Virus record (IMG/VR): IMGVR_UViG_3300007735_000688
Location: 1 to 37,117 of that record
Reading direction: 5' to 3' (one strand)
DNA length: 37,117 nucleotides
Source: a virus
Numbering within the stretch: position 1 is the first letter of the stretch; every line of letters starts with the position of its first letter. Position numbers and translations under genes: made by a program. Shown piece after piece: positions 1-37,117 of this stretch. The notes under the pieces are model-generated. The model was given only the letters and a program-made list of their open reading frames with translations. It was not told where the DNA came from and searched no databases.

Positions 1-27
1 AGGCACTGCTTGTAGCTGACAGTTATA
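1..27. repeat. 27-bp direct repeat, copy 1 (half of an attC-like element)
   Basis: The first 27 bases of the window recur exactly at 36372-36398. The copies diverge immediately afterwards (A here, G there). The copy at 36372 is the right half of an imperfect palindrome, so this copy is a half site cut by the window edge. It ends in GTTATAAGC (22-30), which recurs at 303-311. Confidence 0.8.
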
Positions 28-241
28 AGCCATTTAAGTCGACCATCTCCAAAAATTCGTATTCATTCTTACTGTTAGGCGTATATTTCTGAATATAAAG
101 CGTTTTACAACTTATGTGCAAATTCAAATCATCAACTTTTACATTGTGCTTTTTTGCTAATTCTGAAAACAAACGGCTTATAACAGCACCTAAACAAGAT
201 GGCTGACTTTCGTTTTCTAATGGAGCTTTATCTGTACTCAT
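23..241 (-). CDS. hypothetical protein, 72 aa
   Basis: Small ORF of unknown function with no recognised domain. The start at 241 follows an A/T-rich leader like other starts in this window. The stop codon lies inside the 27-bp repeat, and the first ~22 codons lie within a long inverted repeat (176-311). The ORF therefore occupies most of a ~280-bp unit bounded by two GTTATAAGC boxes, as a gene cassette would. The protein is mixed charged/polar with no membrane segment. It could be a chance ORF, because it is embedded in repeats. Confidence 0.45.
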   Translation of the reverse strand: MSTDKAPLENESQPSCLGAVISRLFSELAKKHNVKVDDLNLHISCKTLYIQKYTPNSKNEYEFLEMVDLNGL

Positions 242-311
242 AAATTTGTTTTTTAAATTAAGTTTCGAGGTATTAATCAGCCACCTCGTTTAGCTGCAAA
301 GCGTTATAAGC
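176..311. repeat. long imperfect inverted repeat, attC-like
   Basis: The left arm is GCTTATAAC (176-184), 5 nt, then a 17-nt block (190-206). The right arm is a 17-nt block (277-293), 9 nt, then GTTATAAGC (303-311). The outer 9-mers are perfect complements. The inner 17-mers have two mismatches, both of which become G-U pairs in a minus-strand transcript. The loop is 70 nt. The R-spacer-L/L-spacer-R layout and the 136-nt size resemble integron attC sites, although the core GTTATAA does not fit the classical GTTRRRY. Confidence 0.6.
266..288. terminator. small hairpin CGAGGT/ACCTCG
   Basis: CGAGGT (266-271) and ACCTCG (283-288) form a 6-bp stem with an 11-nt loop. It overlaps the right arm of the larger inverted repeat, so the two folds compete. 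Thirteen bases (279-291) recur in inverse orientation in the terminator-like hairpin at 4733-4755. There is no good T-run, so a terminator role is weak. Confidence 0.3.
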
Positions 312-314
312 AAG

Positions 315-401
315 TTGTGGGGGATTGGATTCGAACCAATGCAAGTCCCAACCTTTTCATGTCATTCCTACCACAGGTCAATTACGGGAAACGCCCCACA
401 A
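315..401 (-). tRNA. tRNA-like element, non-canonical or degenerate
   Basis: Read on the minus strand, the ends pair as TTGTGGGG (401-394) with CCCCACAA (322-315). A textbook T-arm (ATTGG, loop TTCGAAT, CCAAT, carrying the GGTTCGAATCC box B) sits just before the 3' strand. The interior (~50 nt) gives no canonical D-arm and no 5-bp anticodon arm with a 7-nt loop. The best alternative is a GACCT/AGGTT stem with a ~20-nt loop. CCA is not encoded. This may be a decayed tRNA, a tRNA-like structure or an att-site remnant. No anticodon can be assigned. Confidence 0.4.
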
Positions 402-422
402 CTATACTTATAACACTTACCA

Positions 423-725
423 TCACTCCAAGTACACCACTAACTTATCTTGATTGCTTTCTTCCTCATCAATCTCAAAGACTCCCAATGGTACATTTTG
501 CGATATGGCAATATGAAATAACCGATGGTCACGAGATGACTTTGGAACACAGACTCTATAAGTCTTACCTTGATAGTCAATCGTTGGTCTTGTGATTGTC
601 AACACACCACCACGATACGATGTAAGCACCTCAGTAGTATGTTGAAAGAACGGATGTTGCGAAGTTACACGATAGCTATGCTGATTGGTGCTATACACTA
701 TCTTGATGCAGTTAGGAGGTGTCAT
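423..725 (-). CDS. hypothetical protein, 100 aa
   Basis: Small protein of unknown function. The sequence looks beta-rich, with a basic middle and an acidic C-terminus, and has no membrane segment. It begins inside the last codons of the exonuclease gene (4-bp overlap at 722-725), so it is translationally coupled to it and is the last gene of the early/recombination run. Position suggests an accessory to DNA recombination, but nothing in the sequence shows this. Confidence 0.7.
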   Translation of the reverse strand: MTPPNCIKIVYSTNQHSYRVTSQHPFFQHTTEVLTSYRGGVLTITRPTIDYQGKTYRVCVPKSSRDHRLFHIAISQNVPLGVFEIDEEESNQDKLVVYLE

Positions 726-1414
726 AGTGTAAGCGTATTATAATATTCTCTTGCCTTTATAATCTTTCCTTGTAACTTCTCCATTAAGATAGCGTCATAT
801 TCAAAGTTAAAGACCTTGATGCGCTTCTCAATAGGTAACTCAAGTATGATGTCATTATTCCGTTGAATCTGCTGACATTGTGCGATGTAATCTTCGTTCT
901 CATAATTGCGTCCAAACTTCCACGCAAGACGTTCGCATTCGGCAATAATCATATCCTTCGTGTTAGGCACAAGCGCATATATCAACCGATACTTATGCAC
1001 ACCAGTCAACTTCATATAGCATTGCGCTTGAACTTCATACATCGTAGTAGGTTCGGCTTCAAAGAACGTGCGTAATGACCACGAAGTCTTGATGTCTTCC
1101 ACCGCATCGCTAAGGATAATATCAGGTGTACCGATGATGAACTCATCTTGCAACTTCTCACGATTCTTGGTTCTAAACGCACCACCAAGCACATCTTGAA
1201 CCAACTGCATCGAATCTTGCTCCATCGCAAGACCTTTGTCCATATACTCGTTATTCACGAACTCACGATAGCCGTATTCACCTTGTAGCCACATTGATTC
1301 GACCAATGTCTTAGCCGTTGCCGACAAGTTTCCTGCGTCTTTATCCGCTTTTAATTTCGGTTCAGTTAGTAATGCACCCACACCACTACATCTGAATAGT
1401 AATTGATTATCCAT
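722..1414 (-). CDS. YqaJ/lambda-exonuclease-like nuclease (PD-(D/E)XK)
   Basis: Probable 5'-3' dsDNA exonuclease that makes the single-stranded tails used by the annealing protein encoded just upstream. Visible motifs are E65 in GLAMEQDSM, D98 in GTPDII, the D107-I-K109 catalytic pair in VEDIKTSW, and Q129 in YEVQAQCYM. Their order matches YqaJ/lambda exonuclease folds. The catalytic pair is DxK rather than the more common ExK. At 230 aa the size fits the family. It overlaps the Rad52-like gene by 8 bp, giving a classical two-component recombinase operon. The family call is confident; the exact substrate is inferred. Confidence 0.8.
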   Translation of the reverse strand: MDNQLLFRCSGVGALLTEPKLKADKDAGNLSATAKTLVESMWLQGEYGYREFVNNEYMDKGLAMEQDSMQLVQDVLGGAFRTKNREKLQDEFIIGTPDIILSDAVEDIKTSWSLRTFFEAEPTTMYEVQAQCYMKLTGVHKYRLIYALVPNTKDMIIAECERLAWKFGRNYENEDYIAQCQQIQRNNDIILELPIEKRIKVFNFEYDAILMEKLQGKIIKAREYYNTLTL

Positions 1415-2093
1415 TTAATAACGCCTCCTTCGTATAGTATTGTGAAGTTAATCCAAGTGTTTGAGCAACATCACGAACTGATGTTAAGTCGCTAAGATTC
1501 AAGCAAGATTCGATGAACTTTGATACTCGTTCCTTCTCTTTGGCATCGTTAATCTTGTCATAGGATAGTAACTCCGTATCACCTGTAAAAGCTATCACAT
1601 CTTTGCGATTAAGGTTAGCACCGAACAAGTCACCGAAGTGGTCACAAGCATCCTTGATAGCGATTGTCTTTGCGATTGGTAGTGCCATCATTACCGCACC
1701 CTTGCCCACGTTTGACATATCCATTTGCAATGAACCGCTACCTGCTTTGGTTTGTAATTCCTGCGCACCTACACCATCGTGGAACTCCATTGTGTTAGTG
1801 GCAGGATTAAGATAATGAACCCTAACTGTCACCTCAACCGCATTCATCAACATCCCAGTCTTCAAGACCTCAATAGAATACTTTTTAAAGCATCTACGAA
1901 GCAGATATTCGACCTTATCAATAGGCAAGTAGTTATAACCCTTGATGAATGGATGTTGTTTAACCCAAGCCGTTGGTGGCGGTGTAGCAAGTACCACATT
2001 GAGTTGCTCAAGTGGTATTGCTACGTCTAATTGTTTAAATAGCGAAGTGATAGTCGGCTTAGTTGCCTTGACTAAGTTAGTATTATTACTCAT
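1407..2093 (-). CDS. Rad52/22-like single-strand annealing protein
   Basis: Probable ssDNA annealing protein (SSAP) acting with the downstream exonuclease. The 228-aa sequence has the Rad52-family pattern: YNYLPIDKVEYLLRRCFKKY near residue 53, a beta-rich HYLNP/EFHDGVGA segment, and KGAVMMALPIAKTIAIKDA followed by HFGDLFGANLNR. The C-terminal ~50 residues are helical and probably a partner-interaction region. It starts inside the end of the preceding small gene (8-bp overlap). Pairing with a PD-(D/E)XK exonuclease strongly supports a phage recombination or end-repair role. Confidence 0.78.
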   Translation of the reverse strand: MSNNTNLVKATKPTITSLFKQLDVAIPLEQLNVVLATPPPTAWVKQHPFIKGYNYLPIDKVEYLLRRCFKKYSIEVLKTGMLMNAVEVTVRVHYLNPATNTMEFHDGVGAQELQTKAGSGSLQMDMSNVGKGAVMMALPIAKTIAIKDACDHFGDLFGANLNRKDVIAFTGDTELLSYDKINDAKEKERVSKFIESCLNLSDLTSVRDVAQTLGLTSQYYTKEALLNG

Positions 2094-2346
2094 TGTTACC
2101 TCCTTCTGCTAATGTGTCGGCATAAATCTCACTCCAAATAATGTCACGGAATATTGCATCCTCAAGTCTGAAGTGTTCGATAAGGTGAGTGATGTCGAAT
2201 ACAACATCAACATTAAGCATTGTTCCTCTTTGCTCAAGTTCGGCAGATAATAATTCAACATCTCCGTTCTTGTCATAATTAACGGTTATTGTTAATAATT
2301 GCGGATTCTCTGCGGTTTCAATTTTGATTGTTTTTGTTAGTTTCAT
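2086..2346 (-). CDS. hypothetical protein, 86 aa
   Basis: Unknown protein directly upstream of, and overlapping, the annealase gene by 8 bp. The first ~30 residues look like beta strands (KTIKIETAE, LLTITVNYD); the rest is acidic and helical. No domain is recognised. Tight coupling suggests it belongs to the recombination operon. Confidence 0.7.
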   Translation of the reverse strand: MKLTKTIKIETAENPQLLTITVNYDKNGDVELLSAELEQRGTMLNVDVVFDITHLIEHFRLEDAIFRDIIWSEIYADTLAEGGNNE

Positions 2347-2408
2347 TGTGTATATAATTTTTGTAAAAGTAATTAATTTTTTAATACGAAATCATCGTTA
2401 ACTAAATA

Positions 2409-2483
2409 TTAGTAAATATCTTGGTTATCAGGATTACCCCATATCAGCAAAGCTAATAGAAGGATGAGTGCTATGACTAACAT
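2409..2483 (-). CDS. tiny membrane peptide, 24 aa
   Basis: A 24-codon ORF (begins MLVIALILLLALLIWG) that is almost entirely one transmembrane helix with a short polar tail. Its ATG overlaps the stop of the preceding gene by 7 bases. Other short membrane ORFs in this window sit at gene junctions the same way. It is too short to be sure; the coding claim rests on the coupling pattern and hydrophobicity. Confidence 0.4.
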   Translation of the reverse strand: MLVIALILLLALLIWGNPDNQDIY

Positions 2484-2755
2484 ACGTCAGTTGGTTGCGG
2501 TTCGTGATATTCCAAGTCACCCTTAGAACCTTGTTCGTCATCTAATCGTACCCAGTCTTCAGATAATGCTACTTTTGATGCAGTCCATTGACGATGTCCA
2601 TGTTTTAACTTCCAATATGCTACCAAGTCATCGTGTGTCTTCTCATCGGTAATGAGTCGGTTAATTATGAAGTCAATAACGGAATCCATTTGTTCGGTAG
2701 TTACGCAGGAATCTATCCAAGCAGAAACTATGTTGTAGTGTGTTGATGGTATCAT
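2477..2755 (-). CDS. hypothetical protein, 92 aa
   Basis: Unknown soluble protein, helical in the first half (DSCVTTEQMDSVIDFIINRL) and acidic at the C-terminus, with no recognised domain. It is part of the chain of overlapping early genes: its start overlaps the end of the upstream ORF by 4 bp. Confidence 0.65.
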   Translation of the reverse strand: MIPSTHYNIVSAWIDSCVTTEQMDSVIDFIINRLITDEKTHDDLVAYWKLKHGHRQWTASKVALSEDWVRLDDEQGSKGDLEYHEPQPTDVC

Positions 2756-2979
2756 TTGTTCAATGGTTTAAATGTGTAAATTAATGCTCGTCCAATGCTA
2801 TCCGTATATGTCATACTATCTGCCATATTCTTGTGGAACTCTTCCAAGTACATTGCCATCTCGTGTGGTTGCACTCCGTTTTCTTCTGCGGTTAGTTCGG
2901 CAATAGCTTCGATTCGTGATATGTCTTTATTCTTTGCCATATCAATAACAAGTGGATGGTTGATGTGTAAGTTAGTCAT
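2752..2979 (-). CDS. hypothetical protein, 75 aa
   Basis: Unknown helical, acidic protein. Tryptophan and cysteine are absent. It overlaps the upstream gene by 8 bp and the downstream one by 4 bp, consistent with one polycistronic early transcript. Confidence 0.65.
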   Translation of the reverse strand: MTNLHINHPLVIDMAKNKDISRIEAIAELTAEENGVQPHEMAMYLEEFHKNMADSMTYTDSIGRALIYTFKPLNK

Positions 2980-3232
2980 TGCCTACCTCCTCTTCTACTA
3001 TTCCGTCATTGAAGTGACCGAGATATGCTATGCCATCTTCTCTATTGTAATTGTAGGCGAACATTAGGTCAAATCCATCCCCATAATTCTTACATATGAG
3101 TTCGATATTATCCCACATAAAAGTAACGGCTCTCGCATTAAGAATACTTATTGATCCAATACTTTTCACGAACTCAATAGGCTTATTTTTTTGTATCGGT
3201 GTTGCCCCTCCGATGATTGTTACTTTAGTCAT
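2972..3232 (-). CDS. hypothetical protein, 86 aa
   Basis: Unknown protein with a beta-rich start (MTKVTIIGGATP) and an acidic tail (EEEVGND). Its ATG lies within the last codons of the 47-aa gene upstream (8-bp overlap). No catalytic motif is seen. Confidence 0.65.
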   Translation of the reverse strand: MTKVTIIGGATPIQKNKPIEFVKSIGSISILNARAVTFMWDNIELICKNYGDGFDLMFAYNYNREDGIAYLGHFNDGIVEEEVGND

Positions 3233-3368
3233 TTTTGATTAAGTGTTTAGTTAATAATTCTTTTTCGGTCTTACGGATAACTTTCTTATCCTTTTCATTC
3301 GCCACTCGGACGAATACGCCCATTAGCTGTGTTTTGTACTTTGGCTTTGCGCCTGTCTTTTTTGCCAT
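3225..3368 (-). CDS. small basic protein, 47 aa
   Basis: Short ORF starting MAKKTGAKPKYKTQLMGVFV, with about a dozen lysines. It could bind nucleic acid, but no domain is recognised. The start is preceded by a leader shared with the next gene upstream: an 18-bp direct repeat at 3370-3387 and 3575-3592. It ends 8 bp inside the next gene. The shared leader and the overlap support real coding. Confidence 0.55.
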   Translation of the reverse strand: MAKKTGAKPKYKTQLMGVFVRVANEKDKKVIRKTEKELLTKHLIKND

Positions 3369-3369
3369 T

Positions 3370-3387
3370 TTGTATGTTTTAGTTATT
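3370..3387 (-). repeat. 18-bp leader repeat, copy A
   Basis: Identical to 3575-3592. Each copy lies just before a start codon (at 3368 and 3567), and related AACTAA-containing leaders precede 3232, 4014 and 4253. It is probably a translation-initiation leader rather than a promoter, since it lacks a TAnnTTTG box. Confidence 0.5.
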
Positions 3388-3567
3388 GATGACTCGTTTA
3401 ATTCGTTCGCTTCCTATTTGCATATCCATCTCTTTTGTATCAAAGTAATGTCTGAAAACTTCATACCCAACAGTTCTCATTTTGTAGTTCTTTGTTCCAA
3501 ATTCCATTCCTGCAATTATTGGAAGTTTTACGTCTTTGTAAATTTTAGTTTTGATTCCTTGTAACAT
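3379..3567 (-). CDS. hypothetical protein, 62 aa
   Basis: Unknown small protein. The start chosen is the internal ATG (MLQGIKTKIYK) because it follows the conserved leader element. The longer ORF to 3621 would run through that leader and into the upstream small membrane ORF. The protein is basic, with no membrane segment or recognised fold. Confidence 0.55.
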   Translation of the reverse strand: MLQGIKTKIYKDVKLPIIAGMEFGTKNYKMRTVGYEVFRHYFDTKEMDMQIGSERIKRVINN

Positions 3568-3574
3568 TATGTAG

Positions 3575-3592
3575 TTGTATGTTTTAGTTATT
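3575..3592 (-). repeat. 18-bp leader repeat, copy B
   Basis: Second exact copy of the leader at 3370-3387. It lies 8 bases upstream of the chosen start codon of the 62-aa gene and helps to decide that start. Confidence 0.5.
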
Positions 3593-3695
3593 AAATATGT
3601 GAACTTGCTGCGATTATCCACATTCCGCAGTAGATGATGAATGTGACCATTATTACTTGAATGGCGATGATTGTGTAGATGAGTAGTTTACGCAT
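3591..3695 (-). CDS. small single-pass membrane protein, 34 aa
   Basis: Short ORF MRKLLIYTIIAIQVIMVTFI..., positively charged N-terminus followed by one ~24-residue hydrophobic helix. Its start overlaps the stop of the 108-aa gene by 8 bp, the overlap size seen repeatedly in this block. Function is unknown; small phage membrane proteins of this kind can act in exclusion or host takeover. Confidence 0.45.
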   Translation of the reverse strand: MRKLLIYTIIAIQVIMVTFIIYCGMWIIAASSHI

Positions 3696-4014
3696 TGGTT
3701 AAATTATTTGAAGTGATGAAATGGTCAAGACAATCTTGAACGCTTTGTGTCGCTTTGGTTGTTTGAAAAAATGTGCCGTTATCAACATAGCCATAAGACA
3801 CACGGCTAACGGTTACTAAGGTGCGTTCGGTGGTCAAAGATTTAGATAACTTCACCTTGTTGTTACCGCTTATATAAGTGTAACCTAATTCTCTTAGATC
3901 GTCAATACACTCTTTTTTTGTTTTGCAAATTCCTCCGATTGATTTGCCTTCATAAAAAGCACAATAAGTGCCGTTGTCAAATTTTGTTACTGATGCGAAT
4001 TTTTGATTGTTCAT
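3688..4014 (-). CDS. hypothetical protein, 108 aa
   Basis: Unknown protein. The N-terminal half has a beta-rich pattern with aromatic residues (DNGTYCAFYEGKSIGGIC) followed by a helix (TKKECIDDLRELGY). The leader before the ATG and the first residues (MNNQ) resemble those of the neighbouring 72-aa gene, indicating duplicated initiation signals. Confidence 0.65.
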   Translation of the reverse strand: MNNQKFASVTKFDNGTYCAFYEGKSIGGICKTKKECIDDLRELGYTYISGNNKVKLSKSLTTERTLVTVSRVSYGYVDNGTFFQTTKATQSVQDCLDHFITSNNLTNA

Positions 4015-4034
4015 TGTGTTAGTTTTTGATGTTA

Positions 4035-4253
4035 TTAATTGTTGTTGATTTCTTGTATTACTTGACCGTGAATAGTCACAATATCTAAATTATGCAATGT
4101 GGCAAAATTGTTTGCTTTTCTGTATAACCTATTAGCAGCAATTTGTTGCATCTTATTTTCGCATTTGTATGTATTCATTACTACTTTTGATTGTGCGATT
4201 TCACTTGAGATTAGTAATCTTTTTAATTCGATGTTTAATGCTTGATTGTTCAT
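4035..4253 (-). CDS. hypothetical protein, 72 aa
   Basis: Unknown helical, Asn/Gln-rich protein beginning MNNQ like its downstream neighbour. The start is preceded by an AAAAACTAACA-type leader shared with the gene at 4014. No recognised motif. Confidence 0.6.
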   Translation of the reverse strand: MNNQALNIELKRLLISSEIAQSKVVMNTYKCENKMQQIAANRLYRKANNFATLHNLDIVTIHGQVIQEINNN

Positions 4254-4281
4254 TTTGTTAGTTTTTATATTTGAAATTTAT

Positions 4282-4473
4282 TTAATATCCTCTTTTTATT
4301 AGTTGTGAAATTCTTTTAGCTGCACTATCAATATTTTTGTAGAATACGTTTTTTTCACCTATTACAATCCAAAATAAATTTTCAGAAGGTTTGCATACTG
4401 AATACCAATTTGCGCTTTCGTTTCCAAAGTTTTGACCTTTTAAAAGTGCTGATTTAATTTCTTGATTTTCCAT
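4282..4473 (-). CDS. hypothetical protein, 63 aa
   Basis: First gene of the early block. The start chosen is the ATG of MENQEIKSALL, because the longer ORF (to 4506) would begin inside the promoter -7 box. The middle is beta-rich and aromatic (WYSVCKP, LFWIVIGEKNVFY), followed by a basic C-terminal helix. Function unknown. Confidence 0.6.
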   Translation of the reverse strand: MENQEIKSALLKGQNFGNESANWYSVCKPSENLFWIVIGEKNVFYKNIDSAAKRISQLIKRGY

Positions 4474-4503
4474 TGTATAAATTTTTAAGTGTTTAATGAT
4501 ATG

Positions 4504-4511
4504 CAAATATA
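4504..4511 (-). promoter_or_regulatory. Bacteroidota-type promoter, -7 box
   Basis: On the minus strand this reads TATATTTG, a perfect TAnnTTTG box, about 30 nt upstream of the chosen start at 4473. No clear -33 TTG at the usual 19-20 nt spacing. It probably drives the early block from 4473 leftward. Confidence 0.6.
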
Positions 4512-4732
4512 ATATTATATTCTTGACATAACCTAATCTTTTTTTTCAACTTTTTAAAATTATGTAGTAAAATGTAGTATTTACGATACTTGTAGCGGTA
4601 AAATTATTTTTAAATTATGTAGCAATAATCAGAAATAATTGTATTTTCAATCGCAAATACAATAATATTTCAAGACCAACTTCGTAATAAATACTCATAT
4701 AAATACGTTACAAAATACACCCAAAAGCAAGT

Positions 4733-4752
4733 CACCTCGTAGAAACGAGGTG
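4733..4752 (-). terminator. terminator-like hairpin after the lysis/phosphoesterase genes
   Basis: CACCTCG and CGAGGTG form a perfect 7-bp stem around a 6-nt loop, 33 bp beyond the stop of the 34-aa gene. On the minus strand the stem is followed by ACTTGCTTTTGGG, only a modest T-run, so termination may be partial. Confidence 0.5.
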
Positions 4753-4784
4753 GCTCTTAAAATACACATATGAAAACAATCTTA

Positions 4785-4889
4785 CTATCTACTTAATAAC
4801 TCACGCATCAACTTGCGCAATCGTTCGGCTTCGGCTTCTATCAGTAATAACTTCTTCATCACCTTTGCTCTTTTTTCTTCGTTAGTCAT
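4785..4889 (-). CDS. small charged helical protein, 34 aa
   Basis: ORF MTNEEKRAKVMKKLLLIEAE..., a single amphipathic, highly charged helix. It starts 8 bp inside the end of the preceding gene and is the last gene before the terminator-like hairpin. Function is unknown. Confidence 0.5.
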   Translation of the reverse strand: MTNEEKRAKVMKKLLLIEAEAERLRKLMRELLSR

Positions 4890-5124
4890 CGGCAGTAGGG
4901 TCAAATAATTCGCTATACATCTCATCCACGCACATATCAATTATCTTAAAACAACGAGTAAGGATTCGGTTCTTCATTGCTCTACCTTCTGCGGTCATTG
5001 GATCGAGTTCTTGAACTGCTGATATTGCCCAGTAACTATTGGTAATATATTCACTATTCGTAGTAAACTCAACGATACCATCAGCAAATAATTCTTCTTC
5101 TTTTTCTTTTTCTTCGTCTGCCAT
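4882..5124 (-). CDS. acidic hypothetical protein, 80 aa
   Basis: The start chosen is MADEEKEKEEEL, one base after the metallophosphoesterase stop. The longer ORF to 5193 overlaps that gene by 68 bp and is unlikely. The protein is strongly acidic at both ends with a central helix containing cysteines. Function unknown. Confidence 0.6.
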   Translation of the reverse strand: MADEEKEKEEELFADGIVEFTTNSEYITNSYWAISAVQELDPMTAEGRAMKNRILTRCFKIIDMCVDEMYSELFDPTADD

Positions 5125-5125
5125 G

Positions 5126-6100
5126 TTACAACACTTTGCCGTTATAGATTCTAAAGTTGCGCAATGTATACTCCTTATCATCGTGAAGGTCAATGATGGC
5201 GAATCCGTGATTCCATTTGTTGATAGGTAACCACTTGGGAGTCAATCCGCATAGGCAACCTATAGACCAAGTTGTAATAATCTTACGGAAGATATCAGGT
5301 TCGGTGTGTTCACTTGTAGTATGACAATCACCTTTAACACACGAATGTTTTGCTTGGAGGAATAATCCTCTTGCAGCATTGACAGGATTGAATACACCTC
5401 GCCCAAATTCGTGTCCGTGAATGAATGGTAATCCGTTCATCACTACTAATCTCTTATCGCGAATAATCTCAACATCAGGAATTCTTCGTTTGATAATTGC
5501 CTCAAGACTAAACTCTTCAACGCCAACTAATTCGTGAGCCTTTTGATACAAGAACGAATCATATCTCTCTTCGTGGTTGCCAAACTTGAAATATATCTTA
5601 CATTTAAACGTCTGACGTATTACCTCTATAAACTCATTAAGCATATCCAACTCCTCGCTAAATCGTTTCTTGCGAGGGTCTTTCATAAAGTAACTTAGTT
5701 GATGGAAGTCAAGCAAATCACCATTGATAAACACGAAGTCAGGATTTTCTTTTTTGGCATAATCAAAACAAGCGGTAATGGCTTCATTGTTCTGATATGG
5801 AAGATGGACATCATTTATTATCAATCCTTTCTTGTGACCTGTCAAGTGATATACCTCAAACGATTCCTCATCAGATGGTGGTAACTTGTATGGATTCATT
5901 GGTCTGCTTTTTTCAACCTTGTGCGTAACTTTTGCTTTGTTACCATTCTTACCTTCAATGGCACGGAGTGAACTTCTTGCATCTTCAACATCTTTAAAAG
6001 TTAGATTGTTGGCATTGTACATAATACGAGCAAGTTTAGCTGTCGGCATTTCCATTCCGTATTCATCTCGGAACTTTCGTGCAATGTTTACTTTTGTCAT
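5126..6100 (-). CDS. calcineurin-like metallophosphoesterase
   Basis: Predicted two-metal phosphoesterase of 324 aa. All core motifs are visible: D97-x-H99 in IINDVHLPY, GD at 127-128 in FINGDLLD, GNHE at 174-177, H228/H230 in FIHGHEFG and a final GDCH at 257-260. The first ~60 residues are a separate helical, basic segment (MTKVNIARKFRDEYGMEMPT) of the kind seen in DNA-binding leaders, then a linker. The phage substrate is unknown; nucleic acid or nucleotide is plausible. It begins a new transcription unit after the terminator at 6118-6146. Confidence 0.8.
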   Translation of the reverse strand: MTKVNIARKFRDEYGMEMPTAKLARIMYNANNLTFKDVEDARSSLRAIEGKNGNKAKVTHKVEKSRPMNPYKLPPSDEESFEVYHLTGHKKGLIINDVHLPYQNNEAITACFDYAKKENPDFVFINGDLLDFHQLSYFMKDPRKKRFSEELDMLNEFIEVIRQTFKCKIYFKFGNHEERYDSFLYQKAHELVGVEEFSLEAIIKRRIPDVEIIRDKRLVVMNGLPFIHGHEFGRGVFNPVNAARGLFLQAKHSCVKGDCHTTSEHTEPDIFRKIITTWSIGCLCGLTPKWLPINKWNHGFAIIDLHDDKEYTLRNFRIYNGKVL

Positions 6101-6117
6101 TTGTGTATTTTAAAGTG

Positions 6118-6146
6118 AAAAGGGTGACGAATCTACGCCACCCCTT
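6118..6146 (-). terminator. Rho-independent terminator after the holin gene
   Basis: On the minus strand AAGGGGTG pairs with CACCCTTTT across a ~12-nt loop (one bulged G) and runs into a short T-tract. It lies 12 bp after the holin stop and 18 bp before the metallophosphoesterase start, so it closes the late/lysis unit. Confidence 0.6.
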
Positions 6147-6157
6147 ATAAGTCATTA

Positions 6158-6373
6158 CTACTTGTTGCCGTAAGCCTTGTATGCTGGGTTAATCCAATTA
6201 ATCAACACAGGTAAGTTAGCCACTATTCCTGCCGTCAATAACTTTTTAACCATAACCATATCAAAGCTGAATAAATCGTGACCATTGCTTAGTTCTACAA
6301 GCCACAAAGATAGGATAATAGTAGCGAATCCTTTTACGAATGTTCCGAACGGTGTTGTTAATGCTTTTTTCAT
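6158..6373 (-). CDS. putative holin, 71 aa
   Basis: Small membrane protein with a hydrophobic segment near residues 15-28 (FATIILSLWLVEL), a polar turn (SNGHDLFSFD), and a second hydrophobic segment near 46-60. Size, topology and position beside the endolysin match small phage holins, which release the endolysin to the wall. The ATG overlaps the stop of the preceding 59-aa gene (ATGA). Holin identity is inferred from topology and context. Confidence 0.6.
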   Translation of the reverse strand: MKKALTTPFGTFVKGFATIILSLWLVELSNGHDLFSFDMVMVKKLLTAGIVANLPVLINWINPAYKAYGNK

Positions 6374-6549
6374 TTTTTTGTTATTTTAATAAATGGCAAT
6401 ATTACCAAAAGTCCTTTTACAATTCCTCTCCAAAGTCTACCTCCGAAGGTAGTAGATGGTGTTGATGCAAGTGAATTAGCGACTATCGTAGCCTCATTTA
6501 CTATGATGTCTTTTCCTTCTTGCGTAATGTTTACTTTAATGTCTGACAT
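6370..6549 (-). CDS. small protein with hydrophobic C-terminus, 59 aa
   Basis: ORF beginning MSDIKVNITQEGKDIIVNEA, ending in a hydrophobic stretch (GIVKGLLVILPFIK) and a basic tail. It lies between endolysin and holin and overlaps the holin start by 4 bp, so it is probably part of the lysis cassette. No family recognised. Confidence 0.6.
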   Translation of the reverse strand: MSDIKVNITQEGKDIIVNEATIVANSLASTPSTTFGGRLWRGIVKGLLVILPFIKITKK

Positions 6550-6559
6550 ATCGTTAAGT

Positions 6560-6634
6560 TTATGATGATGTTGTTGAGAAGTACAAATCTGCTTCTGCCT
6601 TGCGCCTTCGTGTCAATCCTTTCTCAAACGCTAC
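6560..6634 (-). pseudogene. out-of-frame C-terminal end of the lysozyme
   Basis: In the +1 frame relative to the lysozyme ORF this stretch encodes VAFEKGLTRRRKAEADLYF plus five residues and a stop. The GL-RRR-AE pattern is the conserved last helix of GH24 lysozymes, missing from the annotated ORF. Joining WVNK to VAFEKG gives a normal length of about 150 aa. The break is at a GGG run (6634-6636). Confidence 0.75.
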
Positions 6635-7013
6635 CCTTGTTAACCCACTTCATAAATTCCAATCGGATCGTGACATCCAATGGATTCGCATTCACCTTCT
6701 TGAGTAGCGTTGACTTGTCAAGATTACCCAACCCAAGATTATAACTGAATGATACTAACGCATCGAACATCCCTTGCGTTATTGGTACTCCTATTCGCTT
6801 ATTCACTCCATACTCAAAGCTAAGTAATATCGTAGCGAATAACTCATCAGCACGTTGTTGAGTAAGTACATCTCCCTTCTTCACACGGATTCCATTCTCG
6901 TATTGCGTATTACCCCAACCAATCGTCCAAATACCCTTGCTATCTTGATACGCTTGTAGTCGGCAAGATTCAAAGGTTTGTATAAGTTTTATTCCTACTT
7001 GTGATACTTTCAT
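6624..7013 (-). CDS. GH24 (T4-type) endolysin, frame-broken near its end
   Basis: Phage lysozyme cleaving peptidoglycan glycan strands. The catalytic triad fits the T4 spacing: E15, D24 and T30 in FESCRLQAYQD-SKGIWTIGWG. The conserved ALVSFSYNLG block and FMKWVN follow. The ORF stops at 129 aa just after WVNKG, whereas homologues continue with a GL-RRR-AE helix. That helix is present in another frame (6560-6634). No signal peptide, so export would depend on the neighbouring holin-like proteins. The break could be a real indel, a sequencing error at GGG, or programmed +1 shifting. Confidence 0.85.
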   Translation of the reverse strand: MKVSQVGIKLIQTFESCRLQAYQDSKGIWTIGWGNTQYENGIRVKKGDVLTQQRADELFATILLSFEYGVNKRIGVPITQGMFDALVSFSYNLGLGNLDKSTLLKKVNANPLDVTIRLEFMKWVNKGSV

Positions 7014-7354
7014 TACTTACGGATGGGTTTGATTCTTCTACCCAAATGCTCTTGATATAACTCACCTTCCTTGAAGTCTTTAATCTCTTCGATGATACAC
7101 TCCATCACTTTAGCCGACCTATCCATCATCAAAGATTGTCTATCAATACTGCGAGTATTGGTTTCAATGATGCCATACATCTTCACTCTATCCTCCTCCA
7201 TAATACGCTTCACTTCCGCACGAAGTACGTCCAACTCATTCATCGTTCGTTCGGTGAATCTATCGTATCTTTTCCATAGTATGTAACCACAAAAAGCCAA
7301 CACACCTACAAGTGCGCTTTGCTTTAACATCTCTTCGATTAGTTTCGTTTCCAT
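7013..7354 (-). CDS. membrane-anchored coiled-coil protein (holin/BhlA-like)
   Basis: 113 aa with one N-terminal membrane helix (residues ~11-28, LKQSALVGVLAFCGYILW) followed by a basic patch and a long charged coiled coil. The TM-plus-coiled-coil layout resembles BhlA/UviB-type holin-like proteins. It abuts the endolysin gene (1-bp overlap at 7013). A role in lysis is inferred from topology and context. Confidence 0.55.
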   Translation of the reverse strand: METKLIEEMLKQSALVGVLAFCGYILWKRYDRFTERTMNELDVLRAEVKRIMEEDRVKMYGIIETNTRSIDRQSLMMDRSAKVMECIIEEIKDFKEGELYQEHLGRRIKPIRK

Positions 7355-7536
7355 TGCTTTATATCAACTTTTGCTTTTATATTATTGTTCAAGGTTAGGT
7401 GTTGCATTAATCCAAATACCATCTCCGCTTTACTTTGTACATCATCTCCAAGTATGGCATCAGATTCGATATGAGCAATGTATAACTGCTTTAAATCTTC
7501 GTAAGTACCTGTCCAAGTGAGAGTGATTAGGTTCAT
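7339..7536 (-). CDS. hypothetical protein, 65 aa
   Basis: Unknown soluble protein starting MNLITLTWTGTYEDLKQLYI. It overlaps the next gene by 16 bp and lies between the LamG-like protein and the lysis cassette. No motif recognised. Confidence 0.6.
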   Translation of the reverse strand: MNLITLTWTGTYEDLKQLYIAHIESDAILGDDVQSKAEMVFGLMQHLTLNNNIKAKVDIKQWKRN

Positions 7537-7539
7537 TAT

Positions 7540-8271
7540 TTATTGTCCGCTTTGTTGAATTTTGTTATACTCCTCAACATAAATGTTCTTAACTTGAGTA
7601 GGAGTCAAAGGTCTATTGTAAAGTTCAACAAATTTCATATAACTGTCATTTGTTACTGTTCCTATACCTTTACCTATTCTAACGGTAGTATTAGCAGGGT
7701 TTTGTAATGTTGTAGGGATAGTTCCTGACATTGAGCCATTTATATTAATTCCGTTAACATACAATTTTATTCTATCTGATGCAGTTCCTTGTGTTCCATC
7801 ATATACTCCTACAAAATGCCTCCAAACTCCTGCACTTATAAATCCAGTAGCTATAAGAGATGCTGGTGTTACACCTGTAATTATTGCCATTTGAAAATTG
7901 CCCCCACTTGTATTTTGTATATTCCAAACATTAAGTGATGCTGGAATATCCAAAGCAATTACTAAAGAAGCTGAAGATGTTGTATTTCTTTTTGCCCAAA
8001 ATGATATTGTAAATTGATTTGTTAGTTTTTTAAAAGCTGATTGATTTGCAGCTTCGTAAAATGTAGTTATACCACTAAGATATGCTGACGCATTGACAAT
8101 ATACGGATTACCTTGACCTACCAATTTATCTCCACCTTTCATATCAAGTAATACATTACCTGTTTGTTGTGTCATAGGATAATAAGCCACAAGCGAAGAA
8201 CGATTGAGCATAGATACTCCAAACGAACTCAACACCACCGCCAATAATATTACTATAAACCCCCTTATCAT
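7540..8271 (-). CDS. LamG/concanavalin-like protein with N-terminal export signal
   Basis: 243 aa. Residues ~1-20 (MIRGFIVILLAVVLSSFG) form a hydrophobic signal or anchor. Residues ~28-235 show the laminin-G-3/ConA-like jelly-roll pattern: SLVAYYPM at the start, FTISFWAKR, WRHFVGVYDG, KLYVNG and VELYNRPLTPTQVKNIY at the end. Such domains bind glycans. It is the third of three exported-looking proteins in a row in the tail-fibre position, so it may be a host-surface-binding virion component or a secreted factor. The ATG overlaps the preceding stop by 4 bp. Confidence 0.7.
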   Translation of the reverse strand: MIRGFIVILLAVVLSSFGVSMLNRSSLVAYYPMTQQTGNVLLDMKGGDKLVGQGNPYIVNASAYLSGITTFYEAANQSAFKKLTNQFTISFWAKRNTTSSASLVIALDIPASLNVWNIQNTSGGNFQMAIITGVTPASLIATGFISAGVWRHFVGVYDGTQGTASDRIKLYVNGININGSMSGTIPTTLQNPANTTVRIGKGIGTVTNDSYMKFVELYNRPLTPTQVKNIYVEEYNKIQQSGQ

Positions 8272-8708
8272 AACGAATCTATTTTAGGTGAAAGTTGCCA
8301 TACATTGTCAATATAAGACTCTCCGATTGCTGAATCATACACTTCTAAATTAGCTACGAATGAAGTCATCTTTGCTGATAATGTATTGAATCTATTTACC
8401 AACGCAGTTCTAATTTGAGCCTTCGTAGTTGTTGGTGCAATTGATTCTTCTTGTATAATGTAAGCATATTTAGTTCCTGCAATAGAATCTATCTTTGCGA
8501 TGTTATACTTGTTTGCATAAGACATTACAATTCTATTACATTGAGCTGAACTTCCAAGTGGATTTGGAATGGCTATGCGGAATCCTGCTCTTACGATACA
8601 ATATCCTTGAGTTTGGTATCTATCAATGGATAGAACTCTGATTGTTTCAACTTGTCCGAATGATGTGAATGAAGCCAACATCAAGGCTATGAAGATTATT
8701 TTTTTCAT
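8268..8708 (-). CDS. hypothetical exported protein, 146 aa
   Basis: The N-terminus MKKIIFIALMLASFTSFGQ is a classical signal peptide with a likely cleavage site before or after the Q, as in many Bacteroidota. The mature part (~127 aa) is mixed alpha/beta with two cysteines and no recognised domain. It is coupled to the preceding gene at 8708 and overlaps the next by 4 bp. A signal peptide is unusual for a phage structural gene. Confidence 0.65.
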   Translation of the reverse strand: MKKIIFIALMLASFTSFGQVETIRVLSIDRYQTQGYCIVRAGFRIAIPNPLGSSAQCNRIVMSYANKYNIAKIDSIAGTKYAYIIQEESIAPTTTKAQIRTALVNRFNTLSAKMTSFVANLEVYDSAIGESYIDNVWQLSPKIDSL

Positions 8709-10438
8709 TATCTCTGTACTTTATTTATAGGTGAATAATTGACTACGTTACCACTTGCAGACACGGCTGCACCCGAATAGTTTACTATTATTATACTAAA
8801 GGCATCAGGCATTACATTACCAAAAGCGTTGCTGAGTAAAAAGTTATCTTGACAAACTTGATTTGTAGTTGTATAACTCAATACCCCAAGTAATCGTAAG
8901 TTGTTAGGAGATGCGATTGTACTTGCTCCTTGTGCGCCTGTTGGTAGCGTTGTTGTACCTTGTGATGCAGCATACCAGTTCGTGCCGTCAAAATAAAAAG
9001 GACATATATACACATACACCGCTTTGTCATTTGCAGGTGCGGTATTAGCCATCGTTAGTTTAACATTAATCTTATAGTCAAGTGCCTTTCTTACGTTGTT
9101 ACGAACTGAATCTGATTGCCATCCAACCGTTGCACTCGAAGCAAGACTATTCAAACTACTAACCGTCATACTTGTAGATGTCCAAGTTGAATCATAAATA
9201 GCCGTTGCACCTGCCGTTGCCGTTATACTTCCTGAGATAGCAACCGTATCCGTTGATGATTTAAGTCTTGTGAATGATACTGGTTGTGTAGCAGGAAGGT
9301 TGCTGACCTTAATAGTTGTTCTACTACCTGTTGTACTATCTCCAAATGTTGTTATTTCATTTGAACCATTCATTATAACTACTCGTTGTGCGCCCTTTGA
9401 ATTTAAAGATAAAGGATGTAATGTTGAATCTGATGGTGTAGTTACATCGTATGATACCGCACCTAATACCATTGGTCCTTTAATTCCTGTTGATGTATTA
9501 CCTTTTCCATAATGCAAATCAGTGGCTATTTGAGTTAATGTAGCCTCAGTAGCTGCGCCTGTTGGAAGTGATACAGTACCGCTAACATTGTTTATATTCC
9601 AAGTACCTGACTGAGCAGATTGAACCGCAAAAGTTCCTGCATTGGTTACTGCGTGACTACCAACCGTCAACGTACCTCCTAATTTATTATTGATACCTGC
9701 TAAATTAGTACTATCAGTTCCGTCAAGATTCGCAATAAGTGTATCCGTTGTTGATTTTAAACGAGTGAATGTAACCGCTTGTGTTGTTGGGAAGTTACTA
9801 ACTTTTATCGTACTACGTTGTGTTGCGCTATCTACTTGGACTGCGAATGTACCTCCATTAGTAGCATCAACAGTTAACGCACCTGATGGGTTGACCTTCA
9901 CATCAACATATCCACCACCACCGCCTGTTGTCAAGCCGTGCATAACTGCATTGACAACTAATCCTGTATCTGCCGATACTATTGACGTGCCTAATGTCTT
10001 CTTAGTAACACCTGATATAGTCGAATTAACGCTACCTGTTATCGTAACACCTGTACCTAACTTTGCAAGGTTAACGCTATCTTGATACATACGCTTATAT
10101 ATGCTATCGGTCTTGAGTTTTAATGGTAAAAGGTTCAACATTTGCACATCAATACTACCTGCGGCAGCGAGAATATCTTCCAATGTAGTTTGCGTTGCAC
10201 TTGGAATAGATGATACACCAACTCCGCTACCAAGACGAGTATAGATACTATCAGTTTTTAACTTCATAGCATTTTGAATAGTAACCAATGCGGTATCGTG
10301 TACTTTCATTGATGCACCGACTCGTTGTATCTCACCGATTACATTGCTATTGTTTACCGCACGAATAACACCTCCGTATTGTGCTTGTGCGTTGATTGTG
10401 AGCAGACTTACTGCTATGATTGTGATTAGTTTTTTCAT
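8708..10438 (-). CDS. exported repeat-rich fibre-like protein, 576 aa
   Basis: Begins with a signal peptide (MKKLITIIAVSLLTINAQAQ). The rest is Thr/Ser/Gly/Val-rich beta-type sequence like phage fibres and appendages. Internal repeats include a ~26-residue unit (IKVSN-P-TQ-V-FTRLKS-TDT) near residues 208-233 and 373-398, LKTDSIY-R near 60 and 108, and ATEATL/ATQTTL blocks typical of tail-fibre shafts. Its position after the tail terminator supports a receptor-binding or adhesion role; the signal peptide makes a secreted or surface-displayed role equally possible. Confidence 0.65.
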   Translation of the reverse strand: MKKLITIIAVSLLTINAQAQYGGVIRAVNNSNVIGEIQRVGASMKVHDTALVTIQNAMKLKTDSIYTRLGSGVGVSSIPSATQTTLEDILAAAGSIDVQMLNLLPLKLKTDSIYKRMYQDSVNLAKLGTGVTITGSVNSTISGVTKKTLGTSIVSADTGLVVNAVMHGLTTGGGGGYVDVKVNPSGALTVDATNGGTFAVQVDSATQRSTIKVSNFPTTQAVTFTRLKSTTDTLIANLDGTDSTNLAGINNKLGGTLTVGSHAVTNAGTFAVQSAQSGTWNINNVSGTVSLPTGAATEATLTQIATDLHYGKGNTSTGIKGPMVLGAVSYDVTTPSDSTLHPLSLNSKGAQRVVIMNGSNEITTFGDSTTGSRTTIKVSNLPATQPVSFTRLKSSTDTVAISGSITATAGATAIYDSTWTSTSMTVSSLNSLASSATVGWQSDSVRNNVRKALDYKINVKLTMANTAPANDKAVYVYICPFYFDGTNWYAASQGTTTLPTGAQGASTIASPNNLRLLGVLSYTTTNQVCQDNFLLSNAFGNVMPDAFSIIIVNYSGAAVSASGNVVNYSPINKVQR

Positions 10439-10443
10439 ATTTT

Positions 10444-11505
10444 TTAACCTCTTAATACTCTTATTTTACCATTTGCAAATCTGAACTCGCAATCTTCTTG
10501 CTTGTAAATTGTTGTCGCTACTCTTTCATCAGCGTAATATGCGGTTGAACCACTTAAACTAACTACATAACTTATATCTCGATTGATGAACATACAAGTA
10601 TTGTTTTCAGTATTTAAATGACTTAAGTTGAAGTTAATATCACTTATCAAAGTTCCATTCTCCAAGATATAACACTTGCCATGTTCGGCAATTAATTCGC
10701 CACCGACAATCATTCCAAGTGTAACAACTACGTTCGTCAAACCTCCGCTAACACCTTCTCCATCTTGTCCTTTAATATTCGCTACAAGTACCCAAGTTCC
10801 ATCAACCTTGTTATACACATCTCCGTTACTATCGTTGAGATAATAATCTCCATTCTTTCCTTTACCTACTTTCGGCAATCCAATATCATTATACCAAACT
10901 GATGGACCATAACTATATATCGGCACAATTCCACCACCTGCAACTGCATAAGTCGGCATAACATCATCATTGATAGTACCAACAAATATCTCTTCTTCCA
11001 TTGATAATATAGGCGCATCGATTGTATCAACGATGTAACCCATTGCAGGGTCAAGTTCAGTACTCATTAAGTCAACGAAATGCGAAGAATATTCAAGTAC
11101 AACCAAATAACGATTGCTTTGTGTATAATCTAACTCACGACCGCTTTGATACATCGGTGAGCAGTTCAATGGCTTAAAGTTTTGCAATGCACGATGAACC
11201 GAATCCTTTAAATCAAGTAACGATAACTCAAGGTCAATATTACCTTCCGAGTTATATTGCTCTTGCTCTATCATCACTCTAAAAGTTACCTCATAAGATA
11301 ACGCATTCGCACCGATTGGAAGTCCTGTGGATAATACCGTTTCAAGAAAACAAGCAGGTTTCGCATACACCATCATATCAGGTTGTTCATCTCGTTGGTC
11401 AGCCCACAACATAACATTCAAACCAACAACATTACCATCTTGATTAGTGCATTGCACCGATTCAAGTTTAGTTACTACCGATTTGATTGATTCCTTAATT
11501 CCCAT
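10444..11505 (-). CDS. tail terminator-like protein with fibre-like C-terminus, 353 aa
   Basis: Residues 1-~150 look like a tail terminator/completion domain: VMLWADQRDEQPDMMVYAKP, helical LELSLLDLKDSVHRALQNF, then YLVVLEYSSHFVD. From ~195 a different module begins: LPKVGKGKNGDYYLNDSNGD and the GTWVLVANIKGQDG turn are typical of phage fibre collagen-like/head regions, followed by a Cys-containing beta domain. This looks like a fusion of a tail-end protein with a display module. It sits between the LysM-like gene (1-bp overlap) and the exported fibre gene. Confidence 0.6.
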   Translation of the reverse strand: MGIKESIKSVVTKLESVQCTNQDGNVVGLNVMLWADQRDEQPDMMVYAKPACFLETVLSTGLPIGANALSYEVTFRVMIEQEQYNSEGNIDLELSLLDLKDSVHRALQNFKPLNCSPMYQSGRELDYTQSNRYLVVLEYSSHFVDLMSTELDPAMGYIVDTIDAPILSMEEEIFVGTINDDVMPTYAVAGGGIVPIYSYGPSVWYNDIGLPKVGKGKNGDYYLNDSNGDVYNKVDGTWVLVANIKGQDGEGVSGGLTNVVVTLGMIVGGELIAEHGKCYILENGTLISDINFNLSHLNTENNTCMFINRDISYVVSLSGSTAYYADERVATTIYKQEDCEFRFANGKIRVLRG

Positions 11506-11750
11506 TATGCGGTTGCGTATTTAAGTTGATTCTCTCCTGCTGCGATTGAATAATTTTGTACCAATGATTGATTCGTTTGAACATTAACTAAGTTCTCATC
11601 AAATAAGAATACTTGCCCTTGTGCTGGGTTTGTGTTCACTCCTTGATGATTATTATCATCCATTAATTTACCCAATAAATTCAACGTTCCGTATGTGTTC
11701 AAACATACGTCATATATGGTACTATTCGATATTGCTATAAATTCACTCAT
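11505..11750 (-). CDS. LysM/tail-X-like protein, 81 aa
   Basis: Small protein with STIYDVCLNTYGTLNLLGKL, then PAQGQVFLFDENLV. This 'bind, step, grip' pattern resembles tail protein X/LysM-type baseplate proteins, which lock the hub to the tube. It sits between the gp25-like wedge and the tail terminator gene, as expected for a baseplate component. Confidence 0.6.
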   Translation of the reverse strand: MSEFIAISNSTIYDVCLNTYGTLNLLGKLMDDNNHQGVNTNPAQGQVFLFDENLVNVQTNQSLVQNYSIAAGENQLKYATA

Positions 11751-12049
11751 ATAGTTACATTTGGATTGATTATCAATGTTCCATCAGTCGAATAACTCAC
11801 GGAAGGATTGTTGCAAATATACAAATCTCTCTGCAATTCTATGATAGTTTTTCGTGCGACATCACTCTCCATTCCTTGCGAATTTAGATACATTCCAATG
11901 TTGACTCCATCGTTAGGAAATTCTTTGCATTCACCTTGTCTAAGTTGGATCGTGTCTTCAATATGTTGTATATCTGATTCACTCCAAGATATGTCATTAT
12001 TGGCATTCATATAATCCTTATCTATTCCTATGTCGTATCGTGGTTGCAT
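11747..12049 (-). CDS. gp25/gpW-like baseplate wedge protein
   Basis: 100 aa. The pattern DIGIDKDY...ISWSESDIQHIEDTI, then GECKEFPNDGVNIGMYLNSQ, is that of T4 gp25/P2 gpW-like wedge subunits, which start sheath assembly on the baseplate. It directly follows the spike gene (1-bp overlap) and overlaps the LysM-like gene by 4 bp. Confidence 0.65.
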   Translation of the reverse strand: MQPRYDIGIDKDYMNANNDISWSESDIQHIEDTIQLRQGECKEFPNDGVNIGMYLNSQGMESDVARKTIIELQRDLYICNNPSVSYSTDGTLIINPNVTI

Positions 12050-12567
12050 TAGCCTTGTGTTATGTTTGTGTTTTCTAAATCTGACGCTTGTGTGTTAGTG
12101 ATAACACCTGTTTCTTGGTCTTGTGGTAATACTGGAGATGTTGTTGCACCTCCTGCTGTACAAGCAGATGTATGTGTATGCGCATTATACTTCTGCGCTA
12201 AGTCTTTCACGAAGTCCTCCAAGTTATTCAACTGAGTTACCACGTTGTCCAACTTTACAAGTCCTTTCAAATCACCACCTAACATAGTGATACTATCAAC
12301 CCCTGAATACTTAGCCACGAATGGTGCAGTATACTCTGACATCATTACTACTATCGTACTTCCGATAGTAGGCTTCATCAGTAACCCATCATCGGCAGAT
12401 GCCATCAATCGAACAGTTAAGGTATTGGCTGATTTACCGCCTATCATTGTCACCTCGCAAGTTCTGTCCGTCATTGATACGCTATTAACTTCAGCATCAA
12501 ACATCCGCACCTTGTCGGTAAGGTGTGTGTTCGTTATCATTCGTATAGCTGTTGCAATATCTCCCAT
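12049..12567 (-). CDS. baseplate spike protein, gpV-like
   Basis: 172 aa. Residues ~15-90 look like the OB-fold of P2 gpV-like spikes (RMFDAEVNSVSMTDRTCEV, IGSTIVVMM), followed by a short beta/helical stalk. The segment KYNAHTHTSACTAGG (127-140) is a His-rich tip typical of metal-binding membrane-piercing spikes. It lies directly after the hub gene (1-bp overlap). Confidence 0.7.
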   Translation of the reverse strand: MGDIATAIRMITNTHLTDKVRMFDAEVNSVSMTDRTCEVTMIGGKSANTLTVRLMASADDGLLMKPTIGSTIVVMMSEYTAPFVAKYSGVDSITMLGGDLKGLVKLDNVVTQLNNLEDFVKDLAQKYNAHTHTSACTAGGATTSPVLPQDQETGVITNTQASDLENTNITQG

Positions 12568-13778
12568 TATCCTATCTTATAGTGTAGTTTAATTGTTTGT
12601 CGCAGTCCTGAAGTACCGCCTGAATACGTTACCCCTTTTACCTTATACAACCCATCTTGTTCAGGTTGTTTAGGATTCTTTATACGCACATTATCACCGT
12701 ATCTCACAAAAGGTATTCCGAACGCTTGGAATGAACCTGTTAAACCATCGTATCGCATTAGTTCAAGTTGCTTCGTTGCACCTTTTATGAGGTCTGCTTC
12801 CGTCTTAGCGGATGGGTCAAAAAACGTAGTACGTTCACCTTCCGTATTATCAGGAGTGTGTTCACCTGACTTGATACTTGTTGTAGTTATCTCACCATTC
12901 TTTAAGGTAACAAGTACTTCAATTCGTTCTTTCTTTAACTTTTTTGAACCATCCTTATTACTTCCATTATCTTTCTCAATCGTGTTGTATGCTCTTGTTG
13001 ATACAACTACATCTTCCTTGCGTTGAAACTCTAACTCTTGACCATCAGCAGGAACATTGCCTTGCTGACCATTCATTATGAATATCTGCTCTTGTGCTTC
13101 TGATGTGTTATATTCCATCACTCCACATCGTAACTCATTACCACGCATATAAGTTGTTAAGCCGAATAGCTTATGCAACCTTTCTAAGAACTGCGCACCT
13201 GTTTCGTTCTCAACAATAATAGCACCAACAGTTGTTGATGATTCTTGGTTCACTACTATTGCGTCTGCGGTTGGATGCTTATCTGCGACTTGGTCTACTA
13301 TATCTTTAAGAATAGTTTCGATAGTATCAGTCGCTTTATATGTCTTGTTCTTTAATGCCGTTTGCTTGAGCAACCACATATTATCCTCAACATCAAAAGT
13401 GATTGGAATCTTTGCGTGAACTCGTGTGATATAGCCGTCTAATATTTGTGAAGTTTCATCAACCCAACCCCAAGTTAGTGATGGCTTTTGATACCTATAC
13501 CCAGCAGTAAGAGTTATCTTATCACCACGCATAATAAGTGGCTCTGAATTGAACCCACCGATATTAACTTTCGATCCATTCAAAGGATTCAACGCATTAC
13601 CCTCATCCTTATAATATAAGTTCTTTGGAATGGTTATTGTTCCCTTACTCGACATCTCCTTCCAAGTTGATTCGTAAGTGTATGATTCCAAGAAGTCAAG
13701 CCTTATAATCTTGTTATGATTAGGGTATGCCGTTGATGGCATTTGCTTAATGGTTATATAGTTGAGTACATTATACAC
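12567..13778 (-). CDS. baseplate hub (gp27/gpD-like), 403 aa
   Basis: Predicted hub linking tail tube and spike. The beta-rich N-terminal half (IIRLDFLESYTYESTWKEMS, RGDKITLTAGY) and a central ETILKDIVDQVADKH/ETGAQFLERLHKLFGL segment resemble gpD/gp27 late-control proteins. The C-terminal half has the GDNVRIKNP...GLYKVKGVTYS pattern. The order tape measure, DUF6046-like protein, hub, spike supports the call. It overlaps the preceding gene by 8 bp. Confidence 0.7.
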   Translation of the reverse strand: MYNVLNYITIKQMPSTAYPNHNKIIRLDFLESYTYESTWKEMSSKGTITIPKNLYYKDEGNALNPLNGSKVNIGGFNSEPLIMRGDKITLTAGYRYQKPSLTWGWVDETSQILDGYITRVHAKIPITFDVEDNMWLLKQTALKNKTYKATDTIETILKDIVDQVADKHPTADAIVVNQESSTTVGAIIVENETGAQFLERLHKLFGLTTYMRGNELRCGVMEYNTSEAQEQIFIMNGQQGNVPADGQELEFQRKEDVVVSTRAYNTIEKDNGSNKDGSKKLKKERIEVLVTLKNGEITTTSIKSGEHTPDNTEGERTTFFDPSAKTEADLIKGATKQLELMRYDGLTGSFQAFGIPFVRYGDNVRIKNPKQPEQDGLYKVKGVTYSGGTSGLRQTIKLHYKIG

Positions 13779-14226
13779 TTGCTATACGGAGTTGATTTGC
13801 GTATTCAGATATGCAGTTGATTGAAAATGTTTGATACGATATACCACCTGCTTGTTGTGGCAAGTCATAACTCTCTACTACTACATCAGTAATACCAAGT
13901 TGATTCAAATAAGGACATACCACACCGATAGATATTGGTGCGTCTAACATTGCCTTCAAATCAAGTCTATCTTGTATAGGTTCGACACCATTTGTATTTG
14001 TAATAGTACCGACTATTGAGATGGCATAATCGTCAAGTCCGATGTATTCTTTAACCGAACCATCTCGCCCTTGAATCTGCGTCTTAATAATCTGCTTCGC
14101 TTGTGATATACTTATCAATGCCGACTTTAATACTATGTCAGGGAATGACTTCGTTTGCCCATCTATTGCAGTTGGATAACTACTTCCGTTAAACTTGATA
14201 ACCGTTGGTGCGTTGTTTAGTATCAT
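13771..14226 (-). CDS. DUF6046-like tail/baseplate protein, 151 aa
   Basis: Contains ...DIVLKSALISISQAKQIIKT followed by GRDGSVKEYIGLDDYAI, the signature of DUF6046 phage tail proteins that lie between tape measure and hub. The rest is beta-rich. It probably adapts tail tube to hub. It is coupled to the tape measure gene through a 1-bp overlap. Confidence 0.65.
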   Translation of the reverse strand: MILNNAPTVIKFNGSSYPTAIDGQTKSFPDIVLKSALISISQAKQIIKTQIQGRDGSVKEYIGLDDYAISIVGTITNTNGVEPIQDRLDLKAMLDAPISIGVVCPYLNQLGITDVVVESYDLPQQAGGISYQTFSINCISEYANQLRIASV

Positions 14227-15821
14227 TATTGTCCTGCTGTATGAAGTGATGAATTAATAGCGTTCAACAACGCATCTGCTACCATATCTTTAACCCTATT
14301 TGCACCTTCCTTGATGTTGGTAGTGTTGATAGTAAACTCCTTAATAATATCGTTTATTTGCATATTGATAGTAACTGATTTACTACCAGTTGCCTTGTCC
14401 GTCTTTGGAGGTGTTGCGCCTGATGCTTTTGCACCTGCACCTGCCGTTGATTTGGCTGATGTTAGTGCAGGTTTCGTTGCACCAAATGCTTGTGCTGCAC
14501 TAATGCCTGATTGATATTCTGATACTTGACCTTTTAGTTTATCAATGCCTTTTTGCATATCATCGGCTTGAGAACTAAATCCTCTTTCACGCAATAGCTT
14601 TTGTCTATCAGTCGCTTTTTCTAAATCAGATTCGGCTTGTTTCAAATCTTGTTGCTCTAACTTGATATAACTTTCGGATAGTTGTTTTCGCAATGCAAGT
14701 TCATTTCCTCCTGCTTTTACCTTTCTTTTTAGGTCTTCTTCAAGCGCACTTGTTGTACTACTTGCGTGTCTCTTCGCATTGTCTTGTTGCATTTGTAATG
14801 CTCGTTCACTTGCTTGAGATACATCATACCAAACTGCTGCAAGAGCAGATACGGCAATTACAAGTAACCCAACAGGTCCAAGTAATGCCGTTGTAGCTAC
14901 TGCCGCTTCTGTTTCTGCAACTGCTGCTGCCGTTGTAGCAATAGCAAACCCTTCGACAAATGGAACAACCGTTACCATTGCCGTTGCAAATACACCTATA
15001 CCGACTGCAAGGTCAGCAATTAATTCTTTATTCTCCTTTACCCATTTAACTGCGTTACTTAATCCTTCTATCAAAGATGTTAATGCAGGTTTCAAGTCCA
15101 TTATCAAAGCCATCACCATACCACCTATCTCTTCACGCACATTGTTAAATTCATTCTTTAGTACTATCATTGGACCTGTACCGACTTCTGATGCAGCTAA
15201 TGCTGAACCACCAAACTCGGTTTGTAATTCTTGAAGTATTAACTTCTGCGCACCTGCAACATCATTCATTGCCACCATACTTTTAATGGTAGATTTCTGC
15301 GCTTCGGTGAACGATACACCTGCTCTTGACAATGCAGTTATACCCTTAATAGGGTCATTCAATGCCTTACCTACTTGGAGTGTAGTACCTTGTAAATCAC
15401 CACCCATCTTTGTTGACATATCAACAATAGCAGGAATGGCATCCATATAGATGGTATCCTTTACTTTTGTAAATGTTGCAAGTAAAGATTGAGAACTCGT
15501 GATGGCATCATCGTCAAACAATGACTTCTTCATCAATGCTTCTGATTGCTTGTCTAACGCATCACGATTCAAGTTAGCAGCATTAGCCGTACTTCGTAAT
15601 GTTGCGTCTAATTGAGCCGATGCTTGAGCCGATTCGTTGAACATATCAACACTCTTGTTGATGAATGCCAATCCTTCATAAACACCAAAGAATCCGAGTG
15701 CAGTAGTTTTAACTTTATCGAATGCCGAATCCAACGCACGAGTAGAACCTATTGCACCATTTATCCCCGATTGGAATCCGTCCGATTTAAGTCCTAATAT
15801 GTATTCTACTATGTTTGCCAT
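14226..15821 (-). CDS. tape measure protein, 531 aa
   Basis: Sets tail length. Helical N-terminal region with typical TMP phrases (FQSGINGAIGSTRALDSAF, SSQSLLATFTKVKD, LQVGKALNDPIKGITALSRAG). Hydrophobic segments occur around residues 270-335. Then come a charged coiled coil (~345-425) and a Ser/Thr/Lys-rich linker. For a contractile phage the protein is short, implying a short tail of roughly 80 nm by the usual 1.5 Angstrom per residue rule. The ATG overlaps the stop of the chaperone extension frame. Confidence 0.85.
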   Translation of the reverse strand: MANIVEYILGLKSDGFQSGINGAIGSTRALDSAFDKVKTTALGFFGVYEGLAFINKSVDMFNESAQASAQLDATLRSTANAANLNRDALDKQSEALMKKSLFDDDAITSSQSLLATFTKVKDTIYMDAIPAIVDMSTKMGGDLQGTTLQVGKALNDPIKGITALSRAGVSFTEAQKSTIKSMVAMNDVAGAQKLILQELQTEFGGSALAASEVGTGPMIVLKNEFNNVREEIGGMVMALIMDLKPALTSLIEGLSNAVKWVKENKELIADLAVGIGVFATAMVTVVPFVEGFAIATTAAAVAETEAAVATTALLGPVGLLVIAVSALAAVWYDVSQASERALQMQQDNAKRHASSTTSALEEDLKRKVKAGGNELALRKQLSESYIKLEQQDLKQAESDLEKATDRQKLLRERGFSSQADDMQKGIDKLKGQVSEYQSGISAAQAFGATKPALTSAKSTAGAGAKASGATPPKTDKATGSKSVTINMQINDIIKEFTINTTNIKEGANRVKDMVADALLNAINSSLHTAGQ

Positions 15822-15991
15822 TACTCGAATTTAACTTGATGTGCTACTTCTAAGAACCACTTTGCTCTACAATACTCCTTTGCAAATTCATCATCTGATA
15901 ATGCCTCAGGGTCTAAATGACAACAACACCGAATATACGCAGCCATACGGTGTATATCTTCGGTGTCGTTGTTAATTTTGTATTCGCTTAG
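15821..15991 (-). CDS. -1 frameshift extension of the tail assembly chaperone, 56 aa
   Basis: There is no ATG-started gene here, but the -1 frame is open from the slippery site to a stop overlapping the tape measure ATG. It encodes LSEYKINNDTEDIHRMAAYI followed by RCCCHLDPEALSDDEFAKEY and ending VAHQVKFE. This is the T part of a G/GT tail chaperone pair, which recruits the tape measure. The fused product would be ~183 aa. Confidence 0.8.
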   Translation of the reverse strand, partial: LSEYKINNDTEDIHRMAAYIRCCCHLDPEALSDDEFAKEYCRAKWFLEVAHQVKFE

Positions 15992-16371
15992 TTTTTTTTA
16001 AAGCGATTTGTTACGATGGTAATAACACCAAGACAATGTTGAACTACACCTAATTTATACGGCTCACAATCATACGTTTCGCCATAAGTCAATGGATGCG
16101 ATTCTTCTTTGATTTGGTATATCAACCGAAGTTCTTCTCCTGCTGCATACATATCTAACTCACTCGCTTTACCCATTAACGCTAACTTACTTACATAGTT
16201 CGGCTCTTTAATGTAGCTTACTATTCGTTCGTTAGTTTCAGGTTTAAATTGTACGCAAACGTGAACTTTGCCTACGTTATGTGCCGTTGCTAATTCGATA
16301 CACTTATCTTCATAACTCTTGCGTTCTTCATCACTGATGATGTCTGTTAATACTGTTACTTCTTTTGCCAC
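15988..16371 (-). CDS. tail assembly chaperone (G-type), 127 aa
   Basis: Helical/acidic protein located between tail tube and tape measure, the invariant position of tail assembly chaperones. The ORF ends NRFKKN-stop at a run of eight A followed by C (minus strand), an efficient -1 slippery sequence, allowing a longer GT form to be made. The short form coats the tape measure and the long form recruits tube subunits in known systems. Function is assigned from position and the frameshift, with limited direct motif support. Confidence 0.75.
   Translation of the reverse strand: MAKEVTVLTDIISDEERKSYEDKCIELATAHNVGKVHVCVQFKPETNERIVSYIKEPNYVSKLALMGKASELDMYAAGEELRLIYQIKEESHPLTYGETYDCEPYKLGVVQHCLGVITIVTNRFKKN
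15991..15999 (-). promoter_or_regulatory. -1 ribosomal frameshift slippery site (A8C)
   Basis: On the minus strand the bases are AAAAAAAAC, containing A-AAA-AAC in register (codons TTT AAA AAA AAC then TAA). Slipping one base back enters the open extension frame at CTA. Confidence 0.8.
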
Positions 16372-16396
16372 TTTATTTTGATTTAATTGTTACGAA

Positions 16397-16822
16397 TTAT
16401 ACTCTATCAATACCACCGATTGCCAATGGAATGTCAAGCAATACTTTTGTATCACCTGCACTTACTGAGAATGGATTTGACTTAAAGTTTACAGCGTGAA
16501 GTGTCTCTTTACGATACCCTCCTGTCGCTGCACCACCGAACACTATCGTTACCTCGAATGGAGGTAATGATAATGGGTCTTTCAAAGGTGATGCGTCAAT
16601 GATGCGATTCCAAACATCTTTGTAAATGCTTATGGATCCTGTATACTTCTTTTGACCGAATCCTCTTGATGTTGGATTAACACCAAGAGAATAGTTATCG
16701 TCAATAGTTTGCTCTTCCATATACTCAACTTTAGTGATACCGATTACAGGTCCTAAGATTGGTATGATGACGGTGATATTAACGCTTGAATAGTTAACTC
16801 CGTTTAATAATGCTGTTGCCAT
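16397..16822 (-). CDS. tail tube protein, 141 aa
   Basis: Beta-rich protein (VNITVIIPILGPVIGITKVEY, KKYTGSISIYKDVW, PPFEVTIVFGG, GDTKVLLDIPLAIGGI) of the size of contractile tail tube subunits. It lies directly between the sheath gene and the tail chaperone, the standard order. No enzymatic motif. Confidence 0.75.
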   Translation of the reverse strand: MATALLNGVNYSSVNITVIIPILGPVIGITKVEYMEEQTIDDNYSLGVNPTSRGFGQKKYTGSISIYKDVWNRIIDASPLKDPLSLPPFEVTIVFGGAATGGYRKETLHAVNFKSNPFSVSAGDTKVLLDIPLAIGGIDRV

Positions 16823-16826
16823 TTTG

Positions 16827-18383
16827 TTATGCTATTGATGGTTTAAATCCGATTGGAATAGATATGATTCGTGCAACTCCATTGATTACCAATGTTACTG
16901 CGATAGTTAGCGTTGATGTACTAAGTACATTCTGTGAAGGATTGATTGTAACCGACTTAGCAGATAATTCGCCATCTTTAACCATTTGGTCAAGTGCAGC
17001 ATTACCAACATTTTCAAAGTAAGCAATCGTGTTATCGGTGATAGTTCCATTAGCGTTGAACGTGATAGGTGAGTTCAATAATGGAGTGTAAGCCGAATAC
17101 AAGTTACGTTCCGCTTTACAGATGGTGCGGTTGTTCTCAATGTAAGCATAATCTGAGGTAGTGGCGACCGCACACGATGAATCCACCCAGAACGTACCGC
17201 TTACCCCTGTAAATTTCTTAGCCCATAAATGACGCTTAGAGAACAATGCCTCCAATGCTGATTGGCTCAATGCAGTCCATAATTGACCATTGCAAAATTC
17301 GACTATTTCATTCTCAACACCATCACTAATGTTAAACTTCCCAACCCAAGCAATCGATTCGCTTACTTTAGCAAGTGCGACTGTACCTAATGCACAACCG
17401 ATGTTTGTGATTGATTTCTTAGCACCACTTACTAATGATGATTCAAACAAGAAGTTGCCTTTACCGCCTCCATCTTGAGAGATGACCGATGTTACAAGAT
17501 TAGTTGTTGCAGTAGAGAAATCAGTTACGGTTGTAATGTCGGCAGTACCTACCAAGTTACCTGCGTATAAAATACTCAACGGCTTATAGTTCGTCTTGTT
17601 AGTATTCGCTATTGTGTTGAGTATTGTAATATCACCACTTGCCCAAGTACCATCTTTAAACACGGCTACTTGACGCATTGAACCATTTGCATAAGTTTGC
17701 ATATCTGTAATCTCGGTGTAAGTAGTTGATGTGTTGTACAAACCAACATACAAGATGCCTTTAGGTTGCATACGGAAGAACTCGCTAATATGATAATAGT
17801 GAATTGCCGATTGAGAACTTGCACCACCTGAGAATGCTACAATAGTACCTGCGATTGCCGTTCCTGTTGTCACATACGTTGCTGTCATTGATACGGTGTT
17901 CAAGAATGAACCCTGAGCTTTAGGTGCTGTAACCGTAACCGTTGCCGTTGATGATGTTGCACTATATCCGTGAGTTGCAGTACCTGAGTTGATAATGTTC
18001 TTGATAGCCGTTGCTACTAAAGTAGTGGTTGTATCAGCAGCAACTTTGGTATAAACTCCAAGTGAAGTTGTACGAGTTGCGCCTGTTAATGGATTCAAAT
18101 CTGCGACCTTCAATTCTACTGTATTACCATCTGAACCAACTGCCGTAACTGCATAAGAACCTGATGCTGCCGTAGCGTCTGAATAATCCTTTGCGATACC
18201 TGCTGCAACTGCATCATCAGCACTATACAAGGCTTTAACTCTTGCAGTTGTAGTGAATCCTGATGGCAATACTGTTGCATAAGTTGACGAGAATACTGCG
18301 TATCCGCTTATATGGTCTTTACTTTCAAGTGGTCGACCTAATCCACCGCTACCTTCTATGAAGGTTATATTTGGCTGTGCCAT
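16827..18383 (-). CDS. contractile tail sheath protein, DUF2586-like, 518 aa
   Basis: Predicted sheath subunit surrounding the tube. N-terminus NITFIEGSGGLGRPLESKDHIS, a Thr/Ala/Ser-rich variable insertion (~70-195), then the conserved core (HYYHISEFFRMQPKGILYVG, KPLSILYAGNL, TNIGCALGTVALAKVSESIA) and C-terminal YIENNRTICKAERNLYSAYTPLLNSPI. The C-terminal half carries the conserved sheath core; the outer insertion is probably exposed. It defines the virus as a myovirus-type phage. Confidence 0.8.
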   Translation of the reverse strand: MAQPNITFIEGSGGLGRPLESKDHISGYAVFSSTYATVLPSGFTTTARVKALYSADDAVAAGIAKDYSDATAASGSYAVTAVGSDGNTVELKVADLNPLTGATRTTSLGVYTKVAADTTTTLVATAIKNIINSGTATHGYSATSSTATVTVTAPKAQGSFLNTVSMTATYVTTGTAIAGTIVAFSGGASSQSAIHYYHISEFFRMQPKGILYVGLYNTSTTYTEITDMQTYANGSMRQVAVFKDGTWASGDITILNTIANTNKTNYKPLSILYAGNLVGTADITTVTDFSTATTNLVTSVISQDGGGKGNFLFESSLVSGAKKSITNIGCALGTVALAKVSESIAWVGKFNISDGVENEIVEFCNGQLWTALSQSALEALFSKRHLWAKKFTGVSGTFWVDSSCAVATTSDYAYIENNRTICKAERNLYSAYTPLLNSPITFNANGTITDNTIAYFENVGNAALDQMVKDGELSAKSVTINPSQNVLSTSTLTIAVTLVINGVARIISIPIGFKPSIA

Positions 18384-18407
18384 TGTTGTTGTGGTTTAAA
18401 GGTTAAC

Positions 18408-18791
18408 TTATGCTGTTACTGCTCGTCCGATTTCTTGCCAGTCTGTACCATTGAATACGAAAGAGATAGTAGCTTTCTTAGAAGCCGTTACACTCAATGT
18501 ACCTGCTGATGTAAATCCTGTAGAAAAAGTAACGACACGAGCAGTACCATCAGCACTAAGGATGAATCTAACCTCATCTCCAACATAAGGAGCAGTTGTT
18601 GAGTTACCAACATTGATTGTTACCGATGGTGTAGCTGTTGAAAGTGCGCAAATAAAGAATGTCTTTGTTGCGTTTGCTTTAGTCGTACAAGCGATAGTAG
18701 AAGCCGATGTTAAGGTTTGTGTGTCTACTAAAATCTTGCGTCCTGTGTTGTCGGTATTCTTTGTACCTAAAAATCTATTTGTAGTTGCCAT
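18408..18791 (-). CDS. putative capsid decoration/head protein, 127 aa
   Basis: Thr/Ser/Ala-rich all-beta protein (TSASTIACTTKANATKTFFI, ISFVFNGTDWQEIGRA) lacking charged clusters or membrane segments. It follows the capsid gene and a 69-aa gene, a place often held by decoration or head-fibre proteins. The assignment is mainly positional. Confidence 0.5.
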   Translation of the reverse strand: MATTNRFLGTKNTDNTGRKILVDTQTLTSASTIACTTKANATKTFFICALSTATPSVTINVGNSTTAPYVGDEVRFILSADGTARVVTFSTGFTSAGTLSVTASKKATISFVFNGTDWQEIGRAVTA

Positions 18792-18793
18792 TT

Positions 18794-19003
18794 CTATTTA
18801 TTTTTTGTTGTTGTTTTAACTTCTTTTTTTGTTGATTCGGGATTTAATATCTCTTCCCTTGAGAATGATGTTGGATAATTATTCTGATTCGTATTCCAAG
18901 TGAAGTCTAATCCGTCTTCGGATAGCCATATCGTAGAGATATGGCTATTGCGAGAGACTTCATCTTTGATTATTGAGAGAATTTGTTCTTTAGTGTAACT
19001 CAT
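18794..19003 (-). CDS. hypothetical protein, 69 aa
   Basis: Small protein between the capsid and decoration genes with 1-2 bp spacing to each. Helical start, aromatic middle (STIWLSEDGLDFTWNTNQ) and a Lys/Thr-rich tail. It may be a head-completion or head-associated protein; no family recognised. Confidence 0.6.
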   Translation of the reverse strand: MSYTKEQILSIIKDEVSRNSHISTIWLSEDGLDFTWNTNQNNYPTSFSREEILNPESTKKEVKTTTKNK

Positions 19004-19004
19004 C

Positions 19005-20132
19005 TTAAACGTAGTTTACTACTTCTTGAGTGAATCCGAATTGAACGTCTAATTTGCAAAGCATCTTAACGTAGAACAATTCAGAGTTATTTTGTACTTT
19101 ATTCATTTCCAACTTAGCATCTTCAACCGAGTTCATACCTACCCAAAGATTAGAATCCATTCCTGAAGTACCTTTAGCAAACATCATTTTGTCAGCAGGG
19201 AAATCAGCAATACGAACTACAGGCAAACCTCTGTAAGTTATATTTAACTGCATTGATTGATAGTCATTACCTTTGTATTGTTGTGCGATAATAGCCTTAG
19301 CGTAAGCATCGTATAAATCATAAGATAAGAACAACTTCATAGAAGGGTCATACTTCAAAGCGGAAGGAATCAAATCATAGATACGTTGAATTTGAGCTAT
19401 GATGCCAGAAGTAAGATTAGTACCAGTTTGAATTGTAGTACCATTCAAATCTATTGTATTAGCATCATCAGTTGCTTTCTTAACAAATCCGTCAAAATAC
19501 TTGTAAATACCTGTTGTAGTTGTATCACCACCCCAAATAATCTTGTTAACGAATCTATCGTGACGCTTCAATACTTGTTGGATAACTACTGATTCAACTG
19601 ATGCAGGTAATGTGCGGTCAATTAACGTAGGGTTAAGTTGTTGAGCATACCAATGGTCTTCAAAATCACGAGGATTGAACTCCATATAAATCATATAGTC
19701 AGCAGGAGTCAATGTACGAGAATCGATTGTTTGACCACCTTTACTAACAGGTGTAGCCATACGATCTTGAATCATGTCTTCGTAGTCAGCATCCCAACGT
19801 GGAATAGTGAACTTCTTCTTTATACCATCTTTTACATAAACGTGACCACCTTGAACTGTCTCGTTACCAGTGATGGCACGAACGATAAACTGACCTGCTG
19901 CTTCACCTGCGTAGGTTGTATCAGAGATAGTGAATCCGTCTCCTTTCAAAGAACCTGATGGAGTTAAATTAGGAATAGTTGCACCGAATGCTTTAGCCGC
20001 ACCGATAACTGATCCAATAGCAAATAATACCCCTGCTACCATTAATGGTGATGCACCTACTGCCATTGACAGGGTTGTACTAACGAGGGCAATAAGTACA
20101 AGTGATAGTGCGAATTTTTGTGTTTGTTTCAT
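19005..20132 (-). CDS. major capsid protein, 375 aa, with hydrophobic N-terminus
   Basis: Main shell protein, probably HK97 fold. It follows the protease/scaffold gene, and the central and C-terminal parts show capsid-like features: FTIPRWDADYEDMIQDRMAT, then MEFNPRDFEDHWYAQQLNP, LYDAYAKAIIAQQYKGNDYQ and FTQEVVNYV. Oddly, residues ~7-47 form two strongly hydrophobic stretches (FALSLVLIALVSTTLSMAVG, PLMVAGVLFAIGSVIGAAKA). This segment may be a delta domain removed by the prohead protease or a membrane-associating segment. The fold assignment is by context and pattern. Confidence 0.75.
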   Translation of the reverse strand: MKQTQKFALSLVLIALVSTTLSMAVGASPLMVAGVLFAIGSVIGAAKAFGATIPNLTPSGSLKGDGFTISDTTYAGEAAGQFIVRAITGNETVQGGHVYVKDGIKKKFTIPRWDADYEDMIQDRMATPVSKGGQTIDSRTLTPADYMIYMEFNPRDFEDHWYAQQLNPTLIDRTLPASVESVVIQQVLKRHDRFVNKIIWGGDTTTTGIYKYFDGFVKKATDDANTIDLNGTTIQTGTNLTSGIIAQIQRIYDLIPSALKYDPSMKLFLSYDLYDAYAKAIIAQQYKGNDYQSMQLNITYRGLPVVRIADFPADKMMFAKGTSGMDSNLWVGMNSVEDAKLEMNKVQNNSELFYVKMLCKLDVQFGFTQEVVNYV

Positions 20133-20149
20133 TTTAGAATTATGAGGGT

Positions 20150-21259
20150 TTAGTTTTTAACTTGGTTTTTAGCGGTGATGTTAGCCATAATAGATGCAGC
20201 AGTTTGAGGCTTTAATCCTTCAGGTGCATCGTTAGGTTTAGGTGCTGCTACGTTCAATGGTAAGTCTTCTAAGATTGACTTAGTTCCTTCCATATCCAAC
20301 TTAGCAAGGTTAACCCATTTAGTAAATGTCTCGGCTTTGTTACCGATACGAGCCTTGAATGTGTTTACCAATTCGGTAGCTGATGCCGTAGCTTCTGCTT
20401 CCAATGTAGCTTCCTTAGATGCTTCTAATTCTGCTTTAGCTTGGGTTAATTCTGCTTCTAATGAAGCGATTCTTGCTTCTGCTTCGATACGAGCATTGTT
20501 AGCCGTTTCGGTTGCAGCAGTAGCGACATTTGTTGCTTCTTGCAACTTGTTGATAGCCTCTACGATTGATGCTTCGTTAGCATCTGCGTTAAGGTTCAAC
20601 TTATTCGTGACTTGTGTCATTTTTGGTTTAGTTTTAGTGATTAATTTATTTATAAGTTTGTCGGCATAAGGCATAATATCGGCAGTTGTATTCGGTACGA
20701 ATTTCTTGTTTAAAGAACTTGTAAATTCAATATCCGTTGCAATGCCTAAGTCTTTACATTTGTTTGCATCCATCCAAGTAGTGACATCCATAAAGGACAT
20801 AATGGTATCAATCTCAATACCACACTTTGCGGATAACATTGTTGCGATGGATGTCTTGAAAGCATCCATTGATTTGCTATCTCCTCCACTAACTGGGTGC
20901 ATCATAAATTGAGCATAGTCGGACATAATACGTTTGCGTCCTGCCATAAATAACGCACCTGCTATTGATGCCGCTACACCTACATTATAAGTGTCAACAG
21001 GAGTACGGCTTTTTATGATTGCGTTGAAGATGTTCATTCCTTGAAGAACGCTACCACCTTCGGAGTTAATCCAAACTTGGATTCTTTTTTTGCCCATCAT
21101 ATCAAGGCATAATAGTTCTTCTTGGAATTTAGCACCATCGATGTATGGAACTTCATCCCATTCACCTTCTTCATTGTAAGACGCACCGATTTGACGATTG
21201 ACCAACATTATTGGTTCGTCTGCGTTACAATCAATGCAATATTCAAATTCCATCTCCAT
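20150..21259 (-). CDS. ClpP-type prohead protease fused to scaffold, 369 aa
   Basis: Residues 1-~185 are a ClpP/SppA-like serine protease: catalytic S98 in GVAASIAGALFMAG, H121 in MMHPVSGG, and candidate D170 in KCKDLGIATD; oxyanion-region glycines occur in WINSEGGSV. Residues ~214-369 are a Glu/Ala-rich coiled coil typical of scaffold. An internal methionine (M214, TKPKMTQVTNK) could start a separate scaffold, as in other phages. The start is uncertain: M1 lies only a few bases from the promoter -7 box, so M3 (MEFEY) is possible. It heads the capsid/tail operon. Confidence 0.8.
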   Translation of the reverse strand: MEMEFEYCIDCNADEPIMLVNRQIGASYNEEGEWDEVPYIDGAKFQEELLCLDMMGKKRIQVWINSEGGSVLQGMNIFNAIIKSRTPVDTYNVGVAASIAGALFMAGRKRIMSDYAQFMMHPVSGGDSKSMDAFKTSIATMLSAKCGIEIDTIMSFMDVTTWMDANKCKDLGIATDIEFTSSLNKKFVPNTTADIMPYADKLINKLITKTKPKMTQVTNKLNLNADANEASIVEAINKLQEATNVATAATETANNARIEAEARIASLEAELTQAKAELEASKEATLEAEATASATELVNTFKARIGNKAETFTKWVNLAKLDMEGTKSILEDLPLNVAAPKPNDAPEGLKPQTAASIMANITAKNQVKN

Positions 21260-21264
21260 AGGTG

Positions 21265-21272
21265 CAAAAATA
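21265..21272 (-). promoter_or_regulatory. Bacteroidota-type promoter, -7 box
   Basis: The minus strand reads TATTTTTG (matches TAnnTTTG) 6 bp before the protease ATG at 21259. Transcription would begin almost at the start codon, so translation may be near-leaderless or use the second ATG (21253). It overlaps the T-rich tail of the upstream terminator. Confidence 0.5.
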
Positions 21273-21274
21273 CA

Positions 21275-21299
21275 AAGCCCCCCAAAGTATGAGAGGCTT
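21275..21299 (-). terminator. Rho-independent terminator after the RHH gene
   Basis: On the minus strand AAGCCTC pairs with GGGGCTT (one G-U pair) around an ~11-nt loop, followed by TTGTATTTTT. It separates the head/baseplate unit ending at 21318 from the protease-capsid-tail unit. Confidence 0.55.
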
Positions 21300-21317
21300 G
21301 TACATTACAATTCTTTT

Positions 21318-21509
21318 TTATGACTTTAGTAGCCGTTCAATCTTATCCTTCGGCATTGAATCAAAGTATAACCGCAACGCATCACCAACCACTTCCGACC
21401 GACTTACATCTTGGTCTTTGGCATAGTTCACTACCAACGTATGATACTTCGGATTCGGATATGCTTCTACTTTTCTTTCAAGTGATGTTGACTTCTTTGG
21501 TTCTTGCAT
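21318..21509 (-). CDS. ribbon-helix-helix DNA-binding protein, 63 aa
   Basis: Contains a beta strand (YHTLVVNYAKD) followed by helices (DVSRSEVVGDALRLYFDSM), the CopG/Arc RHH pattern. It is therefore a candidate transcriptional regulator. It is odd in lying within the morphogenesis genes, immediately before a terminator and a new promoter, so it may control that promoter. Confidence 0.65.
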   Translation of the reverse strand: MQEPKKSTSLERKVEAYPNPKYHTLVVNYAKDQDVSRSEVVGDALRLYFDSMPKDKIERLLKS

Positions 21510-21521
21510 TGGGATGTGGGT

Positions 21522-22304
21522 TTAGTTTAATCTATAATTAAGTCCATCTAAATAAATTTTCCTTGTGCCAACAGAGCCACTTGCATTTTCTAATGTTAAT
21601 ACTCCAGATGTAGATATGCTTAATAAACCCATAAGAAATTGACCTGCATCTTCTATTACTATGCTAAAATATTTTTTTGAAGACGGAATTAAATTGCTTG
21701 GTAATGTACTAATAGTTTCAGGTATTGTTATACCACTACCAATTGTAATAACTCCACTAAATATTACATCTGAATTACTTATTTTTACTTTTGGAGTCAA
21801 CCCACTATAAACAGAAAAATTAGTTGTTAGTGTAAGTGTTTGACTTTGTTGATTAATATATGCCAATGAAAAATAGCTAAATCCAGCACTCGGTGATGGT
21901 GCAACTGCGCTTTGATATACCGACATCTTAGTATCAGCGTGAACATTTCTTGGAACACCATCAGTGAACGTAACAGGGTCAGCAACCGAACTTGTTACAT
22001 AACTTGTTGAGCCTATTACATATACCGAATTTCCTCCTGTTAATGTAAAACTAACCGCAGGTACAAGATACAATACACCGCCCCATAATATTGCGCCTTC
22101 TTGAATAACATAAGAAGAGCCTGAACCTGTATTGTTGCACCCATATAGCGCATAAGGAATACTTGTTGAATAATCACGTCCAATAATTGAACGACCTAAA
22201 GCAATAAGCATCTCGCTTGATGCGGTTTGCAAGAAGTCAAGTGTGCCTGATTTGACAGGGAATCCAACGGTTGTTGAGATTGAGTTTGTTAATAAGTTTT
22301 TCAT
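21522..22304 (-). CDS. tail fibre/baseplate-associated protein, 260 aa
   Basis: Gly/Ser/Thr-rich beta protein. N-terminal segment (TVGFPVKSGTLDFLQTASSE) is like the baseplate-binding part of fibres; then a beta-rich middle (YVIQEGAILWGGVLYLVPAV) and C-terminal domain. It follows two baseplate genes, which suggests a short fibre or fibre adaptor. No host-binding motif identified. Confidence 0.5.
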   Translation of the reverse strand: MKNLLTNSISTTVGFPVKSGTLDFLQTASSEMLIALGRSIIGRDYSTSIPYALYGCNNTGSGSSYVIQEGAILWGGVLYLVPAVSFTLTGGNSVYVIGSTSYVTSSVADPVTFTDGVPRNVHADTKMSVYQSAVAPSPSAGFSYFSLAYINQQSQTLTLTTNFSVYSGLTPKVKISNSDVIFSGVITIGSGITIPETISTLPSNLIPSSKKYFSIVIEDAGQFLMGLLSISTSGVLTLENASGSVGTRKIYLDGLNYRLN

Positions 22305-22308
22305 TTTT

Positions 22309-22974
22309 TTAGTATGGTGTTATTGTATAAGTTAAGGGAATAGTATTGTATTTATCAACGAACATTCGCACTATCTTTTCTTTTGTTGTGCCTAATGCGT
22401 TATATGTTGCGTTTGGTATGTTGATAGTAAAGTTAGCAGGTAATGGGAAACTATAATCGTTTATCACGAATGAATCACTGCCGTTGTTATACGATGATGA
22501 TGATATTGATTCAATACCACCCACACGAAACACGATAACAGGAGGTGTGATGTTTGATATGTATATAGGACTAACACTTGGAGGATTAACATACGTTGTG
22601 CCAAATCGTTTATTCAATGCGTATTCCAATTCTAACTTAGTAGCGTTGAAGTTCTGACTCTCGTCCGATCCAATAAAACTATCAAGTATGCGCAACCAAT
22701 CAGTCGATGCGGTCGGTTCTGCGGTAGTAGATGCCACCATACATTCGTAAACTGAACCATCCTTGTATTTAACGTGCGCACCTGATGTATATGTACCTGC
22801 ACTCCAAGTAGTAGCCGTTGTATCTCCTATCATAAACTTGTAGAAGATTTGATACATACGATTGAACGCTGAAAGTAATCCTGATGATAAGGTCTTGATA
22901 TAAGTAGTTCGCTTATTAGATGGTAATAAGTCGGATACAAGTTTGGTTATATCGATGTTGAATAGTTGTGCCAT
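22309..22974 (-). CDS. baseplate/tail protein with carbohydrate-binding-like insert, 221 aa
   Basis: Helical N-terminus (1-50, MAQLFNIDITKLVSDLLPSN), then a compact ~40-residue insert with the CBM5/12-like pattern WSAGTYTSGAHVKYKDGSVY-ECMV...DWLRI (residues 57-97), then a beta domain. It starts 1 bp inside the gpJ-like gene and ends before the fibre gene, so it is probably a baseplate wedge or gpI-like protein. The insert likely adds surface binding; this is inferred from pattern only. Confidence 0.55.
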   Translation of the reverse strand: MAQLFNIDITKLVSDLLPSNKRTTYIKTLSSGLLSAFNRMYQIFYKFMIGDTTATTWSAGTYTSGAHVKYKDGSVYECMVASTTAEPTASTDWLRILDSFIGSDESQNFNATKLELEYALNKRFGTTYVNPPSVSPIYISNITPPVIVFRVGGIESISSSSYNNGSDSFVINDYSFPLPANFTINIPNATYNALGTTKEKIVRMFVDKYNTIPLTYTITPY

Positions 22975-23837
22975 TATTCAGCTATAAAGGTTAATGTGTT
23001 CGTAAAGGTATGTCCTGCCGTTGTTTCTTCGACCAAATATCCTGCACCTGATGTATATTTTCTCAATACCCAATCTCCTGCCAAGACTAAATCAACACCA
23101 GCAAGAACTGCTGACCCATCCAATCGACAAGATACTCGTTCAAATACAACATCATTCACACCTTCAATTTGACGGATAAGTGTTTCAATGTCTGATACCT
23201 TAATATCACCACCAAAGTTTGTCTTTGATAAGTTTGCAAGGTAAGTGTTCAATGCAGTAATAACATTGGTATTGATGACCGAAGCGTAGATACCTTGATA
23301 GTAAATACTCCCTTCAATACGAATCTTATCTGATGCCGTTGATGATACAACGTAAGATATACCTGCCGTTCCTTTGAGTAACACATAGGCTTGTAATGCC
23401 GTTACTTCAGGAGATGTTAAGGTAGTAAGCGTTGTTCCTTTAGCCACCTTAACTAATACTTGATTAGCAAAGTTAGTTGATACCGAGCAAGCCGTCACGA
23501 TTCGTAGTGATGGGATAACAACAGGGTATTCAACTACGCCACCTACGTTAGTTAAGTATTGCGGTGTCGCTGCCGAGTATTGAAATCTAAACACCGCATC
23601 TTGTAACCACTTGGCACTACCTGATGCTGACTTCTCTAATATCTCTTGCATCTTCGCTATCTGTATATCTTGTAACTGCTCGGCAAGTGATTGAGCAACC
23701 GCAAACGTATAGCATATCGCCCTCAAAAGATTCCTTGCCGACCAAGTGTTCGGATTAATCGTTATGCCGATACTGCCGAGTTGAGCCACTAACTGCGTTA
23801 CTAAATAATCGTTGCATTCTTGTACTGTTCTTGCCAT
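22974..23837 (-). CDS. baseplate J-like protein, 287 aa
   Basis: Has a helical N-terminus (residues 1-65) and the IRIEGSIYYQGIYASVI, LNTYLANLSKTNFGGDIKVS and IEGVNDVVFERVS patterns common to baseplate J/gp47-family wedge proteins. Its position upstream of a fibre gene fits. It is placed between head-completion and protease genes, an order unlike classical Mu, where baseplate genes follow the tail genes. Confidence 0.6.
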   Translation of the reverse strand: MARTVQECNDYLVTQLVAQLGSIGITINPNTWSARNLLRAICYTFAVAQSLAEQLQDIQIAKMQEILEKSASGSAKWLQDAVFRFQYSAATPQYLTNVGGVVEYPVVIPSLRIVTACSVSTNFANQVLVKVAKGTTLTTLTSPEVTALQAYVLLKGTAGISYVVSSTASDKIRIEGSIYYQGIYASVINTNVITALNTYLANLSKTNFGGDIKVSDIETLIRQIEGVNDVVFERVSCRLDGSAVLAGVDLVLAGDWVLRKYTSGAGYLVEETTAGHTFTNTLTFIAE

Positions 23838-23847
23838 TGTTCTTGTG

Positions 23848-24324
23848 TTAAGTGTTCCAAATTTTATCCATATACTGACGAATCAAAGCCGTCTGCATAG
23901 TTGTTAATACTACGGTTTGTTTCATAAAAGGTCGTGCTGGTATAGTCGTTGCGTGGTTGCGTCCTGCTTGACCACCCTCGTTGTGAATAGCTGCGTAGGG
24001 TAGGTCTACTGCTAATCGTATGCGTTGAAACGTACGTTCAACTGCTGACTTTGCTACCTTACGTCTAAGTGTGCCTGTACCAACCAAGATAGGATTGCTT
24101 CGGTTAGCCGATAGACTTATCCCCTTCGGCTTATACTTATACTCTTTAGTACCATCTATTCTTCTATTAACTTCCTTCCATTTGTACTCATCAAGTCCAC
24201 CTTTAGTAAATGCTTCAGCAAAATGATTCTCCGCTTGAGCAGATAACTTCATAGGTAACTCACGCTTAGTTCGTTCTAAGTTTGCTTTAATTTGCTGGAA
24301 GTTAAATCGGTTCATTATAGCCAT
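23848..24324 (-). CDS. virion morphogenesis/tail completion protein (Mu gpG-like)
   Basis: 158 aa. The C-terminal segment LPYAAIHNEGGQAG...IPARPFM is the hallmark of the phage virion morphogenesis (Mu gpG/P2 gpS-like) family, which joins head and tail. The N-terminus is helical and basic. It overlaps the upstream gene by 1 bp. Confidence 0.7.
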   Translation of the reverse strand: MAIMNRFNFQQIKANLERTKRELPMKLSAQAENHFAEAFTKGGLDEYKWKEVNRRIDGTKEYKYKPKGISLSANRSNPILVGTGTLRRKVAKSAVERTFQRIRLAVDLPYAAIHNEGGQAGRNHATTIPARPFMKQTVVLTTMQTALIRQYMDKIWNT

Positions 24325-24659
24325 TATCCTAAGTCGGTGTCTTGTTGTTGTTGTTTTATCATCTCTTTGTGTTCATCATCATAAACTAATACTCTTAACT
24401 TTTCCATCAAGGCTTTGTCCATAAACTCACTACCTTTTTTGATAGTTACGTTCTTGAATGATACTTGACCGAAGTGGTCTAAGTCACCTTCCCATTCAGG
24501 TTTACGTTCGAGCATTCCTCGTCTAAACTCTGCCCACTTATCAGGACGTAACATTATCTCTTCTACAGGTCGGTTGCGCACCTTCCAAAAATCAAGACAA
24601 GCGTTAATCATATCGATTGTCATATTGGCTTTATAGCCTTTGTGTATTATTGTACTCAT
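24324..24659 (-). CDS. hypothetical protein, 111 aa
   Basis: Unknown protein among head genes, between the MuF-like and morphogenesis genes; overlaps both by 1-4 bp. Helical/acidic with several Trp (CLDFWKVRN, RPDKWAEF, RKPEWEGD) and a Gln-rich C-terminus. Possibly a head-tail adaptor by position. Confidence 0.6.
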   Translation of the reverse strand: MSTIIHKGYKANMTIDMINACLDFWKVRNRPVEEIMLRPDKWAEFRRGMLERKPEWEGDLDHFGQVSFKNVTIKKGSEFMDKALMEKLRVLVYDDEHKEMIKQQQQDTDLG

Positions 24660-25426
24660 TCTTCTTCAAAGTTTGGTAATGGTAATCCAAAGTTTTCTTG
24701 TCCAAGTTCAGCAGGTGCATCAAAGTATGGATGGTCTGCGGTAAATATCTCACCTGTCTTGCCTACGTTATTTATGAATATATCTTGCCCTTTCGATTGC
24801 ATCTGTTCAACAACAGGACCAACAATATCTTCAGGTGATTCGGTTAATGGTTTACTCTCATCGTGTTGTAACACTATGCACTTGCAGTTGAAGTGGTTAG
24901 TAGGTGCGACACTATCCCATATTGGATCGTCAACAAGTGCGGTAATCCCATCCAATGGTTGACATATATCACACGCATCACCGATTGCCGAGTATTCAAG
25001 TATTGGTAACACATCTTTCTCTTGTTCGATTCGTTGCCACTTCGATGCGCTATCTGCTTGTGCGATTGCCGTATTGTATTCGGTTCTCCCCCAATTATCA
25101 TTCCAATTATCATACGTTTGTCGTGCGATGTCGTTGAACTCACGAGATGTTCTTACATTGCCGTTCTCATCCGTTAGTAAACTACTTATCTCTTTGACTT
25201 GTTGGTATGTCTTAGCCGCACCGAACATATAAACATTCGTTACCAACTCTTGCAAGAAGGTATCAGTAGCAATGGCATCGAAGCCTACTCCAAATCCTTC
25301 TAAGACCGCTTTCTCTAAGTACTTAGTCAAGGCTTGATAGTAATCCAATGGCAAATCAAGTTCGGTAATACTACCGTCCTCAATGCCCTTGATTAACTTC
25401 TTTATTTGACTATTACTATATTCCAT
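24656..25426 (-). CDS. MuF-like minor head protein, 256 aa
   Basis: Minor head protein acting with portal and capsid. The C-terminal head-morphogenesis motif is clear: RTEYNTAIAQ at 114, then GDACDICQPLDG (C152, C155) and PTNHFNCKC (H178, C181, C183), a likely zinc site of the MuF/SPP1 gp7 family. The helical N-terminus presumably contacts the portal. It overlaps the portal gene by 1 bp. Confidence 0.8.
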   Translation of the reverse strand: MEYSNSQIKKLIKGIEDGSITELDLPLDYYQALTKYLEKAVLEGFGVGFDAIATDTFLQELVTNVYMFGAAKTYQQVKEISSLLTDENGNVRTSREFNDIARQTYDNWNDNWGRTEYNTAIAQADSASKWQRIEQEKDVLPILEYSAIGDACDICQPLDGITALVDDPIWDSVAPTNHFNCKCIVLQHDESKPLTESPEDIVGPVVEQMQSKGQDIFINNVGKTGEIFTADHPYFDAPAELGQENFGLPLPNFEEE

Positions 25427-26736
25427 TAGTGCGTATGTTTAGAATACATCTTATCTAACTTATTCTGAATCTTTGCAGGAAACGTAGGTGCATTCGGTGT
25501 TGGTGCAACTATCTCCGCTAATGGTATGCCTGTCTTCTCGCTGAAGTATTTGCCATCCATCTGCAATCCACCTTGTTTAATCTTAACACTTAGGTCTGCG
25601 ATGGTGTTAGCGTTTTCAACTTCTTCACTATCATTCATCATACACGCTACTGAACCCTCAGCAATGTTGAATCCTAATGCTCGTAGTCGGTCGAATAGTT
25701 GCTTGTTAACTAATGGAAGGATGAAGGCTGCGTCCTTAGTAGCCTTGTCTTCCATTGCTTGTTGTGCAGGTGATTCTTCGCCACTATTACCTAACTTACC
25801 AGGTACTGACTTCATAGCATCAGCATGACCGAGTATTATCTGAGATACTTTAGCCTCAAGTCTTGCCTCGAAGTTATCATACCCTTTATATCCACTACCG
25901 CCAAGTGATGTCTCGATGAACTCGATACTATCACCGATGTCATCCAATAACGCCCAACCTGATGAACCCATCTGCGCTAAGGTATTTGCGAACTCTTGAC
26001 GTTCGGCTTCATTAGTCTTGTTAGTCTTACCGACTCTAAATGGTTGTGAGAATAACTCAACGAAATCTCCGTTAAACCCTAATAGGTTGCGCATAAATAT
26101 CTCGTAGATAGATAACTCCCAAAACAATCCATAACCGCAACGTGATGCGCCTGTATCGTTCGGTGTATTTACGAAGATATACCAATTCTTGTATTCCTCT
26201 TCTTCTTGTATCTTACACCCAGTTGTCATATATGGAAACGAACCGATAGTGATGCGGTCAGGTGATACGTTCTGACGCTTAACGGTGTTGATATATGGAA
26301 ACTCTCCATCAACAATATCATCCAAGTGAATAACTGAATAACCAAAGAACAACGCATCCATACATATCGATAAGTAAGTGCTGAACCACGTCTTTAGTTG
26401 CGTCTTGCCGTTAACTGTGTGGCATAGTAAGTCCGTTAGTTGTTGGTCTATTTCACCTGATGCCGTTCTGAACTCCCACTTGCGAAGAAGAGTTAAGTCC
26501 TTCCTACGTTCGACACACGCTTTGATGAATCCGTTCTCCCTTGTGTTTACATACATCTGTTGCATATTCACACGGAATGGATAATAGGCTCGTTCTGCCT
26601 CGTTGATAGCTGCTGCTCTTGTTGTTACATCTTGACGGATACGAAGTAACTGAATAGGTACTATCGGTGTCTTAGCCGATTGAACTATCTTAGGTGTTGG
26701 AGATAGTGCGTTCTTGATGTTGGTGATTATACCCAT
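25426..26736 (-). CDS. portal protein, DUF935 (Mu gp29-like), 436 aa
   Basis: Dodecameric head vertex channel. Sequence pattern of DUF935 portals: N-terminal QLLRIRQDVTTRAAAINEAE, central FFGYSVIHLDDIV, YGLFWELSIYEIFMRNLLGF, then GHADAMKSVPGKLGNSGEES and the C-terminal LPLVNKQLFDRLRALGFN. Length and genomic neighbours (terminase upstream, MuF downstream) agree. Confidence 0.8.
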   Translation of the reverse strand: MGIITNIKNALSPTPKIVQSAKTPIVPIQLLRIRQDVTTRAAAINEAERAYYPFRVNMQQMYVNTRENGFIKACVERRKDLTLLRKWEFRTASGEIDQQLTDLLCHTVNGKTQLKTWFSTYLSICMDALFFGYSVIHLDDIVDGEFPYINTVKRQNVSPDRITIGSFPYMTTGCKIQEEEEYKNWYIFVNTPNDTGASRCGYGLFWELSIYEIFMRNLLGFNGDFVELFSQPFRVGKTNKTNEAERQEFANTLAQMGSSGWALLDDIGDSIEFIETSLGGSGYKGYDNFEARLEAKVSQIILGHADAMKSVPGKLGNSGEESPAQQAMEDKATKDAAFILPLVNKQLFDRLRALGFNIAEGSVACMMNDSEEVENANTIADLSVKIKQGGLQMDGKYFSEKTGIPLAEIVAPTPNAPTFPAKIQNKLDKMYSKHTH

Positions 26737-26738
26737 TC

Positions 26739-27563
26739 TTAGTAGTTATTGTTTTGTTTGACCAATCGTGAACCATATCGTATTCGTTGACCTGACTTCG
26801 GTTGTATCAATGGTAAGTCTGCGGTGATGTTAGTACCTCGACTCACGTTCTTCAACCAAGCAACCGCATCATCGTAACGCTTAACTCTTAGGTCAGGAAT
26901 GTTGCGAGGTGCAATGCGTGAATGAAGATGGAACAAGGTTACATCTATCATCATATTAACCATCTGCTGATTGCGGTTATCGGCTTTAATCCAAGCGGCA
27001 TCTCCTGTTAATAACGAACTACCTGCTCTTAAATAGGTTGTACCTGTACCCCAAAACTCAGGGTGTTCATTTGGTTTAACCGATAGATTAGCAACAACAC
27101 AAGTGTATGTCTTATCTGCATACCATATCGTGTCACCTACTTGATAAGTTTTGTAGTAATCCCATTCAGGATTATCAAGACCGATGTAATAGATGTCGTA
27201 TTGTGCGCCAACTAATTGCCACTTAGCAGGATTCCAAGCACCTGCAACAGTGATGGCAATGGCACATACATAAACATTGCCTAAGTATAACGTAAGCGAA
27301 TGAAGTGCATAGGTGGATGTGGTACTGAATGCGGTTGCGTCAAGGTATACTCTATTCTTGCCGTAGTATGTTTCGTTGTAGTTGTATAACGATGTATCAG
27401 TAAACTCAGCCGATGTTAAGTACTTTTGTCGTAAGTAACTTACAACCTCTGCTTGTGCTGCGAGTTGCATCTGAGTTACTAAAGAATAATCAGCACCTAT
27501 AATCTGAGATAGGTTATCGGATTGGATTAATTTCTTATAGTCTTGTAAGATAAGGTAACTCAT
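26739..27563 (-). CDS. head-tail connector (DUF1320-like) with carbohydrate-binding-like insert
   Basis: Start chosen at MSYLILQD, since the longer ORF (27581) begins inside the promoter -7 box. Residues ~20-50 (helical, QAEVVSYLRQKY) and the C-terminal ~75 residues (DDAVAWLKNVSRG...DLPLIQPKSG) match Mu gp36/DUF1320-type connectors. Between them, residues ~80-175 hold two CBM5/12-like units (GNVYVCAIAI...AGAWNPAKWQLV and VGDTIWYADKTYTCVV...PEFWG). The fold would form the ring below the portal, with the insert facing outward. The insertion is unusual. Confidence 0.7.
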   Translation of the reverse strand: MSYLILQDYKKLIQSDNLSQIIGADYSLVTQMQLAAQAEVVSYLRQKYLTSAEFTDTSLYNYNETYYGKNRVYLDATAFSTTSTYALHSLTLYLGNVYVCAIAITVAGAWNPAKWQLVGAQYDIYYIGLDNPEWDYYKTYQVGDTIWYADKTYTCVVANLSVKPNEHPEFWGTGTTYLRAGSSLLTGDAAWIKADNRNQQMVNMMIDVTLFHLHSRIAPRNIPDLRVKRYDDAVAWLKNVSRGTNITADLPLIQPKSGQRIRYGSRLVKQNNNY

Positions 27564-27578
27564 TGGCAAAGTTTGATG

Positions 27579-27586
27579 CAAATATA
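27579..27586 (-). promoter_or_regulatory. Bacteroidota-type promoter, -7 box
   Basis: The minus strand reads TATATTTG, a perfect TAnnTTTG, 16 bp upstream of the connector start chosen at 27563. No clear -33 TTG. It defines the start of the portal/head unit. Confidence 0.55.
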
Positions 27587-27601
27587 CGAAAAGTAACGCA
27601 C

Positions 27602-27700
27602 TTAAAAAAGTATCGAAATGATGTATATTATTGAAATGAATATAAACACCATCGTAATCAAGATGGCAAGTAACTCGTTCTTTGGGTTTCGTATGTTCAT
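27602..27700 (-). CDS. small membrane protein, 32 aa
   Basis: ORF MNIRNPKNELLAILITMVFI... with a polar head and one long transmembrane helix. The ATG overlaps the terminase stop by one base (TAATG), a strong coupling arrangement, and it ends before the next promoter. Function is unknown. Confidence 0.5.
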   Translation of the reverse strand: MNIRNPKNELLAILITMVFIFISIIYIISILF

Positions 27701-29085
27701 TAGTAACTGTTTTTACTGTATACTTTGCCGATGGTAATGGCTTGACCTATGTCACCACGTTGATACTTACTAAACGATTCACCAAAAGCATAGCACAATA
27801 AGTAATCGGTTAAGTCGGTGAAGTGTCCAGTCTTTTGGTATCTTACCTTCGTTTGTCCATCGGTTTCCATTTCTTTATTCTTTGTGCCATCGGCAGCTTC
27901 TTTAGTCAATATGAAGTCATTGATTGACCTCTTGCAAGAATCATCAATCTTGAAAGTAATACCATCGTATCCACTATCAAGCACTTGGTTAAAGAAGTTT
28001 CCACGCATAGCCACCGATGGATTAGACTTTGCCACCCTTAGTTGAGGATGGTATTCTTTAAGTTCGTCCATAATTAAGCGGAAGAAGTTATGCCCTTTTT
28101 CCAACTTTACATCCGCTTTTTGTGAGGTTGCATCACCATAGATAAACAACCCAGCACTATGTCCCTGATACTTACGTTTAAACTCTTGACATACCGCTTT
28201 GATAGTATTGTTTGGATTCACACCTGCTATCTCGGCTATTTGCTTGATGTTCTTACGTTCTATTTGGAATATGCCAATAGGTAGGTATGGATTCACATTC
28301 TCATCAAAGCTAATGTGCAAAGGCAAGGACGGATCGTAACTACAAGCACCAACGTGCTTCTCTAATTCAAAGCACTTATAGAACTCACCACCTACTTTGA
28401 GTTGAATATCCCAATTACCTTCTACGAATACCTCGTATTGATACTTTGGCATTGATTTAAGCGACTCAAGGTAATCGGCAGGGATGTATGGGTTATCGGT
28501 AATCTTGGACGGGATATAGAGCCAATTATCAGGCATATCGTTAGCCTTCCACCTATTGTACACTTTGTCCTTTACCCAATTATTTGCAGGATTGCAAGTA
28601 CCAAGTATCAATGGAGGTGGTTGCTTTGGTATGATGTGACTACCCGCACGTTCAATGCACTTATTGAATGTCAACTCTTGCATCTCGTTCATCTCCTCAA
28701 GTAAGAACCCATTACATTCCAATCCTTTAAATCGGTTCAGTTCCTTATCATCCGCATAGTTTTCACCAAAGAATAATAATTGACTTCCATTGGTAAAAGT
28801 AACCGTCTGCGTATCTTGATTATAATTCTTAATGAACGAGGTTGGACATATTTTCCCGAATGATGGTATGGTTGTTCGTTTAAGCGTTTGCAAGGTATCA
28901 CGAACCACTACCCACTTACTGTTTGGATATATCTTTGCAAGTAATAACAACCCTCCTAATCCTGCGAAAGTCTTACCTCCACGAATAGCACCCCCATACA
29001 AAATGAAGTTGTACTTCTTACTAAATATAGAAGATAGAAACTCAATTTGTTTAGGAAAAGGATTAAATAAGACTTCGTTAGCCAT
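27700..29085 (-). CDS. terL: terminase large subunit
   Basis: DNA-packaging motor ATPase plus nuclease, 461 aa. Walker A is GGAIRGGKTF (31-40), Walker B FLLEEMNE (127-134), and a coupling-motif-like GTCNPANN (162-169). The RNase-H-like nuclease has D261 (SFDEN), D318 (YGDAT) and a C-terminal acidic site in DLTDYLLCYAF. Its ATG shares one base with the small subunit stop. It is followed by a tiny membrane ORF rather than directly by the portal. Confidence 0.92.
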   Translation of the reverse strand: MANEVLFNPFPKQIEFLSSIFSKKYNFILYGGAIRGGKTFAGLGGLLLLAKIYPNSKWVVVRDTLQTLKRTTIPSFGKICPTSFIKNYNQDTQTVTFTNGSQLLFFGENYADDKELNRFKGLECNGFLLEEMNEMQELTFNKCIERAGSHIIPKQPPPLILGTCNPANNWVKDKVYNRWKANDMPDNWLYIPSKITDNPYIPADYLESLKSMPKYQYEVFVEGNWDIQLKVGGEFYKCFELEKHVGACSYDPSLPLHISFDENVNPYLPIGIFQIERKNIKQIAEIAGVNPNNTIKAVCQEFKRKYQGHSAGLFIYGDATSQKADVKLEKGHNFFRLIMDELKEYHPQLRVAKSNPSVAMRGNFFNQVLDSGYDGITFKIDDSCKRSINDFILTKEAADGTKNKEMETDGQTKVRYQKTGHFTDLTDYLLCYAFGESFSKYQRGDIGQAITIGKVYSKNSY

Positions 29086-29366
29086 TATAATATAATCTCT
29101 TGACCACCTATCATAAACACTTGCACATCAACAGGCTTATCACCTCCTTCCAATGTGGTTCTATTTAACTTTGGTTTAAAGTATTCAAGCACTTGAAGGA
29201 ATCTATCACTAAATTCTTTATCATTACTATTTGCAAGTATTGTGTTGAATCTATCTGTATGAGTAGTAACAATGGATTCACCAAGTGCTTCCCATTGCAA
29301 AGTTCTTTCGTTTTTTACCCCTGCAGTTCTTCCTCCTGATTTTGGTTGACCTTTTACAAATGGCAT
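29085..29366 (-). CDS. terS: terminase small subunit-like
   Basis: 93 aa, immediately before terL with 1-bp overlap. It starts with the basic MPFVKGQPKSGGRTAGVKNE motif of small terminases in Bacteroidota phages, followed by helices (RFNTILANSNDKEFSDRFLQ, VLEYFKPKLNR). It recognises packaging sites in related phages. A DNA-binding HTH is not obvious. Assignment by context and pattern. Confidence 0.7.
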   Translation of the reverse strand: MPFVKGQPKSGGRTAGVKNERTLQWEALGESIVTTHTDRFNTILANSNDKEFSDRFLQVLEYFKPKLNRTTLEGGDKPVDVQVFMIGGQEIIL

Positions 29367-29416
29367 ATATATAAATTATTGTATTTTGTTCTATAATAGA
29401 ATTTTACTAAGTAATG

Positions 29417-29424
29417 CAAAGTTA
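29417..29424 (-). promoter_or_regulatory. Bacteroidota-type promoter, -7 box
   Basis: The minus strand reads TAACTTTG (TAnnTTTG), ~50 bp upstream of the terS start. It would open the packaging operon. The surrounding 29367-29597 gap holds no credible gene. Confidence 0.5.
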
Positions 29425-29597
29425 CACTATAAATACGGATAAAATAAGATTATACATATACTCAACTTATAAATAGATGCGTTTTTTCTCCATTAGCAGG
29501 AAAGTGTTAAAACCGCTAACTTCATCGAATTACTACCCCATCAATACGCTGACACACTTAGTCTTCGCTTGTTGTGTTGATGTGTAGACGCATATAT

Positions 29598-29801
29598 CTA
29601 TATCTGCTCACCTCTTACTATCTTGTTTAACTGTTCCATCACCACATCAGCCACATCACCCCAAAACATATCACATTTCTCATCTTTAATTGGCGATTCG
29701 GTGAAGTAAGATTGGTATAGTGGATTGTGTGGTGATGTATATCTTTTACATTGTTCCTTAATTGGGCAATCTTTGCCTTTGCATAATGTCATGTCAGCCA
29801 T
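29598..29801 (-). CDS. cysteine-rich small protein, 67 aa
   Basis: Contains CKGKDCPIKEQCKRYTS and a later C in KDEKCDMFWGD, four cysteines in a metal-binding-like spacing. The acidic C-terminal half is helical. Probably a small zinc-binding protein of unknown role, located just upstream of the packaging genes. Confidence 0.65.
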   Translation of the reverse strand: MADMTLCKGKDCPIKEQCKRYTSPHNPLYQSYFTESPIKDEKCDMFWGDVADVVMEQLNKIVRGEQI

Positions 29802-29802
29802 A

Positions 29803-30222
29803 TTATACTTGTTTGTTAAGTTCTTGTCTCATCCATTTAGCACCTCTAAAGTAGGCATCTATTTCTGCATCACAGCCACTGCCATACATCTCTTCCATTG
29901 CCAAAATAGCTTGGTTAAATATGTCCTTGTCTATTAGCTTTTGTACTGATGCTACCATTTCGTTGGCATCACCAATATGGTCATCACTTCCATTACTTTC
30001 GTATGTTTCATAGTAGAATTGTTCTGCTCTTTTAGTATAATCCAAAACAACTAATACTTGAGCTTCTTTATAGGTGTTTATTATCTGCTCCTTCTCCATT
30101 ACTTTGGCTTGTTCAATTACTTTTTTTACTACTTGACTTTGCCCATAATTTTCAGAATGTAAATAACCTAATTTAATTAACTTTTCAACTAAATAGTCTA
30201 CTGCTGTCTGTTGCTTACTCAT
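29803..30222 (-). CDS. hypothetical protein, 139 aa
   Basis: Helical, acidic protein with an N-terminal TAVDYLVEKLIKLGYL segment and a C-terminal FRGAKWMRQELNKQ motif. The upstream 110-aa protein has a similar GAKWMQERSYIE motif, so the two may share an ancestor. Function is unknown. Confidence 0.65.
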   Translation of the reverse strand: MSKQQTAVDYLVEKLIKLGYLHSENYGQSQVVKKVIEQAKVMEKEQIINTYKEAQVLVVLDYTKRAEQFYYETYESNGSDDHIGDANEMVASVQKLIDKDIFNQAILAMEEMYGSGCDAEIDAYFRGAKWMRQELNKQV

Positions 30223-30356
30223 TTTATTTGTTTTAATAGTTTAATAATCTTGACTGCATCAATAGTGCTAATGCTGATACTGGTTGCGTTGTCTTCACCT
30301 GCAAAGTCTAACAAGGTTTCTAATACATGGATGATACCGAATGCTTCATCCTCCAT
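30219..30356 (-). CDS. small helical protein, 45 aa
   Basis: Short ORF starting MEDEAFGIIHVLETLLDFAG. Its ATG is one base after the preceding stop and its TGA overlaps the next ATG (ATGA). This precise packing between two accepted genes supports translation. Function unknown. Confidence 0.55.
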   Translation of the reverse strand: MEDEAFGIIHVLETLLDFAGEDNATSISISTIDAVKIIKLLKQIK

Positions 30357-30357
30357 C

Positions 30358-30690
30358 TTATTTCTTTTTAAATTGTTTAAAATATGTTTCAAAATACCAT
30401 TTTATTCTTTCAATAGTTTTAGTATCTGAAATCTTTAATTTTGCTTCATTATCTAAAAACTCAATAATTTTATTTGCTTCAATGTAACTTCTTTCTTGCA
30501 TCCATTTGGCACCAGCTTTAAAATCTATAATATGAGCTTCTTGAAATACTTCTGCACTACTTTTATTTTCAGCATACTTTTTAGCAACTTCTTCTAATGT
30601 TTCTTGTTTAGCTTCATCTATTGGACTACAATCACACATTATAGTATGACCGCAATAACACTTAATCTGTTTAGGCTCTTCGTTATTCAT
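30358..30690 (-). CDS. hypothetical protein with Cys-rich N-terminus, 110 aa
   Basis: N-terminal CYCGHTIMCDCS contains four cysteines and a histidine suited to metal binding; the rest is helical with GAKWMQERSYIE in common with the 139-aa neighbour. Function unknown. Confidence 0.65.
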   Translation of the reverse strand: MNNEEPKQIKCYCGHTIMCDCSPIDEAKQETLEEVAKKYAENKSSAEVFQEAHIIDFKAGAKWMQERSYIEANKIIEFLDNEAKLKISDTKTIERIKWYFETYFKQFKKK

Positions 30691-30705
30691 AATGTGTTAT
30701 ATATT

Positions 30706-30888
30706 TTACTCAGTTACGTTTACGTTGCGTCCTTTATGACTCATATACTCCTTAATCTTCCTCTTGGCATACTCATCAAAGTCTTGCATCTTACTTGCAG
30801 GTATGGTGTAACTCTTGCTCTTAGTTGATGGCTCGTTGTACATCGGTTTGCGTCCTGCGTTACGTTCGTTGTGTTTAGGTTTATTCAT
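30706..30888 (-). CDS. small basic protein, 60 aa
   Basis: Basic N-terminus (NAGRKPMYNEPSTKSKSYTI) and a short strand-helix segment (SYTIPASKMQDFDEYAKRKI) that resembles RHH-type or phage Arc-like small proteins. It could bind DNA. It starts a transcription unit below a clear -7 box. Confidence 0.55.
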   Translation of the reverse strand: MNKPKHNERNAGRKPMYNEPSTKSKSYTIPASKMQDFDEYAKRKIKEYMSHKGRNVNVTE

Positions 30889-30908
30889 TGTGTGTATGTT
30901 TTATTGTG

Positions 30909-30916
30909 CAAATATA
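30909..30916 (-). promoter_or_regulatory. Bacteroidota-type promoter, -7 box
   Basis: The minus strand reads TATATTTG, a perfect TAnnTTTG box, 21 bp upstream of the start at 30888. No clear -33 TTG at standard spacing. Confidence 0.55.
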
Positions 30917-30966
30917 TGCTCTTTAATTAATTATTGATACTTATTTAATAGGTTATCGTTTAACTA

Positions 30967-31527
30967 TTAGAACAAAGTTTTGATATTATTATTGAGTTCA
31001 ATTTTCCATAAATTTATATCGTTACTTGCCTTAAATCCAACGTGGTTTATTTTACCTTTTTCCCATACTCCATAATTTTCAAACCCTAACGATTTCCAAA
31101 ATAAATTACTATCAAGGTCTTGTCTGCATCTTAATGTAAATCCAATTCTATGAAATTTCTCACAAAATTGCCTACATACATCGAGTAAAGCACTCCCATA
31201 ATATAATCTTCTTGCATCATTTCTAACTGCTATTTGTTGTATTTTAGCATATCTATTAACACCAATACCTGGAGTTATTAAAACATATCCGACTGCATCA
31301 TTATTGGCTTCACAAATAAGTACAATAAAATTTCTTTCTCCTCCAAAAACATATTTATCCCAAATAGATTTTTGTATAAATCCGACTGCATTTGAATTTT
31401 CTTTTTGAAGTTTATCAATAAGTAGCATATCTTTTATTGTAGAAGTTCTTACTGATATATTTTTTACAACATCATTGTAAAGTATATTTATAATACCTGT
31501 TGAACAATCAAACTTATCTAATTTCAT
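30967..31527 (-). CDS. GNAT-family N-acetyltransferase, 186 aa
   Basis: Residues ~75-155 carry the GNAT core: AVGYVLITPG, KIQQIAVRNDARRLYYGSAL (acetyl-CoA-binding loop R-R-x-x-x-G-S-A) and the C-terminal NLFWKSLGFE. The first ~60 residues are a variable N-terminal region. The substrate is unknown; phage GNATs may modify host proteins or small molecules. It sits 1 bp after the nuclease stop, with a different tone from the replication genes, so may be a cargo gene. Confidence 0.75.
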   Translation of the reverse strand: MKLDKFDCSTGIINILYNDVVKNISVRTSTIKDMLLIDKLQKENSNAVGFIQKSIWDKYVFGGERNFIVLICEANNDAVGYVLITPGIGVNRYAKIQQIAVRNDARRLYYGSALLDVCRQFCEKFHRIGFTLRCRQDLDSNLFWKSLGFENYGVWEKGKINHVGFKASNDINLWKIELNNNIKTLF

Positions 31528-31528
31528 A

Positions 31529-32038
31529 TTATTTATATTTATTCATTAAATCATCATAGAACCGAAAGAACTCATCCATCGAATGCACTATCACATACAC
31601 ACCACCTGATGCCGTGATACTTTCTTGGTATTTCTTCTGCGCTTCCGATTGCTTGTCTTTCATCTTAATCTCAATCTTCACCGAGATACCAACCTTATGT
31701 CCACCTATCATAACTCCGATGGTTGAATGGATGTCCGCAGTTCCTCGTGTTCCTTGTCCAGGAGTGAAGGTTACACCTTGTGTTCGATTGCCTATCTGTT
31801 GTCCTGTTAAGCCGTCTATGACCTTGTTAACTCTTGCTTGACCTTGATTGCTTACCCTTTCGGCTTGGTGTCCTTCGTACTTGAGGTAGTCGCACACACA
31901 AGCAGTTAGTCCGTTAGCCGTAGTATCGGTTCTGCCGTAATGGTCAAAGCTATCTTGTTGAGGTGTAATGGATGGATACTTTGCTCGTGAGTATCGTTGC
32001 TTGGCTTGTATTATGCGTTGTTTTTCTTGTCGTGTCAT
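31529..32038 (-). CDS. VRR-NUC-like nuclease, 169 aa
   Basis: Basic N-terminus, then a PD-(D/E)XK-type core: D102 in GTADIHSTIGV, E123-I-K125 in SVKIEIKMKDKQ, Q134 in SEAQKKYQ and a strand GGVYVIV. The pattern and size match small VRR-NUC/Holliday-junction-resolvase-like phage enzymes, used in branch resolution. It lies just after the primase-helicase unit, which fits DNA processing. Confidence 0.7.
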   Translation of the reverse strand: MTRQEKQRIIQAKQRYSRAKYPSITPQQDSFDHYGRTDTTANGLTACVCDYLKYEGHQAERVSNQGQARVNKVIDGLTGQQIGNRTQGVTFTPGQGTRGTADIHSTIGVMIGGHKVGISVKIEIKMKDKQSEAQKKYQESITASGGVYVIVHSMDEFFRFYDDLMNKYK

Positions 32039-32250
32039 TAGTGTTCTATGTTTAGTCCAAGTATGGATATGAGTTTCATAAGGTTTTCGTTTCGTTGCGA
32101 CATTGCGTTAAGTATTGTTGGTATCGTGTATTCACCTGTTCCGCTTCGAGGCGGTTCATCTTGTCGGTTTTTTGTAAGATTAAATCCTTCCGTTGTGATG
32201 ATATCAAGTGTTGCTTTATTTGTAAGGATAATTGATTTGCTCGTTGGCAT
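32038..32250 (-). CDS. hypothetical protein, 70 aa
   Basis: The start lies 12 bp after the primase-helicase stop and the end overlaps the nuclease start by one base, a snug fit. Polar protein of unknown role. A competing ORF in another frame (32076-32306) overlaps the primase-helicase end and does not fit the packing; only one of the two is likely real. Confidence 0.5.
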   Translation of the reverse strand: MPTSKSIILTNKATLDIITTEGFNLTKNRQDEPPRSGTGEYTIPTILNAMSQRNENLMKLISILGLNIEH

Positions 32251-32262
32251 AATTCTTGAATT

Positions 32263-34638
32263 TTAGAATTCGATGTCTTGTATGATTGGGTCGGCTGTAA
32301 ATTCATTGTTGTTTGTTTTGATTTCAAAATATCTACCAATGTGGTCTTTATCGAATATTATCTTCTTGTCATAAAACATTGCATATTGGTCTACCCACAT
32401 CTTCAATCGTTTTTGAGTTAACCACTTGCGCAAGTCGGGATATTCTTCTACAATATTTTCAAAGAACTTTTTAGAATATATCCTTGTGTTTGTCTGCATA
32501 TTTTCAGCATCCAAAGTATATTCGTAGAACTCGTTAGATGTCTTGCTTATGAACTTCCTTACTTCCAAGTTTTTAAACTCCGAAATAATCAATCCATTTT
32601 CAAAGTAGAATTGAACGCAACCTATCATAAAGTTATCGAACTTTGCCCATTCTAATTCTGACCATTCATCGAATAACAAGTGATTAAACTCTTGTAAAGG
32701 TGTATGATTGGCATTGAAATAACTACTAAATTCTACCTCAAATTTACGTCTATCGAATGAACCACCTGCACCACCGATTGTATAGTTCGTATTGATAAGA
32801 ATCTTAGGTGATTTGTTTACAGGCAACTTGATTGCTAATTGACCCTTGCGTTCAATGGTAATGCCTTCGGTAATAAGGCTAAATAAACTCTCAAAATCAA
32901 AGTGCTTTTTAACGTCATCGAACACCAATACTTGAGTATCGGTTGAAATTGTCTGATACTTGAATTGGTCGTTAAAACTGAATATCTTTCCATCAAGGCT
33001 ATTCAACTTCTTCATCTTGCTTATGGCATTACTAAACAACCCCTTTCCGCTACCACCATTCGGTGTGTCGCTGATAGTTTCATCATTGAGTATTATAGCC
33101 TTGTTATTTGCGCTTGTTTTGAAAGAGTGAAGCAAGTACCCAATAACTGATTTGATGCTCTTAAATCGTTCCGTATCACTTCCTGCGACAAGGTGTATAA
33201 ATCTTTCGTAAACACATCCACTACTATCTGACTTCTTGTATTCACGTTGGATTATCTGATTCTTCCATACATATCCACCTGAATCAATATAATCAATCTC
33301 TTCAACATTAGTTTTTGATACTCTTACCACCTTGTTCAGATAGTACAAGTATGCTTCTTCTTGAGTATCTTCAAGCAAGGTAACATCCTTTGTGTTCAAG
33401 AAGGATAAGTAATCGTAAGTGAAGAACTTGGTGTTACCTGCCATAAAATCAAAAGGCTTCATTCCAATATTCTCGGCATTCTCAAGATGGTGCAATACGA
33501 AATCTTTAATTTTATCCTTGTTAGTTTCTTCGATAAGGTTCTCAAATATATTGATAAATATAAACCCAGCATTTGATGGATAGTACTTGTAAAAATTATG
33601 CTCTTGAAGGAAGCATTTAAACTTATGGTGTTGAACAACTACATTACCTTTTTGTGTATATTCCCAAAAGTCAGTCACGCTGATATTATCCTTTACAGAT
33701 TCCACCGCCATATCAAATTCGTCATCATTCAATTCAGGAAATGCCTTACGCACTATCTTGATGTCTTTACCTGACCTGATTAACTCTTCGACTCTTTTCT
33801 TGGTATGGATGTCTTCAAAGAACTTAGTATGATGTTGAGATGTCTTCTTGTAGGCACTTTTGACAGTTGTGTCAATTTCACGTTGCGTAAAGTCTTTTTG
33901 CTTGTATTGTTCACACACCCTCATCGCTTCGTTTAGGCTAATGCCATAATCGTTCAATGCTGATGCCAACTTAAATAGATTGGCATTGCGTTCACCTGAT
34001 GACATTGAGAACTTATTAAACCACTTTAGTAAACGACTTATAATCTCGTTATCTGATTTGATTGGTATTCTAACTTCTTCGGTTACTTCATAAATATCAA
34101 CCTCTTTCAGTTCAGTCCATTCCAAGCTATCATCGTTGACATACAAATCAGCATCATAAGACTCAAAACATATTCGACAAATATCACTACAATGAATATC
34201 AAAGTAAGGCGAATTGAATTTATCCTTTAATGAATCAAAGTATCTCTTGTGATTCGGAATATCCTTTGGAATCTTGACTAATACTTTTAATCCATTCCTT
34301 CTTGGTGATAAGAAACAAGCAAAAGTAAACGGGTCGGATATAAACGATTCCCTGTACTGGTTCATTTGCTCAGGTGTATCAAAGTTATCAAAGTCAAGAC
34401 ATATAAGTCCTGAATGTTCAATGATACTTACCGCATTACGTTGTGTAAATGTTCCACTAAACAAGATTGCAGGTAAGGTGTTCTTTAGTTGCTTTTGTTT
34501 AGCCTCATCAGTGGTGCTTTCAATATCATCAATGATATGCTTAGACTTACCTATTTTGATACGATTAAAAATGTCATGAACATCTCTATGGTATGCTGCG
34601 GATACTTCGTTGAAGTTTTTAAATATACTTACTTTCAT
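32263..34638 (-). CDS. primase-helicase (BT4734/VirE-N + PriCT + P-loop helicase), 791 aa
   Basis: Replicative primase-helicase. Start chosen at MKVSIFKNF; the in-frame extension to 34740 runs through a folded leader and does not resemble the family N-terminus. Residues ~1-175 form the BT4734/VirE-N-like domain with the acidic LDFDNF site (81-86) and SPRRNGLKVLVKI. Residues ~200-265 form a PriCT-like helical domain. The C-terminal helicase has Walker A GGSGKGLFS (527-535), Walker B VLVFDDV (570-576) and an Arg-rich SFDRRKFEVEF motif. It would unwind and prime phage DNA, with the SSB-like and DnaA-like neighbours supporting it. Confidence 0.85.
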   Translation of the reverse strand: MKVSIFKNFNEVSAAYHRDVHDIFNRIKIGKSKHIIDDIESTTDEAKQKQLKNTLPAILFSGTFTQRNAVSIIEHSGLICLDFDNFDTPEQMNQYRESFISDPFTFACFLSPRRNGLKVLVKIPKDIPNHKRYFDSLKDKFNSPYFDIHCSDICRICFESYDADLYVNDDSLEWTELKEVDIYEVTEEVRIPIKSDNEIISRLLKWFNKFSMSSGERNANLFKLASALNDYGISLNEAMRVCEQYKQKDFTQREIDTTVKSAYKKTSQHHTKFFEDIHTKKRVEELIRSGKDIKIVRKAFPELNDDEFDMAVESVKDNISVTDFWEYTQKGNVVVQHHKFKCFLQEHNFYKYYPSNAGFIFINIFENLIEETNKDKIKDFVLHHLENAENIGMKPFDFMAGNTKFFTYDYLSFLNTKDVTLLEDTQEEAYLYYLNKVVRVSKTNVEEIDYIDSGGYVWKNQIIQREYKKSDSSGCVYERFIHLVAGSDTERFKSIKSVIGYLLHSFKTSANNKAIILNDETISDTPNGGSGKGLFSNAISKMKKLNSLDGKIFSFNDQFKYQTISTDTQVLVFDDVKKHFDFESLFSLITEGITIERKGQLAIKLPVNKSPKILINTNYTIGGAGGSFDRRKFEVEFSSYFNANHTPLQEFNHLLFDEWSELEWAKFDNFMIGCVQFYFENGLIISEFKNLEVRKFISKTSNEFYEYTLDAENMQTNTRIYSKKFFENIVEEYPDLRKWLTQKRLKMWVDQYAMFYDKKIIFDKDHIGRYFEIKTNNNEFTADPIIQDIEF

Positions 34639-34639
34639 A

Positions 34640-34702
34640 AAAAAACCCGAAGTGAGACGAATCGGATGGAAACCCCTTGCGGAGCCGACTCTCCCACTTC
34701 GG
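34640..34702 (-). terminator. structured leader with terminator-like end before the primase-helicase
   Basis: Minus-strand RNA can fold as CCCGAAGTG/CACTTCGGG enclosing GAGTCGG/CCGATTC (one G-U) and an inner CTCC-GCAA-GGGG hairpin with a GNRA loop. The outer stem is followed by seven T that touch the ATG (34638). It is inside the transcript from the promoter at 34765, so it could act as an attenuator or a structured translation leader. No known riboswitch class is recognised. Confidence 0.6.
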
Positions 34703-34764
34703 GAGTAAAGGTATTTGACAATAATTGGTTTCCATGCCAATTCTAAATTTAAGAACTATTGTTG

Positions 34765-34794
34765 CAAAGGTAGTAATTCTAAAGTACATTACAA
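34765..34794 (-). promoter_or_regulatory. Bacteroidota-type promoter for the primase-helicase
   Basis: The minus strand has TTG (34794-34792), 19 bp, then TACCTTTG (34772-34765), matching the -33/-7 consensus TTTG-N19-TAnnTTTG except the first T. The leader would be ~120 nt and includes the folded element at 34640-34702. This is the best promoter in the window. Confidence 0.7.
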
Positions 34795-34817
34795 GAAATT
34801 ACTAATAGGTTACGAAT

Positions 34818-34995
34818 GGCACTTGTGCCACATATGTGCCACATTGAAATTTCGCTATAACTTGCGACCACCATAGCTTTGAAAGGAATCCGTGCCACAT
34901 ACACATCTTTTTTGGGAATCTCAAAAAAAAACTTTTCCTTTTTGAACTCTTATTTATATAGAGGAGAATAAGGAAAATCCCCAATGTGGCACGGA
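34818..34995. other. iteron-like repeats: candidate replication origin or operator
   Basis: No gene is evident here. GTGCCACAT occurs at 34825-34833, 34836-34844 and 34892-34900, and inverted (ATGTGGCAC) at 34984-34992. The last two extend to a perfect 12-bp inverted pair (34889-34900 and 34984-34995). GGCACTTGTGCC (34818-34829) and CACATATGTG (34829-34838) are palindromes. An A/T-rich stretch (34921-34960) lies between. Its position between SSB-like and primase-helicase genes, near a DnaA-domain protein, suggests an origin; an operator is the alternative. Confidence 0.5.
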
Positions 34996-35000
34996 ATACA

Positions 35001-35363
35001 CTAAAATGGAAGCGAATCTCCCATTGGGTCACTCGGATGCACTACTTCCGCTTGAACTGTCTCAATGTGCTGACCGCTACCTTTAGCCTCAATTCTCCAA
35101 GCCTCAAGCGAATTGAAGTAAGATGTCTTACCATCCTTAGTCCACTCCTTGCCACGAATATTGAAGTGAACCGTGACAACTTGTCCCGTGTTGAACTTGT
35201 CCAACAAAGGACACTTGTCTTGGGTCAGTTGGAACTGAAGATACTGCGGATACTCGCCCTCAGTTTGCAGGATAAACTCACGCTTGGTGAACTTGTCAGA
35301 TACTTGTACGGCATCTCTTTTAATAAGCAGTCTGCCATCTGCTGTGTACTTTTCTGTACTCAT
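35001..35363 (-). CDS. single-strand DNA-binding-like protein (DUF3127-like), 120 aa
   Basis: OB-fold-like protein: KFTKREFILQTEGEYPQYLQ, DKFNTGQVVTVHFNIRGKEW and FNSLEAWRIEAKG match the DUF3127 family of Bacteroidota. The C-terminus ends GDSLPF, resembling the acidic SSB tip that recruits partner proteins. It lies between the DnaA-like gene and the candidate origin. Confidence 0.7.
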   Translation of the reverse strand: MSTEKYTADGRLLIKRDAVQVSDKFTKREFILQTEGEYPQYLQFQLTQDKCPLLDKFNTGQVVTVHFNIRGKEWTKDGKTSYFNSLEAWRIEAKGSGQHIETVQAEVVHPSDPMGDSLPF

Positions 35364-35405
35364 TGTATGTGTTTTGCTGAATCACAGCTTGTTTATGTTG
35401 TTATG

Positions 35406-35771
35406 TTATGCGCATTTAACTATCTCAAACCTACTAATGATACACCCATCACCACTATATCTCTTACGAGGCTCATATAAGGAAGTCTTCAAATTTGGTG
35501 CATTGTATCGAAGCAAGGTAACATATCTTTCGTAAATTGGATCGTGCGTATTCCTCATATTATCCACTACTTTAAGCGAATTGATAACTGTTGTATGGTC
35601 ACGATTGGACAAAAATTGTCCTATTTGCGATTTGTTGTATCCATTCTCGTAAGCTATGTAACAAAACAAATGTCTTGCGGTTGCGATGTCTAAAGTACCA
35701 CGTCCAAATCCTTGAATCTTCTTGATTGGGATGTTTAACCCAGTTGCGATGTCTATTAGTATATTATCCAT
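35406..35771 (-). CDS. free-standing DnaA domain IV-like protein, 121 aa
   Basis: Residues ~29-70 contain TARHLFCYIAYENGYNKSQI and GQFLSNRDHTTVIN, the HTH and RDHTTV signature of DnaA domain IV, which binds DnaA boxes. There is no AAA+ domain. The protein may recruit host replication or mark the phage origin. It overlaps the HTH gene by 8 bp and precedes the SSB-like gene. Confidence 0.75.
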   Translation of the reverse strand: MDNILIDIATGLNIPIKKIQGFGRGTLDIATARHLFCYIAYENGYNKSQIGQFLSNRDHTTVINSLKVVDNMRNTHDPIYERYVTLLRYNAPNLKTSLYEPRKRYSGDGCIISRFEIVKCA

Positions 35772-36186
35772 TGTGCGATGCTTTTAGTCCGTAATCAGAT
35801 AGTGATGGATACACCCATTGGAAGTCCACCATATCAGGTGCAAGTGGTGTGTTATCTATTAACAATGCTTTCTCCTTCTTGGCTTTAAGTTTAGCACCGA
35901 ATCCTGACTTCACTTTGATACCACGATATTGGATGTAGTGCCTAAGTTGGTGTTCCGTTATTCCATAATGTTCCGCCCATTCAATTGCTGTTTTCTCCAT
36001 CGAATGTTCCATTATGTATTCCAAAACTATGGGTGATGTGCGATATCCTGAATCTTTACCTTTTAGTCCATTTCTATAAAAGAATTGGTGCATTGTGCGA
36101 TAAGTTACATTGGCAAGTTTCGCCCATTCTTTGTAGGTGTATTTGGTCGGTGTTGCTTTGATTTGTTTAACTATTTCTATGTTCAT
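35764..36186 (-). CDS. tandem-HTH DNA-binding protein, 140 aa
   Basis: Two similar ~25-residue blocks: EWAKLANVTYRTMHQFFYRN (20-39) and EWAEHYGITEHQLRHYIQYR (69-88), each with the turn and hydrophobic pattern of a helix-turn-helix. A basic linker (KLKAKKEKA) follows. It is probably a DNA-binding regulator or replication accessory protein. It shares 20 bp with the upstream small gene and overlaps the DnaA-like gene. Confidence 0.65.
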   Translation of the reverse strand: MNIEIVKQIKATPTKYTYKEWAKLANVTYRTMHQFFYRNGLKGKDSGYRTSPIVLEYIMEHSMEKTAIEWAEHYGITEHQLRHYIQYRGIKVKSGFGAKLKAKKEKALLIDNTPLAPDMVDFQWVYPSLSDYGLKASHNG

Positions 36187-36322
36187 TTTGTTTTGTTTTA
36201 TTTGTGATGTAATTTTCTATTAGTTCTTTGCCGTAAGCCATAAAGTAAAATTTGTCATCTTCCCTTATTGCCCATAATGTTTCCAAGATGATGTTGATTT
36301 CGTCTACTGATGTTTCTTCCAT
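36167..36322 (-). CDS. small hypothetical protein, 51 aa
   Basis: Short ORF starting MEETSVDEINIILETLWAIR, acidic and helical, overlapping the HTH gene start by 20 bp. It is the first gene after the attC-like element. Function unknown. Confidence 0.5.
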   Translation of the reverse strand: MEETSVDEINIILETLWAIREDDKFYFMAYGKELIENYITNKTKQNEHRNS

Positions 36323-36348
36323 TGTTTGTTTAATTATTTGTCTTACCG

Positions 36349-36398
36349 ATAACTTGCGCTACAAAGCAATGAGGCACTGCTTGTAGCTGACAGTTATA
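36349..36398. repeat. attC-like palindromic element containing repeat copy 2
   Basis: Arms pair as ATAACT (36349-36354), GCTACAAAGCA (36358-36368) with TGCTTGTAGC (36378-36387) and AGTTAT (36392-36397), leaving one unpaired A in the left arm and unequal spacers. Bases 36372-36398 are identical to window bases 1-27. The fold with an extra-helical base is like an integron attC. A plus-strand terminator is possible, since a T-tract follows. Confidence 0.6.
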
Positions 36399-36481
36399 GG
36401 AAATTTTTTTTTAATTTTTTTTGCCCACCCACAAAGAGAGAACACAGAGAAAAAACCAATTTTAATTTTTCTTCCATCCCT

Positions 36482-37117
36482 TTAAGTTGATTTACAAAAA
36501 CAATCGTATTCAATATCTAATTCAGCATCAAACATTGTCATTTGTTGCTTATTCGTTTCGTGTTCATCAGTTGCTTTTCTGAAATTGCTTTTGCTCAATT
36601 CAATCAAATCCATAGCCGATTTATTCTTTCTGAAAAATACATATTCTCCTTCGCCATATTTCACTTCCATATCATTCCACCATTCAATCATTTTCGGCTG
36701 TTCTAAAATCATTGTAAGTAGTTTGCGTTCTGATTTTTTCCAACACATATCACAGTTGCCTTCGTAATCTTTCAACTGCAAATCAAAATCTTGCCTATCC
36801 CACCATTTGCGAATGAAATCTTTTGTGGCTCTTACTTCGGTTGCCAACGGATAAACAAATTTGTTCTCTAATGCTTTTGCCCAGTTAATGCGGTGTGCTT
36901 CGTCAATTCCTATTCCTATTGCAGTTTCCCAATCAGCAAAACCAAGCGACTGCATATATTTTTTAATGCAAACTTGTTTCAGTTCCCTTGTGCAATGCGG
37001 AAATGCTTTGTTTGGTATTCCGTATTTCTTAATCATTGCCTCAAATGGTTCACCTGTTCGGCTTGCAGTTTCAAAATCTACAATCTTAAATGATGTGACT
37101 TTGCCAATCTCAAAGTT
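36482..37117 (-). CDS. PAPS-reductase-family protein, 5' truncated
   Basis: The frame is open to the right edge (at least 211 residues), so the start lies outside. Visible motifs are KYGIPNKAFPHCTRELK near the N-terminal side and CDMCWKK (CxxC) in the C-terminal half, typical of the phosphoadenosine-phosphosulfate reductase family found in phages and DNA phosphorothioation (DndC-like) proteins. The N-terminal ATP-binding loop is outside the window. It is separated from the phage genes by the attC-like element, so it may be cargo or part of another unit. Confidence 0.7.
   Translation of the reverse strand, partial: NFEIGKVTSFKIVDFETASRTGEPFEAMIKKYGIPNKAFPHCTRELKQVCIKKYMQSLGFADWETAIGIGIDEAHRINWAKALENKFVYPLATEVRATKDFIRKWWDRQDFDLQLKDYEGNCDMCWKKSERKLLTMILEQPKMIEWWNDMEVKYGEGEYVFFRKNKSAMDLIELSKSNFRKATDEHETNKQQMTMFDAELDIEYDCFCKST

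Follow-up and report, generated by a model that had tools for sequence, protein, structure and literature searches.

What does it signify that a viral contig begins with 27 bases that recur exactly near its other end, on the far side of its phage genes? The window analysed here is the whole stretch of 37,117 nt held as IMG/VR record IMGVR_UViG_3300007735_000688 (positions 1–37,117), and the repeat, AGGCACTGCTTGTAGCTGACAGTTATA, is by far its longest exact repeat, with a chance expectation of about 2.6e-7. An earlier note on this DNA had described the copies at 1–27 and 36372–36398 as identical and as parting company immediately past GTTATA, and our sequence comparison bears out both statements. 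We propose, with a probability of roughly 85% and on the strength of comparative sequence analysis, that the repeat represents a recombination site, belonging to an integron-type cassette array which the phage carries.

The resident site and cassettes of the window

The right-hand copy lies within an imperfect palindrome with unequal spacers and an extrahelical base, which the earlier note had seen and which is indeed present at 36346–36400. The order of its elements is R'' TAAC, spacer, GCTACAA, an extra A, loop, TTGTAGC, the spacer TGACA and R' GTTAT(A) (Table 1). This hairpin folds better than its dinucleotide shuffles (DNA z of -3.5 for the top strand and -4.0 for the bottom), with no preference between the two strands. 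The 27-bp repeat is the 3' half of this one 55-bp attC-like hairpin, followed by two differing continuations; the contig is cut at the array and begins at base 1, probably because the assembler could not decide which of two continuations with a common 27-mer to follow. About ten related contigs carry the same resident site, with conserved sequence upstream of it and sequence that differs right after GTTAT downstream.

Searches with the resident site itself gave no match in a scan of bacterial genomes, so that the link to a host came via the variable cassette sites described below; BLAST of the site returned no match among named phages and one weak partial match among plasmids. The site was also missed by R1, a 131-position covariance model built from the bacterial sites alone, and, as it is short as well, its membership of the site family rests on its anatomy and on the exchanges seen there. 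Its 20-bp right half recurs in other viral contigs. In one of these, 180 kb long (L013, 7490–7520), the right half is conserved, the left half has diverged and the surroundings are unrelated.

Structural and replication genes do lie between the two copies, as had been noted, and they describe a phage with a contractile tail: sheath, tape measure, baseplate, portal and terminase are encoded, together with a BT4734-type primase, a DUF3127 single-stranded DNA-binding protein (SSB) and a DnaA-C-like protein, nearly all long genes lying on the minus strand. Those window proteins that were searched include no integrase or recombinase. The host is probably one of the Bacteroidota, to judge by the gene content and the type of attC. 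Within the phage genes, a short direct repeat, TTGTATGTTTTAGTTATT, occurs at 3370–3387 and 3575–3592.

Past the left copy lies a second, larger attC-like hairpin that was absent from the earlier note. R1 recognizes it with 80.1 bits (E 3.1e-16), and over 175–312 the bottom strand folds much better than the top (-23.1 versus -13.6 kcal/mol). It belongs to cassette B, at whose two ends the arms GTTATAAGCC and GGCTTATAAC complement each other. The adjoining segment A appears to have lost its attC body and holds a tRNA-like stem-loop with a T-arm (ATTGG TTCGAAT CCAAT) and a long acceptor-like stem; ARAGORN and Rfam called no tRNA or other RNA at 313–402. Past the right copy, the alternative continuation contains a PAPS-reductase-like gene (match to phrog_424, E 3.5e-23) that is probably part of another cassette, its far end beyond the contig. 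The R' sequences of the window, GTTATAA and GTTATAG, do not fit the GTTRRRY consensus.

Table 1. Positions of the resident site, cassettes and flanking genes in the window
Feature	Position	Strand	Basis or remark
Resident (proximal) attC-like hairpin	36346..36400	+	Palindrome; shared by about ten related contigs
Elements of the resident site	R'' core TAAC 36350–36353; L'' 36358–36364; L' 36381–36387; R' 36393–36398		
Predicted crossover of the resident site	between 36393 and 36394		
Left copy: 3' half of the resident hairpin, where the contig is broken	1..27 (R' core 22–27)	+	Identical to 36372–36398
Cassette B, beginning with the TT of the first R' and ending with the G of the R' that follows	23..303	+	Complementary end arms
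attC of cassette B, Bacteroidota type (AGCACCTA...TAGCTGCAAAGC GTTATAAG)	179..308	+	Model R1
72-aa ORF of cassette B	23..241	-	Start inside its own attC (179–308); stop codon from the R' sequence
Cassette-like segment A	304..420	-	tRNA-like stem-loop (about 313–402) between TTATAAG arms
g100, conserved phage gene, far side of the cassette locus	423..725	-	
Second cassette locus in this family of phages, flanked by the DnaA-C-like gene and the SSB gene	35364..35405		Empty in the window
HNH-type phage gene, near side of the cassette locus	35764..36186	-	
Alternative continuation past the resident site	36394..37117	-	PAPS-reductase-like gene (36482–37117, 5' end open)

Cassette loci and cassette sharing among phages

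Relatives of the phage were gathered from IMG/VR through their exonuclease and SSB genes, and they share the gene order exonuclease, g100, cassette locus, HNH gene, DnaA-C gene, SSB. The interval between g100 and the HNH gene takes several forms: 27 bp without a site (L025, L038), 86 bp with the site alone (L026, L030, L037), and several hundred to about 1,200 bp, holding one or two cassettes, in the other relatives. Sequence on the HNH side stays constant up to GTTA(T), differing cassettes follow, and the breakpoints fall at G^TTAT. Since g100 and the HNH gene are adjacent inside the relatives' contigs, the two ends of the window are neighbours in one phage genome and not host flanks; that genome is circular or circularly permuted in the relatives. 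R1 detects sites in most of them, finding none in L025, L038 or L030, the last with the short resident site only, and through R1 the second cassette locus was found to be filled in L026, L031, L032, L033, L035, L037 and L052.

The ends of individual cassettes are complementary, as in L031 (GTTAGCCGC/GCGGCTAAC) and L032 (GTTAGGTGCA/TGCACCTAAC), which is the signature of integron cassettes, whose arms meet in the circular form. At positions 1–4 past GTTA/TAAC, the two arms of the same cassette match at frequencies of 0.86, 0.79, 0.78 and 0.88, as against 0.37, 0.33, 0.26 and 0.44 when cassettes are shuffled. All four positions match in 73/100 bacterial and 10/11 phage cassettes, and in another count of phage cassettes the ends are complementary past the core in 71/106. 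With empty, one-cassette and two-cassette versions in the relatives, complementary ends and a crossover at G^TT, the attC-like cassette system that the earlier note had listed among its possibilities is the one that the comparison upholds.

Cassettes are also shared between phages. The 20-bp pattern characteristic of the bacterial sites (next section) occurs in at least 120 viral stretches, and R1 gives 189 matches in the viral loci retrieved for it. Fourteen whole-cassette alignments between phage contigs, at 86–100% identity, involve about six different cassettes; homology ends within 15 nt of both predicted cassette ends, in most cases within 5 nt, and such precise sharing spans contigs of different samples. 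Between the phage cassettes and the bacterial loci examined, no cassette was found to be shared.

Phage and bacterial cassettes differ in orientation, as judged by the longest ORF. Whereas this ORF lies on the attC strand in 88/97 bacterial cassettes (opposite in 9/97), the arrangement of a canonical integron in which the gene precedes its attC, it lies opposite attC in 100/104 phage cassettes (p about 9e-41, on the assumption of independent cassettes, which does not wholly hold for related contigs) and in 10/10 of a separate set. The large ORFs of phage loci likewise run mostly opposite attC (358/399), and the simplest reading of the reversed cassettes would be selection for genes that are read by phage transcription. 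Among the 100 reversed phage genes, 39 start inside their own attC. We had entertained the idea that such genes are assembled from two cassettes and dropped it: once the crossover point was worked out, gene and attC fell in the same cassette, and no gene fusion is claimed. DNA methyltransferases stand out among the cassette proteins, matches to N6_N4_Mtase being found for three of the ten proteins tested; the largest family comprises 18 of the 115 proteins collected.

Bacterial arrays and their recombinase

A 20-bp pattern taken from two phage cassette sites has matches in at least 116 contigs, almost all from Bacteroidota, where a conserved hairpin some 130 bp long contains the matches. When 22 aligned bacterial sites were compared with a hand-written structure, 85% of cells were paired, as against 67% after shuffling and 30–40% when the structure was slid; compensatory changes occur in 16/25 pairs of the hairpin. 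As a comparison of how well the two strands would fold, wobble cells of the alignment number 44 versus 32. R' in most bacterial sites is GTTA or GTTG followed by variable bases. The remark that the core departs from GTTRRRY, and that a new site family might be at hand, was therefore right in substance, the family being one of GTTR plus cassette-specific bases. In the bacterial loci a recombinase gene comes first and genes then alternate with sites, whose number reaches about 15 in one locus. Sites lie on the recombinase strand in loci with the long recombinase, a layout repeated on plasmid NZ_CP041688 of Chryseobacterium sp. SNU WT5 (locus L269, recombinase at 14001–15044), and on the opposite strand in the loci with the short recombinase that were examined (L291–L294).

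R1 sites occur in 61/118 sampled genomes of the Bacteroidota, the phylum of the Hymenobacter genome G001, and their presence follows that of the recombinase: 39/44 recombinase-positive genomes (E below 1e-80) carry sites, versus 22/74 recombinase-negative ones (odds ratio 18.4, p 2.5e-10). A metagenome-assembled genome titled 'Proteobacteria' (G138, locus L165) has five R1 matches and is the sole case among 120 genomes, the 119 others searched in its phylum having none; the matches are probably contaminating Bacteroidota contigs.

In 20/20 genomes examined, a tyrosine recombinase is encoded whose match to the integron-integrase family falls into two segments separated by a gap. The insertion specific to IntI, present in IntI1 and IntI2, was found in 0/15 aligned Bacteroidota recombinases, and 63–64 residues separate the KDR motif from LRH in 13 further copies, as well as in one phage-borne copy, versus 105 in IntI. 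A tree (midpoint root, small sample) places these recombinases together with IntI, with full support, apart from the XerC/D of their hosts. AlphaFold and Foldseek give a tyrosine-recombinase fold with XerA and IntI4 as its nearest neighbours. Best or near-best scores for the bacterial recombinases come from the NCBIfam model NF040815, which takes its name from archaeal XerA; NCBI already gives the name that this model assigns, 'site-specific tyrosine recombinase/integron integrase', to the Chryseobacterium plasmid copy. Most copies have an extra N-terminal region. In the recombinases of L253–L269 this region precedes the SAM-like domain, is predicted to be beta-beta-alpha-beta-beta, is longer in copies of 457–580 aa and matches no Pfam family.

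Phages can carry the recombinase too, since a relative with 37–47% identity to the bacterial query is encoded by the viral contigs L313 (6324–7193), L307, L358, L359 and L397. In four of these five, attC matches lie in the same locus, making them candidate phage-borne complete systems.

These observations suggest a mechanism in which a short attC-like hairpin is maintained next to the HNH gene of a tailed Bacteroidota phage, and circular cassettes, each a gene with its own attC, would enter and leave at G^TTAT of this resident site. Insertion would most likely be catalysed by the IntI-related tyrosine recombinase, acting on folded single-stranded attC DNA. For the window phage the enzyme would be supplied in trans, presumably by the bacterial host, in whose genomes arrays of the same attC type stand beside that recombinase, or else by a co-infecting phage.

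Alternative explanations and known integrons

Several other readings of the repeat deserve consideration. A block of phage genes with the same core on either side resembles a prophage with its two ends, and the earlier note had listed the att sites of a phage that had integrated or been excised; the copies would then be attL and attR, made by the phage's own integrase at a host site with a 27-bp core. We give this very little credence: the window proteins searched include no such enzyme, what follows the right copy is a PAPS-reductase gene of phage type, and the adjacency of the flanking phage genes inside relatives' contigs (L025, L026, L030, L037) contradicts it. The note had also raised an assembly junction, that is, a circular genome of 36,371 bp broken at a chance repeat, with 36399–37117 as a chimeric tail. 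The contig does start exactly at the repeat, 27 is a k-mer length in some assemblers, and the circular or permuted genome of the relatives would suit such a break. The part of this proposal that stands is that the contig was cut at the array; the repeat itself is biological, as an assembly artefact can produce neither the hairpin, nor its conservation, nor differing cassettes at the same base elsewhere, nor precise cassette sharing between contigs of different samples, and a plain junction is very unlikely. It is likewise highly improbable that the hairpin is some other conserved phage element (a terminator, origin or packaging site) beside which ordinary mosaicism occurs. Hairpins are common near genome junctions and the resident site is conserved in sequence, but the breakpoints fall on G^TTAT, the cassette ends are complementary, and an attC model derived from hosts matches the neighbouring site.

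A different question is whether the sites might be moved by the ordinary IntI integrases, with the insertion, that some Bacteroidota possess. Canonical IntI above the curated cut-off is encoded in 39/118 of the Bacteroidota genomes, and IntI1 can recombine attC sites that come from other virulent phages (Qi et al. 2023, PMC9892861). Yet IntI and sites are unassociated, 16/39 IntI genomes having sites, which is no commoner than in genomes without IntI; eight IntI genes (L298–L305), viewed in stretches of 9 kb or less, are mostly solitary, L304 alone having three weak attC-like matches; and the enzyme that does stand beside the arrays is the one without the insertion. We regard movement by ordinary IntI as unlikely. 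Against the integron-type reading itself count the short resident site that R1 misses, an R' that departs from GTTRRRY, a recombinase lacking an insertion held to be essential, and the failure to find any phage cassette in the bacterial loci examined.

The resemblance to integrons lies in complementary R'/R'' arms, an imperfect L''/L' hairpin, crossover at G^TT and, in bacteria, arrays beside an IntI-related recombinase. The differences lie in a recombinase without the IntI insertion and mostly with an extra N-terminal region, in R' sequences of GTTR and variable bases, and in the long form of the recombinase, which runs in the direction of the array; in addition, whereas the integrase gene of a canonical integron adjoins its array, as the recombinase gene does in the bacteria, none was found among the phage proteins of the window that were searched. 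We looked for the IntI insertion and for the GTTRRRY consensus and found neither; we therefore call the system integron-type and keep it apart from the canonical IntI class. The insertion has been called essential in the literature; if the recombinase acts on these sites, it would not be needed, which bears on the origin of integrons from Xer-like enzymes.

Bacteroidota have been considered nearly integron-free, with one complete case beyond Chlorobi and Ignavibacteriae (IntegronFinder 2.0, PMC9024848). The chromosomal integrons of Salinibacter ruber (PMC9024848), of the same phylum, were found by an IntI-specific profile; because IntegronFinder works with a profile of the IntI-specific domain (PMC9668308), an insertion-less recombinase should be missed. 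About half of 118 Bacteroidota genomes nonetheless carry one attC family beside such a recombinase, pointing to a widespread and poorly recognized integron-like system of gene exchange. The open-access papers that we searched (preprints and most subscription papers lay outside the search) contained no description of this Bacteroidota site family and no account linking NF040815 proteins to arrays of this attC type. We lean towards the view that Bacteroidota and their phages share a distinct integron class with an insertion-less recombinase, the phages holding a pool of reversed, phage-transcribed cassettes through which virulent phages would swap anti-restriction and other genes.

Some virulent phages are known to carry attC clusters without an integrase (CALINs), which include methyltransferase cassettes and are active with IntI1 (Qi et al. 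2023, PMC9892861). The phages studied here resemble them in having integrase-free attC clusters and DNA methyltransferase cassettes, and differ in their attC family, in a fixed locus with empty and filled versions and in genes reversed relative to attC; Polaribacter phage P12002L, the Bacteroidota phage of that study, has no R1 site at E 1e-7. For virulent phages the system would offer modular exchange of single genes, notably DNA methyltransferases, at a defined place and in a defined direction.

A 33.5-kb Bacteroidota-type phage contig (L056) carries at 13186–17409 a regular array of eight attC sites, and its methyltransferase cassette closely resembles that of a different phage, L027.
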